In this document: piece after piece, positions 1 to 64,000 of the stretch
Layout: every line of letters starts with the position of its first letter
How positions within the stretch are numbered: position 1 is the stretch's first letter
Origin: Ornithinimicrobium sp. F0845
Lineage (GTDB): Bacteria; Actinomycetota; Actinomycetes; Actinomycetales; Dermatophilaceae
Assembly: GCF_023015765.1 (NCBI RefSeq)
Contig: NZ_JALKAL010000004.1
Span: forward strand, 1 to 64,000
DNA length: 64,000 bases
Direction: 5' to 3'
Notes under the pieces: model-generated
The model's database searches: none
The model's input: only the letters and a program-made list of their open reading frames with translations
Told to the model about the DNA's origin: nothing
Program-made: the position numbers and the translations under genes

Positions 1-2
1 TC

Positions 3-188
3 GCCGCCCTGGCGATCTCCCGCGAGGCCCAGCAACGCACCGGCGCCTCGATCAAGAAGATCCTCAACACCCTGCGCCCGCTGCGCTCGGCAGTCATCAC
101 CAGCGGCGGGTCAACGACCACAGCTGCCCCGGCCATCCCGGCCGAAGCCGCGGAACTCCTGGCAGCGCTAAACCCGGGTGGTCACTAA
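3..188 (+). CDS. IS transposase C-terminal fragment (IS1634/IS4-like), cut by window edge
   Basis: An open frame enters from the left edge and stops with TAA at 186-188, giving 61 residues. The stretch around ASIKKILNTLRPLRS is typical of the C-terminal tail of IS1634-type (IS4 superfamily) DDE transposases, where a helix with IKK and a RPLRS-like strand ends the protein. Only the tail is present, so the catalytic residues cannot be judged and the element may be intact outside the window. It lies beside other remnant sequence and an AT-richer glycosyltransferase, which fits a recombination junction. Family assignment is from motif memory, not a search. Confidence 0.6.
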   Translation, partial: AALAISREAQQRTGASIKKILNTLRPLRSAVITSGGSTTTAAPAIPAEAAELLAALNPGGH

Positions 189-373
189 AAGTAGCCAACT
201 CAGGCCGGACACCACTCTCGAGGAACTGCGCGACGTCGCAGTCACCGCTGACGCTGATCGCGTCACGGCCCGGCCCTGGTCGATGGTCTACAAGCAGCGC
301 TTCAGAGGTTCCGGGACTCCACCTGATACCGCCCCACCACCCGCCGACCCCGAGGCCCACGGGAAGACACCCC

Positions 374-652
374 ATGCACGACTGGCTCACCATCACAGGA
401 GGCGTCATCGCCGCACTCGTCGGCCTCGCCGCCGTCTGGCACAAGATCATCCCCCTGCCTACACGCGCACGAGACCGCTGGCTCGCGGACTGTCAGACCT
501 CTAGACGAGTTGGGACTTGCTCCACAGTTCCGCTCTCAAGTCTGATGCACACGGATCCACCAAGGGTTGCGTCACTCACTCACGCTGTGTTCAGTGCTTG
601 GGCCAAGCTCTTGGCAGCATTCTCCCAACTAAATGCCTCCACGTGGGCTTGA
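374..652 (+). pseudogene. Remnant of small membrane protein (mobile-element type)
   Basis: The first ~35 residues look like a real protein: a start after GGGAAG, the opening MHDWLTITGGVIAALVGLA, one hydrophobic helix and a basic WHKI segment. Similar short single-helix proteins occur in actinobacterial phages and conjugative elements. After about residue 40 the sequence becomes Ser/Thr/Cys-rich, loses coding character and runs into the 3' end of the opposite glycosyltransferase (overlap 580-652). I read it as a gene truncated by the same event that left the transposase tail. The rest of 189-373 shows no gene. It could alternatively be a short expressed peptide. Confidence 0.35.
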
Positions 653-1704
653 ATCCCAACAGCGTCCGTAGATGAATCCACTACAATACGCTCGAGCACT
701 CCTGCCAGTATGGCCGGATCTCCAGGAGGGATAAGTATTCCTGCCTTACCGACCACTTCGGGAAGACCACCAATGTCTGAGGCCACAACTGTTGCACCAG
801 CGGCCAAGCCTTCCAGGGCCGTGAGCCCGAATGGTTCTGGCTCAACGGACGGCACGACTACGACGTCGGCCTCCCGCATGATTCTAGCGACCATTGCGGG
901 CGGTTGGAAGGGCATGAACTGCACCTTTGACTTACTGTTCTCGGCGACTCTTCTGAGTCGGGTCTCGTAGCCGGTTAACGGGGCGGCCGCGTCGAACCCA
1001 CTCGAGCCAAGAATAGTCACTTCCAAATCGTCTCGCTCTAGTGCACGGATCGCTTTAATTAGCACATGGACACCCTTCCAAGGCACGACGCGGCCAACAT
1101 ACAACACCCTGAGTTTGTCCTGTCGGTCTTGGCGGGGTAGCGCCTGAAAGCGCGCGATATCCACACCATTATGGATCACTGCAATTCGGTCGCGGAGGCC
1201 GTGGGGGAGCCGTTCGGATGTAACTTCAGCGATGTAGTTACTTACACAAACGATGTGGTCCACCCGGCCAAGCGCCGTGCTCGTCTCTCGCCTGGAGTAG
1301 GTGTGGAGGATGCTGTTGTGTGCGTACAGAACTGATTCATGAGACTCAGGAATCATTCCCACGAGCGCCGGTCCGTTGTGCGCAATGACCATAGAGGGGG
1401 CTGAAGGGAGGGCGCCGAGCACTTGCCTCCACTCGGCCCGTGCATGATTCCGAGGCTGACCAAACCGACCGCGTGCAACGTCGAGAACGCGCCCAACTCT
1501 TCCCGGAACCTTCCTCCTGTAGGGGTACTCGAGAACTTCTGCACTCTCGTAGCGTTCAGGGTACGTGCCGCACGCGACGAGCACTGCAGGACGAGGAAAC
1601 GTGTGCTCCGCAATGCCATGAACTACCTGCACGACGGCACTGCCTGTCCTCGGTGAGTAGTGGTCACCTGGAGTAATGACATGGATTTGCCGCCCCGAGC
1701 TCAC
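580..1704 (-). CDS. GT4-family glycosyltransferase
   Basis: A 374-residue GT-B enzyme expected to move a sugar from a nucleotide-sugar to a cell-surface glycan acceptor. The C-terminal half carries the GT4 signature: LRVLYVGRVVPWKGV opening the donor domain (~residues 197-211), and EPEPFGLTALEG with the E-x7-E pair, followed by GGLPEVV. The N-terminal domain contains HNGVD after a VSNY segment. It lies 59 bp downstream of the rhamnosyltransferase/RgpF gene on the same strand, so the two may be co-transcribed. Its base composition is visibly more AT-rich than its neighbours, suggesting acquisition. The exact sugar specificity cannot be read from sequence. Confidence 0.85.
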   Translation of the reverse strand: MSSGRQIHVITPGDHYSPRTGSAVVQVVHGIAEHTFPRPAVLVACGTYPERYESAEVLEYPYRRKVPGRVGRVLDVARGRFGQPRNHARAEWRQVLGALPSAPSMVIAHNGPALVGMIPESHESVLYAHNSILHTYSRRETSTALGRVDHIVCVSNYIAEVTSERLPHGLRDRIAVIHNGVDIARFQALPRQDRQDKLRVLYVGRVVPWKGVHVLIKAIRALERDDLEVTILGSSGFDAAAPLTGYETRLRRVAENSKSKVQFMPFQPPAMVARIMREADVVVVPSVEPEPFGLTALEGLAAGATVVASDIGGLPEVVGKAGILIPPGDPAILAGVLERIVVDSSTDAVGIQAHVEAFSWENAAKSLAQALNTA

Positions 1705-1763
1705 GAAGACAGCCTACAGACACCGCGGGCGCGGCGGAGGCGAGTTGGCCTTGAGTTGGCGCA

Positions 1764-3485
1764 CTAGCCGCCAACGACCTGTTTGAGCGCCGCCCGTTGA
1801 TCTGCGAACTGCGGTGCGGTCATCAGAACTCTTTTCACGAATGGGAATCCAGCCTCAAGCAGGGATTGCCAAGCCCAGAGTGGCAGGACAGTCTCTCGAG
1901 GTAGCCCTAGTTCCTCTTGCGTCCAGCCCGCCTCGCGCCGCAGGCCGGCCTTTTCGAGCACTTGGGTTAAGCCGATCTCGTAAGACACCACGACGTCGCG
2001 CTTGGACTCCTGCGGGCGAACGCCCGCAAAGAACTCATGCAGCGCACCCCGCCCGAGCACCCCACCGCCGAAGGCAAGGAAGAAGCTGTGCAAGTGATGT
2101 GCCGGCGTCCGACTCTCCGTAATGCCCCAGACGTCCGCCGTGCTGGCCCGCAGGCGCCGGAGCAACTCGTCCAGCGGGCGCAACGGTCCGATGAGTGAGT
2201 CGTTGGTGAGCACCACCAGGTCCTTGTCCGCGATCTGCGGCCAGGTAAGCAGTGCGTGCGACCAGGAGCCGAAGTCGTAGCCAGAGTTCCGACGCCGCAC
2301 CACCGTGACGCACTCGGGCACCTGAGTCCGCCGCAGCCGCACCCACGGGTCGCGAGCCGCGACGATCAGCACGCCGAATCCTGCATCGGCGTAGGCCCGC
2401 GCTGCTCGGAGCGCATCCTCCCGGACCGAAGTGTTAGGCGACCACTCCGCCAGCACGACGACCTGCTCACGCTTGAGCACGTCCTCCATATCCCCGCTGA
2501 CCACGCCCTCGCGGGTTGGCAGCGTCTCGTTCGCCCATCCCTTCAGGCCCCACCGGGCGTCCCGGAACCGCTTCCGGGTGTCCCGCTCCCAGTCCTGCAC
2601 CCGATCCGTCAACGTCGGCGCACCCGCCTGCTGAGCCCGCTCGTGGGTGCCGCGTGCTGTCCAGGCTCGCGCCTCGGCCCACTTGGTGAACTCGCCCGGG
2701 TGGGCCGCCCACAACCTGGCCAGCCGCCCGAGGTGACTCACCTGGCCACGCACGAGGACCGACCGAGCCAGCGACGCGTCATACCCCAGGTCGAACTCGA
2801 AGCGCTCCCCCACCACCCTCGGGTCCACCCGCACCCCGTTGACGATGTTGGACAGGTTCGTCCCGTGCAGCACCTGGGCCCACATCACCGGTGCCTTTAC
2901 CTCGCGCAACGGTCCGTGGCCACGCGCCCGGGCATGCTTGGCGACATACACCGTCTCCGGCAGCTCACCGTTCCTGCGCTTCTCGATCAACGACAGGAAC
3001 GGGCTGGACAGCACGTCGGCGCGATAGACCGCACCGCTGCGGTCGATCTGGATCCCGCGAGGGAAGTTGACGAACAACCGCTCCTGCCTGGAGAACTGGC
3101 CCTGCACCGCCGCCATGAGGTCGGTCGCCATGGCATCGTCGCTGTCGATCCGGGTGGTGATGACGTATGCCGTGTGGCTGCGTTCTCCAACCGCCTCGGC
3201 GAAGCTGTCGCGCCGGAACGGTGCGTGCGTCCAGATCGGCGTGAACGCATCCCGGGCGAGCTCCTCGACATCGGCGCGGAACTCCGGTGAGCACCGGTCG
3301 TCGAACATGATCAGCCACTCGAACGGTTCCGCGCCCTTCTGCGACAGCACCGAAGGCAGACAGGCGTCCACGAAGAAGGCGAGTCGGTAGTAGAGCCAGT
3401 CCTCATCCGGCGGTGGCGCGTCCGGACGCAGCACCGCACTGAAGCGGGTCAGCAGGAAGTGATCGAACGCCACACTCACCCTCAC
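1764..3485 (-). CDS. Fused putative rhamnosyltransferase / rhamnan synthesis protein F (RgpF-like)
   Basis: A 573-residue protein joining two surface-polysaccharide domains. Residues ~1-270 resemble the putative rhamnosyltransferase family: SVAFDHFLLTRFS, a WLIMFDD segment, TRIDSDDAM and NFPRG. Residues ~340-570 resemble RgpF: VVLAEWSPN, RRRNSGYDFGSW, VVLTNDS and FFLAFGG. I chose the GTG at 3485 because the family N-terminus begins there and an AG/GGGG-rich site precedes it; a longer frame extends upstream but has no family character. It precedes the GT4 gene at 580-1704. Likely role is assembly of a rhamnose-rich wall glycan. The two-domain fusion is uncommon in my experience, but I cannot verify its frequency. 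Confidence 0.8.
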   Translation of the reverse strand: MRVSVAFDHFLLTRFSAVLRPDAPPPDEDWLYYRLAFFVDACLPSVLSQKGAEPFEWLIMFDDRCSPEFRADVEELARDAFTPIWTHAPFRRDSFAEAVGERSHTAYVITTRIDSDDAMATDLMAAVQGQFSRQERLFVNFPRGIQIDRSGAVYRADVLSSPFLSLIEKRRNGELPETVYVAKHARARGHGPLREVKAPVMWAQVLHGTNLSNIVNGVRVDPRVVGERFEFDLGYDASLARSVLVRGQVSHLGRLARLWAAHPGEFTKWAEARAWTARGTHERAQQAGAPTLTDRVQDWERDTRKRFRDARWGLKGWANETLPTREGVVSGDMEDVLKREQVVVLAEWSPNTSVREDALRAARAYADAGFGVLIVAARDPWVRLRRTQVPECVTVVRRRNSGYDFGSWSHALLTWPQIADKDLVVLTNDSLIGPLRPLDELLRRLRASTADVWGITESRTPAHHLHSFFLAFGGGVLGRGALHEFFAGVRPQESKRDVVVSYEIGLTQVLEKAGLRREAGWTQEELGLPRETVLPLWAWQSLLEAGFPFVKRVLMTAPQFADQRAALKQVVGG

Positions 3486-3637
3486 ATCATCCCCGGTCCT
3501 CTGCGTGCCCGTGAGCACGGCCCGGGAGCGGGTGCGTGCCGAATGCAACCCTTCGACGACAGTTTCGCGTTCACCTCTCGGCACACCCGGCCCAACACGG
3601 CAGACTGTGACCACCGGAGACAGCACAGGGAGGTGAC

Positions 3638-4168
3638 GTGGACCCGCTCGAGGAGGAGTTCGTCGCCTTCGTGCGTGCGCGGCAACGCGCCCTGGTGCGC
3701 GCGGCATACCTCGTCTGCGGTGACCACCACGTCGCCCAGGACCTCGTCCAGGAGGCCCTGACCAAGCTGGCCCACCGCTGGGAGCGGGTGCGCACCGGCT
3801 CGCCGGAGGGGTTCGTGCGCCGCATCGACTATCGCGACGCGATCTCGCGCTGGCGCAAGGTCGGGCGCGAGTGGCCGCACGACCACCAGGACACCGCCCT
3901 CGCCGGCCGCGAGAGCGACGAGCACGACCCGGTGGAGTCCTGGATCGCCGGCGCCGACATGCGCGACGCCCTGGCCCAGCTGCCGCCTCGGCAACGGGCG
4001 GTGCTGGTGCTGCGCTACTACGAGGACCAGTCCGAGGTCCAGATCGCCGACTACCTCGGGATCAGCCCCGGCACCGTCAAGAGCCAGGCCCACAGAGCCC
4101 TCGCCACGCGGCGCGAGCTGCTGCCCGACCTGGCCTCCGCGTCATCCGGCGAAGGAGATGAGCGCTGA
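3638..4168 (+). CDS. SigE-family ECF RNA polymerase sigma factor
   Basis: A 176-residue ECF sigma factor starting at GTG after a strong AGGGAGG site. Region 2 is seen in AAYLVCGDHHVAQDLVQEAL (residues ~22-41) and region 4 in LPPRQRAVLVLRYYED followed by a helix-turn-helix, IADYLGISPGTVKSQAHRAL (~145-164). It directs RNA polymerase to a stress or envelope regulon. The stop overlaps the next start by one base (TGATG at 4166-4170). The downstream gene is a membrane protein with anti-sigma topology, so the pair is probably a co-expressed sigma/regulator unit. The intergenic region before it is shared with the divergent RgpF-type gene. Confidence 0.92.
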   Translation: MDPLEEEFVAFVRARQRALVRAAYLVCGDHHVAQDLVQEALTKLAHRWERVRTGSPEGFVRRIDYRDAISRWRKVGREWPHDHQDTALAGRESDEHDPVESWIAGADMRDALAQLPPRQRAVLVLRYYEDQSEVQIADYLGISPGTVKSQAHRALATRRELLPDLASASSGEGDER

Positions 4169-6342
4169 TGTCCGACGACGAACTCTTTGACGCGCTGGAG
4201 CGCGCCGCCGACATCGTCCCCGACCGGGATCTGTCACAGACTGCCTGGTATGCCGGGCGGTCCCGCAAGCGCCGCACCTCCCGTGCGTGGTGGGGCGCCG
4301 GTGGCGCGGTTGCTGCGGCCGCCGTGGTCGGCGCCGTCGCCTGGGGCGGCGGCGCGCTGCAGCTCCCCGACTCCGGGCCAGCGGGCACCGCCGGCGACGA
4401 CTCGCGGCAGACCTCCGACGCCGAGCCGACGCTGGGCGGCGACGAGCAGCCGGTAAGCGGTCAGCCGACCGTGCTGCAGTTCATCGATGGCAGCGAGGAG
4501 GTCGAGCCGACCGGCGTGCTGGAGCCGTGGGCTCCCCCGAACGGCACGGTGTCCGCGTGGCTGCTGCAGGAGGTGATGGGGTCGGGCGGGGCCGGGGTCA
4601 CACTGACCTTCGACTCCGGCCTATGGTTGGTGCGGGGGTGCGGGCTGGACATGAAGGCCCCCGGAGCGGTCGAGGACGGGCGCGCCCGGGTCACCGGCAC
4701 CTGGGAGATCGACCCCGACCCTGACCCCGGGGCTGCCTGCGTGAGCCATCCGTGGCTCGACGCCGCACGCTGGGAGTCCTTCCTCGGCGAGGGCCCGCTG
4801 GTCGCGCGGGACGGCACGACCCTGCTCATGAGCGGCACGATCGGTGCCCAGCCCGTCTTCGAGCCCGTGTCCGCCGGTTTCGCACGCGCTGACGTTACGG
4901 ATCCCCAGGTCGGTCCGGCGCGGGCCGCGACCTGGGACGACCTGGCCCAGGACTGGGTCGAGGCCCCTCTGGAGTACCTCACGGCGCAGATCCACGGTCG
5001 CGAATTCGTCGACACCGAGCCCGACCCGGAGACGGACCTGCAGCTCACCTCACCGGAAGTCGGCGTGCTCCGCATCACCGGGCCTGGCTGTGTCGGCGGC
5101 GGCTTCACGCAGTCCTGGCTGCTCCCGACCGGGGGGACGTCACTGTTCCTGGACCCTGAGCAGTTCCGCACCGCCATCGGCTGCTTCGAGCCCGGGGCGC
5201 GTCAGGAGTCCCTGGTGACGGGGATGCTGACCGGTGGGGCCGAGATCAGCGTCCACGGTGACTACCTGGTCATCGACGGGTGGGTCGACCCCGCCTTCTT
5301 CGACCCGCAACCGACCGTGGACACCCGCCCGGCGCTGCTGAGCCCGCCCACGCAACTGCCTGAGCTCAAGCAGTTAACCCACGCCGACACCCTCCTCCCG
5401 GAGGTGCTCGCGGTGCCAGGTGACGGCATACCGGCGCTGGCCGAGGACCCGACCGACACGTTTGTCGCGGCCTTCGCGTCCGAGGACCACGACAACGCAC
5501 TGCTCATCCTGGGGTCCGACCAGCGGTGGCGCACGGCCGCGACCGGCGTAGGCCTGGTGACTCCGACCCCACACCTCTTAATAGGTGGGTCGCCACCCCT
5601 CTTGGACACCTCCGTCTCTCCCACGGGTCACCAGCTCGCACACCGCACCAACGAGGGCATCGTGATCGTCACAGCATCGACCGGTGACGTAGTCCAGCAC
5701 CAGGCCGGCGGGCAGTATCCCGACACAGTTCCTCATGACTTCTTATGGCTTGACGACAACCGCCTCGGGGTCAACCAGCGCGAGGACCGCGCCATGGTCA
5801 TCGACACCTCAACCGGGGAGGTCACCCACGACGCCTCGTGGAACCAGTTGCGAGAGATCGCCCCGTGGCGCATCATCGTGCAGGCCGAGGAGGACGAGGA
5901 GTCCGGTGAGCTCGCGCAGTCCGGCCCGGTCGTGCTGCAGCGCCTGGACGCGGCCGGAGAAGTGGCCGAGGAGACCCCGCTGGGCTTCACCAGCCAGCCT
6001 GGCTATCTGTCCGTCCTGGCGGAGGACCGCGTCGCGACGGTCATCACCACGCAGGACCCGACGGTGATCGAATCCGAAGGGTGGCAGGGCGAGGTGCCGG
6101 AGTCGGTAAGTCTGGTGCTCGTCAAGGACGGCACGCTGGACAGCCTCAGCGTCCTGCAGGCCGACGCCGAGACTGTGACACCGGTGCGCTGGGGCGACCG
6201 GGGCACGCTCATCGTGCGGGTCGCCGGCGACGGGCTCCACCACTACGTCCTCTGGGACACCCAGAACGGCGGCACCCAGCTGCTGACACAGGTCGACCTG
6301 CCGCTGGGCCAGGGCCCTGTCTTTGGCGATCTCGGACGTTGA
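4168..6342 (+). CDS. Membrane-anchored putative anti-sigma factor with META-like and propeller-like ectodomain
   Basis: A 724-residue protein. Residues 1-45 are a short acidic-then-basic cytoplasmic segment, residues ~46-66 a transmembrane helix (AVAAAAVVGAVAWGGG), and the rest is predicted outside. The ectodomain has a linker, two or three repeats resembling META/HslJ domains (a W-x-L opening, GCG or GPGC, then a short F/L-rich strand) up to ~residue 390, then ~330 residues with periodic VxLxxDG-like strands that resemble a beta-propeller. It is translationally coupled to the sigma factor. The N-terminus lacks the zinc-binding H-x3-C-x2-C motif of ZAS anti-sigmas, so the regulatory role rests on context and topology. 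Function of the sensor part is unknown. Confidence 0.6.
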   Translation: MSDDELFDALERAADIVPDRDLSQTAWYAGRSRKRRTSRAWWGAGGAVAAAAVVGAVAWGGGALQLPDSGPAGTAGDDSRQTSDAEPTLGGDEQPVSGQPTVLQFIDGSEEVEPTGVLEPWAPPNGTVSAWLLQEVMGSGGAGVTLTFDSGLWLVRGCGLDMKAPGAVEDGRARVTGTWEIDPDPDPGAACVSHPWLDAARWESFLGEGPLVARDGTTLLMSGTIGAQPVFEPVSAGFARADVTDPQVGPARAATWDDLAQDWVEAPLEYLTAQIHGREFVDTEPDPETDLQLTSPEVGVLRITGPGCVGGGFTQSWLLPTGGTSLFLDPEQFRTAIGCFEPGARQESLVTGMLTGGAEISVHGDYLVIDGWVDPAFFDPQPTVDTRPALLSPPTQLPELKQLTHADTLLPEVLAVPGDGIPALAEDPTDTFVAAFASEDHDNALLILGSDQRWRTAATGVGLVTPTPHLLIGGSPPLLDTSVSPTGHQLAHRTNEGIVIVTASTGDVVQHQAGGQYPDTVPHDFLWLDDNRLGVNQREDRAMVIDTSTGEVTHDASWNQLREIAPWRIIVQAEEDEESGELAQSGPVVLQRLDAAGEVAEETPLGFTSQPGYLSVLAEDRVATVITTQDPTVIESEGWQGEVPESVSLVLVKDGTLDSLSVLQADAETVTPVRWGDRGTLIVRVAGDGLHHYVLWDTQNGGTQLLTQVDLPLGQGPVFGDLGR

Positions 6343-6387
6343 CCTCGGCGGACTGGCTGACACTCTGGCAATGTCAGACACAAGTAG

Positions 6388-6393
6388 TACAAT
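6388..6393 (+). promoter_or_regulatory. Putative -10 element for leaderless antitoxin mRNA
   Basis: TACAAT lies 7 nt before the ATG at 6401, the spacing expected for a leaderless transcript starting at or near that ATG, a common arrangement in Actinobacteria. A short inverted repeat ATGTC (6371-6375) / GACAT (6398-6402) brackets it and could be an autoregulatory operator. No convincing -35 was found. Confidence 0.4.
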
Positions 6394-6400
6394 GCGAGAC

Positions 6401-6679
6401 ATGCGGACAGTGACCAAGCGCGACCTCAACCAGCGCACAGCACAGGTGCTCGCCCACGTCACCGAGAGCGACGACATCGTGGTGACCGAGCGGGGCCGGC
6501 CGCGCTGGCGGGTCAGTGCTGTCCGGCATCCGGACACGACACTGGCGCGGTTGGAGCGCGAGGGCCGCTACACCCCGCCAGCCGCAGACCCAGCACCCTG
6601 GCCGCGCACGCCGGGCGGACCGGCATACAGCACCACCGAGACCGACGCACTGCTCGACGAGATGCGCGGGAGCCACTGA
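6401..6679 (+). CDS. Phd/YefM-family antitoxin
   Basis: A 92-residue protein opening MRTVTKRDLNQRTAQVLAHV and continuing IVVTERGRPRWRV, the classic Phd/YefM N-terminal DNA-binding fold. The C-terminal acidic and Pro-rich tail (after residue ~50) would wrap the toxin. In-frame ATGs also occur at 6371 and 6392, but 6401 fits the family start and the TACAAT box 7 nt upstream. The next gene begins 3 bp after the stop and is a PIN-domain toxin, so this is the antitoxin half of a VapBC-type pair. It should neutralise the toxin and repress the operon. The toxin appears frameshifted in this sequence, leaving a possibly orphan antitoxin. Confidence 0.85.
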   Translation: MRTVTKRDLNQRTAQVLAHVTESDDIVVTERGRPRWRVSAVRHPDTTLARLEREGRYTPPAADPAPWPRTPGGPAYSTTETDALLDEMRGSH

Positions 6680-6682
6680 CCC

Positions 6683-7077
6683 ATGGCTGGGCTCGTCTAC
6701 CTCGACTCCTCGGTGGCGCTGCGCACGATCCTCGACACCCCGAGCGCGAACGGCTGCAGTCCTGGATGGAGTCTCCGGAGACGACCTTCATCTCCTCGCG
6801 TCTCCTGCGCACCGAGGTGATCCGGGTCCTGCGGCGCGACGACCGGCCACTCGTCGAAGGCAATCCACTCCTGGATCGCGTCGGCCTGGTCGCCATCACC
6901 TCCGAGACTCACACCGTCGCCGAGTCCATCGAGCGGCACGTCAAGACCCTCGACGCCCTGCACCTGGCGACAGCTCTCCTCGTCGGCGAGTCGCTCACCG
7001 TCGCAACTCACGACGCCACCATGCAGACCGTCGCTGAGCACCTTGGACTGCCCGTGACAGACCCTTTGGAGCAGTGA
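6683..7077 (+). pseudogene. PIN-domain toxin (VapC-like), frameshifted
   Basis: The reading frame from ATG 6683 starts as a PIN domain (MAGLVYLDSSVALRTIL), but after the CCCC run at 6738-6741 it leaves coding character and hits TGA. The family continues in another frame: ERERLQSWMESPETTFISS, then LLRTEVIRVLRRD, TLDALHLATALL and ATHDATM, ending at 7077. A single missing base near 6738-6745 explains everything. The four acidic PIN residues (Asp of LDSS, Glu of TEV, Asp of LDALH, Asp of THD) are all preserved across the two frames. An intact protein would be ~131 residues and act as a ribonuclease. It may be real inactivation or a homopolymer error. Confidence 0.8.
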
Positions 7078-7164
7078 GGAGACGCCGACGTCGGCACGGA
7101 AGCACCCCTTGGCCACCCACCCGCGCCGTGGCCCGGCGGCAGCGACAGGCCCAAGGGAGCAGGG

Positions 7165-7572
7165 TCAGTGTCGTGCTCGCAGTGACTCCAGGTGCGGCAG
7201 GTCCTCGGCCGGGACCGCCGGCAGGGTGACGACCGATCCGTCGGCCAACACCGCCTGCACGTCGGCCGCGAACCGGCCGGGCGGGTCGGTGCGTAGCTCC
7301 ACGACCCCTGCCCAGGGCAGGTGGCGCGACACGAGAGTGGTCACGGTGAGCCCTCGCGCGTCGGCGGTGGTGCCGGTGCGTGCCAACACCAGGAAGCCGA
7401 GCCCGGCGATGACGTTGCAGACCGCACCGATCCGGGTGCCCCAGTGCACGTCGTCGATCAACGCCCTCGCGACCAGGAAGGCGAGGGTGAACGGCAGCCA
7501 GGCGTAGGCGAACGTCCGCCACCGTCTGCCCTGCGCCCGCCAGACCGTCCGGTCCTCGAGATCCTCACGCAC
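7165..7572 (-). CDS. PH-domain-like small membrane protein
   Basis: A 135-residue protein starting at GTG 7572, overlapping the end of the upstream small gene by 8 nt. It has a basic N-terminus, two hydrophobic segments (WLPFTLAFLVARAL, AVCNVIAGLGFLVLA) and a C-terminal beta-rich part (ADARGLTVTTLV, WAGVVELRTDPPGR, VVTLPAVPAEDLPHL) typical of actinobacterial bacterial-PH-like membrane proteins. Function is unknown; the family is usually conserved next to other small membrane genes. It is the last gene of a three-gene minus-strand operon (8116 to 7165). Choosing the upstream ATG at 7617 would place the start deep inside the neighbour, so the GTG is preferred. Confidence 0.7.
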   Translation of the reverse strand: MREDLEDRTVWRAQGRRWRTFAYAWLPFTLAFLVARALIDDVHWGTRIGAVCNVIAGLGFLVLARTGTTADARGLTVTTLVSRHLPWAGVVELRTDPPGRFAADVQAVLADGSVVTLPAVPAEDLPHLESLRARH

Positions 7573-7741
7573 GGCGGTCCCGCTCCCACTCCTCGTAGGC
7601 CTCGTCCTGCTGGGCAAAGATCACCAGGAACCCGACCGTCACCACGAGGACGATGAAGGCAACCAGGAGGGCTGTTGTGAGGACGGTGACCCAGATCGCC
7701 GGATCCGGCCCCGCGATCCAGGAGGTGAGATAGGTGCCCAC
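7565..7741 (-). CDS. 58-residue single-helix membrane protein
   Basis: A GTG-initiated frame squeezed between two membrane genes. It starts 3 bp after the stop of the upstream gene and overlaps the next start by 8 nt. The product begins MGTYLTSWIAG, has one long hydrophobic helix (~residues 17-43, rich in V, L and I) and ends in a charged tail, DEAYEEWERDRRA. Tight coupling on both sides, membrane-helix composition and a clean charged end argue that it is real. Function unknown; it may assist its two neighbours in the membrane. Confidence 0.65.
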   Translation of the reverse strand: MGTYLTSWIAGPDPAIWVTVLTTALLVAFIVLVVTVGFLVIFAQQDEAYEEWERDRRA

Positions 7742-7744
7742 GTA

Positions 7745-8116
7745 TCACCCGGCAGCCACACCGCCCAGCCGTGTCGCGAGCGCCCGCTTGCCAGCGTCCT
7801 GCGACCCGCCGCCGAACCACTGCCCGGTGACCCGACGGCGCAGGCGCAGCGCCAGCAGCACGTTCACCAGGAACAGCAGTCCGGCGGTCAGCCACATCCA
7901 CCAGAGGTCGGCGTCGGCGCGCACGGCGAACCACGAGCCAACCAGGAGGATCAGCGCCGCGACACCCGGGATGAGCAGCGCAGAGGCGGCGGTCGCGCGC
8001 CGTTCCAGGACCTCGCGGTGCTCCCGCGGGGTCGAGTCGGACGCGAGCTGCCGGGCCTGGACGAACGCCAGCGGCAGCCAGATCACCGCCATGACGAGGG
8101 CGAAGACCGGACTCAT
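7745..8116 (-). CDS. Small multi-pass membrane protein
   Basis: A 123-residue protein with three predicted transmembrane helices: residues ~3-20 (VFALVMAVIWLPLAFV), ~45-64 (ASALLIPGVAALILLVG) and ~72-91 (WMWLTAGLLFLVNVLLAL). The loop between helices 1 and 2 is charged and arginine-rich. It is the first gene of a compact minus-strand operon of three small membrane genes. No catalytic motif is visible and I do not recognise the family. The intergenic space to the divergent caspase-like gene (8117-8317) would carry promoters for both directions. Confidence 0.65.
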   Translation of the reverse strand: MSPVFALVMAVIWLPLAFVQARQLASDSTPREHREVLERRATAASALLIPGVAALILLVGSWFAVRADADLWWMWLTAGLLFLVNVLLALRLRRRVTGQWFGGGSQDAGKRALATRLGGVAAG

Positions 8117-8317
8117 GCGACCTGTCTAGCAGCACTGACCCGACTGCTCCCGGCCAGCGGACAGGGTCGGTCGGCCGCTCGACCTACACCTGCAGACCTA
8201 CGCAAAAGTGCCCATGGTGCTCCCGCCCTCGGCTCCCCACACTGGAAGAGCCGCACGTGAACGGCACCTGCCCCGGCACCTCCGCGGGCAGCACAACCAC
8301 ACTCGAGGGGTCTACAC

Positions 8318-10045
8318 ATGTCAACTCTGCCTGTTTTCGCCACGCCACCCAAGGGCCGACCCGAGCTCGACCTGGATCGGCTCGCCATCGACATACTGGG
8401 TGGTCGGGACCTGACCAGCACCACCCGCGGGGGCGCCACACAGGTGCGCGGGGCCGACGTCATGATCGACGTCGACGCCGGCCGCGGCGGCGTCTGGGCC
8501 GGCGACCTGGGCCGGCTCTGGCGCGCCGAGCCGGTCGACACGCCGGACGCCGAGGCGGTCGCCGAGATCGCCCAGTCCACCCTGGATCGCACCCGGATGG
8601 TGCCGGAGTTCGGCGAGCGCTTCCGGATGACCCGGGGCAAGGTCCGCTACGGCCAGCTGCTCACCGAGGACGACGGAGGCCGCTCGTCGCGCCGCGGCGA
8701 GGCCGTCTTCTCCCAGGAGGTCGAGCTCGACGTCTCCGACCGGGACGACCTCAAGGCCAAGACCCTGCCGATGTTCGGTGGCGGGGGCCGCTTCACAACC
8801 ACCGTCGGGGACGGTGGCCAGGTCGTCGGTGTCGCGGGAGTATGGCGTGGGGCCGAGTCCGTGGACGAGCGTCCCCTCCTCGAGGTGGACGAGGCTCTTG
8901 AACGGGCCGGTATCGGCACCAGCCCCGGCGTCAAGGTCACCTCGGCCGAGCTCGGCTACTACGCCGCGCCGGCCTTCGCCGCCCAGGACCTGCTCTTCCC
9001 CGTGTACGCCGTGCGCGGTGAGGTCCACGACGGCAAGGAGACGGTCCCGACCCGGGTGCGGCTGGTGCCGGCCACGGATGTCGGCGAGGTCAGCCCGCCC
9101 GAGCGGCCGCAACCGGACCGCCGGGACAAGCGTGACCTGCTGGCCGAGCTGTCGGCCCGGCTGGAGCCGGGGCTCGCCCTGCCGGCCGGGCTCTCGGTGA
9201 GCACCACCGCGCTGGCCGCCAAGAACGTCTCGCCCGAGCGCGTCCTGACCCGCACGCCGAGCGGCCAGGTCTTCCTCAAGCCGCAGCTCTCGCCCGAGCT
9301 CATCCAGATCCTGCTGGAGGCTCTGCGGCCCCGGGCTTTCGGCACCTCATGGATCGGCACCTGGGGCGGCCTCGGCGGGAGCCAGGCCAACGCCCAGGGG
9401 TTCGTCGACGAGCTGACCGCCGAGGGCTGGCAGCGCCGCTTCAACTGGGGCAACCAGGCCGCCTTCAAGTCCGACTGGGTTAGCAACGACGACACCTACG
9501 TCGATGACGTCGACTTCGTCTTCTACACCGGCCACGCCAGTCCGAACGGCTGGCAGCTGGCCACCGCCGGGTCGGCGGACTGGCTGCACCACTCCGATGT
9601 CGGGGCCTCCCCCAACGTGCCCTCCGACCACTGGGGCCAGGAGAACCTGGAGTGGATGGCCATCGCCGCCTGCGGCCCGCTGGAGGACGACATCATCAAC
9701 GGCGGCGGCAACGTCTTCGACCGCTGGCGCGGCGCCTTCGACGGGCTGCACCTGCTCCTGGGGTATGCCGCGGTCACCTACGACAACACGGAGGAGGGCC
9801 GCCGGCTGGCCAGCTATGCCCGATCCGGCATGACCCTCGTGCAGGCCTGGTTCCGCACCGGGCAGGAGATCCAACCGTCCACCAATGGCTACGGCGACCC
9901 CTACGGCCCGGACGTCTACGCCGCCGCGATGTACATCGGCAACGCCAGCGGCAACACGGCCGGCGACCACCTGTGGGGCCACGGCTCAGTCGGCCCGGAC
10001 ATCCGCAACTCGACCTACCGCGGGTGCATGTTCAGCCCCTGCTGA
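8318..10045 (+). CDS. Caspase-like (DUF6345-type) protein with His/Cys dyad
   Basis: A 575-residue protein after a GAGGGG site. No signal peptide is seen. Residues ~1-330 are a mixed, charged region of unknown function. The C-terminal ~240 residues resemble DUF6345: DDVDFVFYTGHASPNGW with His406, and EWMAIAACGPLEDD with Cys452, followed by a WRGAFDGLHLLLGYA segment and late VQAWF and GHGSVGPD motifs. A strand ending in G-H and a later strand ending in A-C-G is the arrangement of the clan CD (caspase/gingipain) catalytic dyad. It could therefore be a cysteine peptidase, though activity is inferred. The gene stands alone, followed by tandem repeats and a palindrome. Confidence 0.6.
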   Translation: MSTLPVFATPPKGRPELDLDRLAIDILGGRDLTSTTRGGATQVRGADVMIDVDAGRGGVWAGDLGRLWRAEPVDTPDAEAVAEIAQSTLDRTRMVPEFGERFRMTRGKVRYGQLLTEDDGGRSSRRGEAVFSQEVELDVSDRDDLKAKTLPMFGGGGRFTTTVGDGGQVVGVAGVWRGAESVDERPLLEVDEALERAGIGTSPGVKVTSAELGYYAAPAFAAQDLLFPVYAVRGEVHDGKETVPTRVRLVPATDVGEVSPPERPQPDRRDKRDLLAELSARLEPGLALPAGLSVSTTALAAKNVSPERVLTRTPSGQVFLKPQLSPELIQILLEALRPRAFGTSWIGTWGGLGGSQANAQGFVDELTAEGWQRRFNWGNQAAFKSDWVSNDDTYVDDVDFVFYTGHASPNGWQLATAGSADWLHHSDVGASPNVPSDHWGQENLEWMAIAACGPLEDDIINGGGNVFDRWRGAFDGLHLLLGYAAVTYDNTEEGRRLASYARSGMTLVQAWFRTGQEIQPSTNGYGDPYGPDVYAAAMYIGNASGNTAGDHLWGHGSVGPDIRNSTYRGCMFSPC

Positions 10046-10069
10046 CGAGCGGATGGATGCTGCCTTCGC

Positions 10070-10147
10070 GCTCACCCGGCGCCCCCACCCGGCGCCCTCA
10101 CCCGGCGCCCTCACCCACACCCCCACCCGGCGCCCTCACCCAGCACC
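10070..10147. repeat. 13-bp tandem repeat, about six degenerate copies
   Basis: Copies of approximately TCACCCGGCGCCC follow head to tail just 3' of the caspase-like gene and end directly against the palindrome at 10148. The fourth copy is altered to CACCCACACCCC. The region is non-coding in all frames by composition. Confidence 0.7.
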
Positions 10148-10223
10148 GTGACGCCTAACCTGCGATGTCGTGACCTTCTCGACGGATATCGCCCTGCGGG
10201 CCACATCGCAGGTTTGGCGTCAC
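10148..10223. repeat. Long imperfect palindrome between convergent genes
   Basis: The 21-nt arms at 10148-10168 and 10203-10223 pair with one mismatch around a 34-nt loop. The inner part of the arm is AACCTGCGATGT, matching ATCGCAGGTT on the other side. It sits between the 3' ends of the caspase-like and DUF559 genes, so it could act as a bidirectional terminator. A related palindrome occurs at 11297-11360, which suggests a dispersed repeat family. Confidence 0.75.
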
Positions 10224-10267
10224 ACGCCGACCTGGTGATCGGGGTCGCGGTGGCCTGCAGCATCAGC

Positions 10268-11185
10268 TCAGGCCAGTCGCGGCAGGTGCTCGGGTGGCCC
10301 AGCCGCGGGGACTCCGAAGTCGTGAAACAACCGCCACGACTCGAGGGCCCACCGGACGTAGGCCGGTTGGAACATGACGTCCTCCCACGTGAACCGCAGG
10401 ATGCTCCAGCCGAGGGTCGTCAGCTCGCTGTAACGGCGGACGTCCTTGCGGAAGCCCTTGCGGTTCCCGTGATGCGCAAAGCTCTCGGCCTCGACGATGA
10501 GCCGGCGCCCCTCGTCAGCGAGGTCGACAACGCAAAAGATGCCGACGTCCGCGATCTGGACCTGGGCTCTCACGTCGAGCCCGGCGTCGAGGGCGATGGC
10601 GCGCAGGCAGGACTCGAACGCATTGGCCGCGCGCATGTTGGCTGCCTCGAAGACGCGACGGGCCGGGCGTGAGCCCTTGCCGCTCAGCCCACGCGCGAGC
10701 GCCCGCAGGCTGGCGTAGTCCTCGTGCTCGTGGCGCAACGCCGCGTCCGCGATGGCGAGCGCCTCGGCGAAGGGGAGGTCGCGGGCACAGTCGAGCAGGG
10801 TGCGGCGCACGGTCGTGACGTGATCCTCGGTGTCAGCCTCGGATAGGTTTCGCCACCGCACCGTCGCGAGACCACGTTGCGCGGAGCTGAGCCGCCTGTC
10901 TCTGCGCACGATGACCTCCGGTTTGTCCGGCACCTGAGCGACCTCGAGCCCATGGTGCTGGGCCGCGCTGCGGTGGGAGAGGACAGCGGTGAGCTCGATC
11001 GCGGTGTCGACACTCGAGCCGAGGTCCGCGAGGCGGTAGTTGCCGCGAGAGGTGCGCGTGACCGTCCCCTCCGCGACTGCGGCCGCGAGGTCTCGGGACC
11101 GCACGCCGAGAGCCCTAAGTTGTTGCGTTGTGGCCCTGCCGCCACACCCGCGCAGTGCTTCGATCGGATGCACGCCGGCGAGCAT
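10268..11185 (-). CDS. AbiEi-like N-terminal / DUF559 (Vsr-like nuclease fold) protein
   Basis: A ~305-residue protein. The N-terminal ~60 residues (GGRATTQQLRALGVRSRDL, then TRTSRGNYRL) form a winged-helix of the type found in AbiEi-like antitoxins. The C-terminal ~100 residues carry a DUF559/Vsr-like restriction-endonuclease fold: VVDLADEGRRLIVEAES, FRKDVRRYSELTTLGW and ILRFTWEDV. Such proteins are common, often multi-copy, in Actinobacteria; function is not established. The start is uncertain: ATG 11185 gives the usual N-terminus, while upstream starts (GTG 11221, ATG 11239) would add up to 18 residues. Notably the gene is bracketed by two related palindromes. Confidence 0.75.
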   Translation of the reverse strand: MLAGVHPIEALRGCGGRATTQQLRALGVRSRDLAAAVAEGTVTRTSRGNYRLADLGSSVDTAIELTAVLSHRSAAQHHGLEVAQVPDKPEVIVRRDRRLSSAQRGLATVRWRNLSEADTEDHVTTVRRTLLDCARDLPFAEALAIADAALRHEHEDYASLRALARGLSGKGSRPARRVFEAANMRAANAFESCLRAIALDAGLDVRAQVQIADVGIFCVVDLADEGRRLIVEAESFAHHGNRKGFRKDVRRYSELTTLGWSILRFTWEDVMFQPAYVRWALESWRLFHDFGVPAAGPPEHLPRLA

Positions 11186-11296
11186 GCCCGAGACACGGCG
11201 TGCGCCGCTGGACTTATCCACAGGTCCTTGGCCGCGCAACCCTCTTCGTCTTCGAGTATCTCGACCTCACCGCCGAGGTGCCCGAGCCCGGTTCTG

Positions 11297-11360
11297 CCCA
11301 ACATGCGATGTGACGACAGTCCGGGCATAGGCCGACGAATGGCCGGGATCGCATGTTGGG
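11297..11360. repeat. Palindrome related to the 10148 element
   Basis: Perfect 13-nt arms CCCAACATGCGAT (11297-11309) and ATCGCATGTTGGG (11348-11360) enclose a 38-nt loop. The arm differs from the 10148 palindrome at one inner position (AACATGCGATGT against AACCTGCGATGT), and the partner arm changes to match. It lies upstream of the DUF559 gene and downstream of tRNA-Arg. Confidence 0.75.
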
Positions 11361-11432
11361 GGAAACGGTCGGGCCGCCGAGCGCGATAACCCGGTCACGC
11401 ACGGGCTCAAGGAATCGGGTCCCGGAAACCAC

Positions 11433-11462
11433 GAGACGCCCCCGGCCTCCCGGGGGCGTCTC
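11433..11462 (-). terminator. Hairpin terminator after tRNA-Arg
   Basis: A 13-bp stem GAGACGCCCCCGG / CCGGGGGCGTCTC with a CCTC loop lies about 40 nt past the 3' end of the minus-strand tRNA-Arg. A clear U-run is lacking, as is usual in high-GC Actinobacteria. Confidence 0.7.
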
Positions 11463-11502
11463 GTCTTGGTCTGTCTCAACACAGAGTGGTCGCGACTGCG
11501 AG

Positions 11503-11575
11503 CGCGCCCGAAGGGATTCGAACCCCTAACCTTCTGATCCGTAGTCAGATGCTCTATCCGTTGAGCTACGGGCGC
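11503..11575 (-). tRNA. tRNA-Arg (anticodon ACG)
   Basis: On the minus strand a 73-nt cloverleaf is readable. The acceptor GCGCCCG (5' end at 11575) pairs with CGGGCGC, the D-arm contains AGCTCAACGGATAGAGC, the anticodon stem TCTGA / TCAGA encloses CTACGGA with anticodon ACG, and the T-arm is AGGGGTTCGAATCCCTT. The CCA end is not encoded. Followed by the terminator at 11433-11462. Confidence 0.95.
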
Positions 11576-11762
11576 ACGGTTGCCATGGGCAACGACGCAC
11601 GATGTTACCGGAGGGCGGTCCCGGCGACGAAATCGGCGAGGGCCGGTGGTGACCGACCTCACGCCGCACAGCCCCCGGTCGCACCTGACTCCGTCCCCGC
11701 CCGGCGCTAGGTTGGGAAGCCAGGGACTGGCAGCGTGGCCAGCGAGCACCAGGAGCGAAGCG

Positions 11763-13579
<1,817 letters not shown>

Positions 13580-13583
<4 letters not shown>

Positions 13584-14767
13584 CCTCGGGTCCGGCGCCG
13601 TCCGTCGCCATCGCCCACGACTACCTGACCCAGCGCGGCGGCGCGGAGCGGGTCGTGCTGGCGATGGCGCGGGCGTTCCCGGGCGCCCGGATCTACACCA
13701 CGCTCTACGACCCCGACGGCACCTACCCCGAGTTCGCCGACCTCGACATCGTCGTCTCCCCGCTCAACCGGGTCGGCCCGCTGCGGCGCCATCACCGGCT
13801 CGCCCTGCCGCTCCTGGCGCCGGCGTCCTCCCGCCTGGAGATTCCCGAGGACGTCGTCGTGGCCTCCTCCAGCGGCTGGGCGCACGGCTTCCGCGCCCGC
13901 GGCCCCAAGCTCGTCTACTGCCACTCCCCGGCCCGCTGGCTCTACCTGACGCGGGAGTATGCCGGCAGCGGGGTCCGCGGACGCCTCACCTCCGCGGTAG
14001 CCGGGACCCTGCGGGCGCCGCTGGTCCGTTGGGACCGCCGGGCGGCGGCCAGCGCCGACCGCTATCTGGCCAACTCGACGGTGGTGCACGCGCGGATCGC
14101 CGACGTCTACGGCCTGGACGCCGACGTCCTGCCCCCGCCGCACGGTGTGTCCGCCGACGGTGCTCGGGACCCGGTGCCCGGCGTCGCCGAGTGGGCGCCG
14201 CACGGCTATCACCTGGTCGTCTCCCGGCTCCTGCCCTACAAGAACGTCCAGCAGGTCAGCGCCGCGTTCGCCCGGATGCCCGAGGAACCGCTCCTGGTCA
14301 TTGGCGCGGGACCGTTGCGCGACCAGCTCGTCACGGCCGCCACGCCCAACGTCCGGTTCGTCCAGGACCTCACCGACGCCCAGCTGCGGTGGGCGTATGC
14401 CGGGGCGACCGCCCTGATCGCCGCCTCCCTGGAGGACTTCGGCCTCACCCCGCTGGAGGCCGGCGCTTTCGGCAAGCCGGTGCTGGCGCTGCGCGACGGC
14501 GGCTATCTGGACACCGTCGACGAGGGCCGCACGGGTCTCTTCTTCGAGAGGTCCGAGCCGGAGCAGATCGTCGACGCGGTCCGGGCCGCACAGGACCGGG
14601 CGTGGGACCAGCAGGCGATCCGCGACCACGTGGCGACCTTCGCGGAGCCGCGCTTCCGTGCCCGGCTGCGCGAGGCCGTGGCCGAGCTTCTCCCGATCGA
14701 CGCGCAGGCGACATTCAGGAAGCGGTGGCAGGATGCTCCGGACTATTTTTCTGAGGAGAACCCATGA
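13580..14767 (+). CDS. GT4-family glycosyltransferase
   Basis: A 395-residue GT-B glycosyltransferase. The start is GTG 13580, overlapping the pckG stop by four bases; conserved sequence begins soon after ([20 protein letters not shown]). That opening is typical of GT4 enzymes acting on polysaccharide intermediates. The donor domain shows [14 protein letters not shown] (~residues 209-222), LLVIGAGP, and [22 protein letters not shown] with the E-x7-E element. Overlap with pckG implies co-transcription, although the functions look unrelated. Its own stop overlaps a 14-codon frame. Sugar donor and acceptor cannot be deduced. Confidence 0.9.
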
Positions 14768-14808
14768 CCGACCAGCTGTCCCTCTCGCGTGCCCGGGTCG
14801 CGGCGTGA
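14764..14808 (+). CDS. 14-codon micro-ORF coupled to glycosyltransferase
   Basis: ATG 14764 overlaps the glycosyltransferase stop as ATGA and is preceded by GAGGAGAA at good spacing. It encodes [14 protein letters not shown] and stops. The ribosome-binding site and coupling are strong, but the product is tiny and followed by repeats. It may be the truncated start of a lost gene, a real micropeptide, or chance. Confidence 0.3.
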   Translation: MTDQLSLSRARVAA

Positions 14809-14818
14809 TCGAGGAACG

Positions 14819-14918
14819 CCGGCTCACGGCATACCGCGAACCCGGCGGGATCGGGGAGAGCCGGCCCACGACATACTGCCAACCCGGCCGGATCGGGGAG
14901 AGCCGGCCCACGGCGTAC
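14819..14918. repeat. 42-bp tandem repeat, 2.4 copies
   Basis: Units 14819-14860, 14861-14902 and partial 14903-14918 share CCGGC(T/C)CACG, a central AACCCGGC and the tail GGATCGGGGAGAG. GCCGGCTC at the unit start and GAGCCGGC at the boundary are inverted, so each unit can fold. The array lies between the glycosyltransferase and a shared terminator. Confidence 0.75.
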
Positions 14919-14924
14919 GAGAAA

Positions 14925-14946
14925 GACCCCCGGCTGACCGGGGGTC
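14925..14946. terminator. Bidirectional hairpin terminator
   Basis: A 9-bp stem GACCCCCGG / CCGGGGGTC with a CTGA loop lies between the plus-strand pckG/glycosyltransferase unit and the minus-strand tRNA-Ser. It could terminate both. An A-run just upstream gives a U-run for minus-strand transcripts. Confidence 0.7.
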
Positions 14947-14987
14947 CTGCTCAACTGCTGGGGCGTGCCGGGTGCGACACGCTGCGG

Positions 14988-15078
14988 CGGAGGCGGAGGG
15001 ATTTGAACCCTCGATGGGGTTGTAGCCCCAAACCCGCTTAGCAGGCGGGCGCCATAGACCAGACTAGGCGACGCCTCC
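14988..15078 (-). tRNA. tRNA-Ser (anticodon GCT)
   Basis: A 91-nt minus-strand class II tRNA. The acceptor GGAGGCG (5' at 15078) pairs with CGCCTCC, the anticodon loop TGCTAAG within CCCGCC / CGGG gives GCT, the long variable arm is GGGGC-rich and the T-arm contains GGGTTCAAATCCC. CCA is not encoded. Confidence 0.95.
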
Positions 15079-15247
15079 ACGTCCCACCGGGAGTCACCTG
15101 CCGCGGAACGGCTGTCAGGTTACCCGCGGTGGGGTGGCTTCTCCAAACCACTGGTGGACACCACAGACTGGTGGGCGCGCCCGCTGAAACCTCCAGACGA
15201 TCCCCGGTCGTCTGTTAGACAATGACGAGACATCGTGGAAGGCACGC

Positions 15248-16930
15248 ATGACCTACGACAACCACCCCGACGGTGAGGCCCCGCACCGTCGGACCCGGCC
15301 CGACGCTGCTCAGCGTCCGGGTCAGCGTCGGCGTGCGTCCGATGAGGCCGTGGCCCACCCCACCCGCGCTGCGCGCCTGGCTGCCCAGACCAACGAGGGC
15401 GTCGGGAGGGCCTACGGTCTGACAGCGCTGGGGACGCTGCTGCCGGGGGCCGGACTGATCGCGACCCGGCGTCGGCTCATCGGGGTGCCCCTGCTGCTGC
15501 TCGCGCTGGGCACGGGTGTCGCCGCGCTGTACTACCTGGTCAGGAACGGGGCCTTCCGCTCCGCCCTCGACCTGGCTGCGCGCCCCGACCTGCTGCGCGT
15601 CCTGGCCGTGGTGCTCGCCGTCGGTGGTGTCATCTGGATCTCCTCGGTCGTGCTGACCGCGCTCACCGCCCGGCCGCGTCGGATGACCGGTGGGCAGCGC
15701 GTGGGGCTGACTGCCTTCACCGGTGTCATGTGCCTGCTGATCGCCGCGCCCACCGCGCTGGGGCTGCGCTACATCGACGCGCACAACAACGCCGTCGAGC
15801 ACATCTTCACCGGCGCCTCGGACCGCCCGCCGAACGAGGGGGTCCCCTCCGTCGGCCCGGCCGTGGGCGAGACCGACCCGTGGGCCGACGTGCCGCGCGT
15901 CAACGTGCTGCTGCTGGGGTCCGACGCCGCCGACGAGCGCGAGGGGGTGCGCACCGACTCGATGATGGTCGCCAGCATCGACACCGCCAGCGGCGACATG
16001 GTCCTGTTCGGGATCCCGCGCAACCTGCAGAAGGTGCCGATCCCGACCAACAGTCCGCTCTACAAGCGCTACGGCGACTCCTTCGACTGCGGCAACGAGT
16101 GCCTGATGAACGCCATCTGGACAGCGGCCGAGAACCTCCACGAGGAGAACCCCGGGTGGTTCGCCGGCGACCCGAACCCGGGCCAGACCGCCACCCGACA
16201 GGTCATCTCCACCGTCATCGGCCAGCCGATCCACTACACCGTGATCATCGACCTGGACGGCTTCGAGGCCCTGGTGGACGCGATGGGCGGCGTCGACATC
16301 ACCGTGCAGGAGCGGGTGCCGATCGGCGGACGCACCTACACCGACGCCAACGGCGGCATCCGCCTGGTCGAGGGCAGCGAGTCCGGCTGGATCGAGCTCG
16401 GTCCGCAGCACCTGAGCGGCAAGGAAGCACTGTGGTACTCCCGGTCCCGGGTCACCTCGGACGACTTCTCCCGGATGCGCCGCCAGCGCTGCGTCGTCGG
16501 TGCCCTGGTCGACCAGGTCAACCCGTTGACGCTGCTGCAGCGCTATCCCGCGATCGCCTCAGCGGCCGGTGACCACATCACCGCAGACATCGACCAGACC
16601 GAGCTCCCCGCCTGGGCCGAGCTCGTGGAGCGCGTGCAGGGCGGGACCATGCGGAGCCTGCCGTTCACCTCGAAGAACACCAACACGGTCGACCCGGACT
16701 ACACCGCGATCCGCCGAGAGGTCTACCTGGCGCTCCACCCCGAGCCCACCCCGTCCGTCGAGGCCAGTAGCGACGACGCAGGCGAGACCACCGCCGCGCC
16801 GACAACCGAGCAGCCCACCACCGAGGAGCCGACGACCGAGGAGCCCACCGGCGCCGAGACCCCGACCGACGACGCGGAGGAGACGACGGAGCCCACCGAC
16901 GAGCTCGCCGAGCTCGGCACCGTCTGCTGA
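15248..16930 (+). CDS. LytR-CpsA-Psr (LCP) family cell-wall glycopolymer ligase
   Basis: A 560-residue membrane protein. The first ~50 residues are cytoplasmic and basic, followed by about four hydrophobic segments (residues ~55-180) instead of the usual single anchor. The LCP catalytic domain spans ~215-440: RVNVLLLGSDA, RTDSMMVASID, IPRNLQKVPIP, FEALVDAMGGVDI, and the late HLSGKEALWYSRSRVTSDDFSRMRRQ arginine motif. A Thr/Glu/Pro-rich tail (~495-560) ends in Cys. The family transfers undecaprenyl-linked glycopolymers to peptidoglycan, which fits the glycosyltransferase just upstream. It is followed by a strong terminator. Confidence 0.93.
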   Translation: MTYDNHPDGEAPHRRTRPDAAQRPGQRRRASDEAVAHPTRAARLAAQTNEGVGRAYGLTALGTLLPGAGLIATRRRLIGVPLLLLALGTGVAALYYLVRNGAFRSALDLAARPDLLRVLAVVLAVGGVIWISSVVLTALTARPRRMTGGQRVGLTAFTGVMCLLIAAPTALGLRYIDAHNNAVEHIFTGASDRPPNEGVPSVGPAVGETDPWADVPRVNVLLLGSDAADEREGVRTDSMMVASIDTASGDMVLFGIPRNLQKVPIPTNSPLYKRYGDSFDCGNECLMNAIWTAAENLHEENPGWFAGDPNPGQTATRQVISTVIGQPIHYTVIIDLDGFEALVDAMGGVDITVQERVPIGGRTYTDANGGIRLVEGSESGWIELGPQHLSGKEALWYSRSRVTSDDFSRMRRQRCVVGALVDQVNPLTLLQRYPAIASAAGDHITADIDQTELPAWAELVERVQGGTMRSLPFTSKNTNTVDPDYTAIRREVYLALHPEPTPSVEASSDDAGETTAAPTTEQPTTEEPTTEEPTGAETPTDDAEETTEPTDELAELGTVC

Positions 16931-16952
16931 TCTCCGGCTCACCGGAAACGGC

Positions 16953-16987
16953 GGTGCGGCCCACCCTCTCCGAGGGTGGGCCGCACC
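16953..16987 (+). terminator. Strong hairpin terminator after LCP gene
   Basis: A near-perfect stem of about 15 bp (GGTGCGGCCCACCCTC with its complement) and a short loop lies 22 nt after the LCP stop codon. Confidence 0.85.
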
Positions 16988-17001
16988 AGGTGAGGCGCCT
17001 G

Positions 17002-17035
17002 ACCGTGCGGGCGGCTCGCGAACGGCCCGCACGGT
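17002..17035 (-). terminator. Hairpin terminator of the small secreted protein gene
   Basis: An 11-bp stem ACCGTGCGGGC / GCCCGCACGGT directly abuts the stop codon of the minus-strand gene at 17038, back to back with the LCP terminator. Confidence 0.75.
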
Positions 17036-17037
17036 GT

Positions 17038-17469
17038 TCAGCACTTGCGTGACATGTAGCCCTGCGAAGCCCACGGGCGAATGTCGAGAACGAACTGCGA
17101 GCACAGTCCCTTCTTGGCGTACTGCTTTGCGATCCACGCGTGGACCTTGATCGACATGGTCAGGACCGGTCGGATCACCGTGGGAACCCACTTCGGCACC
17201 TTGATGAGCGATCCGGCACCCATGGCCTTCGTCTCGGCCTTTGAGAGCTTGACCACGCAGCGACCGTTCTTGCACTCGCCCGAGACGGTGGGCACGGAGT
17301 CGAACGCGCCTTCCACAACCGCCGATGAGAGAGCCGACGGAGCGTGACGCTGACCCGCCGCGGCGGCCGGCGTGACTGCGGAAGACGGGGCCACGGCAAG
17401 GCCCAGCATGAGGGCAACCGTTGCGAACAGCACGGTCAACGCCCGGAACTTGGAAAGGGTGGTAGTCAT
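17038..17469 (-). CDS. Small secreted cysteine-containing protein, unknown function
   Basis: A 143-residue protein with a clear Sec signal peptide: basic start MTTTLSKFRA, hydrophobic LTVLFATVALMLGLAVA and a likely cleavage after an Ala-rich segment near residue 38. The mature ~105 residues are basic and have four cysteines, two in CKNGRC and two near the C-terminus (GLCSQF, RKC at the very end), suggesting two disulfides. KVHAWIAKQYAKKG is an amphipathic helix. Small secreted proteins ending in a Tyr-x-x-Cys pattern are scattered in Actinobacteria without known function. The region is less GC-rich than neighbours and the divergent gene is also unknown. A toxin or bacteriocin-like role is possible but unproven. 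Confidence 0.7.
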   Translation of the reverse strand: MTTTLSKFRALTVLFATVALMLGLAVAPSSAVTPAAAAGQRHAPSALSSAVVEGAFDSVPTVSGECKNGRCVVKLSKAETKAMGAGSLIKVPKWVPTVIRPVLTMSIKVHAWIAKQYAKKGLCSQFVLDIRPWASQGYMSRKC

Positions 17470-17584
17470 CTGACCTTCTCCGATCTGTCAGGAGCGAAGC
17501 CCGCTCCGGCTGGTGTGCGAACGTCCGATGTGTTCGTTCGTATCTAGAGTGTGCTCTTCAGGTCTATGCAGTGTCAAGTGGTCG

Positions 17585-17602
17585 TCTGAAATATATTTCA
17601 GA
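17585..17602. promoter_or_regulatory. Perfect 18-bp palindromic operator candidate
   Basis: TCTGAAATATATTTCAGA is a perfect palindrome in an AT-rich patch between two divergent accessory genes (starts at 17469 and 17664). Size and symmetry fit a dimeric repressor site. No regulator gene lies next to it. Confidence 0.6.
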
Positions 17603-17663
17603 TCAGCAGATGTTGATGCAGGCCACTTGCAGAGTTTCAAGCCGCCTCCTAGAGTGTCGAGAC

Positions 17664-19793
17664 GTGACACAACTGATCAACCCGCACAGCAGAGGTCTCG
17701 CGGTGACGGTGCCTGATGTCTCGACCACCCAGGGCAACTCGCGGGAAGCGACGACAGCCCGGATCGCGAGGAACGTCGCGGCACTGTTCGGGGTCGCCGT
17801 CCCAGATGCACCTCACCCGGGGGCCCCCTGGCTCTGCGACTACAACGACGTCACGAACGTGGACATCGGCAGTGGCTCACCGCCCGGGTGGGGCGCGCTG
17901 GACAGGGGTCGTCGGCCCGACGGCCGTGAGGACTCGGGCGTCGTCTCACCAGCCACGCTCAGCCAGTTCGGACCGGACTCCAAGGCGGCCCTTGTGCTGC
18001 ACGGCGCCAACGCCCTGCTCCGCGATGTCTTCGAGACCATGGGGGAGGTCGTGCGCATGACAAGCCTTTGCGATGACGGCTACCCCCTGGCCGACCCCAG
18101 CCGGCTCAGCATCTGGGCGTCGCTTCAGCTCGACGCATTCGAGGCTCAGCCGCTCCTCACTGTCGCCGCGTACCGGGCTCGAGCGATCCAGCGAGCAGTC
18201 ACCGCCAACTGGCGGCCTGTCGTCGATACGCCTCCCAGGCTGCCCCCTCAAGAGGCCAAGCGCACCCCCGAGTTCCAGATGGCCGGAGCGGAAAAGGACG
18301 TCCCCTCGCGGCCTGTCGAGACAGAACTCAACGTCGTCGATGGCGTCATGAGGGTCGTCGACCCCGTGACCGAGGGAGACGGTGAGATGAGCAACCAGCT
18401 CCTCATCGAGGAAACGGTGGGGCGCATGCTCTCGCACATCACCAACGGGTTGGCCGATGCCAGCTATGCCCGGATTGCCGCCGGTCCGGACGGCAACCGA
18501 CGACTCGACGTGGTCGTCAACAGAGCGAGTGTCCTGGGGGCCTTCTTCGATGCGAATCTCCGCGTCTACAACGAGATCGAGCCACTCGTGCAGGACAAGG
18601 TGCCGACACGTCTGGCATCAGGCACCTCAGCCTCCGTCCGGGTTCCTTTCGACCCGGAGTCACTGCCCCACTGGCTGAGGCTCCTGCCGCGCATTCCCTC
18701 AGCCTTCGAGTTGATGCACGCCCGCCCGGTCGTGCGCTTGGCCACCATCCGCGCCCTGGGCGGTCTGCTCCGGGCCCTCCGCAGCAGTTCCCTGACCATG
18801 CCTGATGAGATTCTGCAAGAGTGTCGCGCCCGAGCACTCGCTCTCGCCGAAGTCTCGGAGGCCGTGCTGGGCGCTGAGCACGAGGAGAGCGTCATCCGGC
18901 GGATCTACTATCACGAACTCTTGTGGCCAGCCGTTCGCATCGGGCGCGCTGCGCCCGCCGACCACCCCCGCGGGGCGCAGGCTGTCGCACAGGCCGTAGT
19001 CGACGACTGCAGCGATCTCTTCGGCCGGATGGATACGTTCCCGGCGGGTGAGTGGCTCCCGGTCATGGACCAGGTGTCTGGGACGTTGTCAATCGCGATT
19101 CGGAACCTGCAACGGAGTGATCCGAAGCGCGCCAAAGGTCTGGCCGACCAACAGTTCACCCGGTGGCTCGAGAGTTTCCAAAGGCTCGGTGTGGACGTCA
19201 TGAAGGACGACCTCGACCACCTCCTCAGGCGATGCGACGGACTGGCTACACCTCTGCACGATTGGGTTGCCGTCGCGACCCGTGGAGATCGTCCCCTCGA
19301 AGTCCGGATCCGTGGCATCGAGGTCGGGCACAGAGTGACCCTCCCCCTGCGCAAGAGACTCGCCGAGATCAGGCGTCACGATCGGCCCTATCGCTTGACG
19401 CTGCAGGTCCTAGGTCGGGCACTCTCCGACATCCTGCAGGAGGACCTGGAGCATGAGGTGGCCACCACCTACGCGGCATACCTCCTCGAGATCGAGGATC
19501 AACTTGCCAGCACAAGCCGTTGTCGGCAGTTGCTGAGCGTGGTCTTCGACGACCCGGGGACCCAACCGCTTGCATCACAATTCGGCACGAGTGACGCGAT
19601 CACGATGCTGTCTCTCGCGGACGTGGCGCTGCGCAATCAAGAGCTGTCGCCCCATGAGGCGAATGCCGACCGGACCCGGGACGCGCTGCGAGTAGCCCAG
19701 TTCATCATGTCCCGAGCAGACGAGACCGTTGCGAGTGACCTCTCCGAGCGACTCCTGAGTCTGGAGCAGAGATGGTCGCGGGCGACGGCCTGA
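17664..19793 (+). CDS. Large cytoplasmic protein of unknown function
   Basis: About 709 residues from GTG 17664; GTG 17703 is an alternative, and a longer frame to 17571 would cross the palindrome and is unlikely. No signal peptide, membrane helix or familiar catalytic motif is seen. The middle and C-terminal parts are rich in Leu, Ala and Arg with heptad-like spacing, suggesting an all-helical repeat fold. Segments such as HWLRLLPRIPSAFELM and HDWVAVATRGDRPLEV are well-formed coding sequence. Codon use is less GC-biased than neighbours, and both flanks have terminators, so it looks like an accessory unit together with the divergent secreted protein. I do not recognise a family. Confidence 0.7.
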   Translation: MTQLINPHSRGLAVTVPDVSTTQGNSREATTARIARNVAALFGVAVPDAPHPGAPWLCDYNDVTNVDIGSGSPPGWGALDRGRRPDGREDSGVVSPATLSQFGPDSKAALVLHGANALLRDVFETMGEVVRMTSLCDDGYPLADPSRLSIWASLQLDAFEAQPLLTVAAYRARAIQRAVTANWRPVVDTPPRLPPQEAKRTPEFQMAGAEKDVPSRPVETELNVVDGVMRVVDPVTEGDGEMSNQLLIEETVGRMLSHITNGLADASYARIAAGPDGNRRLDVVVNRASVLGAFFDANLRVYNEIEPLVQDKVPTRLASGTSASVRVPFDPESLPHWLRLLPRIPSAFELMHARPVVRLATIRALGGLLRALRSSSLTMPDEILQECRARALALAEVSEAVLGAEHEESVIRRIYYHELLWPAVRIGRAAPADHPRGAQAVAQAVVDDCSDLFGRMDTFPAGEWLPVMDQVSGTLSIAIRNLQRSDPKRAKGLADQQFTRWLESFQRLGVDVMKDDLDHLLRRCDGLATPLHDWVAVATRGDRPLEVRIRGIEVGHRVTLPLRKRLAEIRRHDRPYRLTLQVLGRALSDILQEDLEHEVATTYAAYLLEIEDQLASTSRCRQLLSVVFDDPGTQPLASQFGTSDAITMLSLADVALRNQELSPHEANADRTRDALRVAQFIMSRADETVASDLSERLLSLEQRWSRATA

Positions 19794-19817
19794 CGCACAA
19801 CCGCAGACACGACGAGA

Positions 19818-19842
19818 CCCCCGAGTCGAATCGACTCGGGGG
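19818..19842. terminator. Bidirectional terminator, 12-bp palindrome
   Basis: CCCCCGAGTCGA and TCGACTCGGGGG face each other around one base, between the 3' ends of the unknown gene and cspA, which converge here. Confidence 0.85.
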
Positions 19843-19885
19843 CCTCGTTCAGGCTTAGGTGCTGAGTGTCAGCTCCTGGTCAGCC

Positions 19886-20089
19886 TCAGACCGGGCGGAC
19901 GGACTCCGCCTGCGGGCCCTTCGGGCTCTGCGTGACCTCGAACTCGACCCGCTGGGCCTCCTCGAGGGACTTGTAGCCGTTGGTCTCGATGGCCGAGTAG
20001 TGGACGAACACGTCCGGGCCACCGCCATCCTGCGCGATGAAGCCGAAGCCCTTTTCCGCGTTGAACCACTTCACGGTTCCCTGTGCCAT
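19886..20089 (-). CDS. cspA: Cold shock protein (CspA family)
   Basis: A 67-residue single cold-shock domain, full family length. RNP1 is KGFGFIAQD and RNP2 VFVHYSAI; the start [10 protein letters not shown] is the classic opening. It binds single-stranded RNA and DNA as a chaperone, often constitutively in Actinobacteria. A long non-coding stretch lies upstream, consistent with the structured 5' leader common to csp genes, though I cannot place the transcription start. Convergent with the unknown gene and sharing its terminator. Confidence 0.97.
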
Positions 20090-20473
20090 GGGACATTCTC
20101 TCTCTGCTGTGCGAACAACCCCCGCACCTCGCGGGGGCCGGTCCAGGTGAAACCCCCCACTACCGGGACCATGCCCGACCTGCTGACCATCTGTCCTGCC
20201 CTACGGCGTGACCCATGCTCGACCTGCGAGGAACTGCAACTGCAACCACACAAACGGTAGCAGCATCCGGCGTAAATGTCGCATCCCGCAATCGGGCTCG
20301 CTGTGGATATCTGCGCAGGTAGGCGCCGTCTTGACCCGCGGGAACGAAGTCTTGGGCCCGCTGCGACCCACCCTTTGTCGCCGGCCGGGGCCGAGGACAC
20401 GACGGCGGCGCTCTTGGGTGGCGTCGGCGGGAGTGGGACAATAGCGGTCGGGCCCGGCCGAGGCGGGGCCCCT
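20090..20473. other. Non-coding stretch: cspA leader and tRNA-Ser promoter region
   Basis: No gene is supported in these 384 bases. The part next to cspA (to about 20270) is the likely 5' leader and promoter of that gene; the last ~60 bases would hold the promoter of tRNA-Ser. I see no conserved riboswitch architecture that I can name. Confidence 0.5.
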
Positions 20474-20559
20474 GGAGGGTTCGCATAGTGGCCGAGTGCA
20501 GGCGCCTTGAAAGCGCCCGACGGAAACGTCCGTGGGTTCAAATCCCACACCCTCCGCCA
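20474..20559 (+). tRNA. tRNA-Ser (anticodon TGA), CCA encoded
   Basis: A class II tRNA. The acceptor GGAGGGT pairs with ACCCTCC, the anticodon stem GGCGC / GCGCC encloses CTTGAAA with anticodon TGA, the variable arm is CCGACGGAAACGTCCG, and the T-arm holds GTGGGTTCAAATCCCAC. G discriminator and encoded CCA (20557-20559). Confidence 0.95.
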
Positions 20560-20632
20560 TGAGAAGTTCCGGCATTTGCGCTGGTCAGAGGCACCCTGGC
20601 GACAGCCGCATCGCGGTCGCTAGCCTGGCCTC

Positions 20633-21835
20633 ATGACCGTGACGAACCCCCTGGAGCAGCTGACCGAGCAGGAGCTCCGCGCGCAGCGGACCAGCGTCAA
20701 GTGGCGCGCGTTCCCCCCGGACGTCCTGCCACTCTGGGTCGCTGAGCAGGACTCTGTCCTGGCCGAGCCCGTCATCACCGCCGTCGTCGACGCGATGCGC
20801 CGCAGCGACGCCGGTTATGTCGCCACCGGACAGGAGTATGCCGAGGCGCTGGCTTCGTTTGCCACCGACCGGTGGGGCTGGCACGGGTTGGACATCGCCC
20901 ACACCGCGATCGTGCCGGACGTGATGATCGGTGTCACCGAGATGCTGCGGCTGATCACGCTGCCGGGTGACAACGTCGTCGTGAACTGCCCGGTCTACCC
21001 GCCGTTCTACAGCTTCGTCCGGAGCATGCACCGCAACATCGTCGAGGCACCGCTCACGACCGACCACCGGATCGACCTTGAGAACCTGTCCCGCGCCTTC
21101 GCCGCGGCCACCACGGGAGGCAAGGGCGCGGCATACTTGCTGTGCAGTCCACACAATCCGACCGGCACGCTGCACACCGCCGCCGAGCTCGAGGCCGTCG
21201 CCGCCCTCGCCGAGGAGTTCGGCGTGCGGGTCATCGCCGACGAGATCCACGCGCCGCTGGTGTATCCGGGACACACCTTCGTGCCGTACCTCAGCGTGCC
21301 GGGTGGCGAGCGCGGCCTGTCCCTGATGTCGGCCTCGAAGGGCTGGAACCTCGCCGGGCTCAAGAGCGCCTTGGCCATCGCCGGACCCGAGGCTGCCAAG
21401 GACCTGGCGCGGCTGCCGGAGGAGGTCGGACACGGGGCGAGCCACCTGGCGGTGATGGCGCACATCGCGGCCTACCGCGACGGCGGGATGTGGCTGGACG
21501 CCCTCATCGAGGGACTGGACGGCAACCGCCACCTGCTCGCCGACCTGCTGGCCGAGCACCTGCCGGCGGTGGGCTATCGCATCCCCGAGGCGACGTACCT
21601 GGCGTGGCTCGACTGCCGGGCGCTGGGCATCGAGGACCCCGAGCTAGAGCCGGGGCTGGTGACGATGAGCGTCGGACCCGCCGCGATGTTCGCGGCCGAG
21701 GCGAAGGTCGGGCTGAGCGCGGGCACCGCCTTCGGGTCGGGCGGGTCCGGGCACGTGCGCCTCAACATGGCGACCTCCCGGGCGATCCTGACCGAGGCCG
21801 TGGAGCGGATGGGTCGAGCGGTCGCGCAGGCCTGA
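20633..21835 (+). CDS. MalY/PatB-type PLP-dependent C-S lyase (aminotransferase fold)
   Basis: A 400-residue fold-type I PLP enzyme. Landmarks are CPVYPPF near residue 120, [14 protein letters not shown] (substrate-carboxylate region), [15 protein letters not shown] (cofactor Asp) and [12 protein letters not shown] with Lys236 as the Schiff-base lysine. The pattern HNPTG plus DEIHxPL plus SxSKxWNLAG is that of MalY/PatB cystathionine beta-lyases rather than broad aminotransferases. Likely reaction is beta-elimination of cystathionine or cysteine conjugates to pyruvate, ammonia and a thiol. It may support methionine or sulfur metabolism together with cysEK 3 kb downstream, though it is transcribed alone. 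Confidence 0.88.
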
Positions 21836-21911
21836 GGTCTGCGTTGGTGCGCCCGCCCCCATCTCGCTAGTGTCGAACGCGACAGCCTGACCACCTGGAA
21901 AGGGGCACCTC

Positions 21912-22271
21912 ATGAAGAAGGTGTGGTTCATCATCGGAGCCAGCATCGGCTACATCCTCGGCGCGCGGGCCGGTCGTGAGCGCTACGACCAGATCAGTCG
22001 CACCGCGGAGAAGGCCTGGAACAGCGACATGGTCCAGACCCGGGTGGATGACGTGAAGTCCGTCGCTGCCGAGGCGCCCGGCAAGGTCGCGGGCACCCTC
22101 GCCGGCTCGGCCAAGGACCTCGCGGGCCAGGCCAAGGCCAAGGTCACCGGCCACGAGACGACCGACCGGCACGGCGACTACGAGAACGCCACCGGCAGCT
22201 GGGACGCCAAGACCGGCACGGCCTCGGTCGACGACTCCGGGTTCGGACCCGGCGGCGACAAGCTCCCCTGA
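21912..22271 (+). CDS. YtxH-like small envelope-associated protein
   Basis: A 119-residue protein after a GGAAAGGGG site. Residues 1-20 (MKKVWFIIGASIGYILGARAG) form a short Gly-spaced hydrophobic segment followed by RERYDQI, typical of YtxH-type proteins. The rest is Ala/Lys-rich and amphipathic (repeated KVAG, KDLAG and KAKV), then an acidic, Gly-rich tail. Related proteins are associated with stress and the membrane; no enzyme activity is known. Stands alone between the PLP enzyme and a secreted protein. Confidence 0.75.
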   Translation: MKKVWFIIGASIGYILGARAGRERYDQISRTAEKAWNSDMVQTRVDDVKSVAAEAPGKVAGTLAGSAKDLAGQAKAKVTGHETTDRHGDYENATGSWDAKTGTASVDDSGFGPGGDKLP

Positions 22272-22376
22272 CCTATTCGTGGGGACGCGCTCGCCCCTCC
22301 GCCTGCGCCCCGTAGCCGCGACATAAGGCGCGTATCCTCACTCGCCACGACGAGTGGAGAGCCGAGGGACCGACAC

Positions 22377-24497
22377 ATGGCGACGCGTCACCGGTCAACC
22401 AAGTTCGCCATAGCAGCGTGCCTGGTGGTCGCGGTCGCTGCGGGCCTGTGGTTCGGCACTCCCCTCCTGCGGCCCAGCACTCATGAGGCCACCTCCGCGG
22501 CACAGCCTGCCGGTGGCACTGCGAGTCAGCCATCCCACGATGCAGCTCCCGCGACCGATGCGCCGAGCGAGTCCCCGATCCCCAGCGAGGCGCTCGACGT
22601 CACCGAGGACGGCGACGTGCAGGGTGTCGTGGGGTCACAGGGACTCCTCCTGGAGCATCCTCGGGGGGCCGTGTTGGAGTTGGACGCCGGCGACCTTCCC
22701 ACGGGGACCAGTGTCCGCCTTGCTGCCGTGCAGGCAACCGAGCGCGACCTCGTGGCAGGGCTCCAGCCAGACGGCGTCGTGTGGTCCATCGAGGCCGACT
22801 CGCAGCCGCTGGGCCCAGTGTCGTTCAGCATCCCGTTCACCCCCGAGTCAGTCGCCGGGGACGCCGTCCCGTATGTGGCAACCTACGACGAGCTGACTGA
22901 GCTATGGCTCCCAGGGGAGACGACGGTTGACGGGAATTGGCTGCACACGGAGCTCGCGAGCTTCTCCCTCAAGACCTGGATCGTCGACAGGCACCAGACG
23001 GCCACGGGCTGGGTGAGCTGGTTGGAATATCAGCTCTTCAAGGTGTTGGGGAGCCGTGCCTCCGAGCCCGACTGCTCGGACTCCCCGGCACCGGACTGGG
23101 TCCGGGACGTGATCACCGTCGACGACCTCAACACTCAACTCTTCGGATGTGTCAGGGCCCACGGTGACGGCTTTGCCATCGAGGTCACCAACAACCGCGG
23201 CTACCCCGTGGACCTGGAGTTGAGCGTGCCGTTCACGGCTGCCGAGCCGGGTCGGGTCCAGGCTGACGTCCAAGGGCTGAGAAGCCTCATCACACATCTG
23301 GTGACGGTGACCGGAGGACAGCGCATCCCCCTGGCTCCTCTGGAGTCGGCCGCGGTTGTCTACGCCCCCGTCGCATCGGAGCATGGCATCGTCACGGGAC
23401 ACGTGCGACGCGACGTGACGTCGATGCTGGCTTTCCTCGTGATCGAGGTATCCAGCCGGGCGGGCGTAGACCTGCCACTTCCCGGTGGCCAGAGCCTCGG
23501 GCTGTGGAGCCTGGAGTGCTTCGGGAAGGCCTACAACACAACGCGCGACGCGATCGACGGCGACATGGTCAGCGCGGGCAACCAGCTCATCGGTTGTCTC
23601 ACGTCGACCCTCGAGCATGAGGTCCGGGCTTGGGGCGTCGAGCCGGGCTCCCTGGGGCTGTGGGGCCCCACGGGTCGGCACCCAGCGGGGGTGTCCCGCA
23701 TGATTGCAGCCCTCCGCGTCCTCAGGGCGCTAGAGGTCACCAGGTGGACATCCATCGTCGCCGACTACATGGTGAATGACGCGACTCCCGAGGCAGACCT
23801 CGTCGACATCAGCGTGAGGTGGACGGACGCGCCGATGTGGAGTCTACCCAGCGGGCCGGACAGCGACTGGACAGGGACCTGGACCGGAGATGTGGACCAG
23901 CAAGGAGCTGGCCACTACTCGGTGCGAGTGACCTTCCAACGCGTCGGAGGGGAGTATGCCGCGGAGGTCATCTACCCAGAACTCTCGTGCTCAGGGACCT
24001 GGTCACAGACCGACCGGTCTGGTGACACCGTCACGTTCCTCGAGAACATCACGCAAGGGCTCCCCCGCTGCGTGGAGGAGGTGGAGATCAGGATCGCGCC
24101 CAAGGCCGACGGCACGCTCGAGTACTCGTTTGACAACCCGACAGGAACGGCCAGGCTGAGGCGCTCCACTGAGGTCGCGGCCGACTGGCCGACGGGGCGG
24201 AACGACAGCGTCCCAGGTCTCCTCACATGGCTCGGTGCGACTGCTGCCGCCCCGGGCACCCCGGTCGTCGACTTCCCAGACTGGGTGGCCTGCGACAGCG
24301 CCCGCACCTGGTGCCTCCTAGGTGGTTCACGGCACCACACCCTGGTGGAGACCACCCCGGGATTCTTGGTGTTGGGCCAGATCGATCCATTCGTCTCCGA
24401 TCCAGCCAGCGCCCTCACCGGATACGGCGTGAGCGCGAGGGCCGCGGAGGAGATCCTGGCTGGACCCGGCGGGGGCGGAGGTGGGGGTGGTTGGTGA
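22377..24497 (+). CDS. Large secreted or membrane-anchored protein with poly-Gly C-terminus, unknown
   Basis: A 706-residue protein after a GAGGGA site. Residues 1-32 form a signal or anchor (AIAACLVVAVAAGLWFG), then a Ser/Pro/Ala-rich linker to ~75. Next is a beta-rich domain opening LLLEHPRGAVLELDAGDLP and FSIPFTPESV (~85-180) that resembles ZU5/immunoglobulin-like domains seen in bacterial surface proteins. The middle is unassigned. Residues ~495-600 (DWTGTWTGDVDQ, FQRVGGEYAAEVIYPEL, CSGTWS) look like a small beta-barrel of the extracytoplasmic type. The protein ends in eight glycines and Trp. No catalytic motif recognised. Confidence 0.6.
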   Translation: MATRHRSTKFAIAACLVVAVAAGLWFGTPLLRPSTHEATSAAQPAGGTASQPSHDAAPATDAPSESPIPSEALDVTEDGDVQGVVGSQGLLLEHPRGAVLELDAGDLPTGTSVRLAAVQATERDLVAGLQPDGVVWSIEADSQPLGPVSFSIPFTPESVAGDAVPYVATYDELTELWLPGETTVDGNWLHTELASFSLKTWIVDRHQTATGWVSWLEYQLFKVLGSRASEPDCSDSPAPDWVRDVITVDDLNTQLFGCVRAHGDGFAIEVTNNRGYPVDLELSVPFTAAEPGRVQADVQGLRSLITHLVTVTGGQRIPLAPLESAAVVYAPVASEHGIVTGHVRRDVTSMLAFLVIEVSSRAGVDLPLPGGQSLGLWSLECFGKAYNTTRDAIDGDMVSAGNQLIGCLTSTLEHEVRAWGVEPGSLGLWGPTGRHPAGVSRMIAALRVLRALEVTRWTSIVADYMVNDATPEADLVDISVRWTDAPMWSLPSGPDSDWTGTWTGDVDQQGAGHYSVRVTFQRVGGEYAAEVIYPELSCSGTWSQTDRSGDTVTFLENITQGLPRCVEEVEIRIAPKADGTLEYSFDNPTGTARLRRSTEVAADWPTGRNDSVPGLLTWLGATAAAPGTPVVDFPDWVACDSARTWCLLGGSRHHTLVETTPGFLVLGQIDPFVSDPASALTGYGVSARAAEEILAGPGGGGGGGGW

Positions 24498-24525
24498 ACT
24501 CGCGCGGCGACTTCCTCAAGGATTG

Positions 24526-25158
24526 TCAGATCCAGAGCGCGGGATCGGCGAACATCGCGTCCTCGGCCCGCTCGCCCTTCGGGACGCGGTTGACGGCGGG
24601 GACGCCGACGGCAGTGGCTCTCGAGGGCACGTCCTTGACCACGACCGCGTTGGCACCGACCTGGGCGTCCTTGCCGACCACGATCGGGCCCAGCAGCCGG
24701 GCGCCGGCACCGAGCACCGCGCCGGACTCCACGGTCGGGTGCCGCTTGATCTTGGCGTTGGCGCGGCCGCCGAGCGTCACCGCGTGATACATCATCACGT
24801 CGTCGCCGACCTCCGCCGTCTCACCGATCACGACGCCCATGCCGTGGTCGATGAACAGCCGCCGGCCGACCTGTGCGCCGGGGTGGATCTCGATGCCGGT
24901 CATCGCGCGGGAGGCCTGGGAGAGCAGCCTGGCCGGGAGCCGCGCGCCGCGGGTCCACATCGCGTGCGAGACGCGGTGTGCCCAGACGGCGTGCAGTCCC
25001 GGCGAGGCCAGCGCCATCTCCAGCCTGCTGTCCGTGGCCGGGTCACGGTCGATCGCCGCGTCGATGTCCTCCCGGACCCGATGGGCCACCGCCCCGGCCT
25101 CCTCGGTCACCCGGGCCCACGCGGTGCCGAGCCGGCCCCGCAGAGCACCGGGCGCCAT
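24526..25158 (-). CDS. cysE: Serine O-acetyltransferase
   Basis: A 210-residue left-handed beta-helix acyltransferase making O-acetylserine from serine and acetyl-CoA (EC 2.3.1.30). The hexapeptide core shows GIEIHPGAQVG, LFIDHGMGVVIGETAEVGDDVMMY, HAVTLGG and PTVESGAVLGAGA; the conserved GIEIHPGA and DHGMG histidines are present. The N-terminal helical domain is somewhat short compared with enteric CysE, usual for Gram-positive forms. It overlaps the cysK stop by one base, so the two are co-transcribed and act in sequence in cysteine synthesis. Confidence 0.96.
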   Translation of the reverse strand: MAPGALRGRLGTAWARVTEEAGAVAHRVREDIDAAIDRDPATDSRLEMALASPGLHAVWAHRVSHAMWTRGARLPARLLSQASRAMTGIEIHPGAQVGRRLFIDHGMGVVIGETAEVGDDVMMYHAVTLGGRANAKIKRHPTVESGAVLGAGARLLGPIVVGKDAQVGANAVVVKDVPSRATAVGVPAVNRVPKGERAEDAMFADPALWI

Positions 25159-26087
25159 CAGTCGGTCAGTCCCTCGAAGAGCACGGTGGACAGGTAGCGC
25201 TCGCCGAAGTCCGGCACGATCGCCACGATCGTCTTGCCGGCGTTCTCCTCACGCCTGGCCAGCTCGAGTGCGGCCCACACGGCAGCGCCCGAGGAGATCC
25301 CGGCCAGGATGCCCTCCTGGGTGGCCAGGTCGCGGGAGGTCTTCACCGAGTCCTCGAGCCCGACGTCGATGACCTCGTCGTAGATCTGCGTGTCCAGGAT
25401 CTCCGGGACGAAGTTGGCGCCCAGACCCTGGATCTTGTGCGGGCCGGGCTCACCACCGGACAGGATCGGGCTGTCGATCGGCTCCACCGCCACGATCTTG
25501 AGGTCAGGCTTCTGCTCGCGCAGGTAGCGTCCCGCGCCGGTGATGGTGCCGCCGGTGCCGATGCCGGAGACGAAGATGTCGACGTCTCCCTCGGTGTCCG
25601 CCCAGATCTCCGGGCCGGTGGTGGACTGGTGGATCGCGACGTTGGCCTGGTTGGCGAACTGGCGGGCGCGGACGCCGCCACGCTCCTCGGCGATCTCCTC
25701 GGCCTTGGCGACCGCACCCTTCATGCCCTCAGAGCCCGGTGTCAGCACCAACTCGGCGCCGTAGGCGCGCAGCAGGGCCCGGCGCTCCTTGCTCATCGTG
25801 TCCGGCATGGCGAGGACGACGTTGTAGCCGCGGGCCGCGCCCACCATGGCCAGCGCGATCCCGGTGTTGCCGGACGTGCCCTCCACGATCGTGCCGCCCG
25901 GCTGCAGCTCGCCCGCCTCGACGGCGGCGTCGATGATCGAGGCGCCGATGCGGTCCTTCACGGAGTTGGCCGGATTGCCGGACTCGAGCTTGACCAGGAC
26001 GGTCGCGTCCAGCCCCTCGGTCAACCGGTTCAGCCGGACCAACGGGGTGTTTCCGATGGCCTGGGTGATGTCGTCCTTCACGGGCAC
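25158..26087 (-). CDS. cysK: Cysteine synthase A (O-acetylserine sulfhydrylase)
   Basis: A 309-residue fold-type II PLP enzyme joining O-acetylserine and sulfide to cysteine (EC 2.5.1.47). The Schiff-base lysine is Lys44 in [20 protein letters not shown] binds substrate and [10 protein letters not shown] binds the cofactor phosphate. The start is GTG 26087. It heads the cysK-cysE operon and faces the divergent Fe-S oxidoreductase across ~165 bp. An AT-rich stretch around 26140-26175 in that gap is the likely promoter area, but no specific operator is recognisable. Confidence 0.97.
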
Positions 26088-26251
26088 GATGAAACGCCTT
26101 TCGCTCGGGGATCCGGATGCGTCACCCGGACAAGGGAACCTCTTCGGTTATACGTAGTGAAAGCACACGTTATTCCATGTCGCCCGCCGACCATGCGTCG
26201 GGCACGGCCCGCCCTGTCCACGCAGTAGCGTCCACGCCCTAGGATCGGGTC

Positions 26252-28585
26252 ATGTCACCGGTGCAGATCATCGCCCTCGTCGTCGGACTAGGCGTCACGC
26301 TCGTCGCCGTCTCGCTCTTCGTGCGCACCATCGCCGGCTTCGTCGCCAAGTTCCGCCTCGGGCAGCCCGCCGCGAACCGCACCGACGACCCGCTGGCCCG
26401 CACGGTCACGCTCGTCCGCGAGTTCCTCGGCCACACCCGGATGGCCCGCAAACCGGCGGTGGCGATCGCGCACTGGTTCGTGATGCTCGGCTTCCTGCTG
26501 CTCACCACGACCCTCGCCACGGCCTACGGCCAGCTGTTCGACCCGCACTTCGCACTGCCGCTGATCGGGCACTTCCCGCCCTACATCTGGCTGGCCGAGT
26601 TGTTCGGCTGGGGCACCCTGATCGGGATCGTGCTGCTGATCGTGCTGCGCCAGCGGCTCCACCCGCGCAGTCTGGAGCGCCGCAGCCGGTTCTGGGGGTC
26701 CACCTTCTGGCAGGCGTATGTCGTGGAGTTCGTGATCCTCGGCGTCGGCCTCTGCATCGTGCTGCTCCGCGGCCTGGAGTTCGCCCTCGGCAAGGTCACC
26801 GGAGCGGAGTGGGCCGACTTCGCCCACTTCCCCACGACCGGCTGGATCGGCTCCTTCTTCGACGGGATGTCCGAGGACGCCCTGGAGACCACGATCATCG
26901 TGGTCGCGCTGATCAAGATCCTCATCTCGATGGGCTGGATGATCACCATCGCGCTGACCCCGACGATGGGCGTGGCCTGGCACCGCTTCCTGGCCTTCGT
27001 CAACATCTGGTTCAAGCGTCACGCCGACGGCCGCACCTCCCTGGGTGAGCTGCAGCCGATCATGGTCGACGGCGCGCCGCTGGACTTCGAGAACATCGAG
27101 GAGCTCGACGAGGACGCGGCGCTCGGCGTCGGCAAGATCGAGGACTTCACCTGGAAGGGACTGCTCGACTTCTCCACCTGCACCGAGTGCGGCCGCTGCC
27201 AGGAGCAGTGCCCGGCGTGGAACACCGACAAGCCGCTGTCTCCCAAGATGCTGGTGATGAACCTGCGCAACCACCACCACGCCAAGGCGCCCTGGCTGAT
27301 GGCCAGCGAGGAGGCCCGCGCCACCATGGCGAACGGGACCGGAGCAACCGACGAGCAGGCAGGTCCGGTGAGTGGCGGCATACTCCTGTCGCCGGCGGCG
27401 GAGGCGCAGCGTGAGCTGGTCGGGGCGACCGAGGGCGACCCCACCATCCCCTCCGGCGGCGCCGTCATCGACCCCGACGTGATCTGGTCGTGCACCACCT
27501 GCGGCGCCTGTGTCGAGCAGTGCCCGGTCGACATCGAGCACGTCGACACGATCGTGGACCTGCGCCGCTACCAGACGCTCATCGAGTCGGCCTTCCCGAG
27601 CGAGCTGGGCGGTCTGTTCAAGAACCTGGAGAACAAGCAGAACCCGTGGGGCATGTCGGCCCGCGCCCGGATGGACTGGGCCAAAGACCTGCCGTTCGAG
27701 GTCAAGATGGCCGGCGCCGACGTCGAGGACCTGGACGAGGTCGACTACCTGTTCTGGGTCGGCTGCGCCGGAGCGTACGAGGACCGCGCCAAGAAGACCA
27801 CCCGTGCCGTGGCCGAGCTGCTCCACACCGCGGGCGTGAGCTTCGCGGTGCTGGGCGACGGCGAGACCTGCACCGGGGACCCCGCGCGGCGGGCCGGCAA
27901 CGAGTTCCTCTACCAGATGCTGGCGCAGCAGAACGTCGAGGTGCTCAACGAGGTCAACGCCACCAAGATCGTGGTGACCTGCGCGCACTGCTTCAACACC
28001 ATCAAGAACGAGTACCCCCAGCTCGGCGGCAAGTACCAGGTCGTCCACCACACCCAGCTGCTGAACCGGCTGGTGCGGGAGAAGAAGCTGACCCCGGTGG
28101 CCCGCCCGGAGCAGGCCGACACCTCGGGCGTGGCCTCGACGGCGGACTCGGTGACCTATCACGACCCCTGCTACCTGGGTCGTCACAACGGCGTCTACGC
28201 CCCGCCGCGCGAGCTGCTCGGCGCACTGCCGGGTGTCGAGGTGCGGGAGATGCCGCGCTCCGGCGAGAAGTCCTTCTGCTGCGGCGCCGGCGGTGCCCGC
28301 ATGTGGATGGAGGAGAAGCTCGGCACGCGCATCAACGTCAACCGCACTGAGGAGGCGCTGGCCACCGGCGCCGACCGGATCGCGATCGGTTGCCCGTTCT
28401 GCCGGGTGATGCTCTCCGACGGGCTGACCCAGAAGCAGTCCGAGGGTGCCCGCGAAGAGGTCGAGGTCGTCGACGTCGCGCAGATGCTGCTGGCTGCGGT
28501 GCGTCGCGGCCAGGACGGTCAGGACGCGCCTGTTGAGGAAGCGCCGGAGCCGACGCCCGACCCGGAACCTGCGCCGACCGCCTGA
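26252..28585 (+). CDS. Membrane-bound (Fe-S)-binding oxidoreductase, HdrD/GlpC-like
   Basis: A 777-residue protein. The N-terminal ~260 residues have about five membrane helices resembling a NarI/HdrE-type cytochrome b domain. Next come two ferredoxin clusters, CTECGRCQEQCP and CTTCGACVEQCPVD (~310-425), then two CCG domains: GCAGAYEDRAKK, VTCAHCFNTIKNEYP, then HDPCYLGRHNG and SFCCGAGGARMW. This order is that of actinobacterial HdrD/GlpC-like quinone-linked oxidoreductases. It should pass electrons between a soluble donor and the menaquinone pool; the substrate is unknown. The acidic Pro-rich tail is disordered. Just downstream is hairpin array 1. Confidence 0.92.
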   Translation: MSPVQIIALVVGLGVTLVAVSLFVRTIAGFVAKFRLGQPAANRTDDPLARTVTLVREFLGHTRMARKPAVAIAHWFVMLGFLLLTTTLATAYGQLFDPHFALPLIGHFPPYIWLAELFGWGTLIGIVLLIVLRQRLHPRSLERRSRFWGSTFWQAYVVEFVILGVGLCIVLLRGLEFALGKVTGAEWADFAHFPTTGWIGSFFDGMSEDALETTIIVVALIKILISMGWMITIALTPTMGVAWHRFLAFVNIWFKRHADGRTSLGELQPIMVDGAPLDFENIEELDEDAALGVGKIEDFTWKGLLDFSTCTECGRCQEQCPAWNTDKPLSPKMLVMNLRNHHHAKAPWLMASEEARATMANGTGATDEQAGPVSGGILLSPAAEAQRELVGATEGDPTIPSGGAVIDPDVIWSCTTCGACVEQCPVDIEHVDTIVDLRRYQTLIESAFPSELGGLFKNLENKQNPWGMSARARMDWAKDLPFEVKMAGADVEDLDEVDYLFWVGCAGAYEDRAKKTTRAVAELLHTAGVSFAVLGDGETCTGDPARRAGNEFLYQMLAQQNVEVLNEVNATKIVVTCAHCFNTIKNEYPQLGGKYQVVHHTQLLNRLVREKKLTPVARPEQADTSGVASTADSVTYHDPCYLGRHNGVYAPPRELLGALPGVEVREMPRSGEKSFCCGAGGARMWMEEKLGTRINVNRTEEALATGADRIAIGCPFCRVMLSDGLTQKQSEGAREEVEVVDVAQMLLAAVRRGQDGQDAPVEEAPEPTPDPEPAPTA

Positions 28586-28614
28586 CGCGGCGGCCGACCC
28601 CACGGGTCCCTGCC

Positions 28615-28832
28615 GGGGACGTGACATCGGTGCGTCCTGCGCACCACCAGAAACTCCGGTGCACACGGTGCACCAGCAGAAACTCCGGTGCACAGCGCGC
28701 ACCAACGCAACTCCGGTGCACACGGTGCACCAGCCGAAACTCTGGGGCACACGGTGCACCACCAGAAACTCCGGTGCACAGGGCGCACCACCAGAAACTC
28801 CGGTGCGCAGAGTGCACCGATGTCACGTCCCC
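28615..28832. repeat. Tandem mini-hairpin array 1 with terminal inverted repeat
   Basis: Outer ends GGGGACGTGACATCGGTGC (28615-28633) and its exact complement (28814-28832) form a 19-bp inverted repeat. Between and including them are seven mini-hairpins, each GGTGC-7 nt-GCACC, separated by an 11-12 nt linker close to ACCAGAAACTCC, so the period is about 29 bp. The fifth stem is imperfect (GGGGC). It lies between the convergent Fe-S oxidoreductase and a minus-strand membrane gene. The period does not preserve a reading frame and no protein character is seen. The rest of 28586-28901 holds no gene. Confidence 0.9.
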
Positions 28833-28901
28833 CAGGGGTGCCCACACAGAGCGTGGAGGGCACGGCCTCAGCAGGCCGCACCCTCCACGCACTACGGACC
28901 G

Positions 28902-29558
28902 TCAGGGACGCTTGCCCTTGGCGATCCCGAAGATGCTGGCGACCACGACCACCAGGCCACCGGCGACGACGATGGGCAGGCCTGGGCCGAGTGACGCCAT
29001 ACTCTCGTCGGAGACCAGGGCGGAGATGTTGGACAGGTCGTAACCGCCGATCGCGGTAGCCACCAGCCCGAAGAAGGCGGCGACGCCGAACATCCACCGG
29101 CGGCCCTTGCCCAGGGCGGCCGGGAGCGCGACGAGCGCGACGATCACCGCGCAGAAGATGGTGAGTATGCCGTCACCGTCTGTCCCGTAGACCGACCCGG
29201 CGAACATCACGCTGGCCCAGGGAAGGACGGACCCGACGACGACGATCGCCGCGCCTGCGAGAGTGATCCACCCGGCGAGCCTGCGTGCCCTGGCACCCGT
29301 GTCGAGGGGCGGAGCGGTCACCTCGGCGAAGTGCTGCGGGGCCGGGTAGCTCGGTGGTGGCTGGGGCCAGGTCTGCCGGGAGGGGGTCTGCTGGGAGGGG
29401 CCCTGCGGGGTTGGGCCCTGCGGGGGTGGGCCCTGCGGGGGTGGGCCCTGCTGGGGCGCACCCTGCGGGGGTGGGCCGTAGCCGAGCTGGCCGGGCTGCT
29501 GCTGAGGTGCGGTCACGGGGGGCTGTCCCGCCTGGGGCGGGTGGTGCGGAGAAGTCAT
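28902..29558 (-). CDS. Pro/Gln-rich four-helix membrane protein
   Basis: A ~218-residue protein. The first ~85 residues are a disordered Pro/Gln/Gly tract with repeats of the type PQGP, then four membrane helices: LAGWITLAGAAIVVVGSVLP, ILTIFCAVIVALVALP, MFGVAAFFGLVATAIGG and LPIVVAGGLVVVVASIFGI. The architecture (Pro-rich cytoplasmic tail plus DUF-type four-helix domain) is common in Actinobacteria but has no assigned function. I start at the second Met (29558) as the first Met gives only three more residues. Convergent with the Fe-S oxidoreductase across repeat array 1. Confidence 0.7.
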   Translation of the reverse strand: MTSPHHPPQAGQPPVTAPQQQPGQLGYGPPPQGAPQQGPPPQGPPPQGPTPQGPSQQTPSRQTWPQPPPSYPAPQHFAEVTAPPLDTGARARRLAGWITLAGAAIVVVGSVLPWASVMFAGSVYGTDGDGILTIFCAVIVALVALPAALGKGRRWMFGVAAFFGLVATAIGGYDLSNISALVSDESMASLGPGLPIVVAGGLVVVVASIFGIAKGKRP

Positions 29559-29677
29559 GCCGACCATCTGAGCAGGTGCAGGGCGGTGCGGGCGTCATCC
29601 TCAGGGTCGAACTCGGCCGCCGCGGGTCGGCTCTGGCCTCGGGCCCGAGATGTAGGCCGCGCCGACGCGGGGCTGTG

Positions 29678-30592
29678 TCAGAGCGCGTCGACGAACTCCC
29701 GCGCGACCTCGGCCGGGTCGGTGTCCTGCACCTGGACCATCATGTCCGTGAGGTTCTCGGTGGTCAGGTTGGCTGACACGTTGTTGAGCACCTCCTCGAT
29801 CTGCGGGGTCACCTTCTCGGTCGAGATGAGCGGCACGACGTTCTGCGCGGCGAACAGCGCCTCAGGGTCCTCTAGCACCACGAAGTCGTTCTGCGCGATG
29901 GCCGGGTCGGTCGTGAAGATGTTGGCCGCGTCGATCTGCCCGTTCAGCAGCGCCTCCACGGTCAGCGTGGAGCCGGCGTCCAACGGCCGGAAGGAGGAGA
30001 ACTCCAGCCCGTAGACCTCCTTCAGCCCCGGCACCCCGGTGTAGCGGTCACGCCACTCCGACGGTCCACCCAGCACCAGGTTGGGGGCGTGCGGGGCGAG
30101 GTCACCGATCGCGACCAGACCGAGCTCGTCCGCGGTCTCCCGGGTCACCACCACCGAGTCCTTGTCCTCCGCCTCGGCCATGTCGAGCACCGTGAGGTTG
30201 TCCGGCAGCGACTCCTGCAGCTCGGCGTAGACGGCCTCGCTCTCGGTCTCCTCCGCAGCCTCGTTGAGATAGAGGGTGAGGTTGCCGGTGTACTCCGGGA
30301 TCAGGTCGATCGACCCGTCCTCCAGCCCGAGCATGTAGGCCTCGCGGTTGCCGATGTTGAGGTTCGTCTCGACCGGCACGCCCGCATCACCCAGCGCGGC
30401 TGCGTAGATCTCCGCGAGCAGCACGTTCTCGGGGAAGTTGGCCGACCCGATGACCAGCGCCTCCTCCCCTCCGCCGCCCCCGGTGGCCTCCTCGCCGCCC
30501 TCCTCGTCCAGCGGGTCTCCCCCGCCGCAGGCGGACAGGGCCAGCACGCCCGCGAGGGCGAGTCCGAGCACGGTGCTGTGGCGTCGGTTCAT
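29678..30592 (-). CDS. Osmoprotectant ABC transporter substrate-binding lipoprotein (OpuAC/ProX type)
   Basis: A 304-residue lipoprotein. The signal peptide ends in the lipobox LSAC, followed by an acidic Gly-rich linker. The mature part shows VIGSANFPENVLLAEIYAAAL, LIPEYTGNLTLYL, and FTTDPAIAQNDFVVLEDP, features of the QAT-family binding proteins for glycine betaine, choline or carnitine. I start at ATG 30592, where the signal begins, rather than an upstream in-frame Met. It is the last gene of a four-gene operon (33127 to 29678), after the ATPase and two permeases, and delivers ligand to them. The exact ligand is undetermined. Confidence 0.92.
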   Translation of the reverse strand: MNRRHSTVLGLALAGVLALSACGGGDPLDEEGGEEATGGGGGEEALVIGSANFPENVLLAEIYAAALGDAGVPVETNLNIGNREAYMLGLEDGSIDLIPEYTGNLTLYLNEAAEETESEAVYAELQESLPDNLTVLDMAEAEDKDSVVVTRETADELGLVAIGDLAPHAPNLVLGGPSEWRDRYTGVPGLKEVYGLEFSSFRPLDAGSTLTVEALLNGQIDAANIFTTDPAIAQNDFVVLEDPEALFAAQNVVPLISTEKVTPQIEEVLNNVSANLTTENLTDMMVQVQDTDPAEVAREFVDAL

Positions 30593-30696
30593 CGATGGAG
30601 CCTTCCGTTCGTCCGGATCACGCGGGCCAGCAATCACCTTAACCATGCCGGTGGGTTGAGGCGACGTGATACGACCGCACCACGCCCGGGCTGGCG

Positions 30697-31386
30697 TCAG
30701 CGCCGCGCCGCGGGCGCCAGGCCAGGTGAGACCGCAAACCGCTGCAGGGCGGCAAACACCAGATCAACCAGCAGGGCGAGGACAGCGACGAGGATCGCCC
30801 CACCGGCCATCTCGTCATACTTGCGGTTGGCCTGCCCGTCGATGAGGAACCGGCCCAGCCCACCCAGCCCCACGACCGCCGCGATGGTGGCCGTGGCGAT
30901 GATCTGCAGCATCGAGGATCGCAGCCCGGAGAAGATCAGTGGCAGCGCGCAGGGGACCTCGACCCGCCAGAGCCGCTGCTGCCCGGTCATCCCCATGCCG
31001 CGGGCGGCGTCGCGGGCGGCGGGGTCGACCTGCTGGATGCCGGCGTAGACCCCGGACAGGATCGGCGGCATCCCGAGGAGCACGAGCACGATCAGGCTGG
31101 GCAGCTCGAAGGCTAGCTCGCCCTTCAGCCGCGGCAACAGCAGGAGCGCGGCGATGAAGAGCACGCCCAGGGAGGGGATCGCCCGGAAGGCACTGACGAT
31201 GTTGACCAGGACGACGCGGCCGCGGCCGGTGTGCCCGACGTAGAGCCCGATGGGGATCGCGATGAGCGCCGCGACCACCAGGGCGATGAACGACAGGCGC
31301 AGGTGCTCGAGGGTCTGGTCGGGAATGCTCCCGGCGCCAGACCAGTTGGCCGGGTCCGTGAGCCAGGCCCAGATCGTGGCGATCAT
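30697..31386 (-). CDS. Osmoprotectant ABC transporter permease (OpuCD/OpuCB type)
   Basis: A 229-residue integral membrane permease with about six helices. The coupling-loop EAA motif is seen as VDPAARDAARGMGMTGQQRLWRVEVPCALPLI, followed by GLRSSMLQIIATATIAAVVGLGGLG, which is very typical of OpuC-type permeases. ATG 31386 overlaps the stop of the upstream permease. It forms the channel together with that permease and the ProV-like ATPase. The binding-protein gene follows after about 100 bp. Confidence 0.93.
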   Translation of the reverse strand: MIATIWAWLTDPANWSGAGSIPDQTLEHLRLSFIALVVAALIAIPIGLYVGHTGRGRVVLVNIVSAFRAIPSLGVLFIAALLLLPRLKGELAFELPSLIVLVLLGMPPILSGVYAGIQQVDPAARDAARGMGMTGQQRLWRVEVPCALPLIFSGLRSSMLQIIATATIAAVVGLGGLGRFLIDGQANRKYDEMAGGAILVAVLALLVDLVFAALQRFAVSPGLAPAARR

Positions 31387-32024
31387 GCGCGCACCACCCG
31401 CAGCCACGGGGTGAGCACGCGGGTCCCCAGGAGGATGAGCAGGTCGAAGAGTATGGCGAGGAGCACGCAGGCGATGACCCCCACCAGGATCGGTCCCATG
31501 GCCGAGCGGGAGAAGCCGTCGGTGAACAGCATGCCGAGCTGGGACACGCCGATCAGGGCCGCGACGGAGACCATCGAGACGTTGCTGACCGCTGCCACAC
31601 GCAGGCCCGCGGAGATCACCGGGACGGCCAGCGGCAGCTCCACGACGAAGAAGCGGCGCACGGGGCCGTAGCCGATCGCGGTCGCGGCCTGCCGGACGGG
31701 GTCGGGCACCGACCCGAGCCCGTCCGCGACGGTCCGGGTGAGGAGGGCGATGGTGTAGAGGGTCATCGCCACGATCACGTTGACCGGGTCGAGGATCTGG
31801 GTGCCGATGATGCCCGGCAGCAGCACGAACAGGGCCAGGGACGGGATCGTGTAGAGCAGTCCGGTGCCCGCGATCACCGGCGGGTAGAGCCAGCGGCGTC
31901 GGAGGGCCAGCCAACCGAGCGGCAGCGAGATGAGCAGCCCGAGCACCAGCGGCAGCCCGGCGAGGTAGGCGTGGCTCACGGCCAGGTCGGCCACCTCGGA
32001 CAGGTCGGTGCCGAACACGGTCAC
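31383..32024 (-). CDS. Osmoprotectant ABC transporter permease
   Basis: A 213-residue second permease of the QAT transporter. Hydrophobic segments include LAGLPLVLGLLISLPLGWLAL and a long central block with AGTGLLYTIPSLALFVLLP. The EAA-like loop is VPDPVRQAATAIGYGPVRRFFVVELPLAVPVISAG, followed by ALIGVSQLGMLFTDG. GTG 32024 overlaps the ATPase stop by four bases, and its own stop overlaps the next permease start. Two distinct permeases in one operon is the OpuB/OpuC arrangement. Confidence 0.92.
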   Translation of the reverse strand: MTVFGTDLSEVADLAVSHAYLAGLPLVLGLLISLPLGWLALRRRWLYPPVIAGTGLLYTIPSLALFVLLPGIIGTQILDPVNVIVAMTLYTIALLTRTVADGLGSVPDPVRQAATAIGYGPVRRFFVVELPLAVPVISAGLRVAAVSNVSMVSVAALIGVSQLGMLFTDGFSRSAMGPILVGVIACVLLAILFDLLILLGTRVLTPWLRVVRA

Positions 32025-33127
32025 GGGCGCTCGTCCTGGATGCTCGTGCCGTCCGGACGGGGCGCGGCCTGGATCGCCGCGAGCACCTCCTCGGCGCGGA
32101 CCGTGCCGGCCAGCACGCCGTCCCGCACGACGACGCCACGACCGCTCGGTGAGGAGAGCGCGGCGTCCAGCAGCGCCCGCAACGACCCGTCGACCGAGGC
32201 GACCGTGCCGCCGCGGTGCAGGTGCTCGCGACCGACCGGCGCGTCCCCGACCTCGCCGGGGACGACCCAGCCCTGGGGCCGTGACTCCTCGTCGACGGCG
32301 AGCAGCCACTCGTCGCCCCGGCGGGTCAGCGGCTGACCGAGCGGGACGGGCTCCTCGGGGTGCACCGGCACCTCGTGCTGCTGGAAGCTCAGCGCCCGGT
32401 AGCCGCGGTCCCGGCCCACGAAGTCGGCCACGAAGTCGTCGGCCGGGTGAGCCAGCAGGTCGGCCGGGCTGCTGAACTGGGCGAGCCGGCCGCCCTGCCG
32501 CAGGACCGCCACCCGGTGGCCGAGCTTGATCGCCTCATCGATGTCGTGGGTGACCAGGACGATCGTGGTGCCCAGCTCCCCCTGCAGCCGCAGGAGGTCG
32601 TCCTGCAGGCCCTCGCGCGCGATCGGGTCGACGGCGCTGAACGGCTCGTCCATCAGCATCACCGACGGGTCGGAGGCCAGCGCCCGCGCCACGCCGACCC
32701 GCTGCTGCTGACCGCCGGAGAGCTGGCCCGGATAGCGCCTCGCGAAGTCACCGGGCAGCCCGACCAGCTCCAGCACCTCACGGGCCCGTGTTTCGGCCCT
32801 GGCGCGGCCCCAGCCGTTGAGTCGCGGCACCGTCATCACGTTGTGCAGCACGGTGCGGTGCGGGAACAGCCCGGCGTGCTGGATGACGTAGCCGATGTCC
32901 CGCCGCAGCCTGGCAGCCGGCACCTGGGCGGTGTCCTGCCCGTCGATGAGGATCCGTCCGCTGGTCGGCTCGATCATCCGGTTGATCATCCGCAGCGACG
33001 TCGTCTTGCCGCAGCCGGAGGGCCCGACCAGCACGGTGATCTCCCCGGTGCCCGCCTCGAGGGTGAGGTTGTCGACCGCCGGTGTCCCCTCGTCATACTG
33101 CTTGGTCACGGCCTCGAGGCGGATCAT
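32021..33127 (-). CDS. Osmoprotectant ABC transporter ATPase (ProV/OpuCA type)
   Basis: A 368-residue ATPase heading the operon. Walker A is GPSGCGKTT (~residues 36-44), signature LSGGQQQRVGVARAL, Walker B VMLMDEPFSAVD and the switch His is in LVTHDIDEA. Residues ~255-368 are a C-terminal extension where OpuCA carries CBS domains; here it is shorter and only the last segment (RGVVVRDGVLAGTVRAEEVLAAI) resembles a CBS repeat. It hydrolyses ATP to drive compatible-solute uptake. Starts at ATG 33127, close behind the VanY gene end on the same strand. Confidence 0.94.
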   Translation of the reverse strand: MIRLEAVTKQYDEGTPAVDNLTLEAGTGEITVLVGPSGCGKTTSLRMINRMIEPTSGRILIDGQDTAQVPAARLRRDIGYVIQHAGLFPHRTVLHNVMTVPRLNGWGRARAETRAREVLELVGLPGDFARRYPGQLSGGQQQRVGVARALASDPSVMLMDEPFSAVDPIAREGLQDDLLRLQGELGTTIVLVTHDIDEAIKLGHRVAVLRQGGRLAQFSSPADLLAHPADDFVADFVGRDRGYRALSFQQHEVPVHPEEPVPLGQPLTRRGDEWLLAVDEESRPQGWVVPGEVGDAPVGREHLHRGGTVASVDGSLRALLDAALSSPSGRGVVVRDGVLAGTVRAEEVLAAIQAAPRPDGTSIQDERP

Positions 33128-33163
33128 CCTCCGACCCTAACGGCGTGGCCGCACCGCCGCGGT

Positions 33164-34798
33164 CTAGAGGATGCTCTCGGCGACAGCGACCGGCTGGTAG
33201 CTGTCCCAGTAGGCCTGGTCCCGGACGTGCATCATCCAGGCCGCGCGCGGCCCGACATAGCGCAGGTGCCAGGGCTCGTAGTAGTAGCCGGTGACCGACG
33301 TGCCGCCCTCGGGGTAGCGGATGATGAAGCCGTAGCGATGGGCGTTCGCGGCCACCCACTTCCCCTCCGGGCTGGTCCCGAAGCAGTTGCCACCGCACGT
33401 GGGCCCGGCGATGTCGACCGCGAGCCCCAGCTGGTGCTCGCTGTGCCCGGGCTTGGCCGAGAGCATCGAGGCCTTCTCCTCGCCGTAGACGCTGACCCAG
33501 TAGGCGTAGGTGTCCTGCTGCGTCTCATACGAGCGGAACGCGCTGGTCACGTAGAGCCCGCCACGGTCCGCGCCCGCCGCCCCGTCGAACATCGCCTCCA
33601 GCATCTGCGCGGTCTCGGGCCGCAACCGGTGGGAGGTGCCGCGCCACGACAGCAGGTCCGGCGGGACGTAGCGCAGCGGGCTCACCGTCAGCTGCTTGGT
33701 GAGCAGGTCGTAGAGCCGGCCGGTGTCGTCGCTCTCCATGCCGGAGAAGACGCCGAGTCGCCCGCCGGTCTGCAGCTGCTCGGTGCAGACCGCGCCCTTC
33801 CCGCCGAGGGCCACGACCTTCTCCGGGGGGTGCGTGCTCAGGCGCCGCCAGGCCGGCTCGGTGATCACCCGGCAGTCGCCGGGCACCAGCAGGATCGGTC
33901 CCCGGGTGAGGGCGCCGCCGACGACGGCGTCGGCGACGGAGGACCCGTTGGCCAGGTAGGTGCGGCTGCTGCCCTGCGGGAAGGCTCGCTCGGCGATCGC
34001 GGCGGCGGTGGCATAGCGGTTGCTGCCGGAGACGCGGTCAGTATGCCGTGGGCCGGCTGCCGCGGCCAGCGCCTGGTCGGTCACGACGGAGCTGCCGCCG
34101 AGGGCCACCACCTCCGTGGGGTCCAGCGCCTCGATCGCCTCGCGCGTGCGCTGCGGCACGGCCGTCGACCCGTTCTGCACCAGGAGGATCGGTCCGTCGG
34201 TGAGCGTGCCGCCGGCCACCGCGTCGACGGAGTTGCGGTGCTCGGCGAGGTAGACGGTCTCCGAACCGTCCGGGAACGCGCGAGCGGCGATCAGGGCCGC
34301 GGTGTCGAAGCGGTCGGTGCCGTCGAGGCGGTGGGTCTCCCGGCCACCGGCGGCCTGCTCCAGGGTGCTGTCGCAGACCGATCCCGCGCCGCCGAGGGCG
34401 ATGACCTCGGTGGGGTCCAGCCGGTTGACCTCGGCCGTGACGACCGCCGGGACGTGGCCGCACTGCGGGACGAGCAGCACCGGCCCGTCTGTCAGGGACC
34501 CGGCCGCGATGGCGTCGGCGAAGATGTCGGCGCGCGCGAGATAGACGGTGTCCGCGCTGGAGAAGATCGACGCGGAGATCTTGGTGGCCGTCTCGTAGCG
34601 GCTCACGCCGCCGAGCCGGTCCACCGGGAGCGTGAGGACGGGTGCCGCGAGGGGCGCGTGGTCATCGGCCGGCGCCACGACCGGCTGCCCGTCGACAGCC
34701 GGGTCTCCCGGGATCGCGGGGTCCGCGAGCGCCGGGGCCGCCATACCCACAGCCAGGGCTACCGCGAGCAGCGCTGCGCCGAGTCGCCGAGGCGACAT
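33164..34798 (-). CDS. Cell-wall-binding repeat 2 protein with VanY-type D-Ala-D-Ala carboxypeptidase domain
   Basis: A 544-residue secreted wall enzyme. Signal peptide residues 1-25 (GAALLAVALAVGMAAPALA) come first, then three CWB2 repeats (~60-350), each with a VDRLGG/LDGTDRFDTA-like start, a PDGSETVYLA middle and a VVALGG end. The C-terminal ~170 residues are a VanY peptidase: SAFRSYETQQ, the zinc motif HSEHQLGLAVDIAG and EPWHLRYVG. It should trim stem peptides while bound to the cell wall. ATG 34798 is chosen where the signal peptide begins; the longer frame runs into dcd. One base separates it from the dcd stop, so the genes are likely coupled. Confidence 0.93.
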   Translation of the reverse strand: MSPRRLGAALLAVALAVGMAAPALADPAIPGDPAVDGQPVVAPADDHAPLAAPVLTLPVDRLGGVSRYETATKISASIFSSADTVYLARADIFADAIAAGSLTDGPVLLVPQCGHVPAVVTAEVNRLDPTEVIALGGAGSVCDSTLEQAAGGRETHRLDGTDRFDTAALIAARAFPDGSETVYLAEHRNSVDAVAGGTLTDGPILLVQNGSTAVPQRTREAIEALDPTEVVALGGSSVVTDQALAAAAGPRHTDRVSGSNRYATAAAIAERAFPQGSSRTYLANGSSVADAVVGGALTRGPILLVPGDCRVITEPAWRRLSTHPPEKVVALGGKGAVCTEQLQTGGRLGVFSGMESDDTGRLYDLLTKQLTVSPLRYVPPDLLSWRGTSHRLRPETAQMLEAMFDGAAGADRGGLYVTSAFRSYETQQDTYAYWVSVYGEEKASMLSAKPGHSEHQLGLAVDIAGPTCGGNCFGTSPEGKWVAANAHRYGFIIRYPEGGTSVTGYYYEPWHLRYVGPRAAWMMHVRDQAYWDSYQPVAVAESIL

Positions 34799-34799
34799 G

Positions 34800-35375
34800 T
34801 CAGACCTTGGTCCGGTGGAAGTTCTGGAAGGACCGGCTCGCGGTGGGCCCGCGCTGGCCCTGGTAGTGCGAGCCCTTGGCGGAGGAGCCGTAGGGGTGCT
34901 CGGCCGCACTGGAGAGCTGGAAGAAGCAGAGCTGCCCGATCTTCATGCCGGGGTGCAGCACGATCGGCAGCGTCGCCACGTTGGACAGCTCGAGGGTGAC
35001 GTGGCCGGTGAAGCCGGGGTCGACGAAGCCGGCGGTGGCGTGGGTGAGGAGCCCGAGACGCCCCAGGGAGGACTTGCCCTCGACCCGCGCCGCGACGTCG
35101 TCGGGCAGGGTGATCTCCTCGAAGCTCGAGCCGAGCACGAACTCCCCCGGATGCAGCACGAAGGGCTCGTCGTCCTCGACCTCGACGAGCCGGGTCAGCT
35201 CGGGCTGGTCCTGGGCTGGGTCGATGACGGGGTACTTGTGGTTGTCGAACAACCGGAAGTACCGGTCGAGGCGCACGTCGACGCTCGAGGGCTGGACCAT
35301 GCTCGGGTCCCACGGGTCGAGCCGGACGCGGCCGGAGTCGATCTGGGCGCGGATGTCGCGGTCGGAGAGCAGCAC
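34800..35375 (-). CDS. dcd: dCTP deaminase (probably bifunctional, dUMP-forming)
   Basis: A 191-residue enzyme of the Dcd/dUTPase trimer family. Signatures are [12 protein letters not shown] at the start, [15 protein letters not shown], the nucleotide loop [29 protein letters not shown] with the catalytic region, and [12 protein letters not shown]. The C-terminal arm ([13 protein letters not shown]) closes over the nucleotide. Actinobacterial members such as that of Mycobacterium convert dCTP directly to dUMP, so that activity is likely. It supplies precursor for thymidylate. Transcribed toward the VanY gene, with a 1-bp gap. Confidence 0.95.
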
Positions 35376-35502
35376 AGCAGACAGGCTATCTGGCGATGGA
35401 CTGGCTGGCCGCCGCTCTCGGCACGGCGCGCCTGTAGGGATCAGAAGCGACGTGCTGCCCCACCGCGACCTAGTCGCGACAGTTCACGATCATGCTCCGA
35501 CC

Positions 35503-36829
35503 ATGCCAACTCCACGGTTCACTCGATCCCAGGGCGCCCGGCGTGGGGCGGTGGTCGCGGCGGCGAGCGCATCACTCCTGCTGGCAGCCTGTTCGGGCGG
35601 GGCGACAGATGCACCGCGGCAAGCAGATCACCAACGTGTGACAACCTCTCCTCCTACCAACACCCTTGACGAAGCCACCTCACCAGGTGTCAAGGACGAG
35701 CCTGCGGAGCAGGACGACGATGCGACGGCGCAGGCCACCGATGAGGGGAACACGACCGCCGGCCCTCACACGATGCGGTCGCTGGTGGCCGGCTTCGTTC
35801 CGGACTCGCGCCTCTGGAATCCGCAGAGCGGGGACGCCGGCTCCATCGTCGCCATTGACCTGTCGCGTGTGCTCCCCCTTGTCGATGTGAGTCGGCAGTC
35901 GAGGCTCTCCCACAATGAGCGCATGGACGCCTCCTTCGCCTTAGGATTCACTGACGTCCGGTTCGCAGGGTGCGCACCACATCTGACCCACGACGACATG
36001 GGATGGGCCATGGAGGTCACCGACTTCGGCGAAATGTCCAGTGGTGTCATCCCCCCGCTCGATGCGACCGGGGTTGTCTCGCACCACTGCTTCAAGAGTG
36101 GGTTCAGCAGCAACCTCCTGCTCCGTGGGCCCCTCGCAGAGGTGCCCTTCCCGGACGGTGTTGCCCCACATGATGTCGGTCTGCACACGGTGGTCGAAGC
36201 CGATGACTTCGAATCCACTCAGATCGACCCCGACCTGCCTCGACTGAGTCCCGTCGGTGCGCCCGTCCGGATCGCCCGCTCCGCCACCGACGTGTTCCTC
36301 AGCGGGAGCACTCCCGAGGCTCGCGCGTGGCTCAATCAGGACCTCGACGCCTCAATGGCCGCCGACGAAGCCGTGATGGCCATCATCGACCAGCTCGACG
36401 AACACGAAGCCTTCGTCGCGACTGTCGCCATCGCGATCGATCCCCTGGCAGACCTGCGCGATTCCCGCGACAGAGCCGCGCGACGTCCTGATAGACCGCC
36501 GCACCGAACAGGTCCTCATCGAGCAGCCCTGTGACTACGTGGGGGTGGGGGCAGCGGTCTCCTTCGACGGTTCGATCATCACCTATGTGGTCTATCACTT
36601 CCCCCATGCCGCGATGGCAACCCAGGCACGGCCAATGGTGGAGGCCTCATGGCTGCCGGATGCCGAGAATCGCTCCGGCCTCACCGTCGCGAGCCTCACG
36701 GAGCGGGTGATCGACGTGAAGCAGCGGGACAACTTGCTGACGGTCACCCTGGAGGCGGGATCCGACGGTCGCTGGTTGGCGGAGGAGGCCGGACGGTACC
36801 CACCCTTGGCATGCTGGCAGGATCGCTGA
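35503..36829 (+). pseudogene. Lipoprotein of unknown function, single frameshift near 36457
   Basis: Starts at ATG 35503 with a signal peptide and lipobox LLLAAC, then a Thr/Glu/Asp-rich linker to ~residue 85. Residues ~95-320 are well-formed coding sequence (LVAGFVPDSRLWNP, GFTDVRFAGC, HDDMGWAMEVTDFG). At about 36457 the frame loses coding character and stops at 36534, while a second frame takes over: AIPATEPRDVLIDRRTEQVL, EQPCDYVGVGAAVSFDG and onward to 36829. One extra base at the junction explains it; the restored protein would be ~441 residues. Family unknown. Either a decayed gene or a sequencing error. Its stop lies 80 bp before tRNA-Gly. Confidence 0.7.
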
Positions 36830-36911
36830 CCGATCTCACAACGCGTCGGCGCCTTACGCGGGCGTTTCGGAGCCGCGTCGAGGTGTCGGTTACACTCTCG
36901 GAGCACACCCT

Positions 36912-36985
36912 GCGGGCGTAGTTCAATGGTAGAACATCAGCTTCCCAAGCTGAATACGCGAGTTCGATTCTCGTCGCCCGCTCCA
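36912..36985 (+). tRNA. tRNA-Gly (anticodon CCC), CCA encoded
   Basis: The acceptor GCGGGCG pairs with CGCCCGC, the D-arm contains AGTTCAATGGTAGAAC, the anticodon stem TCAGC / GCTGA encloses TTCCCAA (anticodon CCC), and the T-arm is GCGAGTTCGATTCTCGT. Encoded CCA at 36983-36985. Confidence 0.95.
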
Positions 36986-37024
36986 CGACGGGAATGCCCG
37001 GTCCCGCCCACCTCTTGACCTGGT

Positions 37025-37651
37025 ATGCCGCGCCGCCTCCTGCAACTGATCCTCGCCTGCATCGTGCTCGGGCTCGGTGTCGCGCTGCTGCTGGACGCGC
37101 GGCTCGGCTCGGACGGCTACTCCACGCTGCTCAACGGCCTGGTCCTGGTCAGTGGATGGAGCTTCCTGCTGATCAGCCTCGTGGTCGGCGTGGCGCTGCT
37201 GTCCATGGCCTGGGCGCTGGGTCGCCCGCCCGGGGTCGGCACGGTCGTCCAGACCGTGCTGGTCGGCGCCACCGTCAACGTGGTGCTGCCGCTGCTGCCC
37301 GCCCCGGAGTCTCTGCCGGTGCGCGGGCTGGAGTCCGTGCTGGGCATCCTCGTCCTCGGCGTCGGCGTGGCTGGCTACCTCGCGGTCGACCTCGGCGCCG
37401 GCCCCGCCGAGGCAGCCGCCCAGTCGTGGGAGCGGTGGGTGCCGTTCCGCTGGGGCTACACGGCACTGCAGGCCAGCGGCATGCTCGTCGGCTGGTTGTG
37501 CGGCGCCGACGTCGGCATCAGCACGCTGCTGATCGTGCTCGTCCTCGGCTGGCTCGTGGACCGGGTCCAGCCGCGCCTCACGCCGGCGCACCTGCGTCAG
37601 GGCCCCTTGGAGCAGCAGCCGCCCGAGCTCGAGACGTTCCCCTCCGCCTGA
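37025..37651 (+). CDS. YczE/YitT-like integral membrane protein
   Basis: A 208-residue protein with five or six hydrophobic segments: LILACIVLGLGVALLLDA, SFLLISLVVGVALLSMAWAL, VVQTVLVGATVNVVLPLL, LGILVLGVGVAGYLAVDL and a late STLLIVLVLGWLVD. The pattern of a first helix ending in LGSDGYSTLLNGL, then GVGTVVQTVLVG, and GLGAGPAEA-like loops matches the YczE/YyaS membrane family. Function in the family is not established; it may transport small molecules. It stands alone; hairpin array 2 begins about 20 bp after its stop. Confidence 0.8.
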   Translation: MPRRLLQLILACIVLGLGVALLLDARLGSDGYSTLLNGLVLVSGWSFLLISLVVGVALLSMAWALGRPPGVGTVVQTVLVGATVNVVLPLLPAPESLPVRGLESVLGILVLGVGVAGYLAVDLGAGPAEAAAQSWERWVPFRWGYTALQASGMLVGWLCGADVGISTLLIVLVLGWLVDRVQPRLTPAHLRQGPLEQQPPELETFPSA

Positions 37652-37671
37652 CCGCCGCCCCCCTGCCCGGA

Positions 37672-37945
37672 GACGTGACATCGGTGCACGACACGCACCA
37701 GCCCTGAAGTGGTGCGGGAGATGCACCGCGCGCGAACCTGGTGCGCAGGATGCACCGCCCGCCGAACCTGGTGCGCAGGAGCACCGCCCGCCGAACCTGG
37801 TGCGCGGGATGCACCGCGTGCCGACGTGGTGCGCGGGATGCACCGCCCGCCGAACCTGGTGCGCCGCATGCACCGCCCCGCGAACCTGGTGCACGAGATG
37901 CACCAGTCGTGGGCTGGTGCACACGAGGCACCAATGTCACGTCTC
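37672..37945. repeat. Tandem mini-hairpin array 2 with the same terminal inverted repeat
   Basis: Ends GACGTGACATCGGTGC (37672-37687) and GCACCAATGTCACGTC (to 37943) match those of array 1 with one difference. They enclose nine mini-hairpins GGTGC-7 nt-GCACC (one loop has 6 nt) separated by 11-13 nt linkers close to GCCCGCCGAACCT, so the period is about 30 bp. The linker and loop sequences differ from array 1, but the stems are identical. Located in the space after the YczE-like gene and before the broken XRE gene; 37946-38101 shows no gene. Confidence 0.9.
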
Positions 37946-38101
37946 GGGAAGGGGCCCTGTCTGGCTCTCGTCGGAGGGGCTTCTGCGGGACCCGGGACAG
38001 GCGACGAGCCCTCGTCCACAGGCCGGCCGGGCTCCGCGAACCGATCCACAGCGGGCCCCTCACGCGAGACGCGGCGGCAGCCGATCCAGCACCATGCCCA
38101 G

Positions 38102-38643
38102 ATGAGTGACGAGCGGCAACCGACGCCCCCAAGCACCCCGCCGGTGCACGAGCAGGTGGGTCTGGCTCTGCGGGCTGATCGGCGCCACCTCCAGCAGAGC
38201 CAGCTGCCTATGCGGCCGGCCGCGAGATCAGTCGGGACATCCTGGCCCGGGCAGAGGTCGACGCCAGCAGGCTGCGGCTCGACACGATCACAGAGCTCCT
38301 CGACGGGACGGGACTCGAACTGGTTGTTCTCCCCGTGGGGTGGGCCGTCGGCGGCCCGTGGTGGGACTCGACCGACGTGGAGGCCCGCACGCGGGCGGGC
38401 GGCCGGTTCCCGGCTCACCGCGAGGTGAAGAAGAGTCCCTGGGGTCCCTATTGGTGGCACTATCACGAGGCCTACGGCACTCGCGGCAACGGGCCTCGTC
38501 CGCAGTGGACGGCGGAAGGCTTCACCCCGCCTCCGGGCACGAGATACGGCAAGAAGCCGACGCTCGGGGAGGACGGACGACCGCGATGGCCGTACAACAA
38601 CATGTACCCCGACAACCTGTACCCCGACGAAGGCGCCTCGTAA
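38102..38643 (+). pseudogene. XRE-type helix-turn-helix protein, frameshifted
   Basis: From ATG 38102 one frame gives VHEQVGLALRADRRHLQQSQ, the opening helix of an XRE-type domain, but past 38207 it loses coding character. A second frame, open from 38179, takes over with AYAAGREISRDILARAEVD, RLDTITELLDGTGLELVVLP and a Trp-rich tail (WGPYWWHYHEAYG, PYNNMYPDN) to 38643. A single-base indel near 38205 joins them into a ~180-residue protein whose N-terminal ~90 residues are a Cro/CI-like regulator. The Trp/Tyr-rich tail is of unknown role. May be real decay or an assembly error. Confidence 0.6.
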
Positions 38644-38782
38644 CGGCCTTCGGCACCAGGGTCCTCAGCACTGATCCCGGCGCGCACGTTCTCCGAGATG
38701 TCACTCGCGGCTGCGGTCAGGGGGGCCGCACCCACGCGTCGGACCTGGACGTCCGATTCGAGCGGGTTGGGTAAGACCAGCC

Positions 38783-39145
38783 TCAGACGTCGGCGGCCAC
38801 CGAGTCCCGCACCCACGCTCCGTACGTGCCGAGGGCGTGGGTGACGGGCACCGCGACGATCTCCGGGGTGTCGTAGGAGTGGTTGTCCACCACCACCTCC
38901 ACGAGCTCCTCGAACCTCTCGGCGGTGGACTTCACCAGCAGCAACCACTCCGTGGACTGCTGCGGCTCGCCCTGCCAGGTGTAGATCGAGGCCATCGGCC
39001 CGAGGATCTGCACACACGCAGCCACCTGCGTCCGGACCAGCTCGGTCGCCATCGCACGCGCGGCCTCGGCCTCCGGCATGCTGATGTGCACCTCGATGAG
39101 CGCGTGGTCCCCGGCGGCCTTCTGCACCGGAGTGAGCTCACTCAT
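38783..39145 (-). CDS. cutA: Divalent-cation tolerance protein CutA1
   Basis: A 120-residue trimeric ferredoxin-like protein. ALIEVHISMPEAEAARAMATELV, VAACVQILGPMASIYTWQGE and STEWLLLVKSTAERFEELVE, HSYDTPEIVAVPVTHALGTY are diagnostic. The family is linked to tolerance of copper and other divalent metals, though its molecular role is debated. ATG 39145 is chosen since conserved sequence starts soon after. It follows the class III aminotransferase (stop at 39162) on the same strand with a 16-bp gap, so the two are probably an operon. Confidence 0.95.
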   Translation of the reverse strand: MSELTPVQKAAGDHALIEVHISMPEAEAARAMATELVRTQVAACVQILGPMASIYTWQGEPQQSTEWLLLVKSTAERFEELVEVVVDNHSYDTPEIVAVPVTHALGTYGAWVRDSVAADV

Positions 39146-39161
39146 ACGGGGGGCCCCCTTC

Positions 39162-40478
39162 TCAGGAGACGGCGGCGAGCGCCCGGCCGAGGACGCCGAG
39201 CGCCTGTCGGGCCTCGCCCTCGGTGATGACGCACGGGGGCACCACGTGCACCCGGTTGCCCATGATGAGCGGCCACACGCCCTCGTCCTTGCAGGCGCGC
39301 CCGATCGCAGCGAGCTTGTCGGCCGCCAAGGGCTCACGGGTCTCCCGATCCGCCACGAGCTCCACCGCCCAGAAGGCACCCAGGCCGCGCACGTCACCCA
39401 CGACCGGGTGCTCGGACAGAGCCTGCAGGCCGGGGCCGAGCACGTTCTCGCCAAGCTGGCGCACGTGCTCCAGGATCCCCTCCTCCTCCATGATCGTCAT
39501 CGAGGCCACGGCTGACGCGCAGGCCAGCGGGTGGCCGGAGTAGGTGAGCCCGCCCGGGTAGGGCTTCTCATCGAAGGTCGCGGAGATCGCATCAGAGATC
39601 ACGACTCCGCCAAGCGGGATGTAGCCGGAGTTGACGCCCTTGGCGAAGGTGATCAGGTCGGGCTGCACGTCCCAGTTCTGGAACGCGAACCACTGCCCGG
39701 TGCGGGCGAAGCCGGCCATCACCTCGTCGGCGATCAGCATGATGCCGAACTCGTCGCAGAGGGCACGGACACCCTCGAGGTAGCCGGGCGGCGGCACGAG
39801 GATCCCGTTGGACCCGACGACCGGCTCCAGGATGATCGCGGCGATGTGCGAGGGCCCCTCGAACGTGATCGTCGCCCGCAGGTGCTCCAGCGCGCGCTGG
39901 CTCTCCTCCTCCTCGCTGCTGGCGTGGAACGCCGAGCGGTAGAGGTAGGGACCCCAGAAGTGCACGACGCCGGGGATCGCCGGCTCGGAGCCCAGGCGCC
40001 GCGCCTCACCGGTCAGCGAGATCGCCCCGTGGGTCGCGCCGTGGTAGCTGCGGTAGGCCGCCAGGATCTTGTGCCGCCCCGTGTGGACGCGCGCGAACCG
40101 GATGGCATTCTCCACGGCCTCGGCACCGGCGTTGGTGAAGAACACCTTGCTCATGCCCTCGCCCGCGCGCTCGGAGATCATCCGCGCTGCCTCGGCCCGG
40201 GAGTCGCTGTCGAACCCGGGGCCGATGGTGATCAGCTGCCCGGCCGCCTTCTGGATGGCGGCGACGAGCTTGGGGTGCTGGTAGCCGATGTTGACATTGA
40301 CCAGCTGCGAGGTCAGGTCGAGGTAGCGGTTGCCCTCGTGGTCCCAGAAGTGCGCGCCCTCACCGCCGGCGAGCGGCAGCTGATCGAGCGCGCCCTGCGC
40401 CGACCAGGATGTGAAGACGTGCTTGCGACTCAGTTCCTTGATGCGGTCGCGCTGGCTCTGCTCGGTGCTCAGTGACAT
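39162..40478 (-). CDS. Class III (omega) aminotransferase
   Basis: A 438-residue PLP enzyme of the aspartate aminotransferase fold, class III. Key parts are FFTNAGAEAVENAIRFAR (cofactor phosphate), YRSYHGATHGAISLTG, LILIADEVMAGF-type element (MLIADEVMAGFARTG, cofactor Asp), and FAKGVNSGYIPLGGVVIS with the Schiff-base Lys. Residues 1-60 include the usual HVFTSWSAQ start. Such enzymes transaminate omega-amino acids, diamines or 4-aminobutyrate with pyruvate or 2-oxoglutarate. Substrate is not deducible. ATG 40478 is the family start; the longer upstream frame has no conserved sequence. Confidence 0.9.
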   Translation of the reverse strand: MSLSTEQSQRDRIKELSRKHVFTSWSAQGALDQLPLAGGEGAHFWDHEGNRYLDLTSQLVNVNIGYQHPKLVAAIQKAAGQLITIGPGFDSDSRAEAARMISERAGEGMSKVFFTNAGAEAVENAIRFARVHTGRHKILAAYRSYHGATHGAISLTGEARRLGSEPAIPGVVHFWGPYLYRSAFHASSEEEESQRALEHLRATITFEGPSHIAAIILEPVVGSNGILVPPPGYLEGVRALCDEFGIMLIADEVMAGFARTGQWFAFQNWDVQPDLITFAKGVNSGYIPLGGVVISDAISATFDEKPYPGGLTYSGHPLACASAVASMTIMEEEGILEHVRQLGENVLGPGLQALSEHPVVGDVRGLGAFWAVELVADRETREPLAADKLAAIGRACKDEGVWPLIMGNRVHVVPPCVITEGEARQALGVLGRALAAVS

Positions 40479-40537
40479 GACTTGAGTATGCCGCGTGCGC
40501 GCCCCGGGCGGACACGGGGACCCGACCTGTGCCCAGG

Positions 40538-41068
40538 TCAGGTGGCGGTGAAACTCCAACGGGTCGCACCGAACGGCTCGCTGGTGGCCACACCGAAGAC
40601 CGTGTCGTAGGTGATCCGGTAGACCCACCACGGCGGTGGGCCGGCCGACTGTGCGCTGTAGGGCGCGGTGACTGCCTCGCCCTCGACCTGTGCGGGCCAG
40701 CCGCCGTCCCGCGCGCCGGCGGCGACCCGCTCCAGGGTGGGCGCGTCGGTGACGCGCGCGGCCGTGCCCTCGAAGATCACGTCACCGACGCTGGTCCGGA
40801 CCGACAGGGTGCAGTGCGGGTTGGCGGCCAGGTTGCGGGACTTGCGGGTGCCGGGACCGCTGACCACGAAGATCTCCCCGTCGGTCCAGAAGGCTCCGAT
40901 CGCCGCCGAGTGCGGGCGCCCGTCGGGGCGGACCGTGCCGAGGAAGACGGCCGTCTCCATCTTCTGCACGTCCTCGGCCACCGCCTGACTGACGGTCTCC
41001 CAGGTGAGCGGACCTCCGCCATACTGCGTGTCGAGATTGCGCTCATGAGTCGGTGTCGGTGTCGTCAT
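40538..41068 (-). CDS. Pyridoxamine 5'-phosphate oxidase-like (PPOX) protein
   Basis: A 176-residue split beta-barrel flavin/deazaflavin-binding fold. METAVFLGTVRPDGRPHSAAIGAFWTDGEIFVVSGPG and SRNLAANPHCTLSVRT are typical: a first strand with TxRPDGxPH, then the K-x-RNL cofactor loop. Likely binds FMN, F420 or haem-related tetrapyrrole, with a reductase or binding role. Alone between the aminotransferase and the acyl-CoA dehydrogenase. Two further PPOX-fold genes occur at 42941 and 44678. Confidence 0.85.
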   Translation of the reverse strand: MTTPTPTHERNLDTQYGGGPLTWETVSQAVAEDVQKMETAVFLGTVRPDGRPHSAAIGAFWTDGEIFVVSGPGTRKSRNLAANPHCTLSVRTSVGDVIFEGTAARVTDAPTLERVAAGARDGGWPAQVEGEAVTAPYSAQSAGPPPWWVYRITYDTVFGVATSEPFGATRWSFTAT

Positions 41069-41129
41069 GGCTCCTCCAGGTGCCTCGGGTCACTGATACC
41101 GACCGGCACGGCCACCGCAACTCATCGGC

Positions 41130-42278
41130 TCAGCCGAGACCGAGGTCGCGCCCGATGATCTCCTTCATGATCTCGTTGGAGCCGGCCCAGATGCGGGTGA
41201 CGCGCGCGTCGCGCCAGGCGCGGGCGACGCGGTACTCGTTCATGAAGCCGTAGCCGCCGTAGAGCTGCACGCAGGCGTCGAGCACCTCGCCCTGCACCTG
41301 CGCCGACCACCATTTCGCCTTGGCGGCGTCGACCGGAGTGAGCGCGCCCTGGCCGTGCGCGAGGACGCACTGGTCGACGAAGGCCTGGGTGACGTCGACC
41401 TTGGTGATCAGCTCGGCGAGCAGGAACTTGTTGTGCTGGAACTGACCGATCGGCTGCCCGAAGGCCTGCCGGTCCTTGGCGTACGCGAGGGTCTCGCTGA
41501 GGATCTGCGCGGCGTGCGCGATGTTGGACACCGCCGCACCGGCGCGCTCCTGGGTGAGGTGCTCCATCATGAGGATGAAGCCGCGGCCCTCCTCCCCGAG
41601 CCGGTGGCTGTCCGGCACGCGCACGTCGTCGAAGAAGAGCTCGCAGGTGTCCGCCTCGTCCTGCCCGACCTTGTCCAGCGGCTCGCCCTTGGTGAAGCCC
41701 TCCATCCCGGCCTCCAGCACGAAGAGCGTGATGCCCTTGGCGCCGCGGCTCGGGTCGGTGCGGGCGGCGACGATCACCAGGTCGCAGCTGTAGCCGTTGG
41801 TGATGAACGTCTTCGACCCGTTGAGCACCCAGTCCTCGCCGTCGCGGACCGCGGTGGTCTTCAGCGCCGCCAGGTCCGAGCCGCCCGAGGGCTCGGTCAT
41901 GGCGATGGCGATGATGGACTCCCCGGAGGCGATGCCGGGCAGCCACCGCTGCTTCTGCTCCTCCGTGCCGTGCGCCACGAGGTAGGGCGGGCAGACGTCG
42001 GAGTGGATCCCCAGACACGACGAGAACGCCGCGCTCAGCCGGGACTGCTCCTCGGCGAGCACCGCATTGAAGCGGTAGTCACCTGCGCCGCTGCCGCCAT
42101 ACTCCTCGGGGATGGACAGGCCCAGCAGCCCCTGCCGCCCGGCCTCCAACCAGACCTCGCGAGGTATGCCGTGGGACCGGATCATCTCCTCGGCTCGCGG
42201 GCGGGCGACCCTGTCGATGAACTCGCGGGCGGAGGCGCGGAAGGCCTCGTGGTCCTCGGTGAAGATGGTGCGGCGCAC
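41130..42278 (-). CDS. Acyl-CoA dehydrogenase
   Basis: A 382-residue FAD enzyme introducing the alpha-beta double bond into acyl-CoA. Signatures are IPEEYGGSGAGDYRFNAVLAEE, AMTEPSGGSDLAALKTTA (flavin and substrate site), TFITNGYSCDLVIVAART, RQAFGQPIGQFQHNKFLLAEL and QLYGGYGFMNEY, IWAGSNEIMKEIIGRDL. Full family length. The GGYGFMNEY-plus-GSNEI ending is of the medium or long-chain type. It would pass electrons to ETF. No beta-oxidation partner is adjacent, so the pathway is unclear. Confidence 0.95.
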   Translation of the reverse strand: MRRTIFTEDHEAFRASAREFIDRVARPRAEEMIRSHGIPREVWLEAGRQGLLGLSIPEEYGGSGAGDYRFNAVLAEEQSRLSAAFSSCLGIHSDVCPPYLVAHGTEEQKQRWLPGIASGESIIAIAMTEPSGGSDLAALKTTAVRDGEDWVLNGSKTFITNGYSCDLVIVAARTDPSRGAKGITLFVLEAGMEGFTKGEPLDKVGQDEADTCELFFDDVRVPDSHRLGEEGRGFILMMEHLTQERAGAAVSNIAHAAQILSETLAYAKDRQAFGQPIGQFQHNKFLLAELITKVDVTQAFVDQCVLAHGQGALTPVDAAKAKWWSAQVQGEVLDACVQLYGGYGFMNEYRVARAWRDARVTRIWAGSNEIMKEIIGRDLGLG

Positions 42279-42344
42279 GGGTGGCTCCTGGGTTGGTTAC
42301 CGGTCGGTTGCCCCACATCATGCCCGGTCGAACCTCGGGTGGGG

Positions 42345-42851
42345 TCAGTCCTCGTTCTCCCAGGGGTAGCCGTGTCCGCGGAACGCGTCCCGCACCTTCT
42401 CGCGGCCGCCGTCCACATCGCCCTCGTAGAGCCGGCGCCCCTGCTCGGTCTCGATGACCAGCTTACTGCCCTCCCGGAAGACCCCGGCCACGTCCTCGCG
42501 GCGGATCCGGCGGCGGTCGGACCCCTTCTCCACGAGCACGGAGTCGCGGGTGATGTGCAGCACCGGCTGGTGGTGGGCGATGAGCAGTGCCGCGACCACA
42601 CCGACGACCAGGCCGATCACGGGACGGCCCCACACCAGCCAGTCCGAGTCGAACGAGGCCAGCAGCTGCAGTGGGCCGGGGAACGGCACGCCACGCTGCT
42701 CCGTCCACCGTGCGACCACCGGCAGCACGGCCGCGGCGCCCGCCCCCAGGCCCGCTCCGAGCACTGCCAGGAAGGCGGTGTCACCACCAGACATCCCGAG
42801 CCGGGTCGCCCCGGCCGGGTCCGTGCCGCCCTGGTGTCCCGGCATACTCAT
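42345..42851 (-). CDS. YqeB-like two-helix membrane protein with PH-like tail
   Basis: A 168-residue protein with two hydrophobic segments (TAFLAVLGAGLGAGAAAVLPVV, VIGLVVGVVAALLIAHHQP) followed by a beta-rich C-terminal half: VLHITRDSVLVEKGSDRRRI, REDVAGVFREGSKLVIETEQG, LYEGDVD and a final helix with FRGHGYPWEN. This matches actinobacterial YqeB-type proteins. Function unknown. ATG 42851 begins the conserved part. Monocistronic between the acyl-CoA dehydrogenase and a PPOX protein. Confidence 0.7.
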   Translation of the reverse strand: MSMPGHQGGTDPAGATRLGMSGGDTAFLAVLGAGLGAGAAAVLPVVARWTEQRGVPFPGPLQLLASFDSDWLVWGRPVIGLVVGVVAALLIAHHQPVLHITRDSVLVEKGSDRRRIRREDVAGVFREGSKLVIETEQGRRLYEGDVDGGREKVRDAFRGHGYPWENED

Positions 42852-42940
42852 GGGCTGTCCTCCCGGATGATCGTCTCGTCCACGACGACCCAGCCTGACA
42901 GCCCCTGGTGGGCCCGGGAAACCGACCGAAGTCGGTGACT

Positions 42941-43399
42941 TTAGTCGGAGCCCTCCGTCTCGCCGGCTAGCCCGGCGCCTGCCCCCTGCTTGCCGCCGTG
43001 GATCACGAACCGGCGGCCGGTGATCCCGTCGGGGTCGATCCGCACGAAGTGGGGCTTGGGGCCCTCCTCCCACGGGAAGACGGGCAGGTCAAGAGCCTCG
43101 AGTATGTCGTGGAGCTGCTGGACCTCGTGGGCGTGCCCGGCGACCACGACGCTCCAGGCCTGCCCGGTGGCCTCATCGACGCCGTCGACCTCGTAGGCCA
43201 CGGCTTGCCCGACGGCACCGGCCAGCTTGGAGCCCCTGCCGGTGCGGAAGACCACCGACCCGTGGTGCACGGCGTGGTTGACGGGGTAGATCTCCGGACG
43301 TCCGTTGACGATGACGGCGAGCCGGCCGAACGCCGCCTCGCGCAGCAGGGCCAGACAGGTCGCGGTGTCCAGCACCTCAGTTCCTGGGTGCGCGCTCAT
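42941..43399 (-). CDS. PPOX-fold flavin/nitroreductase-like protein
   Basis: A 152-residue split-barrel protein. LDTATCLALLREAAFGRLAVIVNGRPEIYPVNHAVHHGSVVFRTGRGSKL is the typical opening of the pyridoxamine 5'-phosphate oxidase-like / nitroimidazole-resistance family, with a KPHFVRIDPDGITGRRF end. It probably binds FMN and may have a redox detoxification role. ATG 43399 is chosen because the upstream in-frame extension is unlike the family. Followed upstream by a UspA gene on the same strand, so both may be part of a stress or dormancy set. Confidence 0.85.
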   Translation of the reverse strand: MSAHPGTEVLDTATCLALLREAAFGRLAVIVNGRPEIYPVNHAVHHGSVVFRTGRGSKLAGAVGQAVAYEVDGVDEATGQAWSVVVAGHAHEVQQLHDILEALDLPVFPWEEGPKPHFVRIDPDGITGRRFVIHGGKQGAGAGLAGETEGSD

Positions 43400-43454
43400 G
43401 ACGCCAGCCTCCCCGGTTATCCGCGGACGGGCAAGGGGCGGTGCCGCACCGCTG

Positions 43455-43868
43455 TCAGCCGGTGGTCCGCGGGGCCGCTCCCGCCGGGATGACCACGACG
43501 GGGCAGCTGGCCAGGCGCGCGACATACTCACTGATCGAGCCGAGTGCCGCGCGACGGATGGACTGCACCCCGTGCGCGCCGATCACCAGCAGGCTCGCCC
43601 GGGCCGAGGCGTTGACCAGTGCCTCCTGGGGCCGGCCGTGCACGATCTGGAAGTCGACGGGAGGTGCGCCGTCCGCGGGGATTTGGCCCCGCGCCACGGC
43701 CTGGACCTCCTCGGCCTGCTCGCGGGTGTCACCCTGGCTGTCCTCGCGCCAGGTCGTGATCACCTCGACGGCGGCGTCGCGCAACCGTGCCTCCTCGAGG
43801 GCGAACCGCAACGCGTCGTGCGAACGGTCGGACCCGTCCAGTCCCACGACGATCACCTCGTTGACCAT
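43455..43868 (-). CDS. Universal stress protein (UspA family)
   Basis: A 137-residue single Usp domain. VIVVGLDGSDRSHDALRFALEEA starts the fold; the ATP-binding tail is LLVIGAHGVQSIRRAALGSISEYVARLASCPVVVIP, matching G-x2-G-x9-G-S-x-S loosely as GAHGVQSIRRAALGSIS. It should bind ATP or AMP. ATG 43868 is the clear start. Next to the PPOX gene at 42941, an association seen in oxygen-limitation regulons of Actinobacteria; the tie here is inference. Confidence 0.9.
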   Translation of the reverse strand: MVNEVIVVGLDGSDRSHDALRFALEEARLRDAAVEVITTWREDSQGDTREQAEEVQAVARGQIPADGAPPVDFQIVHGRPQEALVNASARASLLVIGAHGVQSIRRAALGSISEYVARLASCPVVVIPAGAAPRTTG

Positions 43869-44058
43869 GACGAGCTCCTCCTTCTCCTGGCTGGACTCTC
43901 CCGGGCTGGACCCAGCCTCGCGTCTTGGCGGAGAATGTGCGAGTGCTGACCGGGTCGTGGCTGGTGAGAGCTTTCTCACGACGGTCAAAGAATCTGCTCA
44001 TCTGGGTCTTCGAAGATTGAGTCATCAGCCCGGAACACCGGTCCCGAAAGGAACGATC

Positions 44059-44568
44059 ATGAGTAGCAGCACCAGCCCGAAGTCCCGCGCCTGGACCGTC
44101 GTCGTCGCCGCCACCGCCGTCACCGCCATCGGTGGTGCCACCGCCGCAGCCGCCTGGGGCAGCAACGCCCAGGTCCCGCAGAGCGAGACGGTCAACGTGG
44201 CCCTGTCCGAGCAGCGTCCGATCGCCGCCGAGAGCAAGCCCGCCGGCAGCGCCCAGTGGACCGCCCTGGCCGCCAAGGTCGGCGACTGGCAGGCGGAGAG
44301 CGTTCCGAGCGCGGACAGCCCGTTCAGCAAGGCCGGCGGGGCCACCGCTGCCCAGGATGTCCAGTCCGCCAGCGTCCAGTCCGTCCAGAGCGCCGACTCT
44401 GCGGTCAGCGCACAGTCGGCCCAGTCCCCGGCCTCGGCCTCGGTCGACTCGCCGGCCTCGGTCCAGTCCCCCGCCTCGGTCGACTCGCCGAACAGCCCCG
44501 ACAGCCCGCAGACCCCGGACAGCCCCGAGTCCGTGTCGGCCGACTCCCCGGACAGCTACGGCGCCTGA
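44059..44568 (+). CDS. Secreted/anchored Ser-Asp-Pro-rich low-complexity protein
   Basis: A 169-residue protein after AAGGAACG. The N-terminus has a hydrophobic stretch (VVVAATAVTAIGGATAAAAWG, residues ~14-34) that may be a signal or anchor. Residues ~35-95 are moderately ordered. From ~95 the sequence is made of Ser, Gln, Val and Ala, then repeated SPASVDSP and DSPxSPDSP-type units to the end (YGA). It looks like a surface stalk or disordered exported tail. No enzyme motif. Function unknown. It is divergent from the UspA gene. Confidence 0.65.
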   Translation: MSSSTSPKSRAWTVVVAATAVTAIGGATAAAAWGSNAQVPQSETVNVALSEQRPIAAESKPAGSAQWTALAAKVGDWQAESVPSADSPFSKAGGATAAQDVQSASVQSVQSADSAVSAQSAQSPASASVDSPASVQSPASVDSPNSPDSPQTPDSPESVSADSPDSYGA

Positions 44569-44677
44569 CCCTCGACGGCGAGGAGCACATCCGCCTCGCC
44601 ACCCCAGTCCCCACCCCCACGAAGGCCCCGGCACACCCCCTGTTGCCGGGCTTTCCCCCTCCCCGGGGACGCGGCAC

Positions 44678-45067
44678 CTACTGGCCGTTAACCTTCTCGA
44701 TCGACATCACCAGGATCACCCGGTCCGCCGCGTCGGGAGGGATCATCCCTTCCCCGCCGTAGCGGCGGTGCAACTGGTCGTAGAACGCACCCGTCGGGTC
44801 GGGCACGACCTCGATCAGGCGACCGCGCGCCTCGGCGTAGTGGACCGGCTTGTCCGGGTCCATCACCGCGAGCGACATCGACGGATTGCGCTGCAGGTTG
44901 CGGTACTTCGCGCGCTTCGTGGTGTGCGTGAAGCGCAACGTCTCACCGTCATACTCGAACCACATCGGCGAGACCTGGACCGTGTCGTCAGGTCGGACGG
45001 TGCCCAGGCTGCCGAAGTTGGCGTTCTCGAACAGATGCCGGTACTTCTCAGGGATCTCGATGCTCAC
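44678..45067 (-). CDS. PPOX-class F420-dependent enzyme-like protein
   Basis: A 129-residue split-barrel protein. FENANFGSLGTVRPDDTVQVSPMWFEYDGETLRFTHTTKRAKYRNLQRNP shows the classic arrangement: a GTVRPDG-like turn, VSPMWF, then the K-x-RNL cofactor loop. This short PPOX type in Actinobacteria usually binds F420 or FMN. It may reduce or bind a small ligand. A GC-rich region with a weak hairpin (around 44623-44652) separates it from the convergent Ser-rich gene. Confidence 0.88.
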   Translation of the reverse strand: MSIEIPEKYRHLFENANFGSLGTVRPDDTVQVSPMWFEYDGETLRFTHTTKRAKYRNLQRNPSMSLAVMDPDKPVHYAEARGRLIEVVPDPTGAFYDQLHRRYGGEGMIPPDAADRVILVMSIEKVNGQ

Positions 45068-45121
45068 CCTGCCATCGTGCCGCAGTAGCCGGCGAACTCA
45101 ACCGCTGGGGTCCGGGACGGG

Positions 45122-45784
45122 TCAGGGCTGGCCGGTGTAGAACGAGGTCGTGCGTGCCTGCGCAGCCTCGGCGGCCTCCGGGGGTGTGCCGAAGGCGACA
45201 CTCGCCTCGGCCCACAACCGGCTGCTGCCGCTGATGAACGCCAGACCCTCCGGAGTCGTCTCCCAGCCCTGTGCGACGTCGCCGGTGATGGTCTCGCCGG
45301 TGGCGACGTGCGCGCCCAGGCCCATGAGGGTGAGGTCCCAGCCGACGCCGGTGGCGCCCGGGCCGAACTCGTCCCAGAAGGTCGTGTCCTCCGGCACCAG
45401 CGCGGTGTGCTCGAGCTCGAGGCGTGCCCCCTCGCCCTCCGGGCTGATCCGGACCACGATCCAACTGGTGTTGCCGCCGAATTCCCAGGTCGCGGTGAAG
45501 CTGCGGGGCGCCTCGCAGGTCTGGATCGTGCCGCCTGCGTTGCCCTCGATCTGGTAGCGCCCTCCCTGCCGCAGGTCGCCGCTGACCGCGTTGAACCAGC
45601 GCGGCAACCGCTCCACGTTGGTCACCGCGTCCCAGAGGTCGTCGACGGTGGTGGCGTAGGTCTGCGCGACCGTCTGGACGTAGGCCTCGCCCTGATCGTG
45701 CGGGCGGCTGACCAGCCCACGGCTGATGGCCTGTGGGTCGGCCGCGGGCATTGCCGTGCTGGTGTCCTGCTGGTTCTCTCTCAT
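45122..45784 (-). CDS. SRPBCC (AHSA1-like) domain protein
   Basis: A 220-residue helix-grip protein. VAQTYATTVDDLWDAVTNVERLPRWFNAV, GDLRQGGRYQIEGNAGG, and RSFTATWEFGGN match the AHSA1/START superfamily, a hydrophobic ligand-binding fold. A C-terminal part with GAHVATGE follows. It is coupled to the ArsR gene (start overlaps stop by four bases), a common pair in Actinobacteria in which the regulator controls the ligand-binding protein. Ligand unknown. Confidence 0.9.
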   Translation of the reverse strand: MRENQQDTSTAMPAADPQAISRGLVSRPHDQGEAYVQTVAQTYATTVDDLWDAVTNVERLPRWFNAVSGDLRQGGRYQIEGNAGGTIQTCEAPRSFTATWEFGGNTSWIVVRISPEGEGARLELEHTALVPEDTTFWDEFGPGATGVGWDLTLMGLGAHVATGETITGDVAQGWETTPEGLAFISGSSRLWAEASVAFGTPPEAAEAAQARTTSFYTGQP

Positions 45785-46128
45785 GGTGTGCGCTCCTCGG
45801 TCTGTCGTCGCGCACGTTTGCCGCGCGCGATCTCGGTGTCCAGTGCCGCGAGCCGCGGACCCCAATACCTGCGGAACGGGGTGAGCCACTCGTCGACCTC
45901 GTGCAGCGCCTCCGCCTGGACCGCGTAGATCCGACGGGTGCCCTCCGCACGGACCCGGGCGAACCCGGCCTCACGCAGCACCCGCAGGTGCTGGGAGACC
46001 GCGGGCTGGCTGATCCCGAACTCGGCGCGGATGACGTCGCTGACGGCTCCGGCCGTCGCCTCTCCGTCCGCGAGCAGCTCGAGGATCCGGCGTCGCACCG
46101 GGTCGCCGAGGATGTCGAAGGCGTGCAC
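45781..46128 (-). CDS. ArsR-family transcriptional regulator
   Basis: A 115-residue winged-helix repressor. FDILGDPVRRRILELLADGEATAGAVSDVI, then ISQPAVSQHLRVLREAGFARVR and GTRRIYAVQAEAL are typical of the ArsR class that pairs with SRPBCC genes. No metal-binding CxC motif in helix 3, so it may sense an organic ligand or simply DNA context. The start is GTG 46128. An AT-rich palindrome just upstream is the likely self-operator. Confidence 0.93.
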   Translation of the reverse strand: MHAFDILGDPVRRRILELLADGEATAGAVSDVIRAEFGISQPAVSQHLRVLREAGFARVRAEGTRRIYAVQAEALHEVDEWLTPFRRYWGPRLAALDTEIARGKRARRQTEERTP

Positions 46129-46142
46129 GTGCCCATCATGCA

Positions 46143-46164
46143 GTCAACGCTTATATAAGTCAAC
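46143..46164 (-). promoter_or_regulatory. Putative operator/promoter of the arsR-SRPBCC operon
   Basis: A perfect 10-bp palindrome CTTATATAAG (46150-46159) is bracketed by direct repeats GTCAAC (46143-46148 and 46159-46164); on the minus strand these read as two TTGAC half-sites. It lies 15-36 nt upstream of the GTG start, overlapping the likely promoter. Confidence 0.55.
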
Positions 46165-46264
46165 CCTTACACTATTAGATGGGTGGTCTCCCCGCGACGC
46201 GCCATGCGACCAGATGTGCGCCCTGAGACGTCCTGGCGCTCCCGCGGCGCACAGAAATGTCGCA

Positions 46265-46376
46265 CGGCTCGCCCACGACTGGGCAAGAGTCGCGGCTCGC
46301 CCACGACTGGGCGAGAGTCGCGGCTCGCCCACGACTGGGCGAGAGTCGCACCGCTCGCCGACGACTGGGTGAGATC
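46265..46376. repeat. 28-bp tandem palindromic repeat, four copies
   Basis: Three near-identical units of 28 bp (46265-46292, 46293-46320, 46321-46348) and one degenerate unit. Each contains the perfect hairpin CTCGCCCA-CGAC-TGGGCGAG followed by AGTCG; unit 1 has one change (GCAAG). It lies between the stop of the 1401-residue protein gene (46375) and the arsR operator. Confidence 0.9.
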
Positions 46377-49300
46377 AGAAGTGGAGCGTGCCCACGTCCA
46401 GGTCCAGATCGGTCCAGTCGGTGACGGTGACGACCAGGTCGTGGTCCTGCGGCAGCGAGACGCCGCCCCGGTCGGCGGACGCGTGCGCCATCGTGGTCTT
46501 GTTGGCCGCGAACGCCTTCACGCTCACGGAGCGGTCCGCGGCGCGGTTGCCGACCCGCAGGACCGACAGGTCCGGCGACACCGTGATGTCGACCTCCTCG
46601 GTGGCGGTGCCGCCGACTCCCTGGACGGAGACCGCGCGGATCTCCTCGCCCACCTCACGGGCGATCTGGAGGGAGAAGTCCTTGGCGGCACCGGGAGCAA
46701 CCCTGATCTGCGAGCCGTCCGCGCTCATTGACAGCTGGTCGGCCTGCCCGGCCGCCGTCGACACCCCCTCCAGCGAGATGGAGGTGCCACCCGGGGCGAC
46801 GGAGTGGTAGGCGTACTCCCCGCTGTCCAGCCCGGTGATGGTGCGCACCAGCGCCGTGTCCGCCGGGAGCAGGTAGGCACCCTTCGTCAGGTAGCACGGG
46901 TGGCTGCCCGGGATCTCCGAGAGGATCTGGCTGCCGAACCGCCCGGTGCGCAGCCCGTCCTCGTCGGTCACCTGCAGGTCCGCCGGGGAGAGCAGGAAGT
47001 CGAGCACGAAGCGGGTCACGCCGAACGGCCCGCTGAAGGGCAGGTCGTGGTCGGAGTGCAGGTAGGCACCGTTGGTCATCATGCCCAGCGTGATGCCGTC
47101 CTCGGAGCAGAACTTCGGTGTCGAGCCGCCGTCGAAGTAGTCGTAGTGCAGCACCCCGTCGACCCGCTTGAAGACCAGCCGGCAGTTCTCCGACTCCCGG
47201 GCGGCGGTGTCGTCGGTCGGGGAGTGGTTGCAGTCCCAGCAGAAGAGGGTGACGCCGTCGGGGTCGGTCAGCCCGGCGGGTGACGGGCCGGGATGGCCGG
47301 GCGGGTAGACGAAACGGATCGGCGCGATGCAGTGGCTGGACCCCAGCCCGTCGACGTAGCCCGAGTCCCAGACCGCGCCGGCCGGGATGAAGAAGAGCAT
47401 CGGGGCGTTGTGCCGGTCGCACCCGTCGTGGAAGGTGGACTCGATCTCGCGGTAGGTCGTCTCGACCCGGCTCACGCCCTGGCGGCCCTGGTCGTGGAAG
47501 TGGATCAGGCTCTCGCGGCTGAGCAGCCGCCCGTGGATGGCGGTGAGGTCACGTCGCGTCTCGGCGTTCAGGTTGACTCGGGTGAAGGTGTCCGTGCTGC
47601 CCGTCCACAGCTCGTCCAGCACCTTGGTCGTCAGTGACGTGCAGAAGCCCGTGGCCAGCCCGCCGTTGTCGTCGCCCAGCAGGAAGTAGTGGTAGAAGCC
47701 GTAGAAGGCAGCCGTGAGCACCGGGTGCCCGAAGATCGGGTCGAGCAGCTCGTGGTAGACCTCGGCGGCCCCGTAGGTGTCCTCGTAGGTCCCCCACGAG
47801 GGGCTTCCCTCCGCGAAGTTGCTGAAGTTCAGCGCGTGCTCGGGGAAGCGGAACGGGATCTCCAGGATCTGCGGCACGGTCGCGGTCCGGGGGTTGGACA
47901 CCAGGCCGTCGGGATTGCGGACCCGCAGCTGCACGCTGCGCTCGGTGCTGCCCCCGCCGCCCGTGCCCGGCACCTCGAAGTCCACGGCGCTCTCCGAGAC
48001 GAAGGTCGTCGGCACGGCCTCGCCGTCCATCACGACGCTCGCGCCGTGCCGGAACGCCTTGCCGGTCAGACCGACGGTCGCACCCGGTGCGAGCACCGCG
48101 CTGAAGGCGCTCAGCTGCGGCTTGACCCACAACCTGAGCCGGTTGCTCTCAGTGCCGTCCGGACGTCGCACGAAGACAGTCTGCTCGCCGCCAGAGATCG
48201 AGTCGGGCAGGTCCACCGAGATCGACTCGTCGGCGTTGACGACCGGGGCCAGCACGTGACTGCCCACGTGGACGCGGTCCGTCGGCGTGAACCGGCTGCC
48301 GGAGAGCGTCACCGTGTTGCCGGGGAAGAGGTACTCCGGCGACACCTCGGTCACCCAGGGGCGGGTGAGGAGCTCGTCCCAGGCGTCCTCGTCGAACTCG
48401 AAGAAGTCGAGGTAGCCGTCTCCTCCGCGGGAGGTGCCGTCCTCGCCGGTGCGCCCCGGTTGACCGCGTGACCCGGTGTGGCCGTCGTCGGCGTCCTTGC
48501 AGGTCTCTCCCGCGCCGCTTCGACCGCCGCGGCCGCCCGCACCGCCGGGTCCTCCGTCGCCACCGCGGCCCGCGCGGCCGCCCTCGTTCTTGACGCGGAA
48601 GGTGTTGGCGGTCACCACCGCCTCGAGGGTGTCCTCCAGGGTGCCGATGGTGATGTCGCCGCCGTCACCGCCCGGGCCGCCCCGGCCACCGCGGCCACCA
48701 TCGCCGCCGTCACCGCCGTCGCCTCCGTCGCCGGGGTCGCTCGTGCAGATCCAGTCGAAGACCCAGATGCGCTTGCCGACGCGACCGTCGGCACCGTCGC
48801 CGCCACGCCCGCCGCGCTGACCACGCCCGCCGCGGATGCCGTCCTGGCCGTTGAGGTCGAGGTTCGGCATACCGGTCATCGAGCGCGCCCAGATCTCCAG
48901 GGCGGGGGCCGAGCGTCCGGCTCCTCCACCGATGCCGCTCCCGCCGGAGCGGCCGTCCTCACCGTCCAGGCCGTCCCACGAGTTGGGCTTGAGGTGCTGG
49001 CCGCTGTAGCCGCGCCCATTGAGGTCGGCGTTGTCCGCGCGGGGCGGGGTCGACCCGCCCGGTTCCCGCCAGGTGATGGTGGTGGCGGCGTCGACCCTGA
49101 TCTGCTCGGCGATGAGATAGAGCTTGGCCACCCCCGGCTCGACCCGGAGCTCCACGCCCCGCAGGTCCAGGACGTCGGCCATCATCACCGAGGTGTCGAC
49201 GGGGATGACGAACGAGTCCGAGATCAGCACCCTCGGCCCGTCCAGCAGCGGCCACTCCTGCGGGGCCGCGCTCTCCAGCCGGTCGGGCAGCCCGGTGTCC

Positions 49301-50580
49301 TTGATGTGCAGGCCGGCCCCCTTCAGCTCGATGAGCGAGGACAGGTTCGTCAGGTCGGCCAGCCGGCGGCTGACCAGTTGACGCTCGATCCGGTCGATGG
49401 GCCGCGCTCCGGGAGTGTCCCCATGGGTGTCCCCGAGCGGGGTCACCGGGAGTGTCGGGAACCGGCCGCGCAGGATCGGGCCCAGCTCCCCACCACGCCC
49501 AAGTCCCCCACCGCGCAGGACGGGCGGGACGACCGGACCTGGCTTGGTCTCGAGCTTCGGGTCCGGCGTGGAAGGTTTCGTGGGCCTGGTCGGCTTCGTG
49601 GGCCCGGTCGGCTTCGTGGGCTTGGCGCTTCCCGCCTCGATGGCCTTCAGGATCGTCGTGGTGCTGTTGCGGTTCGGGACGTACTTGGCCAGCAGCCCAC
49701 GCCCCTCGGTCGCCTTGGCCGCGCGCAGCTCGACGGCGATCTTGCTCCAGTCGATATGGATGACCGGGCCGCTCGACTTCGGCGGGGCAACCATGATCTT
49801 GCCGGGCGTGATGACGGTCCCGCTGGGCACGTTGAGCGTGGCCAGGTCGGTGAGCTTCTCGACGCCGACGGCCCGGATGATGCTCTTGATCGGTTGGAGT
49901 CGCGCATAGCCGTTCTCCAGCCCAGGGTCGATCCGCACCTTCTGCAGGCCGAGGGACTCCTTGATCGTCGCCTGGAGCGCCTCGGACCTCTGCAGGCGGG
50001 CGGTCCTGACCTGCTGCGAGACCAGGCCGTCCTTGATCACCAGGTCGATCAGCTGCCCCTGGAACTGGTGACTCTTGTGGTCGATCGCGGTGCCGACCAC
50101 AAGGCCGGCAGCGCCGGTGCTGGCCAGCTGTCCGGACACCTTCCGGATGCCAGCCGCGGTGCCGTTGACCGCCAGGCGCAGCTCACCGCCCTCGCGGGTG
50201 AACGTGATCGCGACCTTCTTGTCGGCGGGCACGGGCTTGTCGCTGGTCACCTTCTGCCAGCCGCGGGCGGTGTGGATGGCTCCCACCACGTGGCCGCCCT
50301 TGTCGAGATAGAGCGACACCGGCGGGTCAGCCCCCTCGACGATGCTCTGCCGCCGGTCCGTGCTGCCGGCGACGAGCTCGGCCCGGACGCTGAACTCCTC
50401 GAACGCGGCGGCCTTCTCCGGTGGCGGCACCTCGATATAGGCACCCTCGGTGAAGCGCACCGCACCGGTGCCCTTGAGCTGTTTGACCTTGGGGGACACC
50501 ACGAGTGCCCGGGCGCTGAGCGAGCCGTCGAACGGCCCCCCGGCGCCAACTTGCAGAGTGAACAGAGTGCGTTCGGCCAT
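46375..50580 (-). CDS. Large multidomain protein: LamG-like, Gly-rich collagen-like, IPT/TIG and putative papain-like domains
   Basis: 1401 residues from ATG 50580, which begins the conserved part. No Sec signal peptide is seen. Order: a concanavalin/LamG-like domain (~10-200), a Lys/Pro/Thr linker with repeated PTKPT (~305-345), a right-handed-helix-like part, a collagen-like Gly-rich tract with many GGDGG units (~540-720), two IPT/TIG domains (PWVTEVSPEYLFPGNTVTL; LSAFSAVLAPGATVGLTG), then ~900-1180 with Cys980 (TGFCTSLTT), His1083 (SSHCIAP) and Asp1116 (FCWDCNHSP), in papain-like order. The last ~200 residues are beta-rich. It could be a surface or contact-dependent effector. The peptidase assignment is tentative. 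Confidence 0.6.
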   Translation of the reverse strand: MAERTLFTLQVGAGGPFDGSLSARALVVSPKVKQLKGTGAVRFTEGAYIEVPPPEKAAAFEEFSVRAELVAGSTDRRQSIVEGADPPVSLYLDKGGHVVGAIHTARGWQKVTSDKPVPADKKVAITFTREGGELRLAVNGTAAGIRKVSGQLASTGAAGLVVGTAIDHKSHQFQGQLIDLVIKDGLVSQQVRTARLQRSEALQATIKESLGLQKVRIDPGLENGYARLQPIKSIIRAVGVEKLTDLATLNVPSGTVITPGKIMVAPPKSSGPVIHIDWSKIAVELRAAKATEGRGLLAKYVPNRNSTTTILKAIEAGSAKPTKPTGPTKPTRPTKPSTPDPKLETKPGPVVPPVLRGGGLGRGGELGPILRGRFPTLPVTPLGDTHGDTPGARPIDRIERQLVSRRLADLTNLSSLIELKGAGLHIKDTGLPDRLESAAPQEWPLLDGPRVLISDSFVIPVDTSVMMADVLDLRGVELRVEPGVAKLYLIAEQIRVDAATTITWREPGGSTPPRADNADLNGRGYSGQHLKPNSWDGLDGEDGRSGGSGIGGGAGRSAPALEIWARSMTGMPNLDLNGQDGIRGGRGQRGGRGGDGADGRVGKRIWVFDWICTSDPGDGGDGGDGGDGGRGGRGGPGGDGGDITIGTLEDTLEAVVTANTFRVKNEGGRAGRGGDGGPGGAGGRGGRSGAGETCKDADDGHTGSRGQPGRTGEDGTSRGGDGYLDFFEFDEDAWDELLTRPWVTEVSPEYLFPGNTVTLSGSRFTPTDRVHVGSHVLAPVVNADESISVDLPDSISGGEQTVFVRRPDGTESNRLRLWVKPQLSAFSAVLAPGATVGLTGKAFRHGASVVMDGEAVPTTFVSESAVDFEVPGTGGGGSTERSVQLRVRNPDGLVSNPRTATVPQILEIPFRFPEHALNFSNFAEGSPSWGTYEDTYGAAEVYHELLDPIFGHPVLTAAFYGFYHYFLLGDDNGGLATGFCTSLTTKVLDELWTGSTDTFTRVNLNAETRRDLTAIHGRLLSRESLIHFHDQGRQGVSRVETTYREIESTFHDGCDRHNAPMLFFIPAGAVWDSGYVDGLGSSHCIAPIRFVYPPGHPGPSPAGLTDPDGVTLFCWDCNHSPTDDTAARESENCRLVFKRVDGVLHYDYFDGGSTPKFCSEDGITLGMMTNGAYLHSDHDLPFSGPFGVTRFVLDFLLSPADLQVTDEDGLRTGRFGSQILSEIPGSHPCYLTKGAYLLPADTALVRTITGLDSGEYAYHSVAPGGTSISLEGVSTAAGQADQLSMSADGSQIRVAPGAAKDFSLQIAREVGEEIRAVSVQGVGGTATEEVDITVSPDLSVLRVGNRAADRSVSVKAFAANKTTMAHASADRGGVSLPQDHDLVVTVTDWTDLDLDVGTLHF

Positions 50581-50808
50581 GGCCGTGGTCCTCGGACGTG
50601 ATCGGTGAACAGTTGTTTCCTGAGCCCGGGACGTTGGATCCCGCCCGGGAGTCGGCTTCCTCAACAACCTTGGTCACCTACCCGGCAACCGAGATCGGGG
50701 CGCGGGTTCCAACGTAGTGGCGACGCGGCCCGAGGTGGCCTGCTTGCACGTAAAGGCAACGGGTCGTGCCCGTCCGGGCAGGGGATCGTGTGACTACAGT
50801 GCGAAGGC

Positions 50809-51588
50809 ATGTGCTTCGACCCGGCCGCCACACCCCCCGCCATCCCCGCCGACGCCCTCCCCCATCCGGCGGACTTCCGCTCGCAGGACCTGACGCTCAC
50901 CACCGAGGAGGGCGCGCCGCTGGCGACCTACTCCGCGGTCGCCAGCGACCCGCATACTGCCGCGGTGGTCATCCTGCCCGACGTGCGGGGGCTGTTCGAC
51001 TACTACAAACGGCTCGCGGACCGGTTCGCGTCGGCCGGGCACCACGCGATCGCGATCGACTACTTCGCCCGCACGGAGGCCTCGACGGACCGGGGCGCCG
51101 ACTTCGACTTCATGCCGCACGTGCGCCAGCTGACCGTCGAGCAGGTCCAGGCCGACGCGCGGGTGGCGGCGGGCTGGCTCCGCGAGGAGCTCGGGGTGCG
51201 GGACGTCGTGACCGTGGGGTTCTGCCTGGGCGGGACGATGTCCTACTACGCGACCACCGACCCGGCGCTGGACGTGGCCGGGGCGATCGCGTTCTACGGC
51301 GGTCTCGACGGGAGCCGGCTGGGGGTCTTCGACGACCCGGCCGAGGCGGCCGACCGGATGCGGGGTCCGCTGCTGGCGATCTACGGCGGCGCGGACGCCT
51401 CGATCACGCAGGAGATGCGCGACCGGTTCGACGGTGCGCTGCGCAGCGCCGGGGTGGAGCACGAGTTCGTCACCTTCGACGGTGCGCCGCACTCGTTCTT
51501 CGACCGGACCCACGGCGACCACTCGGAGGCGTGCGACGAGTCGTGGCGCCTGGTGCTGCGCTTCCTGCGGGACGTGCGCTCTGTGTAG
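50809..51588 (+). CDS. Dienelactone hydrolase family protein
   Basis: A 259-residue alpha/beta hydrolase with a cysteine nucleophile. The nucleophile elbow is VGFCLGGTMS (Cys139); the Asp lies in IYGGADASIT and the His in FDGAPHSFFDR. It begins with a cysteine-containing MCFDP. The family hydrolyses dienelactones in aromatic catabolism but many members act on other esters. It is divergent from the 1401-residue protein gene and converges on the DUF1445 gene through a 32-bp tandem repeat. Role in this organism is unclear. Confidence 0.9.
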   Translation: MCFDPAATPPAIPADALPHPADFRSQDLTLTTEEGAPLATYSAVASDPHTAAVVILPDVRGLFDYYKRLADRFASAGHHAIAIDYFARTEASTDRGADFDFMPHVRQLTVEQVQADARVAAGWLREELGVRDVVTVGFCLGGTMSYYATTDPALDVAGAIAFYGGLDGSRLGVFDDPAEAADRMRGPLLAIYGGADASITQEMRDRFDGALRSAGVEHEFVTFDGAPHSFFDRTHGDHSEACDESWRLVLRFLRDVRSV

Positions 51589-51620
51589 CTGCGACCCTGC
51601 CCCGCCGGGCAGCAAGAGCT

Positions 51621-51690
51621 CTGAGAAAGGGCGGGCAAGACCTGCAAAACCCCTGAGAAAAGACGGGGCGGAGGCGCAAAACCCCTGAAC
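51621..51690. repeat. 32-bp direct tandem repeat between convergent genes
   Basis: Units 51621-51652 and 51653-51684 each begin CTGAGAAA and end GCAAAACCC; a third starts at 51685. The repeated GCAAAACCCCTGA is exact. A small hairpin CCCCT / AGGGG (51682-51699) overlaps the stop of the minus-strand gene and may help terminate it. Confidence 0.75.
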
Positions 51691-51692
51691 TT

Positions 51693-52493
51693 TTAGGGGA
51701 GCCGGTAGACCGCGTCCGGCACGTCGGTCACGAACATGTGACCCGGCGCGTGCGTGATCGCGAACGGCGGCCTGGAGGCCATCAGCGCTGCCTGCGGGGT
51801 CACACCGCACGCCCAGAAGACCGGCACGTCGCCCTCGTCCGCCTCGATCGGCTCGCCGAAGTCGGGTGCACCCAGGTCGGTGATCCCCAGCGAGGCCGGG
51901 TCGCCCACGTGCACCGGCGCGCCGTGCACCGCCGGCATCCGACCGGTCACCTGCACCGCCGTCGGCACCAGCGCCGCCGGCACCGGCCGCATCGAGACCA
52001 CCAGCTCACCCGAGAGCCGCCCGGCGGGCCGGCACTGCCGGTTCGTGCGGTACATCGCCACGTTGCGCCCCTGCTCGATGTTGCGCACCGGCACACCCGC
52101 GTCCAGCAGCGCCCGCTCGAAGCTGAATGAGCAGCCGATGAGGAACGAGACCAGGTCCTCGGCCCACAGCGCGGAGATGTCCGGCACCTCCTCGACCAGC
52201 TCGCCCTCACGCCATACTCGATAGAGAGGCAGGTCGGTGCGCAGGTCCGCTCCGGGCGCCAGCTCGGTGTGCGGCGAGCCGGGCTCGGTCACGTCCAGCA
52301 GCGGCACCGGCTGCGGGTTGCGCTGGCCGAACAGGAGCATGTCCCACGCCCAGTCGCGCGGCAGGATCACCAGGTTGGCCTGGGTGAAGCCGCTCGCGTG
52401 GCCGCTGGTGGGGACCACCGCACCGCCGCGGTATGCCGTGCGCGCACCGGCCGGCGTGTCGGTCGAGGCGGCCTTGTTCTGGCTGGTCATCAC
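51693..52493 (-). CDS. DUF1445 / putative hydro-lyase (D-glutamate cyclase-like)
   Basis: A 266-residue protein of the UPF0317/DUF1445 family. Typical parts are [60 protein letters not shown], and a C-terminal [24 protein letters not shown]. Human and bacterial relatives turn D-glutamate to 5-oxo-D-proline or are listed as putative hydro-lyases. This fits nicely with the 5-oxoprolinase set 2-4 kb downstream, though the genes are on different strands. Monocistronic or with the Uma2 gene, which ends 9 bp upstream. Confidence 0.9.
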
Positions 52494-52502
52494 GGTCCCC
52501 TG

Positions 52503-53066
52503 TCAGCGTCGGGCTGGCAGCAGTTCGACGACGCTGAAGGTGACGTCGGCGGGCTCGGCGAGCCGCACCTGCTGGTCGCCGACGGCATGGGCGTGGAGCA
52601 CGTAGCGGCCCTCGACCAGTCGCCAGGCCCGCAGGGAGACCTCGTCCGGGTCGAGCACCCAGTAGTGGGGGCAACCGGAGCGTTGCATGATCTCGAGCTT
52701 GGTGACCAGGTCGCGCCGCCTGGTGGACGGCGAGAGGACCTCGACGGCCAGCACCGGGGCACCCACGATCCCGTCGTCCTGGATCTGCTTGAGCGTGGCC
52801 ACGACCAGGTCTGGTTGCAGGACCGTGCGGTCTGACATCCGGACGTCGACCGGTGCCGGGATGACATCAAGCACCGTCTCATCAACCGCTGCCAGCAGTC
52901 GGACGGCGAGCCTGAGCACCAGCTGCTGGTGAACCGTGCGGGGAGACGGTGTCATGACCAACTCGCCCTCGAGCAACTCCCAGCGGAGCCGGTCATCGAG
53001 AACGCGCTCCCGCTCCAGGTCCGCGACCGTGTAGATCGCGATCTCCTCGACGGTCATACCCACCAT
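52503..53066 (-). CDS. Uma2-family (DUF820) restriction-endonuclease-fold protein
   Basis: A 187-residue protein with WELLEGELVMTPSPRTVHQQLVLRL, VDVRMSDRTVLQPDLVVA and APVLAVEVLSPSTRRRDLVTKLEIMQRSGCPHYWVLDPDE. The catalytic PD-(D/E)xK pattern is formed by QPDLVV, VEVLSPS and the K of TKLEIM. Uma2 proteins are abundant in some bacteria and have no clear role. Either ATG 53066 or the next Met (53057) may be used. It lies between DUF1445 and the GntR regulator, same strand. Confidence 0.9.
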   Translation of the reverse strand: MVGMTVEEIAIYTVADLERERVLDDRLRWELLEGELVMTPSPRTVHQQLVLRLAVRLLAAVDETVLDVIPAPVDVRMSDRTVLQPDLVVATLKQIQDDGIVGAPVLAVEVLSPSTRRRDLVTKLEIMQRSGCPHYWVLDPDEVSLRAWRLVEGRYVLHAHAVGDQQVRLAEPADVTFSVVELLPARR

Positions 53067-53171
53067 GGTGCCCCCTTCGTCTCATGGCTGCCAAGGATGA
53101 CAGGACTCACCGACACGGCTCCGAACTCATCCACAGCGCCACCCGACGGGTGCGTCGGGCGCCAGGGAGCG

Positions 53172-53825
53172 TCAGGCCGTCCGCTCCCGCTCCTCGAAGG
53201 CGGCGAGGATGGCGCCCTCGGAGTCGCCGAGGTAGCTCTCCAGATAGTCCGCGCCCTCCTCGAAGCGTCCCTTGGTCATCAGCGCCAGGAGCTCCTTGTT
53301 GCGCTTGACGAAGGGCTGGTAGAGGTAGCGGGGGTCGTCGATCACGGCGAACAGCAGCCGCAGCTCGGCGGTGAGCCGGCGCATCATGACATCCAGCCGG
53401 GGGCTGCCGGCGAGTGCGACGAGCGAGCGGTGGAAGTGCATGTTGGCGGTGCCGACCCGCGGCCAGTCCCGGCGCCGGGCGGCGGTGCGCGCCTCGGCGA
53501 CCGCGGCCTCGAGAGTGCCGAGCCGGTGGGTGTCGCGGGCCGTCAGGGCCCGGACGACCCCGGGCTCGATGATCAGGCGCAACCGATAGACGTCGCGCAC
53601 ATCGGCGCTGGTCACCTGCGGGACGAAGACCCCACGGTTGAACTCGTGGACCAGCAGGCCGTCGTGCGCGAGCAGCCGGAAGGCCTCCCGCACCGTGTTG
53701 CGTGAGACCTCCAGCTGCGAGGCGACGGACGTCTCGGACACCTTGTCGCCCGGGGCCAGCCGCCCCTCGGTGATCCACTCGCTGAGGTGCTCGCCCACCG
53801 CGCGGGCGGTCGATCCCTGACTCAT
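53172..53825 (-). CDS. GntR-family regulator (FCD subfamily)
   Basis: A 217-residue repressor. The N-terminal winged helix is VGEHLSEWITEGRLAPGDKVSETSVASQLEVSRNTVREAFRLLAHDGLL; the C-terminal FCD effector domain follows with metal/ligand residues in DVRDVYRLRLIIEPGVV, ANMHFHRSLVALAGSPRL and a late HH-like region. It is divergent from the NRAMP-like transporter and pxpABC across a perfect 11-bp inverted repeat, so it very likely controls that operon in response to a small carboxylic or amino-acid metabolite, perhaps 5-oxoproline. Confidence 0.93.
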   Translation of the reverse strand: MSQGSTARAVGEHLSEWITEGRLAPGDKVSETSVASQLEVSRNTVREAFRLLAHDGLLVHEFNRGVFVPQVTSADVRDVYRLRLIIEPGVVRALTARDTHRLGTLEAAVAEARTAARRRDWPRVGTANMHFHRSLVALAGSPRLDVMMRRLTAELRLLFAVIDDPRYLYQPFVKRNKELLALMTKGRFEEGADYLESYLGDSEGAILAAFEERERTA

Positions 53826-53851
53826 CCCGCCATTGTGCCGGGAGGTAAAGA

Positions 53852-53885
53852 ATTGTTCAACACTCTAGACAGATTGTTGAACAAT
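53852..53885. promoter_or_regulatory. Operator for the GntR-FCD regulator
   Basis: A perfect inverted repeat ATTGTTCAACA (53852-53862) and TGTTGAACAAT (53875-53885) with a 12-bp spacer lies in the 116-bp gap between the regulator and the divergent transporter gene. The inner TTGTTCAACA-type half-site resembles FCD operators. It should repress both directions. Confidence 0.8.
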
Positions 53886-53941
53886 CCGTTACGTTCGGGT
53901 GAACAGGCCAGACGACCGGACCGCCCCACCCGGAGGAACCC

Positions 53942-55180
53942 ATGTCAGAGCACACCGGAGCCACCACGACGGAGGAGCCCTCACGCCTCAGCGCCACGAG
54001 TCGTGGGACCCTGTTGGGCGCCATCTTCCTGATGGCGACCTCGTCCATCGGACCGGGCTTCATCACCCAGACCACGACGTTCACCGTGGAGCTCGGGGCG
54101 GCGTTCGCCTTCGCGATCCTGATCTCGATCCTGGTCGACATCGCCATCCAGACCAACGTGTGGCGGGTCATCGGCGTCTCCGGCCGGCGCGCCCAGGAGC
54201 TCGGCAACTCCGTGCTGCCCGGCCTGGGGTGGTTCATGGCCGGGCTGCTGCTCATCGGCGGCCTGGTCTTCAACATCGGCAACGTCAGCGGCGCCGGGCT
54301 GGGCATGAACATCATGCTCGACCTGGACCCCAAGATCGGCGCGGTCATCCTGGCCGCCCTGGCCTTCGGCATCTTCCTGTCCAAGAAGGCCGGCCTGGCC
54401 ATGGACCGCGTCGTGGTCGTCCTCGGGGCGTTGATGATCCTGCTCACCCTCTACGTCGCGATCACCTCCGGTCCACCGGTCGCCTCGGCACTGAAGAACT
54501 CCGTGGCCCCCGAGACGTTCAGCGCCCTGGCCATCACCACCCTGATCGGCGGCACCATCGGCGGCTACATCATCTACGCCGGCGCCCACCGTCTGGTCGA
54601 CGCCGGCATCACCGGCCCCAGCCGCGTCAAGCAGCTGACCAACAGCGCCATCCTGGGCATCCTGGTCACCGGCCTGATGCGCGTCATCCTCTTCCTGGCC
54701 ATCCTCGGTGTCGTCCACGCCGGCGCCACCCTTGACCCCGACAACCTGGCCGCCTCCGCCTTCGAGGTCGCCGCCGGCACCGTCGGCTACCGCCTCTTCG
54801 GCGTCGTGTTCGCCGCCGCCGCCCTGACCAGCGTCATCGGCTGCTCCTACACCACCATCACCTTCCTGACCTCCAGCACCAGGACGACCCCGCGCCTCAC
54901 CGGCTTCCTCGTCGCCGGGTTCATCGCCCTGTCCCTGGTCCTCTACCTGGTCATCGGCGCCGCCCCCCAGGAACTGCTCGTCTTCGCCGGCGCGTTCAAC
55001 GGCATCCTCCTGCCCGTCGGCATCGGCGTCATCATGTGGGTCGCCTGGCGCCGCCGCGACCTGCTCAACGACTACACCTACCCGAAGTGGCTCGCCGCCC
55101 TCGGTACGGCAGCATGGGTACTGACCATCTACCTGGCGATCAACTCGATCCAGCCCGCGATCGACCTGGTCACCGGCTGA
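53942..55180 (+). CDS. NRAMP-like (YcsG-type) transporter of the 5-oxoproline operon
   Basis: A 412-residue protein with about 11 membrane helices. Residues ~30-50 (LMATSSIGPGFITQTTTFT) resemble the helix-1 region of NRAMP, but the metal-binding DPGN is replaced by GPGF, so metal transport is doubtful. Further helices include FMAGLLLIGGLVFNIGNVSG and RLFGVVFAAAALTSVIGCSYT. In Bacillus the YcsG gene sits with ycsF/kipI/kipA in the same way. The likely cargo is 5-oxoproline or a related carboxylate, by context. First gene of the GntR-regulated operon. Confidence 0.88.
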   Translation: MSEHTGATTTEEPSRLSATSRGTLLGAIFLMATSSIGPGFITQTTTFTVELGAAFAFAILISILVDIAIQTNVWRVIGVSGRRAQELGNSVLPGLGWFMAGLLLIGGLVFNIGNVSGAGLGMNIMLDLDPKIGAVILAALAFGIFLSKKAGLAMDRVVVVLGALMILLTLYVAITSGPPVASALKNSVAPETFSALAITTLIGGTIGGYIIYAGAHRLVDAGITGPSRVKQLTNSAILGILVTGLMRVILFLAILGVVHAGATLDPDNLAASAFEVAAGTVGYRLFGVVFAAAALTSVIGCSYTTITFLTSSTRTTPRLTGFLVAGFIALSLVLYLVIGAAPQELLVFAGAFNGILLPVGIGVIMWVAWRRRDLLNDYTYPKWLAALGTAAWVLTIYLAINSIQPAIDLVTG

Positions 55181-55190
55181 GGAGGACACG

Positions 55191-55955
55191 ATGACTGTTG
55201 ACCTGAACTCGGACCTGGGCGAGGGGCACGGCAGCTGGGCGATGGGCGACGACGACGCCCTGCTGTCGATCGTCACCAGCGCCAACGTCGCCTGCGGCTT
55301 CCACGCCGGGGACCCCTCGATCATGCGCCACGTGACGACGCAGGCGGTGACCAACGGGGTGTCGATCGGCGCGCACGTCGCCTACCGCGACCTCACGGGC
55401 TTCGGTCGCCGCTTCATCGACGTCGACCCGGTGACCCTGCAGGACGAGGTGACCTACCAGATCGGCGCCCTGGACGGCTTCGCCCGGCAGGCCGGTGGCC
55501 GCATCAGCTACGTCAAGCCGCACGGCGGGCTCTACAACGCGATCGTGACCCACGAGGAGCAGGCCGGGGCCGTCGTCGCCGCGGTCCGGGCCTTCGACCC
55601 CGACCTGGTGTTGATGGGTCTGCCCGGCTCCGTGGTGCTCAGACTCGCCGAGGAGGCCGGCCTGCAGACTGCGCACGAGGCCTTCGCCGACCGCGCCTAC
55701 ACCCCCGAGGGGCACCTCGTCTCCCGCAAGGAGAAGGACTCCGTGCTGCACGACCCGGAGGCGATCGCCCGGCGCTGCATCGCGATGGCCACGGGCGAGC
55801 CCATCCACGACATCAACGGCGACCCGCTCACGCTGCAGCCCGACTCGATCTGCGTGCACGGCGACACCCCCGGCGCCGTCGAGATCGCCCGCCAGGTGCG
55901 GGCGGCGCTCGAGGGGGCCGGCGTGCCGCTGGCGCCGTTCGCCCAGGCCGGATAG
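55191..55955 (+). CDS. pxpA: 5-oxoprolinase subunit A
   Basis: A 254-residue LamB/YcsF family protein. VDLNSDLGEGHGSWAMGDDDALLSIVTSANVACGFHAGDPSIMRH is the diagnostic opening with its acidic and His residues, followed by HVAYRDLTGFGRRFI, VKPHGGLYNAIV and AFADRAYTPEGHLVSR. With PxpB and PxpC it forms the ATP-dependent enzyme opening 5-oxoproline to glutamate. It follows the transporter by 10 bp and precedes pxpB by 2 bp. Confidence 0.96.
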   Translation: MTVDLNSDLGEGHGSWAMGDDDALLSIVTSANVACGFHAGDPSIMRHVTTQAVTNGVSIGAHVAYRDLTGFGRRFIDVDPVTLQDEVTYQIGALDGFARQAGGRISYVKPHGGLYNAIVTHEEQAGAVVAAVRAFDPDLVLMGLPGSVVLRLAEEAGLQTAHEAFADRAYTPEGHLVSRKEKDSVLHDPEAIARRCIAMATGEPIHDINGDPLTLQPDSICVHGDTPGAVEIARQVRAALEGAGVPLAPFAQAG

Positions 55956-55957
55956 CC

Positions 55958-56566
55958 GTGCGCATCCTCCCCAGCGGCACGCGCGCCCTGCTGCTCGAGC
56001 TCGACTCGCTGGAGGAGGTGCTCGCGCAGTATGCCGCGCTGCAGGCCGCCGAGCTCCCCGTCCTTGACCTGGTGCCGGCCGGGCGCACGATCCTGGTCAT
56101 CGGGGACCGCGACACCGACCTCAAGGCGCTGGCCGGGCGGCTGGCGAGCATCGAGCCGGGTGAGCACACCGGCGTCACCGGGGCGCCGGTGGAGATCCCG
56201 GTGCAGTATGACGGGGAGGACCTCTCCGACGCCGCTCACCTGCTGGGGTGCTCACCGGAGGAGCTGGTGCGCCGGCACCTCGAGGAGGAGTGGACCGTAG
56301 CCTTCTGCGGGTTCGCGCCGGGCTTCGGCTATCTGGCCGGCGCGAAGTTCACCTGGGACACCCCGCGCCGGTCCAGCCCGCGCACCAAGGTGCCCGCGGG
56401 GTCGCTCGCCCTGGCCGGGGAGTTCACCGGCGTCTATCCCCGCGAGTCGCCGGGCGGCTGGCAGCTCATCGGCCACGCGCTCGTCGACGTCTTCGACCTG
56501 GACCGGGACCCCGCGGCCCTGCTCGTGCCCGGCGCCGCCGTCCGCTTCGTGGAGTCGACGCCATGA
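55958..56566 (+). CDS. pxpB: 5-oxoprolinase subunit B (KipI-like)
   Basis: A 202-residue cyclophilin-like protein starting at GTG 55958. RILPSGTRALLLELDSLEEVLAQY opens the fold; VEIPVQYDGEDLSDAAHLLGCSPEEL and FCGFAPGFGYLAGAKF, then PRTKVPAGSLALAGEFTGVYPRESPGGW are the conserved core (residues ~70-170). It pairs with PxpC to form the carbamoyl/phosphoryl-transfer half of 5-oxoprolinase. Coupled with pxpC by an ATGA overlap. Confidence 0.95.
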   Translation: MRILPSGTRALLLELDSLEEVLAQYAALQAAELPVLDLVPAGRTILVIGDRDTDLKALAGRLASIEPGEHTGVTGAPVEIPVQYDGEDLSDAAHLLGCSPEELVRRHLEEEWTVAFCGFAPGFGYLAGAKFTWDTPRRSSPRTKVPAGSLALAGEFTGVYPRESPGGWQLIGHALVDVFDLDRDPAALLVPGAAVRFVESTP

Positions 56567-57411
56567 GCAGGATCCTGCGGGTGCTCGAGCCCGGTGCGCT
56601 GACAACGGTGCAGGACTTCGGCCGGCCCGGGCAGGCTGCGCTGGGCATCGGCCGATCCGGAGCCTGCGACCGCGGCGCCCACCGGCTGGCCAACGCCCTC
56701 GTCGGCAACCACCCGACGCTGGCGACGCTGGAGGCCACCTTCGGTGGGCTCGCGCTCGAGGCGGGCTCCGACCTCGTCGTGGCTGCCGCGGGAGCGCGCT
56801 GCTCCGGTGTGCCGCACCTGGCGCCGTTCCGGCTCGCCGCGGGCGAGCGCCTCACGCTCGGGGCTCCCCAGGCGGGGCTGCGCACCTACCTCGCGGTCCG
56901 GGGCGGCATCGACGTGGCGCCGGTCCTGGGAAGCCGGGCGACCGACATACTGTCCGGGCTGGGGCCCACGCCGCTGGCGAAGGGGGACGTGCTGCCGATC
57001 GGGACCACCCCTCGACCCGTTCCTGGGGTCGACGTGGCGCCGGTGCCGGAGCCGACCAACGACAGGCTGACCGTGCACGTGTCGGCCGGCCCGCGCCGCG
57101 ACTGGTTCGACGACGCGGCGTGGGACCTGTTCACCTCGCAGACCTACGCGGTCGACAGCCAGTCCAACCGGGTCGGTGTCCGGCTGACCGGGGAGCCGCT
57201 CCCCCGGCTGCGCGAGGGCGAGCTGGTCAGCGAGGGGATGGTGCGCGGCGCGGTGCAGCTGCCGCCCTCCGGGCTGCCCGTGCTGTTCCTGGCGGACCAT
57301 CCCGTGACGGGTGGCTACCCGGTGATCGCATATGTCGACGACCTCGACGTCGACCGGTGCGCGCAGCTGCGGCCCGGGCAGGAGCTGCGGTTCACCACGC
57401 ACGCGCGGTGA
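56563..57411 (+). CDS. pxpC: 5-oxoprolinase subunit C (KipA-like)
   Basis: A 282-residue protein. ILRVLEPGALTTVQDFGRPGQAALGIGRSGACDRGAHRLANALVGN is the standard start, with AGLRTYLAVRGGIDVAPVLGSRATD and QLPPSGLPVLFLADHPVTGGYPVIAYV later. ATG 56563 overlaps the pxpB stop. Together PxpABC cleave 5-oxoproline to glutamate at the cost of ATP. The DUF1445 gene and the GntR regulator nearby suggest a dedicated 5-oxoproline salvage locus. It converges on the broken vapC. Confidence 0.95.
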   Translation: MSRILRVLEPGALTTVQDFGRPGQAALGIGRSGACDRGAHRLANALVGNHPTLATLEATFGGLALEAGSDLVVAAAGARCSGVPHLAPFRLAAGERLTLGAPQAGLRTYLAVRGGIDVAPVLGSRATDILSGLGPTPLAKGDVLPIGTTPRPVPGVDVAPVPEPTNDRLTVHVSAGPRRDWFDDAAWDLFTSQTYAVDSQSNRVGVRLTGEPLPRLREGELVSEGMVRGAVQLPPSGLPVLFLADHPVTGGYPVIAYVDDLDVDRCAQLRPGQELRFTTHAR

Positions 57412-57416
57412 TGGCG

Positions 57417-57804
57417 CTACCCCTGCAGCGCCGGCCTGACGTCCGTGCGGTGAAAGTCGTCACCGGTGAAGAGCAGCGGCTCGCCCGTGACGATGGCCAG
57501 TGCGTAACTGAAGCAGTCCCCGAAATTCAGGGCGGCACCCGACCGACTGCCCCGGCCGTAGCGTTGGTAGGCCTCGCGGGCGACGGCGGCGTGCTGGGGG
57601 CTCACGGGGACGAGCCCCACCGTCAGCACCTCGATCAGGCGGTCCAACCGACGCCCGCGTGACCGCGGTTCCGGCCACGATGGAGGCCCCCAGCCAGGTC
57701 GCCGTGGACATGCGGCATGGGCATGACGATGCCGCTCTGGCAAGGGCCTCACCCGCTGGCTCGCTCTCGAGGATCGCGATCAGCGCGGAGGAGTCGACGA
57801 TCAC
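57417..57804 (-). pseudogene. PIN-domain toxin (VapC-like), frameshifted
   Basis: ATG 57804 begins MIVDSSALIAILESEPAGEALARA, and conserved sequence continues to VAGTAVTR, after which the frame loses character near 57650-57660. A second frame then supplies RRLDRLIEVL, HAAVAREAYQRYGRGSRSGAALNFGDCFSYALA and LLFTGDDF down to 57417. The Asp/Glu residues of the PIN site are split across the two frames but present. One missing base fixes it; the full product would be ~129 residues, the usual VapC length. It overlaps the vapB stop by four bases. Confidence 0.8.
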
Positions 57805-58067
57805 CGGGGCAACCCGCTCTCGTCAAAGAGATCCTCGACCCGCCGGATCACCCGATCCTCCCGGCCGGGATCCGTTGAGTACTCACTGGCGATCGCCCTC
57901 ACCTGGTCCATGGTCTGCTCGCGGGATCGCTCGTCCGGGTCCACACCGCGGTGCCGCAGCAGCAACTCCAGCGCCTCCTCGATGGCGCCGGTCTGCGTCT
58001 TTCCGGTCGTCCTGGCCGCCTCGCGTGCCAGGTCGTGCACGCGCTGGTTCTTGATGTTGAGACCCAT
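57801..58067 (-). CDS. vapB: VapB-type antitoxin
   Basis: An 88-residue protein of the PSK/Rv0623-like antitoxin family. MGLNIKNQRVHDLAREAARTTGKTQTGAIEEALELLL forms the ribbon-helix-helix-like DNA-binding part. The rest is an acidic toxin-binding tail. Its stop overlaps the vapC start. The partner toxin is frameshifted here, so the antitoxin may be an orphan. Autoregulation is expected. Confidence 0.93.
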   Translation of the reverse strand: MGLNIKNQRVHDLAREAARTTGKTQTGAIEEALELLLRHRGVDPDERSREQTMDQVRAIASEYSTDPGREDRVIRRVEDLFDESGLPR

Positions 58068-58158
58068 CAGATGAGTCTGCCCTCTCGACTATCTCCCGTT
58101 CTACCCCTTGTTGCACGGAACGCCTGCGCCCCTCGCGCTCGTGCCGCATGCTGGACTC

Positions 58159-58557
58159 ATGCCTGCACCGATCGGAGTCACCCCGCTCGTCAAGCGCTTC
58201 GCCAACCCGCTCCTGGTCAACCTGGCCGGGCACGGGTGGTTCGTGGAGCTCGAGCACGTGGGACGCAAGAGCGGCACGCCCCACCGCACGCCTCTGATGG
58301 CCTTCCGGCACGGTGACGTCATGACGATCGCGCTGACCTACGGTCCGGACGTGCAGTGGCTGAAGAACCTGCGGGCCACCGGCGGCGGCCGGATGCACTG
58401 GCGCGGCAGGATGCTCCACCTCGGGGCGCCACGGGACCTGGCGACCGAGGACGGCCTCGCCCGCATGCCGCAGCCGGTCCGGTCGGTCCTGGACGTCACG
58501 GGACTGGCCACCGAGTTTGTGGAGCTGCCGATCGTGTCGGAGCGGCCGTTCCGTTAG
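58159..58557 (+). CDS. Deazaflavin-dependent nitroreductase-like (Ddn) protein
   Basis: A 132-residue split-barrel protein. VELEHVGRKSGTPHRTPLMAF, DVMTIALTYGPDVQWLKNLRATGGGRMHWRGRML are diagnostic of the F420-dependent nitroreductase family (DUF385), which uses reduced F420 for quinone or nitro-group reduction. ATG 58159 is chosen because conserved sequence starts there. It is convergent to the acyl-CoA ligase gene and likely monocistronic. Confidence 0.93.
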   Translation: MPAPIGVTPLVKRFANPLLVNLAGHGWFVELEHVGRKSGTPHRTPLMAFRHGDVMTIALTYGPDVQWLKNLRATGGGRMHWRGRMLHLGAPRDLATEDGLARMPQPVRSVLDVTGLATEFVELPIVSERPFR

Positions 58558-58578
58558 TCGTCGGCCGGGCCGCTGGCC

Positions 58579-60675
58579 TCAGGCCAGACCCACGAGTGCG
58601 TCGGCGACGAGGATCGTAGAGCTGGAGACGATCAACGGGTTGACGTCGATCTCCGCGACCTCGGGCAGCTCCACGGCAAGATCCCCGAGCGACACCATGA
58701 TCTCGGCGATGGCGTCCGCCTGCTCCCCGGTGATCCCCCGGGAATGGCTCACCAGCCGCCCGTCTGCGACCTCCGCGAGCGCGGCACGAGCCTGCTCCAT
58801 CGTCAACGGTGCCTTGCACAGTGCCACGTCCGCGACGACCTCAACCAGAACTCCGCCCAGGCCGACGGTGACCACCGGCCCGAAGATCGGGTCCCGATGC
58901 ACCCCGCAGACCAGCTCGACACCGCTGGGTGCCATCTGCTGGACCACGAGGCCCTCGATGCGGGCGTTGGGACGGTGCTCGGCCACGGCAGCGAGGATGG
59001 CTTCGCCGGCGTCACGGACGCCAGCTCCGTCGGCGACACCAAGGTGCACACCGCCGACGTCCGACTTGTGGGGCAGGTCCGGGGACAGCACCTTGACTGC
59101 CACCGGGTAGGCAGCCATCGTCTCGGCAGCCTGCACCGCGGCCTCCACGGTGGTCACCGCCGACTCCTGCACCACCTGCAGGCCATAGAGGCCGAGCAGG
59201 GTCTTCGCCCCCGCCTCGGTCAGCGTGGGCTCACCCCCGAGCAGCGTCCTGGCCCTCGCGGCACGGTCCGGGTCGGGTGTCCTCACCGGTTCCGCCGTGA
59301 TGTTGGCCTGCTGCTCCTGGAACCTGCGCAGCGCGCCGAGAGCCCCGATCGCCCGACTCGAGTCCTGGTAGGTCGGCACGCCCACGTCGACGAGGAGGCG
59401 ACGCGAGTCCTGGTTGGTGCTGTACCAGGTCAGGACGAGCGGCTTGTCGGCCTCCACATACGTGGCCGCGATCTTCTCCGCCACCTCGACGGCCTGCGGC
59501 CCGCGCAGGCCCGACCCCACGGCCACACAGTCGAAGCCGGTCGAGTCCACGAGCGCCCTGAGGATCCGCTGGTAGTTGCCCACCCCCGAGGCGATGGCCT
59601 GCGCGGTCACGTCGACCGGGTTGACGGCCGAGCCGAAACTCGGGATCCACTGCTCGATGAGCGCCTGGTCGGTCTCTGGGGTCGTGGCGACCTCCAGACC
59701 GACGTCATGGGCGACGTCGGCCATCATGACGCCGCCTCCGCCCGACCCGGTGAGCAGCCCAATCCGGTTGCCGGCCAGGCGCCGCTGGGTCTGGAAGACG
59801 CTCAACCAGTCGAGTGCCTCCTCCAGGCTGTCCGCACGGAGCACTCCATACTGTCGGCACACGGCGTCGAAGACGTCGTCCCCGCCCGAGATCGAGGCGG
59901 TGTGGGACTGGGCCGCGGCCATCCCCGCCGCCGACCGACCGGCCTTGACAAAAACGAACGGCTTGCCGAGCTGCGCGGCCCGCGAGGCCACGTGAACGAA
60001 GGCTTGCGGATCCCGCATGCCCTCGCTCGTGGCCGCCAGAACGGTGACCTCAGGACGCTCGATCAGGTAGGCGAGGCAGTCGGTCACGGTGACCCCGGCC
60101 TCGTTGCCGGTCGTGACGAGCCATCCGGGGGTGATGCCCCGGTCCCGGGCCAACTCGTCGACGTAGGTGGCGAGGGCACCGCTCTGGGAGACGACCGCCA
60201 CCGGCCCCGCCGCAGGGAGCTCGATGTCCTGCGGCAGGAAGAACGTCGCGAGGATCCCGTCGTGCAGGTTCATGTAGCCGATCGTGTTGGGCCCGTTGAT
60301 CAGCATGCCGGTCTCGGCCGAGATGCGCTGCAGTTCCTCCTGCGCGGCGGCCCCGTCGGCCCCGCCCTCGGCGAAGCCGGAGGTGAAGATCAGGGCGGCG
60401 CGGATGCCGGCCCGGGCACCCTCCGCGACGACCGGCACCACGGCGGGCGCCGGGACGGCCACGACGAGCAGGTCAACGGTCTCTGGGAGGGAGGCGAGGT
60501 CGGTCGCTGTGCCATCACCGGTCGCCCGTGGGTGGACCAGGTAGGTCCGGCCCGGGAAGAAGCGGCGCAACTGGTGGAGGGTGCGTGACCCCACGTTGGT
60601 GGGGTTCGTCAGGGAGGCGCCGACGACCGCGACCGACCGCGGGCGGAGCAGCGGGTCGAGGTCGGGCACGGTCAT
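58579..60675 (-). CDS. NDP-forming acetate/acyl-CoA ligase (CoA-binding, ATP-grasp)
   Basis: A 698-residue single-chain ligase. The CoA-binding Rossmann part starts PRSVAVVGASLTNPTNVGSRTLHQLRR, the ligase part has VVSQSGALATYVDELARDRG, the phosphohistidine loop is PFVFVKAGRSAAGMAAAQSHTASISG, with His within SHT, and the C-terminal ATP-grasp half has YPVAVKVLSPDLPHKSDVGGVHLG and VFGPVVTVGLGG. It converts acyl-CoA and NDP to acid and NTP or the reverse. Fused alpha-beta arrangement is common in Actinobacteria. It is coupled to the SDR gene by an ATGA overlap and is last in the CoA operon. Confidence 0.92.
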   Translation of the reverse strand: MTVPDLDPLLRPRSVAVVGASLTNPTNVGSRTLHQLRRFFPGRTYLVHPRATGDGTATDLASLPETVDLLVVAVPAPAVVPVVAEGARAGIRAALIFTSGFAEGGADGAAAQEELQRISAETGMLINGPNTIGYMNLHDGILATFFLPQDIELPAAGPVAVVSQSGALATYVDELARDRGITPGWLVTTGNEAGVTVTDCLAYLIERPEVTVLAATSEGMRDPQAFVHVASRAAQLGKPFVFVKAGRSAAGMAAAQSHTASISGGDDVFDAVCRQYGVLRADSLEEALDWLSVFQTQRRLAGNRIGLLTGSGGGGVMMADVAHDVGLEVATTPETDQALIEQWIPSFGSAVNPVDVTAQAIASGVGNYQRILRALVDSTGFDCVAVGSGLRGPQAVEVAEKIAATYVEADKPLVLTWYSTNQDSRRLLVDVGVPTYQDSSRAIGALGALRRFQEQQANITAEPVRTPDPDRAARARTLLGGEPTLTEAGAKTLLGLYGLQVVQESAVTTVEAAVQAAETMAAYPVAVKVLSPDLPHKSDVGGVHLGVADGAGVRDAGEAILAAVAEHRPNARIEGLVVQQMAPSGVELVCGVHRDPIFGPVVTVGLGGVLVEVVADVALCKAPLTMEQARAALAEVADGRLVSHSRGITGEQADAIAEIMVSLGDLAVELPEVAEIDVNPLIVSSSTILVADALVGLA

Positions 60676-61430
60676 CGCACCATGACCCGGCCGCCGTCGA
60701 CCGACAGGCACTGACCGGTGAGGTAGCCGGCTTCCTCGGTGGCCAGGAAGAGGTAGGAGGCGGCCACCTCGTCAGGCTCGGCCCAGCGCTTGAGCGGGAT
60801 CGACTGCAGGTAGGTGTCCTTGAAGCGCTCGTCCGTCCGGATCACCTCGGTCATCGGGGTCGAGGCCGCCGGGGCGATCGCGTTGACCGTGACCTTCGAG
60901 TCCGCCAGCTCGCGAGCGGCCGACCGGGTCATGCCCAGCAGGCCCGCCTTCGCGACGGAGTAGTTGATCTGACCGATGGTGCCGATGATGCCGGCTGCCG
61001 ACGTCGTGAAGATGATGCGGCCGTACTTCTGCTCGCGCATCCCCCCGGCCACGGCCTGCAACCAGTAGAAGCTGCCACCGAGGTGGGTGTCCAGGACCAT
61101 GTTCCACTCGTCGTCGGTCATCTTCCAGAGCATGGCCGGGCGGGTCACGCCCGCGTTGCTGACCAGGATGTCGATGACGCCGAGCTGCTCGACGACGGCG
61201 GCGGCTGCCTCGTCGACACTTGCGCGACTGCCCACGTCGCAGACCACCGCGACAGCCTGGCCACCATCGGCGACGATGCTGTCCGCGACGGCCTGGGCGG
61301 CCTCCTGGTTGATGTCGACGACGGCGACCTTGGCGCCCTCGGCCGCATAGAGGCGGGCCACGCCCTCGCCAATGCCCTGGCCTGCGCCAGTGACGACGGC
61401 GACGCGGTCCTGCAGCTTGCCTTCACTCAT
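60672..61430 (-). CDS. Short-chain dehydrogenase/reductase (3-oxoacyl-type)
   Basis: A 252-residue classical SDR. Cofactor motif VTGAGQGIGEGVA, NAG as DILVSNAGV, catalytic Ser-Tyr-Lys in TTSAAGIIGTIGQINYSVAKAGLLG. Typical NAD(P)-dependent 3-hydroxyacyl-CoA dehydrogenase-like enzyme. It follows the thiolase gene (38-bp gap) and is translationally coupled to the ligase, so it probably oxidises or reduces a beta-hydroxy/keto-acyl-CoA in the same pathway. Confidence 0.93.
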   Translation of the reverse strand: MSEGKLQDRVAVVTGAGQGIGEGVARLYAAEGAKVAVVDINQEAAQAVADSIVADGGQAVAVVCDVGSRASVDEAAAAVVEQLGVIDILVSNAGVTRPAMLWKMTDDEWNMVLDTHLGGSFYWLQAVAGGMREQKYGRIIFTTSAAGIIGTIGQINYSVAKAGLLGMTRSAARELADSKVTVNAIAPAASTPMTEVIRTDERFKDTYLQSIPLKRWAEPDEVAASYLFLATEEAGYLTGQCLSVDGGRVMVR

Positions 61431-61468
61431 GGTGGTGCTCCTGTGCTCTCCGGGTGGGTTGACGGTGG

Positions 61469-62638
61469 TCAGAGGGTGCTCTCGTCACCGAGGATGGCGG
61501 TGACCTGGCTGGACAGGGTCCCGCCGTTGCCGTGCGCGAGGGCGAGGCTGTGGCGGTCGACCTGGCGCGCCCCCGCCTCGCCACGCAGCTGCCGGACCGC
61601 CTCGATCACCAGGAGAATGCCGTACATCCCCGGGTGGCAGTAGGACAGGCCGCCGCCATTGGTGTTCACCGGGAGCGACCCACCGGGGGCGATGGCACCG
61701 TCGGAGACGAACGCCCCGCCCTCGCCCTTGGCGCAGAAGCCGAGGTCCTCCAGGAAGAGGATCGGGTTGATGGTGAACGCGTCGTAGAGCTCCACGAGGT
61801 CGATGTCCTCCGGACCGACCCCGGCGATGTCGTAGGCGCGCCGGCCAGACTCCTGCGCCGCCGTGGTGGTGAGGTCAGGCATCTGGGAAATGTTCATGTG
61901 CCAGGTGGCCTCGCCCGCACCGAGGATGTAGGCGGGCGGCTTGGGCAGGTCGCGAGCCCGTTCCGCGGAGGTGACGATCACTGCGCCACCGCCGTCCGTG
62001 ACGAGGCAGCAGTCACGCACCGTGAGTGGGCTGGACACCATCCGGGACGACAGGACGTCGTCGACGGTCAGGTCGTCCTGCACGAACGCCACCGGGTTCA
62101 GCTTGGCCCACTGGCGCGCCGCGACGGCGACCTCGGCCAACTGCTCCCGGGTGGTGCCGAACTCGTGCATATGGCGTGCGGCCGCCAGGGCGTAGGATGA
62201 CGCCGGCATGCGCGGACCGTAGGGGGCCTCCCAGGACCGGGTGAGCGCAGCTCCGGAGGCCACGAGCCCGCCGCCGTGGGAGCGCTGAGTGGAGCCGTAG
62301 ACGATGAGCGCGACCTCGCACAGGCCGGCTTCGATCGCGGCGGCCGCGTGCCAGAGGTGTCCCACGAAGGAGGACCCGCCGGTGGCGGTCCCGTCGGCGA
62401 ATCGAGGGCGGATGCCCAGGTACTCGGCGGTCGTGATAACCGGCTGGGCGAAGAAGGCTGAGTGGGTGAACAGCCCGTCGACGTCGCTCTTGCTGAGGCC
62501 GGCGTCGGCGAGGGCGCGCACGGTGGCCTGGCCGATGAGGTCCAGCGAGGAGATCCCCGGACCCACCTCTCCCAGGCTCGACTCGGCGACCCCGACGATG
62601 GCGGCGCGGCCCCGCAGCGAGCGTTCCGCGGCGCTCAT
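61469..62638 (-). CDS. Thiolase-like/lipid-transfer (SCP2-type) protein, possible retro-aldolase
   Basis: A 389-residue thiolase-fold protein. The usual active-site Cys is replaced by Ser near residues 89-90 (TATGGSSFVGHL), while the C-terminal HPGMYG histidine and VTDGGGAVIV, NPILFLEDLGF and NTNGGGLSYC are present. Members lacking the Cys pair with DUF35 proteins and act as acyl-CoA retro-aldolases (Ltp2-ChsH2 type in sterol side-chain breakdown). The DUF35 gene is directly upstream and overlaps by four bases, so that activity is likely. Substrate not known. Confidence 0.88.
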   Translation of the reverse strand: MSAAERSLRGRAAIVGVAESSLGEVGPGISSLDLIGQATVRALADAGLSKSDVDGLFTHSAFFAQPVITTAEYLGIRPRFADGTATGGSSFVGHLWHAAAAIEAGLCEVALIVYGSTQRSHGGGLVASGAALTRSWEAPYGPRMPASSYALAAARHMHEFGTTREQLAEVAVAARQWAKLNPVAFVQDDLTVDDVLSSRMVSSPLTVRDCCLVTDGGGAVIVTSAERARDLPKPPAYILGAGEATWHMNISQMPDLTTTAAQESGRRAYDIAGVGPEDIDLVELYDAFTINPILFLEDLGFCAKGEGGAFVSDGAIAPGGSLPVNTNGGGLSYCHPGMYGILLVIEAVRQLRGEAGARQVDRHSLALAHGNGGTLSSQVTAILGDESTL

Positions 62639-63045
62639 CGGCCGGCCTCCACGGCGAAGACGGGTAGGGGCGGCTCGGCCTCCGACGACCGGAACGAGAC
62701 TGTCACTGAGTCATCGATGGCGACCGGACGGTCGTCACCAGTGGTGACGGTGCTCATCATCCGGAAGCCCTCGTCGAGGTCGATGAGCGCCACGGTGTAC
62801 GGCTCCTTCCCTCGAGGGGCGATGACCGTGGCGGAGTAGACGGTCCCGCGACCGCCCGAGGGCAGCCAGTCCAGATCGTCACTCCCGCAGGAGGGACACA
62901 GCACCCTGGGCGGGAACACCGCCTGCCGACAGCTCGCGCAGCTCTGGTAGGCGAGTACGCCCTCGGCGGCGTACCGATCGAACACGGTGCCAGGCGCCGT
63001 CTCCGGCGACAGTGACTCCACATCGGTGTGGACGTTGTCGGTCAC
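62635..63045 (-). CDS. Zn-ribbon/OB-fold (DUF35) protein
   Basis: A 136-residue acyl-CoA-associated protein. The rubredoxin-like zinc ribbon is SCASCRQAVFPPRVLCPSCGS (four Cys at two CxxC sites), followed by an OB-fold (GRGTVYSATVIAPRGKEPYTVALIDLDEG). It partners the thiolase-like protein, with which it overlaps by four bases, as in ChsH2-Ltp2. It would supply the CoA-binding subunit. First gene of the minus-strand CoA operon; its promoter is shared with the divergent CoA transferase. Confidence 0.93.
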   Translation of the reverse strand: MTDNVHTDVESLSPETAPGTVFDRYAAEGVLAYQSCASCRQAVFPPRVLCPSCGSDDLDWLPSGGRGTVYSATVIAPRGKEPYTVALIDLDEGFRMMSTVTTGDDRPVAIDDSVTVSFRSSEAEPPLPVFAVEAGR

Positions 63046-63089
63046 ACATCCTCCTCGGGTGCTGGACCAGCCGGGCTAGACTGATGCAT

Positions 63090-63132
63090 TCACTTTAGTA
63101 TACATTTAGAAATACAGTCGTCGTCAACACTG
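63090..63132. promoter_or_regulatory. Divergent promoter region of the CoA operon and CoA transferase
   Basis: An AT-rich patch in the 112-bp gap. On the minus strand TTGACG and TATACT occur with a 19-bp spacer, a plausible -35/-10 for the DUF35 operon. The weak inverted match GTATACAT...AGAAATAC could be an operator. Not decisive. Confidence 0.4.
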
Positions 63133-63157
63133 TGACTACCCGTCACTAGGAGCCAGG

Positions 63158-64000
63158 ATGCCCGACCCCTCTGCCGAAGTCGCCGAGCAGGCGCACCGCG
63201 TCGGACCGCTGGCCGGGGTGCGGGTGCTGGACCTGACGCGCGTGGTGATGGGGCCACTGTGCACCCAGCTCCTCGCCGACCAGGGGGCCGACGTCATACT
63301 CGTGGAGGCCACCGGCGGGGACACGAACCGGGTCATGGGGCCGGGTCCGCACCCCGAGCTGTCCGGGATCGCCCTGAACCTGCTGCGGAACAAGCGCTCC
63401 ATCGACGTGGATCTCAAGTCGCCGGACGGGGCAGCCGCCGTCCGGGCCCTTATCCCGACCTGCGACGTCGTCGTGAGCACCATGCGCCCCCAGGCCCTGG
63501 TCAAGCTCGGCCTCGACTACGAGACCGTGCGCCAACTCAAGCCGGACATCATCTACTGCCAGGCGCAGGGCTTCCCGCTGGCCAGTGACCGCGCGTCCGA
63601 GCCCGCGTATGACGACATCATCCAGGCGGCAAGCGGCGTGTCGGACGTGATGGAGCGCATCTACGGCCAGCCCGGCCTGATCCCCACGATCTTCGCCGAC
63701 AAGGTGTGCGGGTTGGTGATGGCCGAGGCCGTGACTGCGGCGCTCTTCCACCACGCCCGGACCGGTGAGGGCCAGCACATCGAGGTTCCCATGGTGCAGG
63801 CGATGAGCGCCTTCATGCTCGCCGAGCACGGGAGTGGGGCGATCGCCGAGCCACCGACCCCCGCGGCGGGTCAACCGGCCAGCGGCTACCCACGGATCCT
63901 GTCCAAGGAGCGCCGGCCGCACCGCACGAAGGACGGCTGGATCCACCTTTTCCCCTACTTGCCGAAGCACTACGTCGACCTGTTCACCGAGGCGGGTGTG
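63158..64000 (+). CDS. CaiB/BaiF-type (class III) CoA transferase, cut by window edge
   Basis: The first 281 residues are visible and the frame is still open at the window end. Start ATG 63158 after an AGGAGCCAGG site. GPLAGVRVLDLTRVVMGPLCTQLLADQGADVILVEA is the standard N-terminus of formyl-CoA-type transferases, followed by RNKRSIDVDLKSPDG, and YCQAQGFPLASDRASEPAYDD. A catalytic Asp is expected about 170 residues in and lies near AYDDIIQAASG. Divergent from the DUF35 operon, it likely activates the acid that this pathway degrades. Confidence 0.93.
   Translation, partial: MPDPSAEVAEQAHRVGPLAGVRVLDLTRVVMGPLCTQLLADQGADVILVEATGGDTNRVMGPGPHPELSGIALNLLRNKRSIDVDLKSPDGAAAVRALIPTCDVVVSTMRPQALVKLGLDYETVRQLKPDIIYCQAQGFPLASDRASEPAYDDIIQAASGVSDVMERIYGQPGLIPTIFADKVCGLVMAEAVTAALFHHARTGEGQHIEVPMVQAMSAFMLAEHGSGAIAEPPTPAAGQPASGYPRILSKERRPHRTKDGWIHLFPYLPKHYVDLFTEAGV

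Follow-up and report, generated by a model that had tools for sequence, protein, structure and literature searches.

What is an array of small hairpins, closed at both ends by a perfect inverted repeat, doing between two convergent genes? The array lies in a 64,000-nucleotide stretch of Ornithinimicrobium sp. F0845 (the window). An earlier note on it had suggested a terminator, an insulating cruciform, a protein-binding array or a non-autonomous mobile element. We find that two of these four suggestions hold up, the protein-binding array and, in part, non-autonomous mobility.

A dispersed family of palindromic arrays

Element 1 (28615-28832, no strand assigned) is a palindromic array of seven units and is 218 bp long. 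The perfect 19-bp terminal inverted repeat that had been noticed is there, formed by the left arm GGGGACGTGACATCGGTGC (28615-28633, plus strand) and its perfect inverted copy, the right arm (28814-28832, minus strand). The units are 17 nt each and start at 28629, 28658, 28687, 28715, 28744, 28773 and 28802. They had been described as seven hairpins with identical stems; the number is right, but the stem is GGTGC-N7-GCACC in only six of them, the fifth (28744) having GGGGC/GCACC. The site does lie between convergent genes, as had been stated: the upstream gene, for a CCG / 4Fe-4S protein of 777 aa (26252-28585, plus strand), ends at 28585, and a simple gene finder places a minus-strand ORF at 28902-29516. 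The RNA fold z-score of element 1 is -8.7, which is what a palindrome would give.

A conventional hairpin adjoins element 1 at 28851-28890 (17-bp arms with one mismatch, 6-nt loop) and is likely the bidirectional terminator of the convergent gene pair. Other repeats in the window are a 15-nt tandem repeat at 29358-29477, encoding the Pro/Gln/Gly-rich N-terminus of the minus-strand ORF, a 28-bp unit in three tandem copies at 46265-46349, and a tandem repeat of about 13 nt at 10069-10152.

The earlier note had proposed a search of the same genome and had held that the lack of any second copy would count against the array. Genome-wide, allowing up to two mismatches in the arms, we found 14 paired elements and one lone arm, two of the elements being in the window, and because of this number we reject the reading of element 1 as a one-locus oddity. 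The family consists of arms GGRGACGTGACAYYGGTGC enclosing one to nine GGTG-N9/10-CACC units with a spacing of about 29 or 30 bp, and the elements end with GGRGACGTGACA. Allowing up to one mismatch, the 16-nt arm has 12 matches in the window genome versus 0 for the reversed control, an abundance far above chance. From arm to arm the elements of the window genome (G000; other G numbers are related genomes) measure 39 bp for a single hairpin and otherwise about 39 plus multiples of 29. Paired elements of G010 and G019 measure 40, 70, 100, 130 or 160, because the inner unit there is 18 nt; one of 129 also occurs. Element 2 (37669-37945, no strand assigned) belongs to the same family, is an array of nine units and lies directly upstream of an HTH gene.

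Among 186 family genomes, at least two exact arms occur only in G000, G008, G010, G014, G015, G019 and G023. Paired elements with imperfect arms are present in G001 and G006, G001 having one exact arm, and the G004 genome has two arms at one mismatch. In a listing of 18 genomes, four of the six G001 arms that start [CG]ACGTGACA, the HTH-linked one included, begin CACGTGACA, a start that is found once each in G014, G015 and G019. The exact arm-plus-hairpin pattern, searched over a genome collection that may omit the window's own genome, gave seven stretches, five of them from the genus; the other two are singletons that lack a second arm.

An RNA family was rejected, as Rfam gave 11 matches up to E 5 for positions 28000-29500 of the window and none at the gathering score. 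The element has no match in plasmids; 35 viral stretches carry single arms, with one weak pairing among them (373 bp, 3 mismatches). Neither phages nor plasmids gave a match to the HTH protein, and a phage or plasmid origin was rejected on these results. The literature text available to our search gives no description of the element family or of an association between an HTH gene and such a palindrome.

Arm pairing was assessed over 51 distinct elements. The paired region spans positions -3 to +15 of the arm, and further out pairing is about that expected by chance. At the three variable arm positions the observed and expected pairing are 0.59/0.48, 0.75/0.62 and 0.59/0.49 (p 0.15, 0.02 and 0.09), so that any covariation of the arms is weak. 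Compensatory pairing is absent from the inner units, which do not exceed the expectation from independent columns, and this leaves little support for the suggestion that the hairpins rearrange as RNA or DNA. Position 5 of the 18-nt units even anti-pairs (CA 26, TG 15, CG 11, TA 2; p 8e-5), and the inner units are thus most readily understood as DNA motifs that are asymmetric. As these 18-nt units occur in both orientations, the idea that they act as strand-specific RNA was dropped. At seven shared loci the divergence per site is 0.03-0.12 in the arms and 0.25-0.88 in the 4+4 bases that adjoin them on the inside, the arm figures being biased toward conservation by the arm-based detection of elements; fourfold sites of one flanking gene differ by 0.33-0.50. 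The arms thus change slowly.

A linked HTH gene and the inner half-site

The gene behind element 2 (38102-38643, plus strand, start and stop chosen by eye) encodes an XRE-type HTH protein, the presumed cognate of the element. In the window its match falls into two parts that are read in different frames, 38099-38206 and 38203-38607, and we call it frameshifted in the assembly because of this change of frame at 38203-38206. Its reading frame is uninterrupted in G001, G008, G010, G014, G015 and G019. Comparison of the flanks shows element 2 to be common to six genomes, always just upstream of the small HTH protein gene. The distance from the element to the start is 116-140 nt in five intact genes and about 158 nt in G000, and in G014 the pair of element and gene has different neighbours from those in the other genomes. 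The pairing is found in seven related genomes, with altered arms in two of them. In G001 and G004 the element is also upstream of the HTH gene, the left inner half-site of G004 being changed to GGTTC.

A profile search for the HTH protein matched 91 of the 186 family genomes at E 0.001 or better, weak HTH-only matches included. The protein has R-D at the helix start in seven of the 31 genus genomes (G000, G001, G008, G010, G014, G015, G019). At least two exact arms are present in six of these seven genomes versus one of the 24 others, G023 (p about 6e-5), a count from which decayed elements in other genomes may have escaped. G023, a MAG, has elements and no detected HTH gene, and G006 has two imperfect GGTG-type elements without an R-D type gene.

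Matches of the protein in Pfam, NCBIfam, PHROGs and PADLOC are weak or confined to the HTH half, and for the C-terminal half these databases gave nothing convincing. A structure model from 26 sequences has a mean pLDDT of 84.6, with the helices in residues 2-56 forming the HTH and a separate C-terminal half (an earlier model from 5 sequences was poor). The 50 Foldseek matches listed are mostly HTH proteins, HipB and controller proteins first, the best at E 0.03. The best sequence match with a solved structure is HigA (2.5e-7, over the HTH).

From the matches of the profile search we read a selection of 50 loci of the HTH family, of which 49 were kept after the exclusion of G179 at a contig edge. 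Palindromes of like build and other spelling are found, such as GACGTCACACTGAGTC (G018), GACGGGTGTCTGAGTC (G006), ACGGGTGGCTGCCCC (G013) and CGTGAGATTGCTTCC (G017), and upstream of the gene in another genus GTGTCTTTGCTCC (G120, G124). An inverted-repeat score of at least 12 within 330 nt upstream was obtained for 35 of the 49 genes versus 24 of 347 control regions drawn from the genus only (p about 3e-23). Without the eight GGTG-type genes it is 29 of 41 against the same 24 of 347 (p about 6e-20); a first version of the test, with unequal region lengths, gave 32 of 49 and 24 of 348. The remaining 14 of the 49 genes have no strong palindrome in the 330 nt. As the palindrome lies just upstream of most family genes examined, autoregulation by the HTH protein is suggested.

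A further motif, TCCACAG, stands twice between element 2 and the HTH gene, at 38015-38021 and 38045-38051 (both plus strand). It occurs on the forward strand within 200 nt of the start in 39 of the 49 family genes versus 8 of 373 controls. The pattern TT[GA]TCCACA, with at most one mismatch, was found forward in 33 and reverse in one of the 49 genes, versus 11 and 4 of the 373 controls; we take it to resemble a DnaA box.

The first residue of the recognition helix corresponds to the inner half-site, R with GGTG (GGT in a table of 26 genes, whose classes were assigned by eye), Q with GAGTC, K with GCCC and P with GCTYC. In this table the residue has a normalised mutual information of 1.00 with the half-site class and is the sole column to do so among those with at most five gaps, the next column reaching 0.61. 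The alignment omits G000, G091, G123 and G079 from the 49 genes, and 26 of the remaining 45 were used; G015 was classed by its inner units, as the motif is not spelled out in its outermost arm. G013 is an informative case, with an outer arm like those of G006 and G008b, yet K and GCCC where those have Q and GAGTC. The outer arm itself correlates with protein columns at 0.79 at best, which was set aside because it follows relatedness.

An automated motif count over the 49 genes made 25 unique calls, of which 23 agree with the residue (R 9/9, P 4/4, K 6/8, Q 4/4). None of 200000 permutations reached 23, a figure that is only indicative because the genes are related, which makes it overstate independence (G167 and G172, for example), and because the motif classes were defined after looking. 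The two disagreements are K-type genes, G010c and G019b, called as other motifs. The rest comprises one tie (a Q gene), one unpredicted call (A) and 22 genes without a motif. Six genes outside the hand table (G000, G039, G016, G167, G172 and G178) all agree.

Spread of a palindrome from its gene would predict dispersed copies of the other spellings as well, and this expectation was then sampled. For the Q-type spelling, 399 kb of G008 (mostly the contig of the Q-type gene) contain two elements besides the HTH-linked one and 400 kb of G006 contain one, while the reversed control gave 0 pairs at the same 3-mismatch setting. The G012 spelling has no dispersed copy in the 400 kb around its HTH gene and is found only at that gene, so spread is not universal. 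An orphan Q-type palindrome, GACGGGTG, was first noticed by chance in G010 (L162:353-391), and upstream of the G010 HTH paralogue in L262 no Q-type palindrome was seen.

Placement, insertion-like copies and competing explanations

The elements lie mostly 3' of genes. The 44 elements without a link to the HTH gene comprise 17 between convergent and 18 between codirectional genes, 7 in a predicted ORF, 1 between divergent genes and 1 at an edge; among 136 background gaps, 17 are convergent, 71 codirectional and 48 divergent. Convergent gaps therefore hold 17 of the 36 intergenic elements versus 17 of 136 in the background and divergent gaps 1 of 36 versus 48 of 136, where each orthologous copy is counted separately and the gene calls are those of a simple finder that uses codon usage and was trained on the window. 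Downstream of the 777-aa gene an element is found in G000, G010 and G023, at 32, 6 and 106 nt from the stop; the remaining 27 of the 30 loci, whose sequence reaches at most 1.5 kb, gave no element.

A single-hairpin copy lies in frame within a class I/II aminotransferase gene of G000; G015 has a copy at this site too, accompanied by further inserted sequence. The orthologues of G006, G008 and G010 have a clean empty site and no element. At the C-terminus of an ECF S component the element occupies one exact position in G006, G008 and G019, with two, four and five units; it is further along in G000 and G010 and absent there in G023. The five-unit element of G019 (L102:3511-3670) is in frame and would encode a repeated decapeptide (SRPTGAPGDT-like). 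The neighbouring ECF-type ATPase of G000 has a single GGTG-type palindrome in the linker between its two ABC domains. In G010, G019 and G023 this linker carries a second palindromic or tandem family, around GGCGACCGAGCGC (L224:727-813, L228:2356, L229:2468), and it appears to be a hot spot for different repeats. Compared by eye, the second family does not match the HTH-linked palindrome of G010 and G019.

The dispersed copies and the clean empty site agree with the suggested non-autonomous mobile element; other signs of mobility were not obtained. The Y1/RAYT transposase (PF01797) was found in 0 of 31 genus genomes, with control matches in 5 of 14. For 50 elements the longest direct repeat at the boundaries is 0 to 4 nt, the same as in a mixed-flank control. 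No longer element with the same arms, such as an autonomous transposon would be, is among the arm matches listed.

The repeat family, the HTH-gene linkage, the specificity correlation, the slow change of the arms, the placement bias and the empty site were all shown computationally. We propose that the element is probably an operator array of the HTH protein, copied elsewhere in some genomes by an insertion-like process. The protein would be a small two-domain protein, with an N-terminal XRE/Cro-type HTH and the C-terminal half, and the array would be its binding sites. It very likely binds the element, the HTH reading the inner half-site, and the rest of the protein may read the arm GACGTGACA. 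As would be expected of an operator, the putative site stands upstream of the regulator gene and the presumed specificity residue tracks its sequence. The earlier suggestion of a protein-binding array is well supported by the sequence evidence, i.e. the linked HTH gene and the match of residue to half-site.

Insertion-like spread is likely as well. In some genomes further copies of the palindrome would have arisen elsewhere, most of them behind genes and some in frame within a gene, and these would then have grown by tandem duplication of the 29-30 bp unit; the copying activity is presumed and its agent putative. At gene 3' ends the bound element might block or insulate transcription, a preferred guess that we still consider less likely than not, or the bound sites may simply titrate the protein.

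One competing explanation is a purely selfish MITE- or REP-like palindrome that is moved in trans by a transposase and has the HTH gene merely as one neighbour. The dispersed copies, the sharp boundaries and the in-frame insertion, for which G006, G008 and G010 have empty sites, favour it, as do the REP-like placement and the BOX-like tandem inner units, variable in number at one locus. We regard it as unlikely because the Y1/RAYT transposase is absent in all 31 genomes, 50 elements lack target duplication above control, and the matches listed include no longer element with these arms. The slow change of the arms, and the recurrence of the HTH linkage and the half-site code in other spellings and other genera, also argue against it. 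A bidirectional terminator or a 3'-end mRNA stabiliser, acting as an RNA hairpin, seems quite improbable. A hairpin has no need of sequence-specific arms, some copies lie within open reading frames, a conventional hairpin already stands beside element 1 (28851-28890), and the inner units pair only as expected and anti-pair at position 5. This is to be set against the strong fold, the excess between convergent genes, the scarcity between divergent ones, the minus-strand matches that resemble terminators (3 versus 0.3 expected) and the weak excess of pairing at the variable arm positions.

A further alternative is an ordinary regulon, with the HTH protein acting as a conventional repressor at dispersed sites that are simply its normal operators. 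In its favour, the XRE fold is akin to those of HipB, HigA and C-proteins and the upstream site suggests autoregulation. However, the sites are mostly 3' of genes, some are in coding sequence and almost none lie between divergent promoters. A discrete insertion at one gene and the multiplication of units in tandem are not what such a regulon would give, and G004 and G012 have the HTH gene and few or no other sites (for G012 in the 400 kb sampled). We therefore doubt this explanation as well.

Tentatively, and with the balance somewhat against it, we suggest an undescribed class of element, in which genes of an HTH family have a private palindromic array, protein specificity and palindrome change together, and the palindrome has on more than one occasion left its gene and spread through the genome in a REP- or BOX-like manner. 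If so, this would be a partnership of repeat and binding protein without a transposase. The array would serve 3'-end insulation or chromosome organisation, or would be selfish, an operator that gains copies by titration of its own repressor. The DnaA-box-like motifs between array and gene would tie the element to replication. Palindromic repeats interspersed in genomes are common; apart from the RAYT case, little is known, to our knowledge, of the proteins that partner them or of why they persist. Here a presumed partner protein was picked out by computation, and the one-residue specificity correspondence found with it led on to a second dispersed family of repeats. With binding confirmed, this would be a tractable system for studying how operators multiply within genomes and what effect a bound array has when it lies behind a gene.

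Comparison with known systems

According to the accessible text of PMC3733652, REPs and REPINs are small palindromes found mostly 3' of genes or between convergent genes, some of them in frame in genes, and the gene of their dedicated partner protein, RAYT (TnpA-REP), is flanked by a copy. The elements described here share this placement and a presumed partner gene with an adjoining copy. They differ in having neither a Y1 transposase (31 genus genomes) nor a GTAG tag, and the absent transposase rules out identity with REPIN/RAYT. The presumed partner is instead a DNA-binding protein of XRE type in which no nuclease domain is recognised, and here a residue of the partner and the repeat sequence co-vary. 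The same text reports CGTC-tagged REPs without a dedicated transposase, some of them in genes, including RPE-4 and RPE-6 of Rickettsia. Our palindromes likewise end in CGTC, but have arms of 16-19 bp, loops of 7-8 nt and tandem inner units, where CGTC-REPs are given stems of 8-9 bp and loops of 4-5 nt (PMC3733652).

In build, the elements are like BOX of Streptococcus pneumoniae (boxA-boxB(n)-boxC), in which two conserved ends enclose tandem inner modules of varying number and which can overlap the 3' ends of genes, as far as the available text of PMC3049150 goes. The ends of our elements are, unlike those of BOX, inverted copies of each other, and the inner unit repeats the half-site of the end. 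An HTH gene is linked to them, whereas that text names no such partner for BOX (PMC3049150). With MITEs they share terminal inverted repeats and empty sites in relatives, but not a target-site duplication.

XRE antitoxins and controller proteins, such as HipB, HigA and C-proteins, have palindromic operators upstream of their own genes. The protein described here has the same HTH fold, judging from sequence and fold matches. It differs in its additional conserved C-terminal half, in its many dispersed sites behind genes and in the neighbours of its gene, which vary between loci. Set apart from REP/RAYT elements and MITEs by the features that define those, the element resembles REPs in its placement, BOX in its modular build and XRE operators in its logic.
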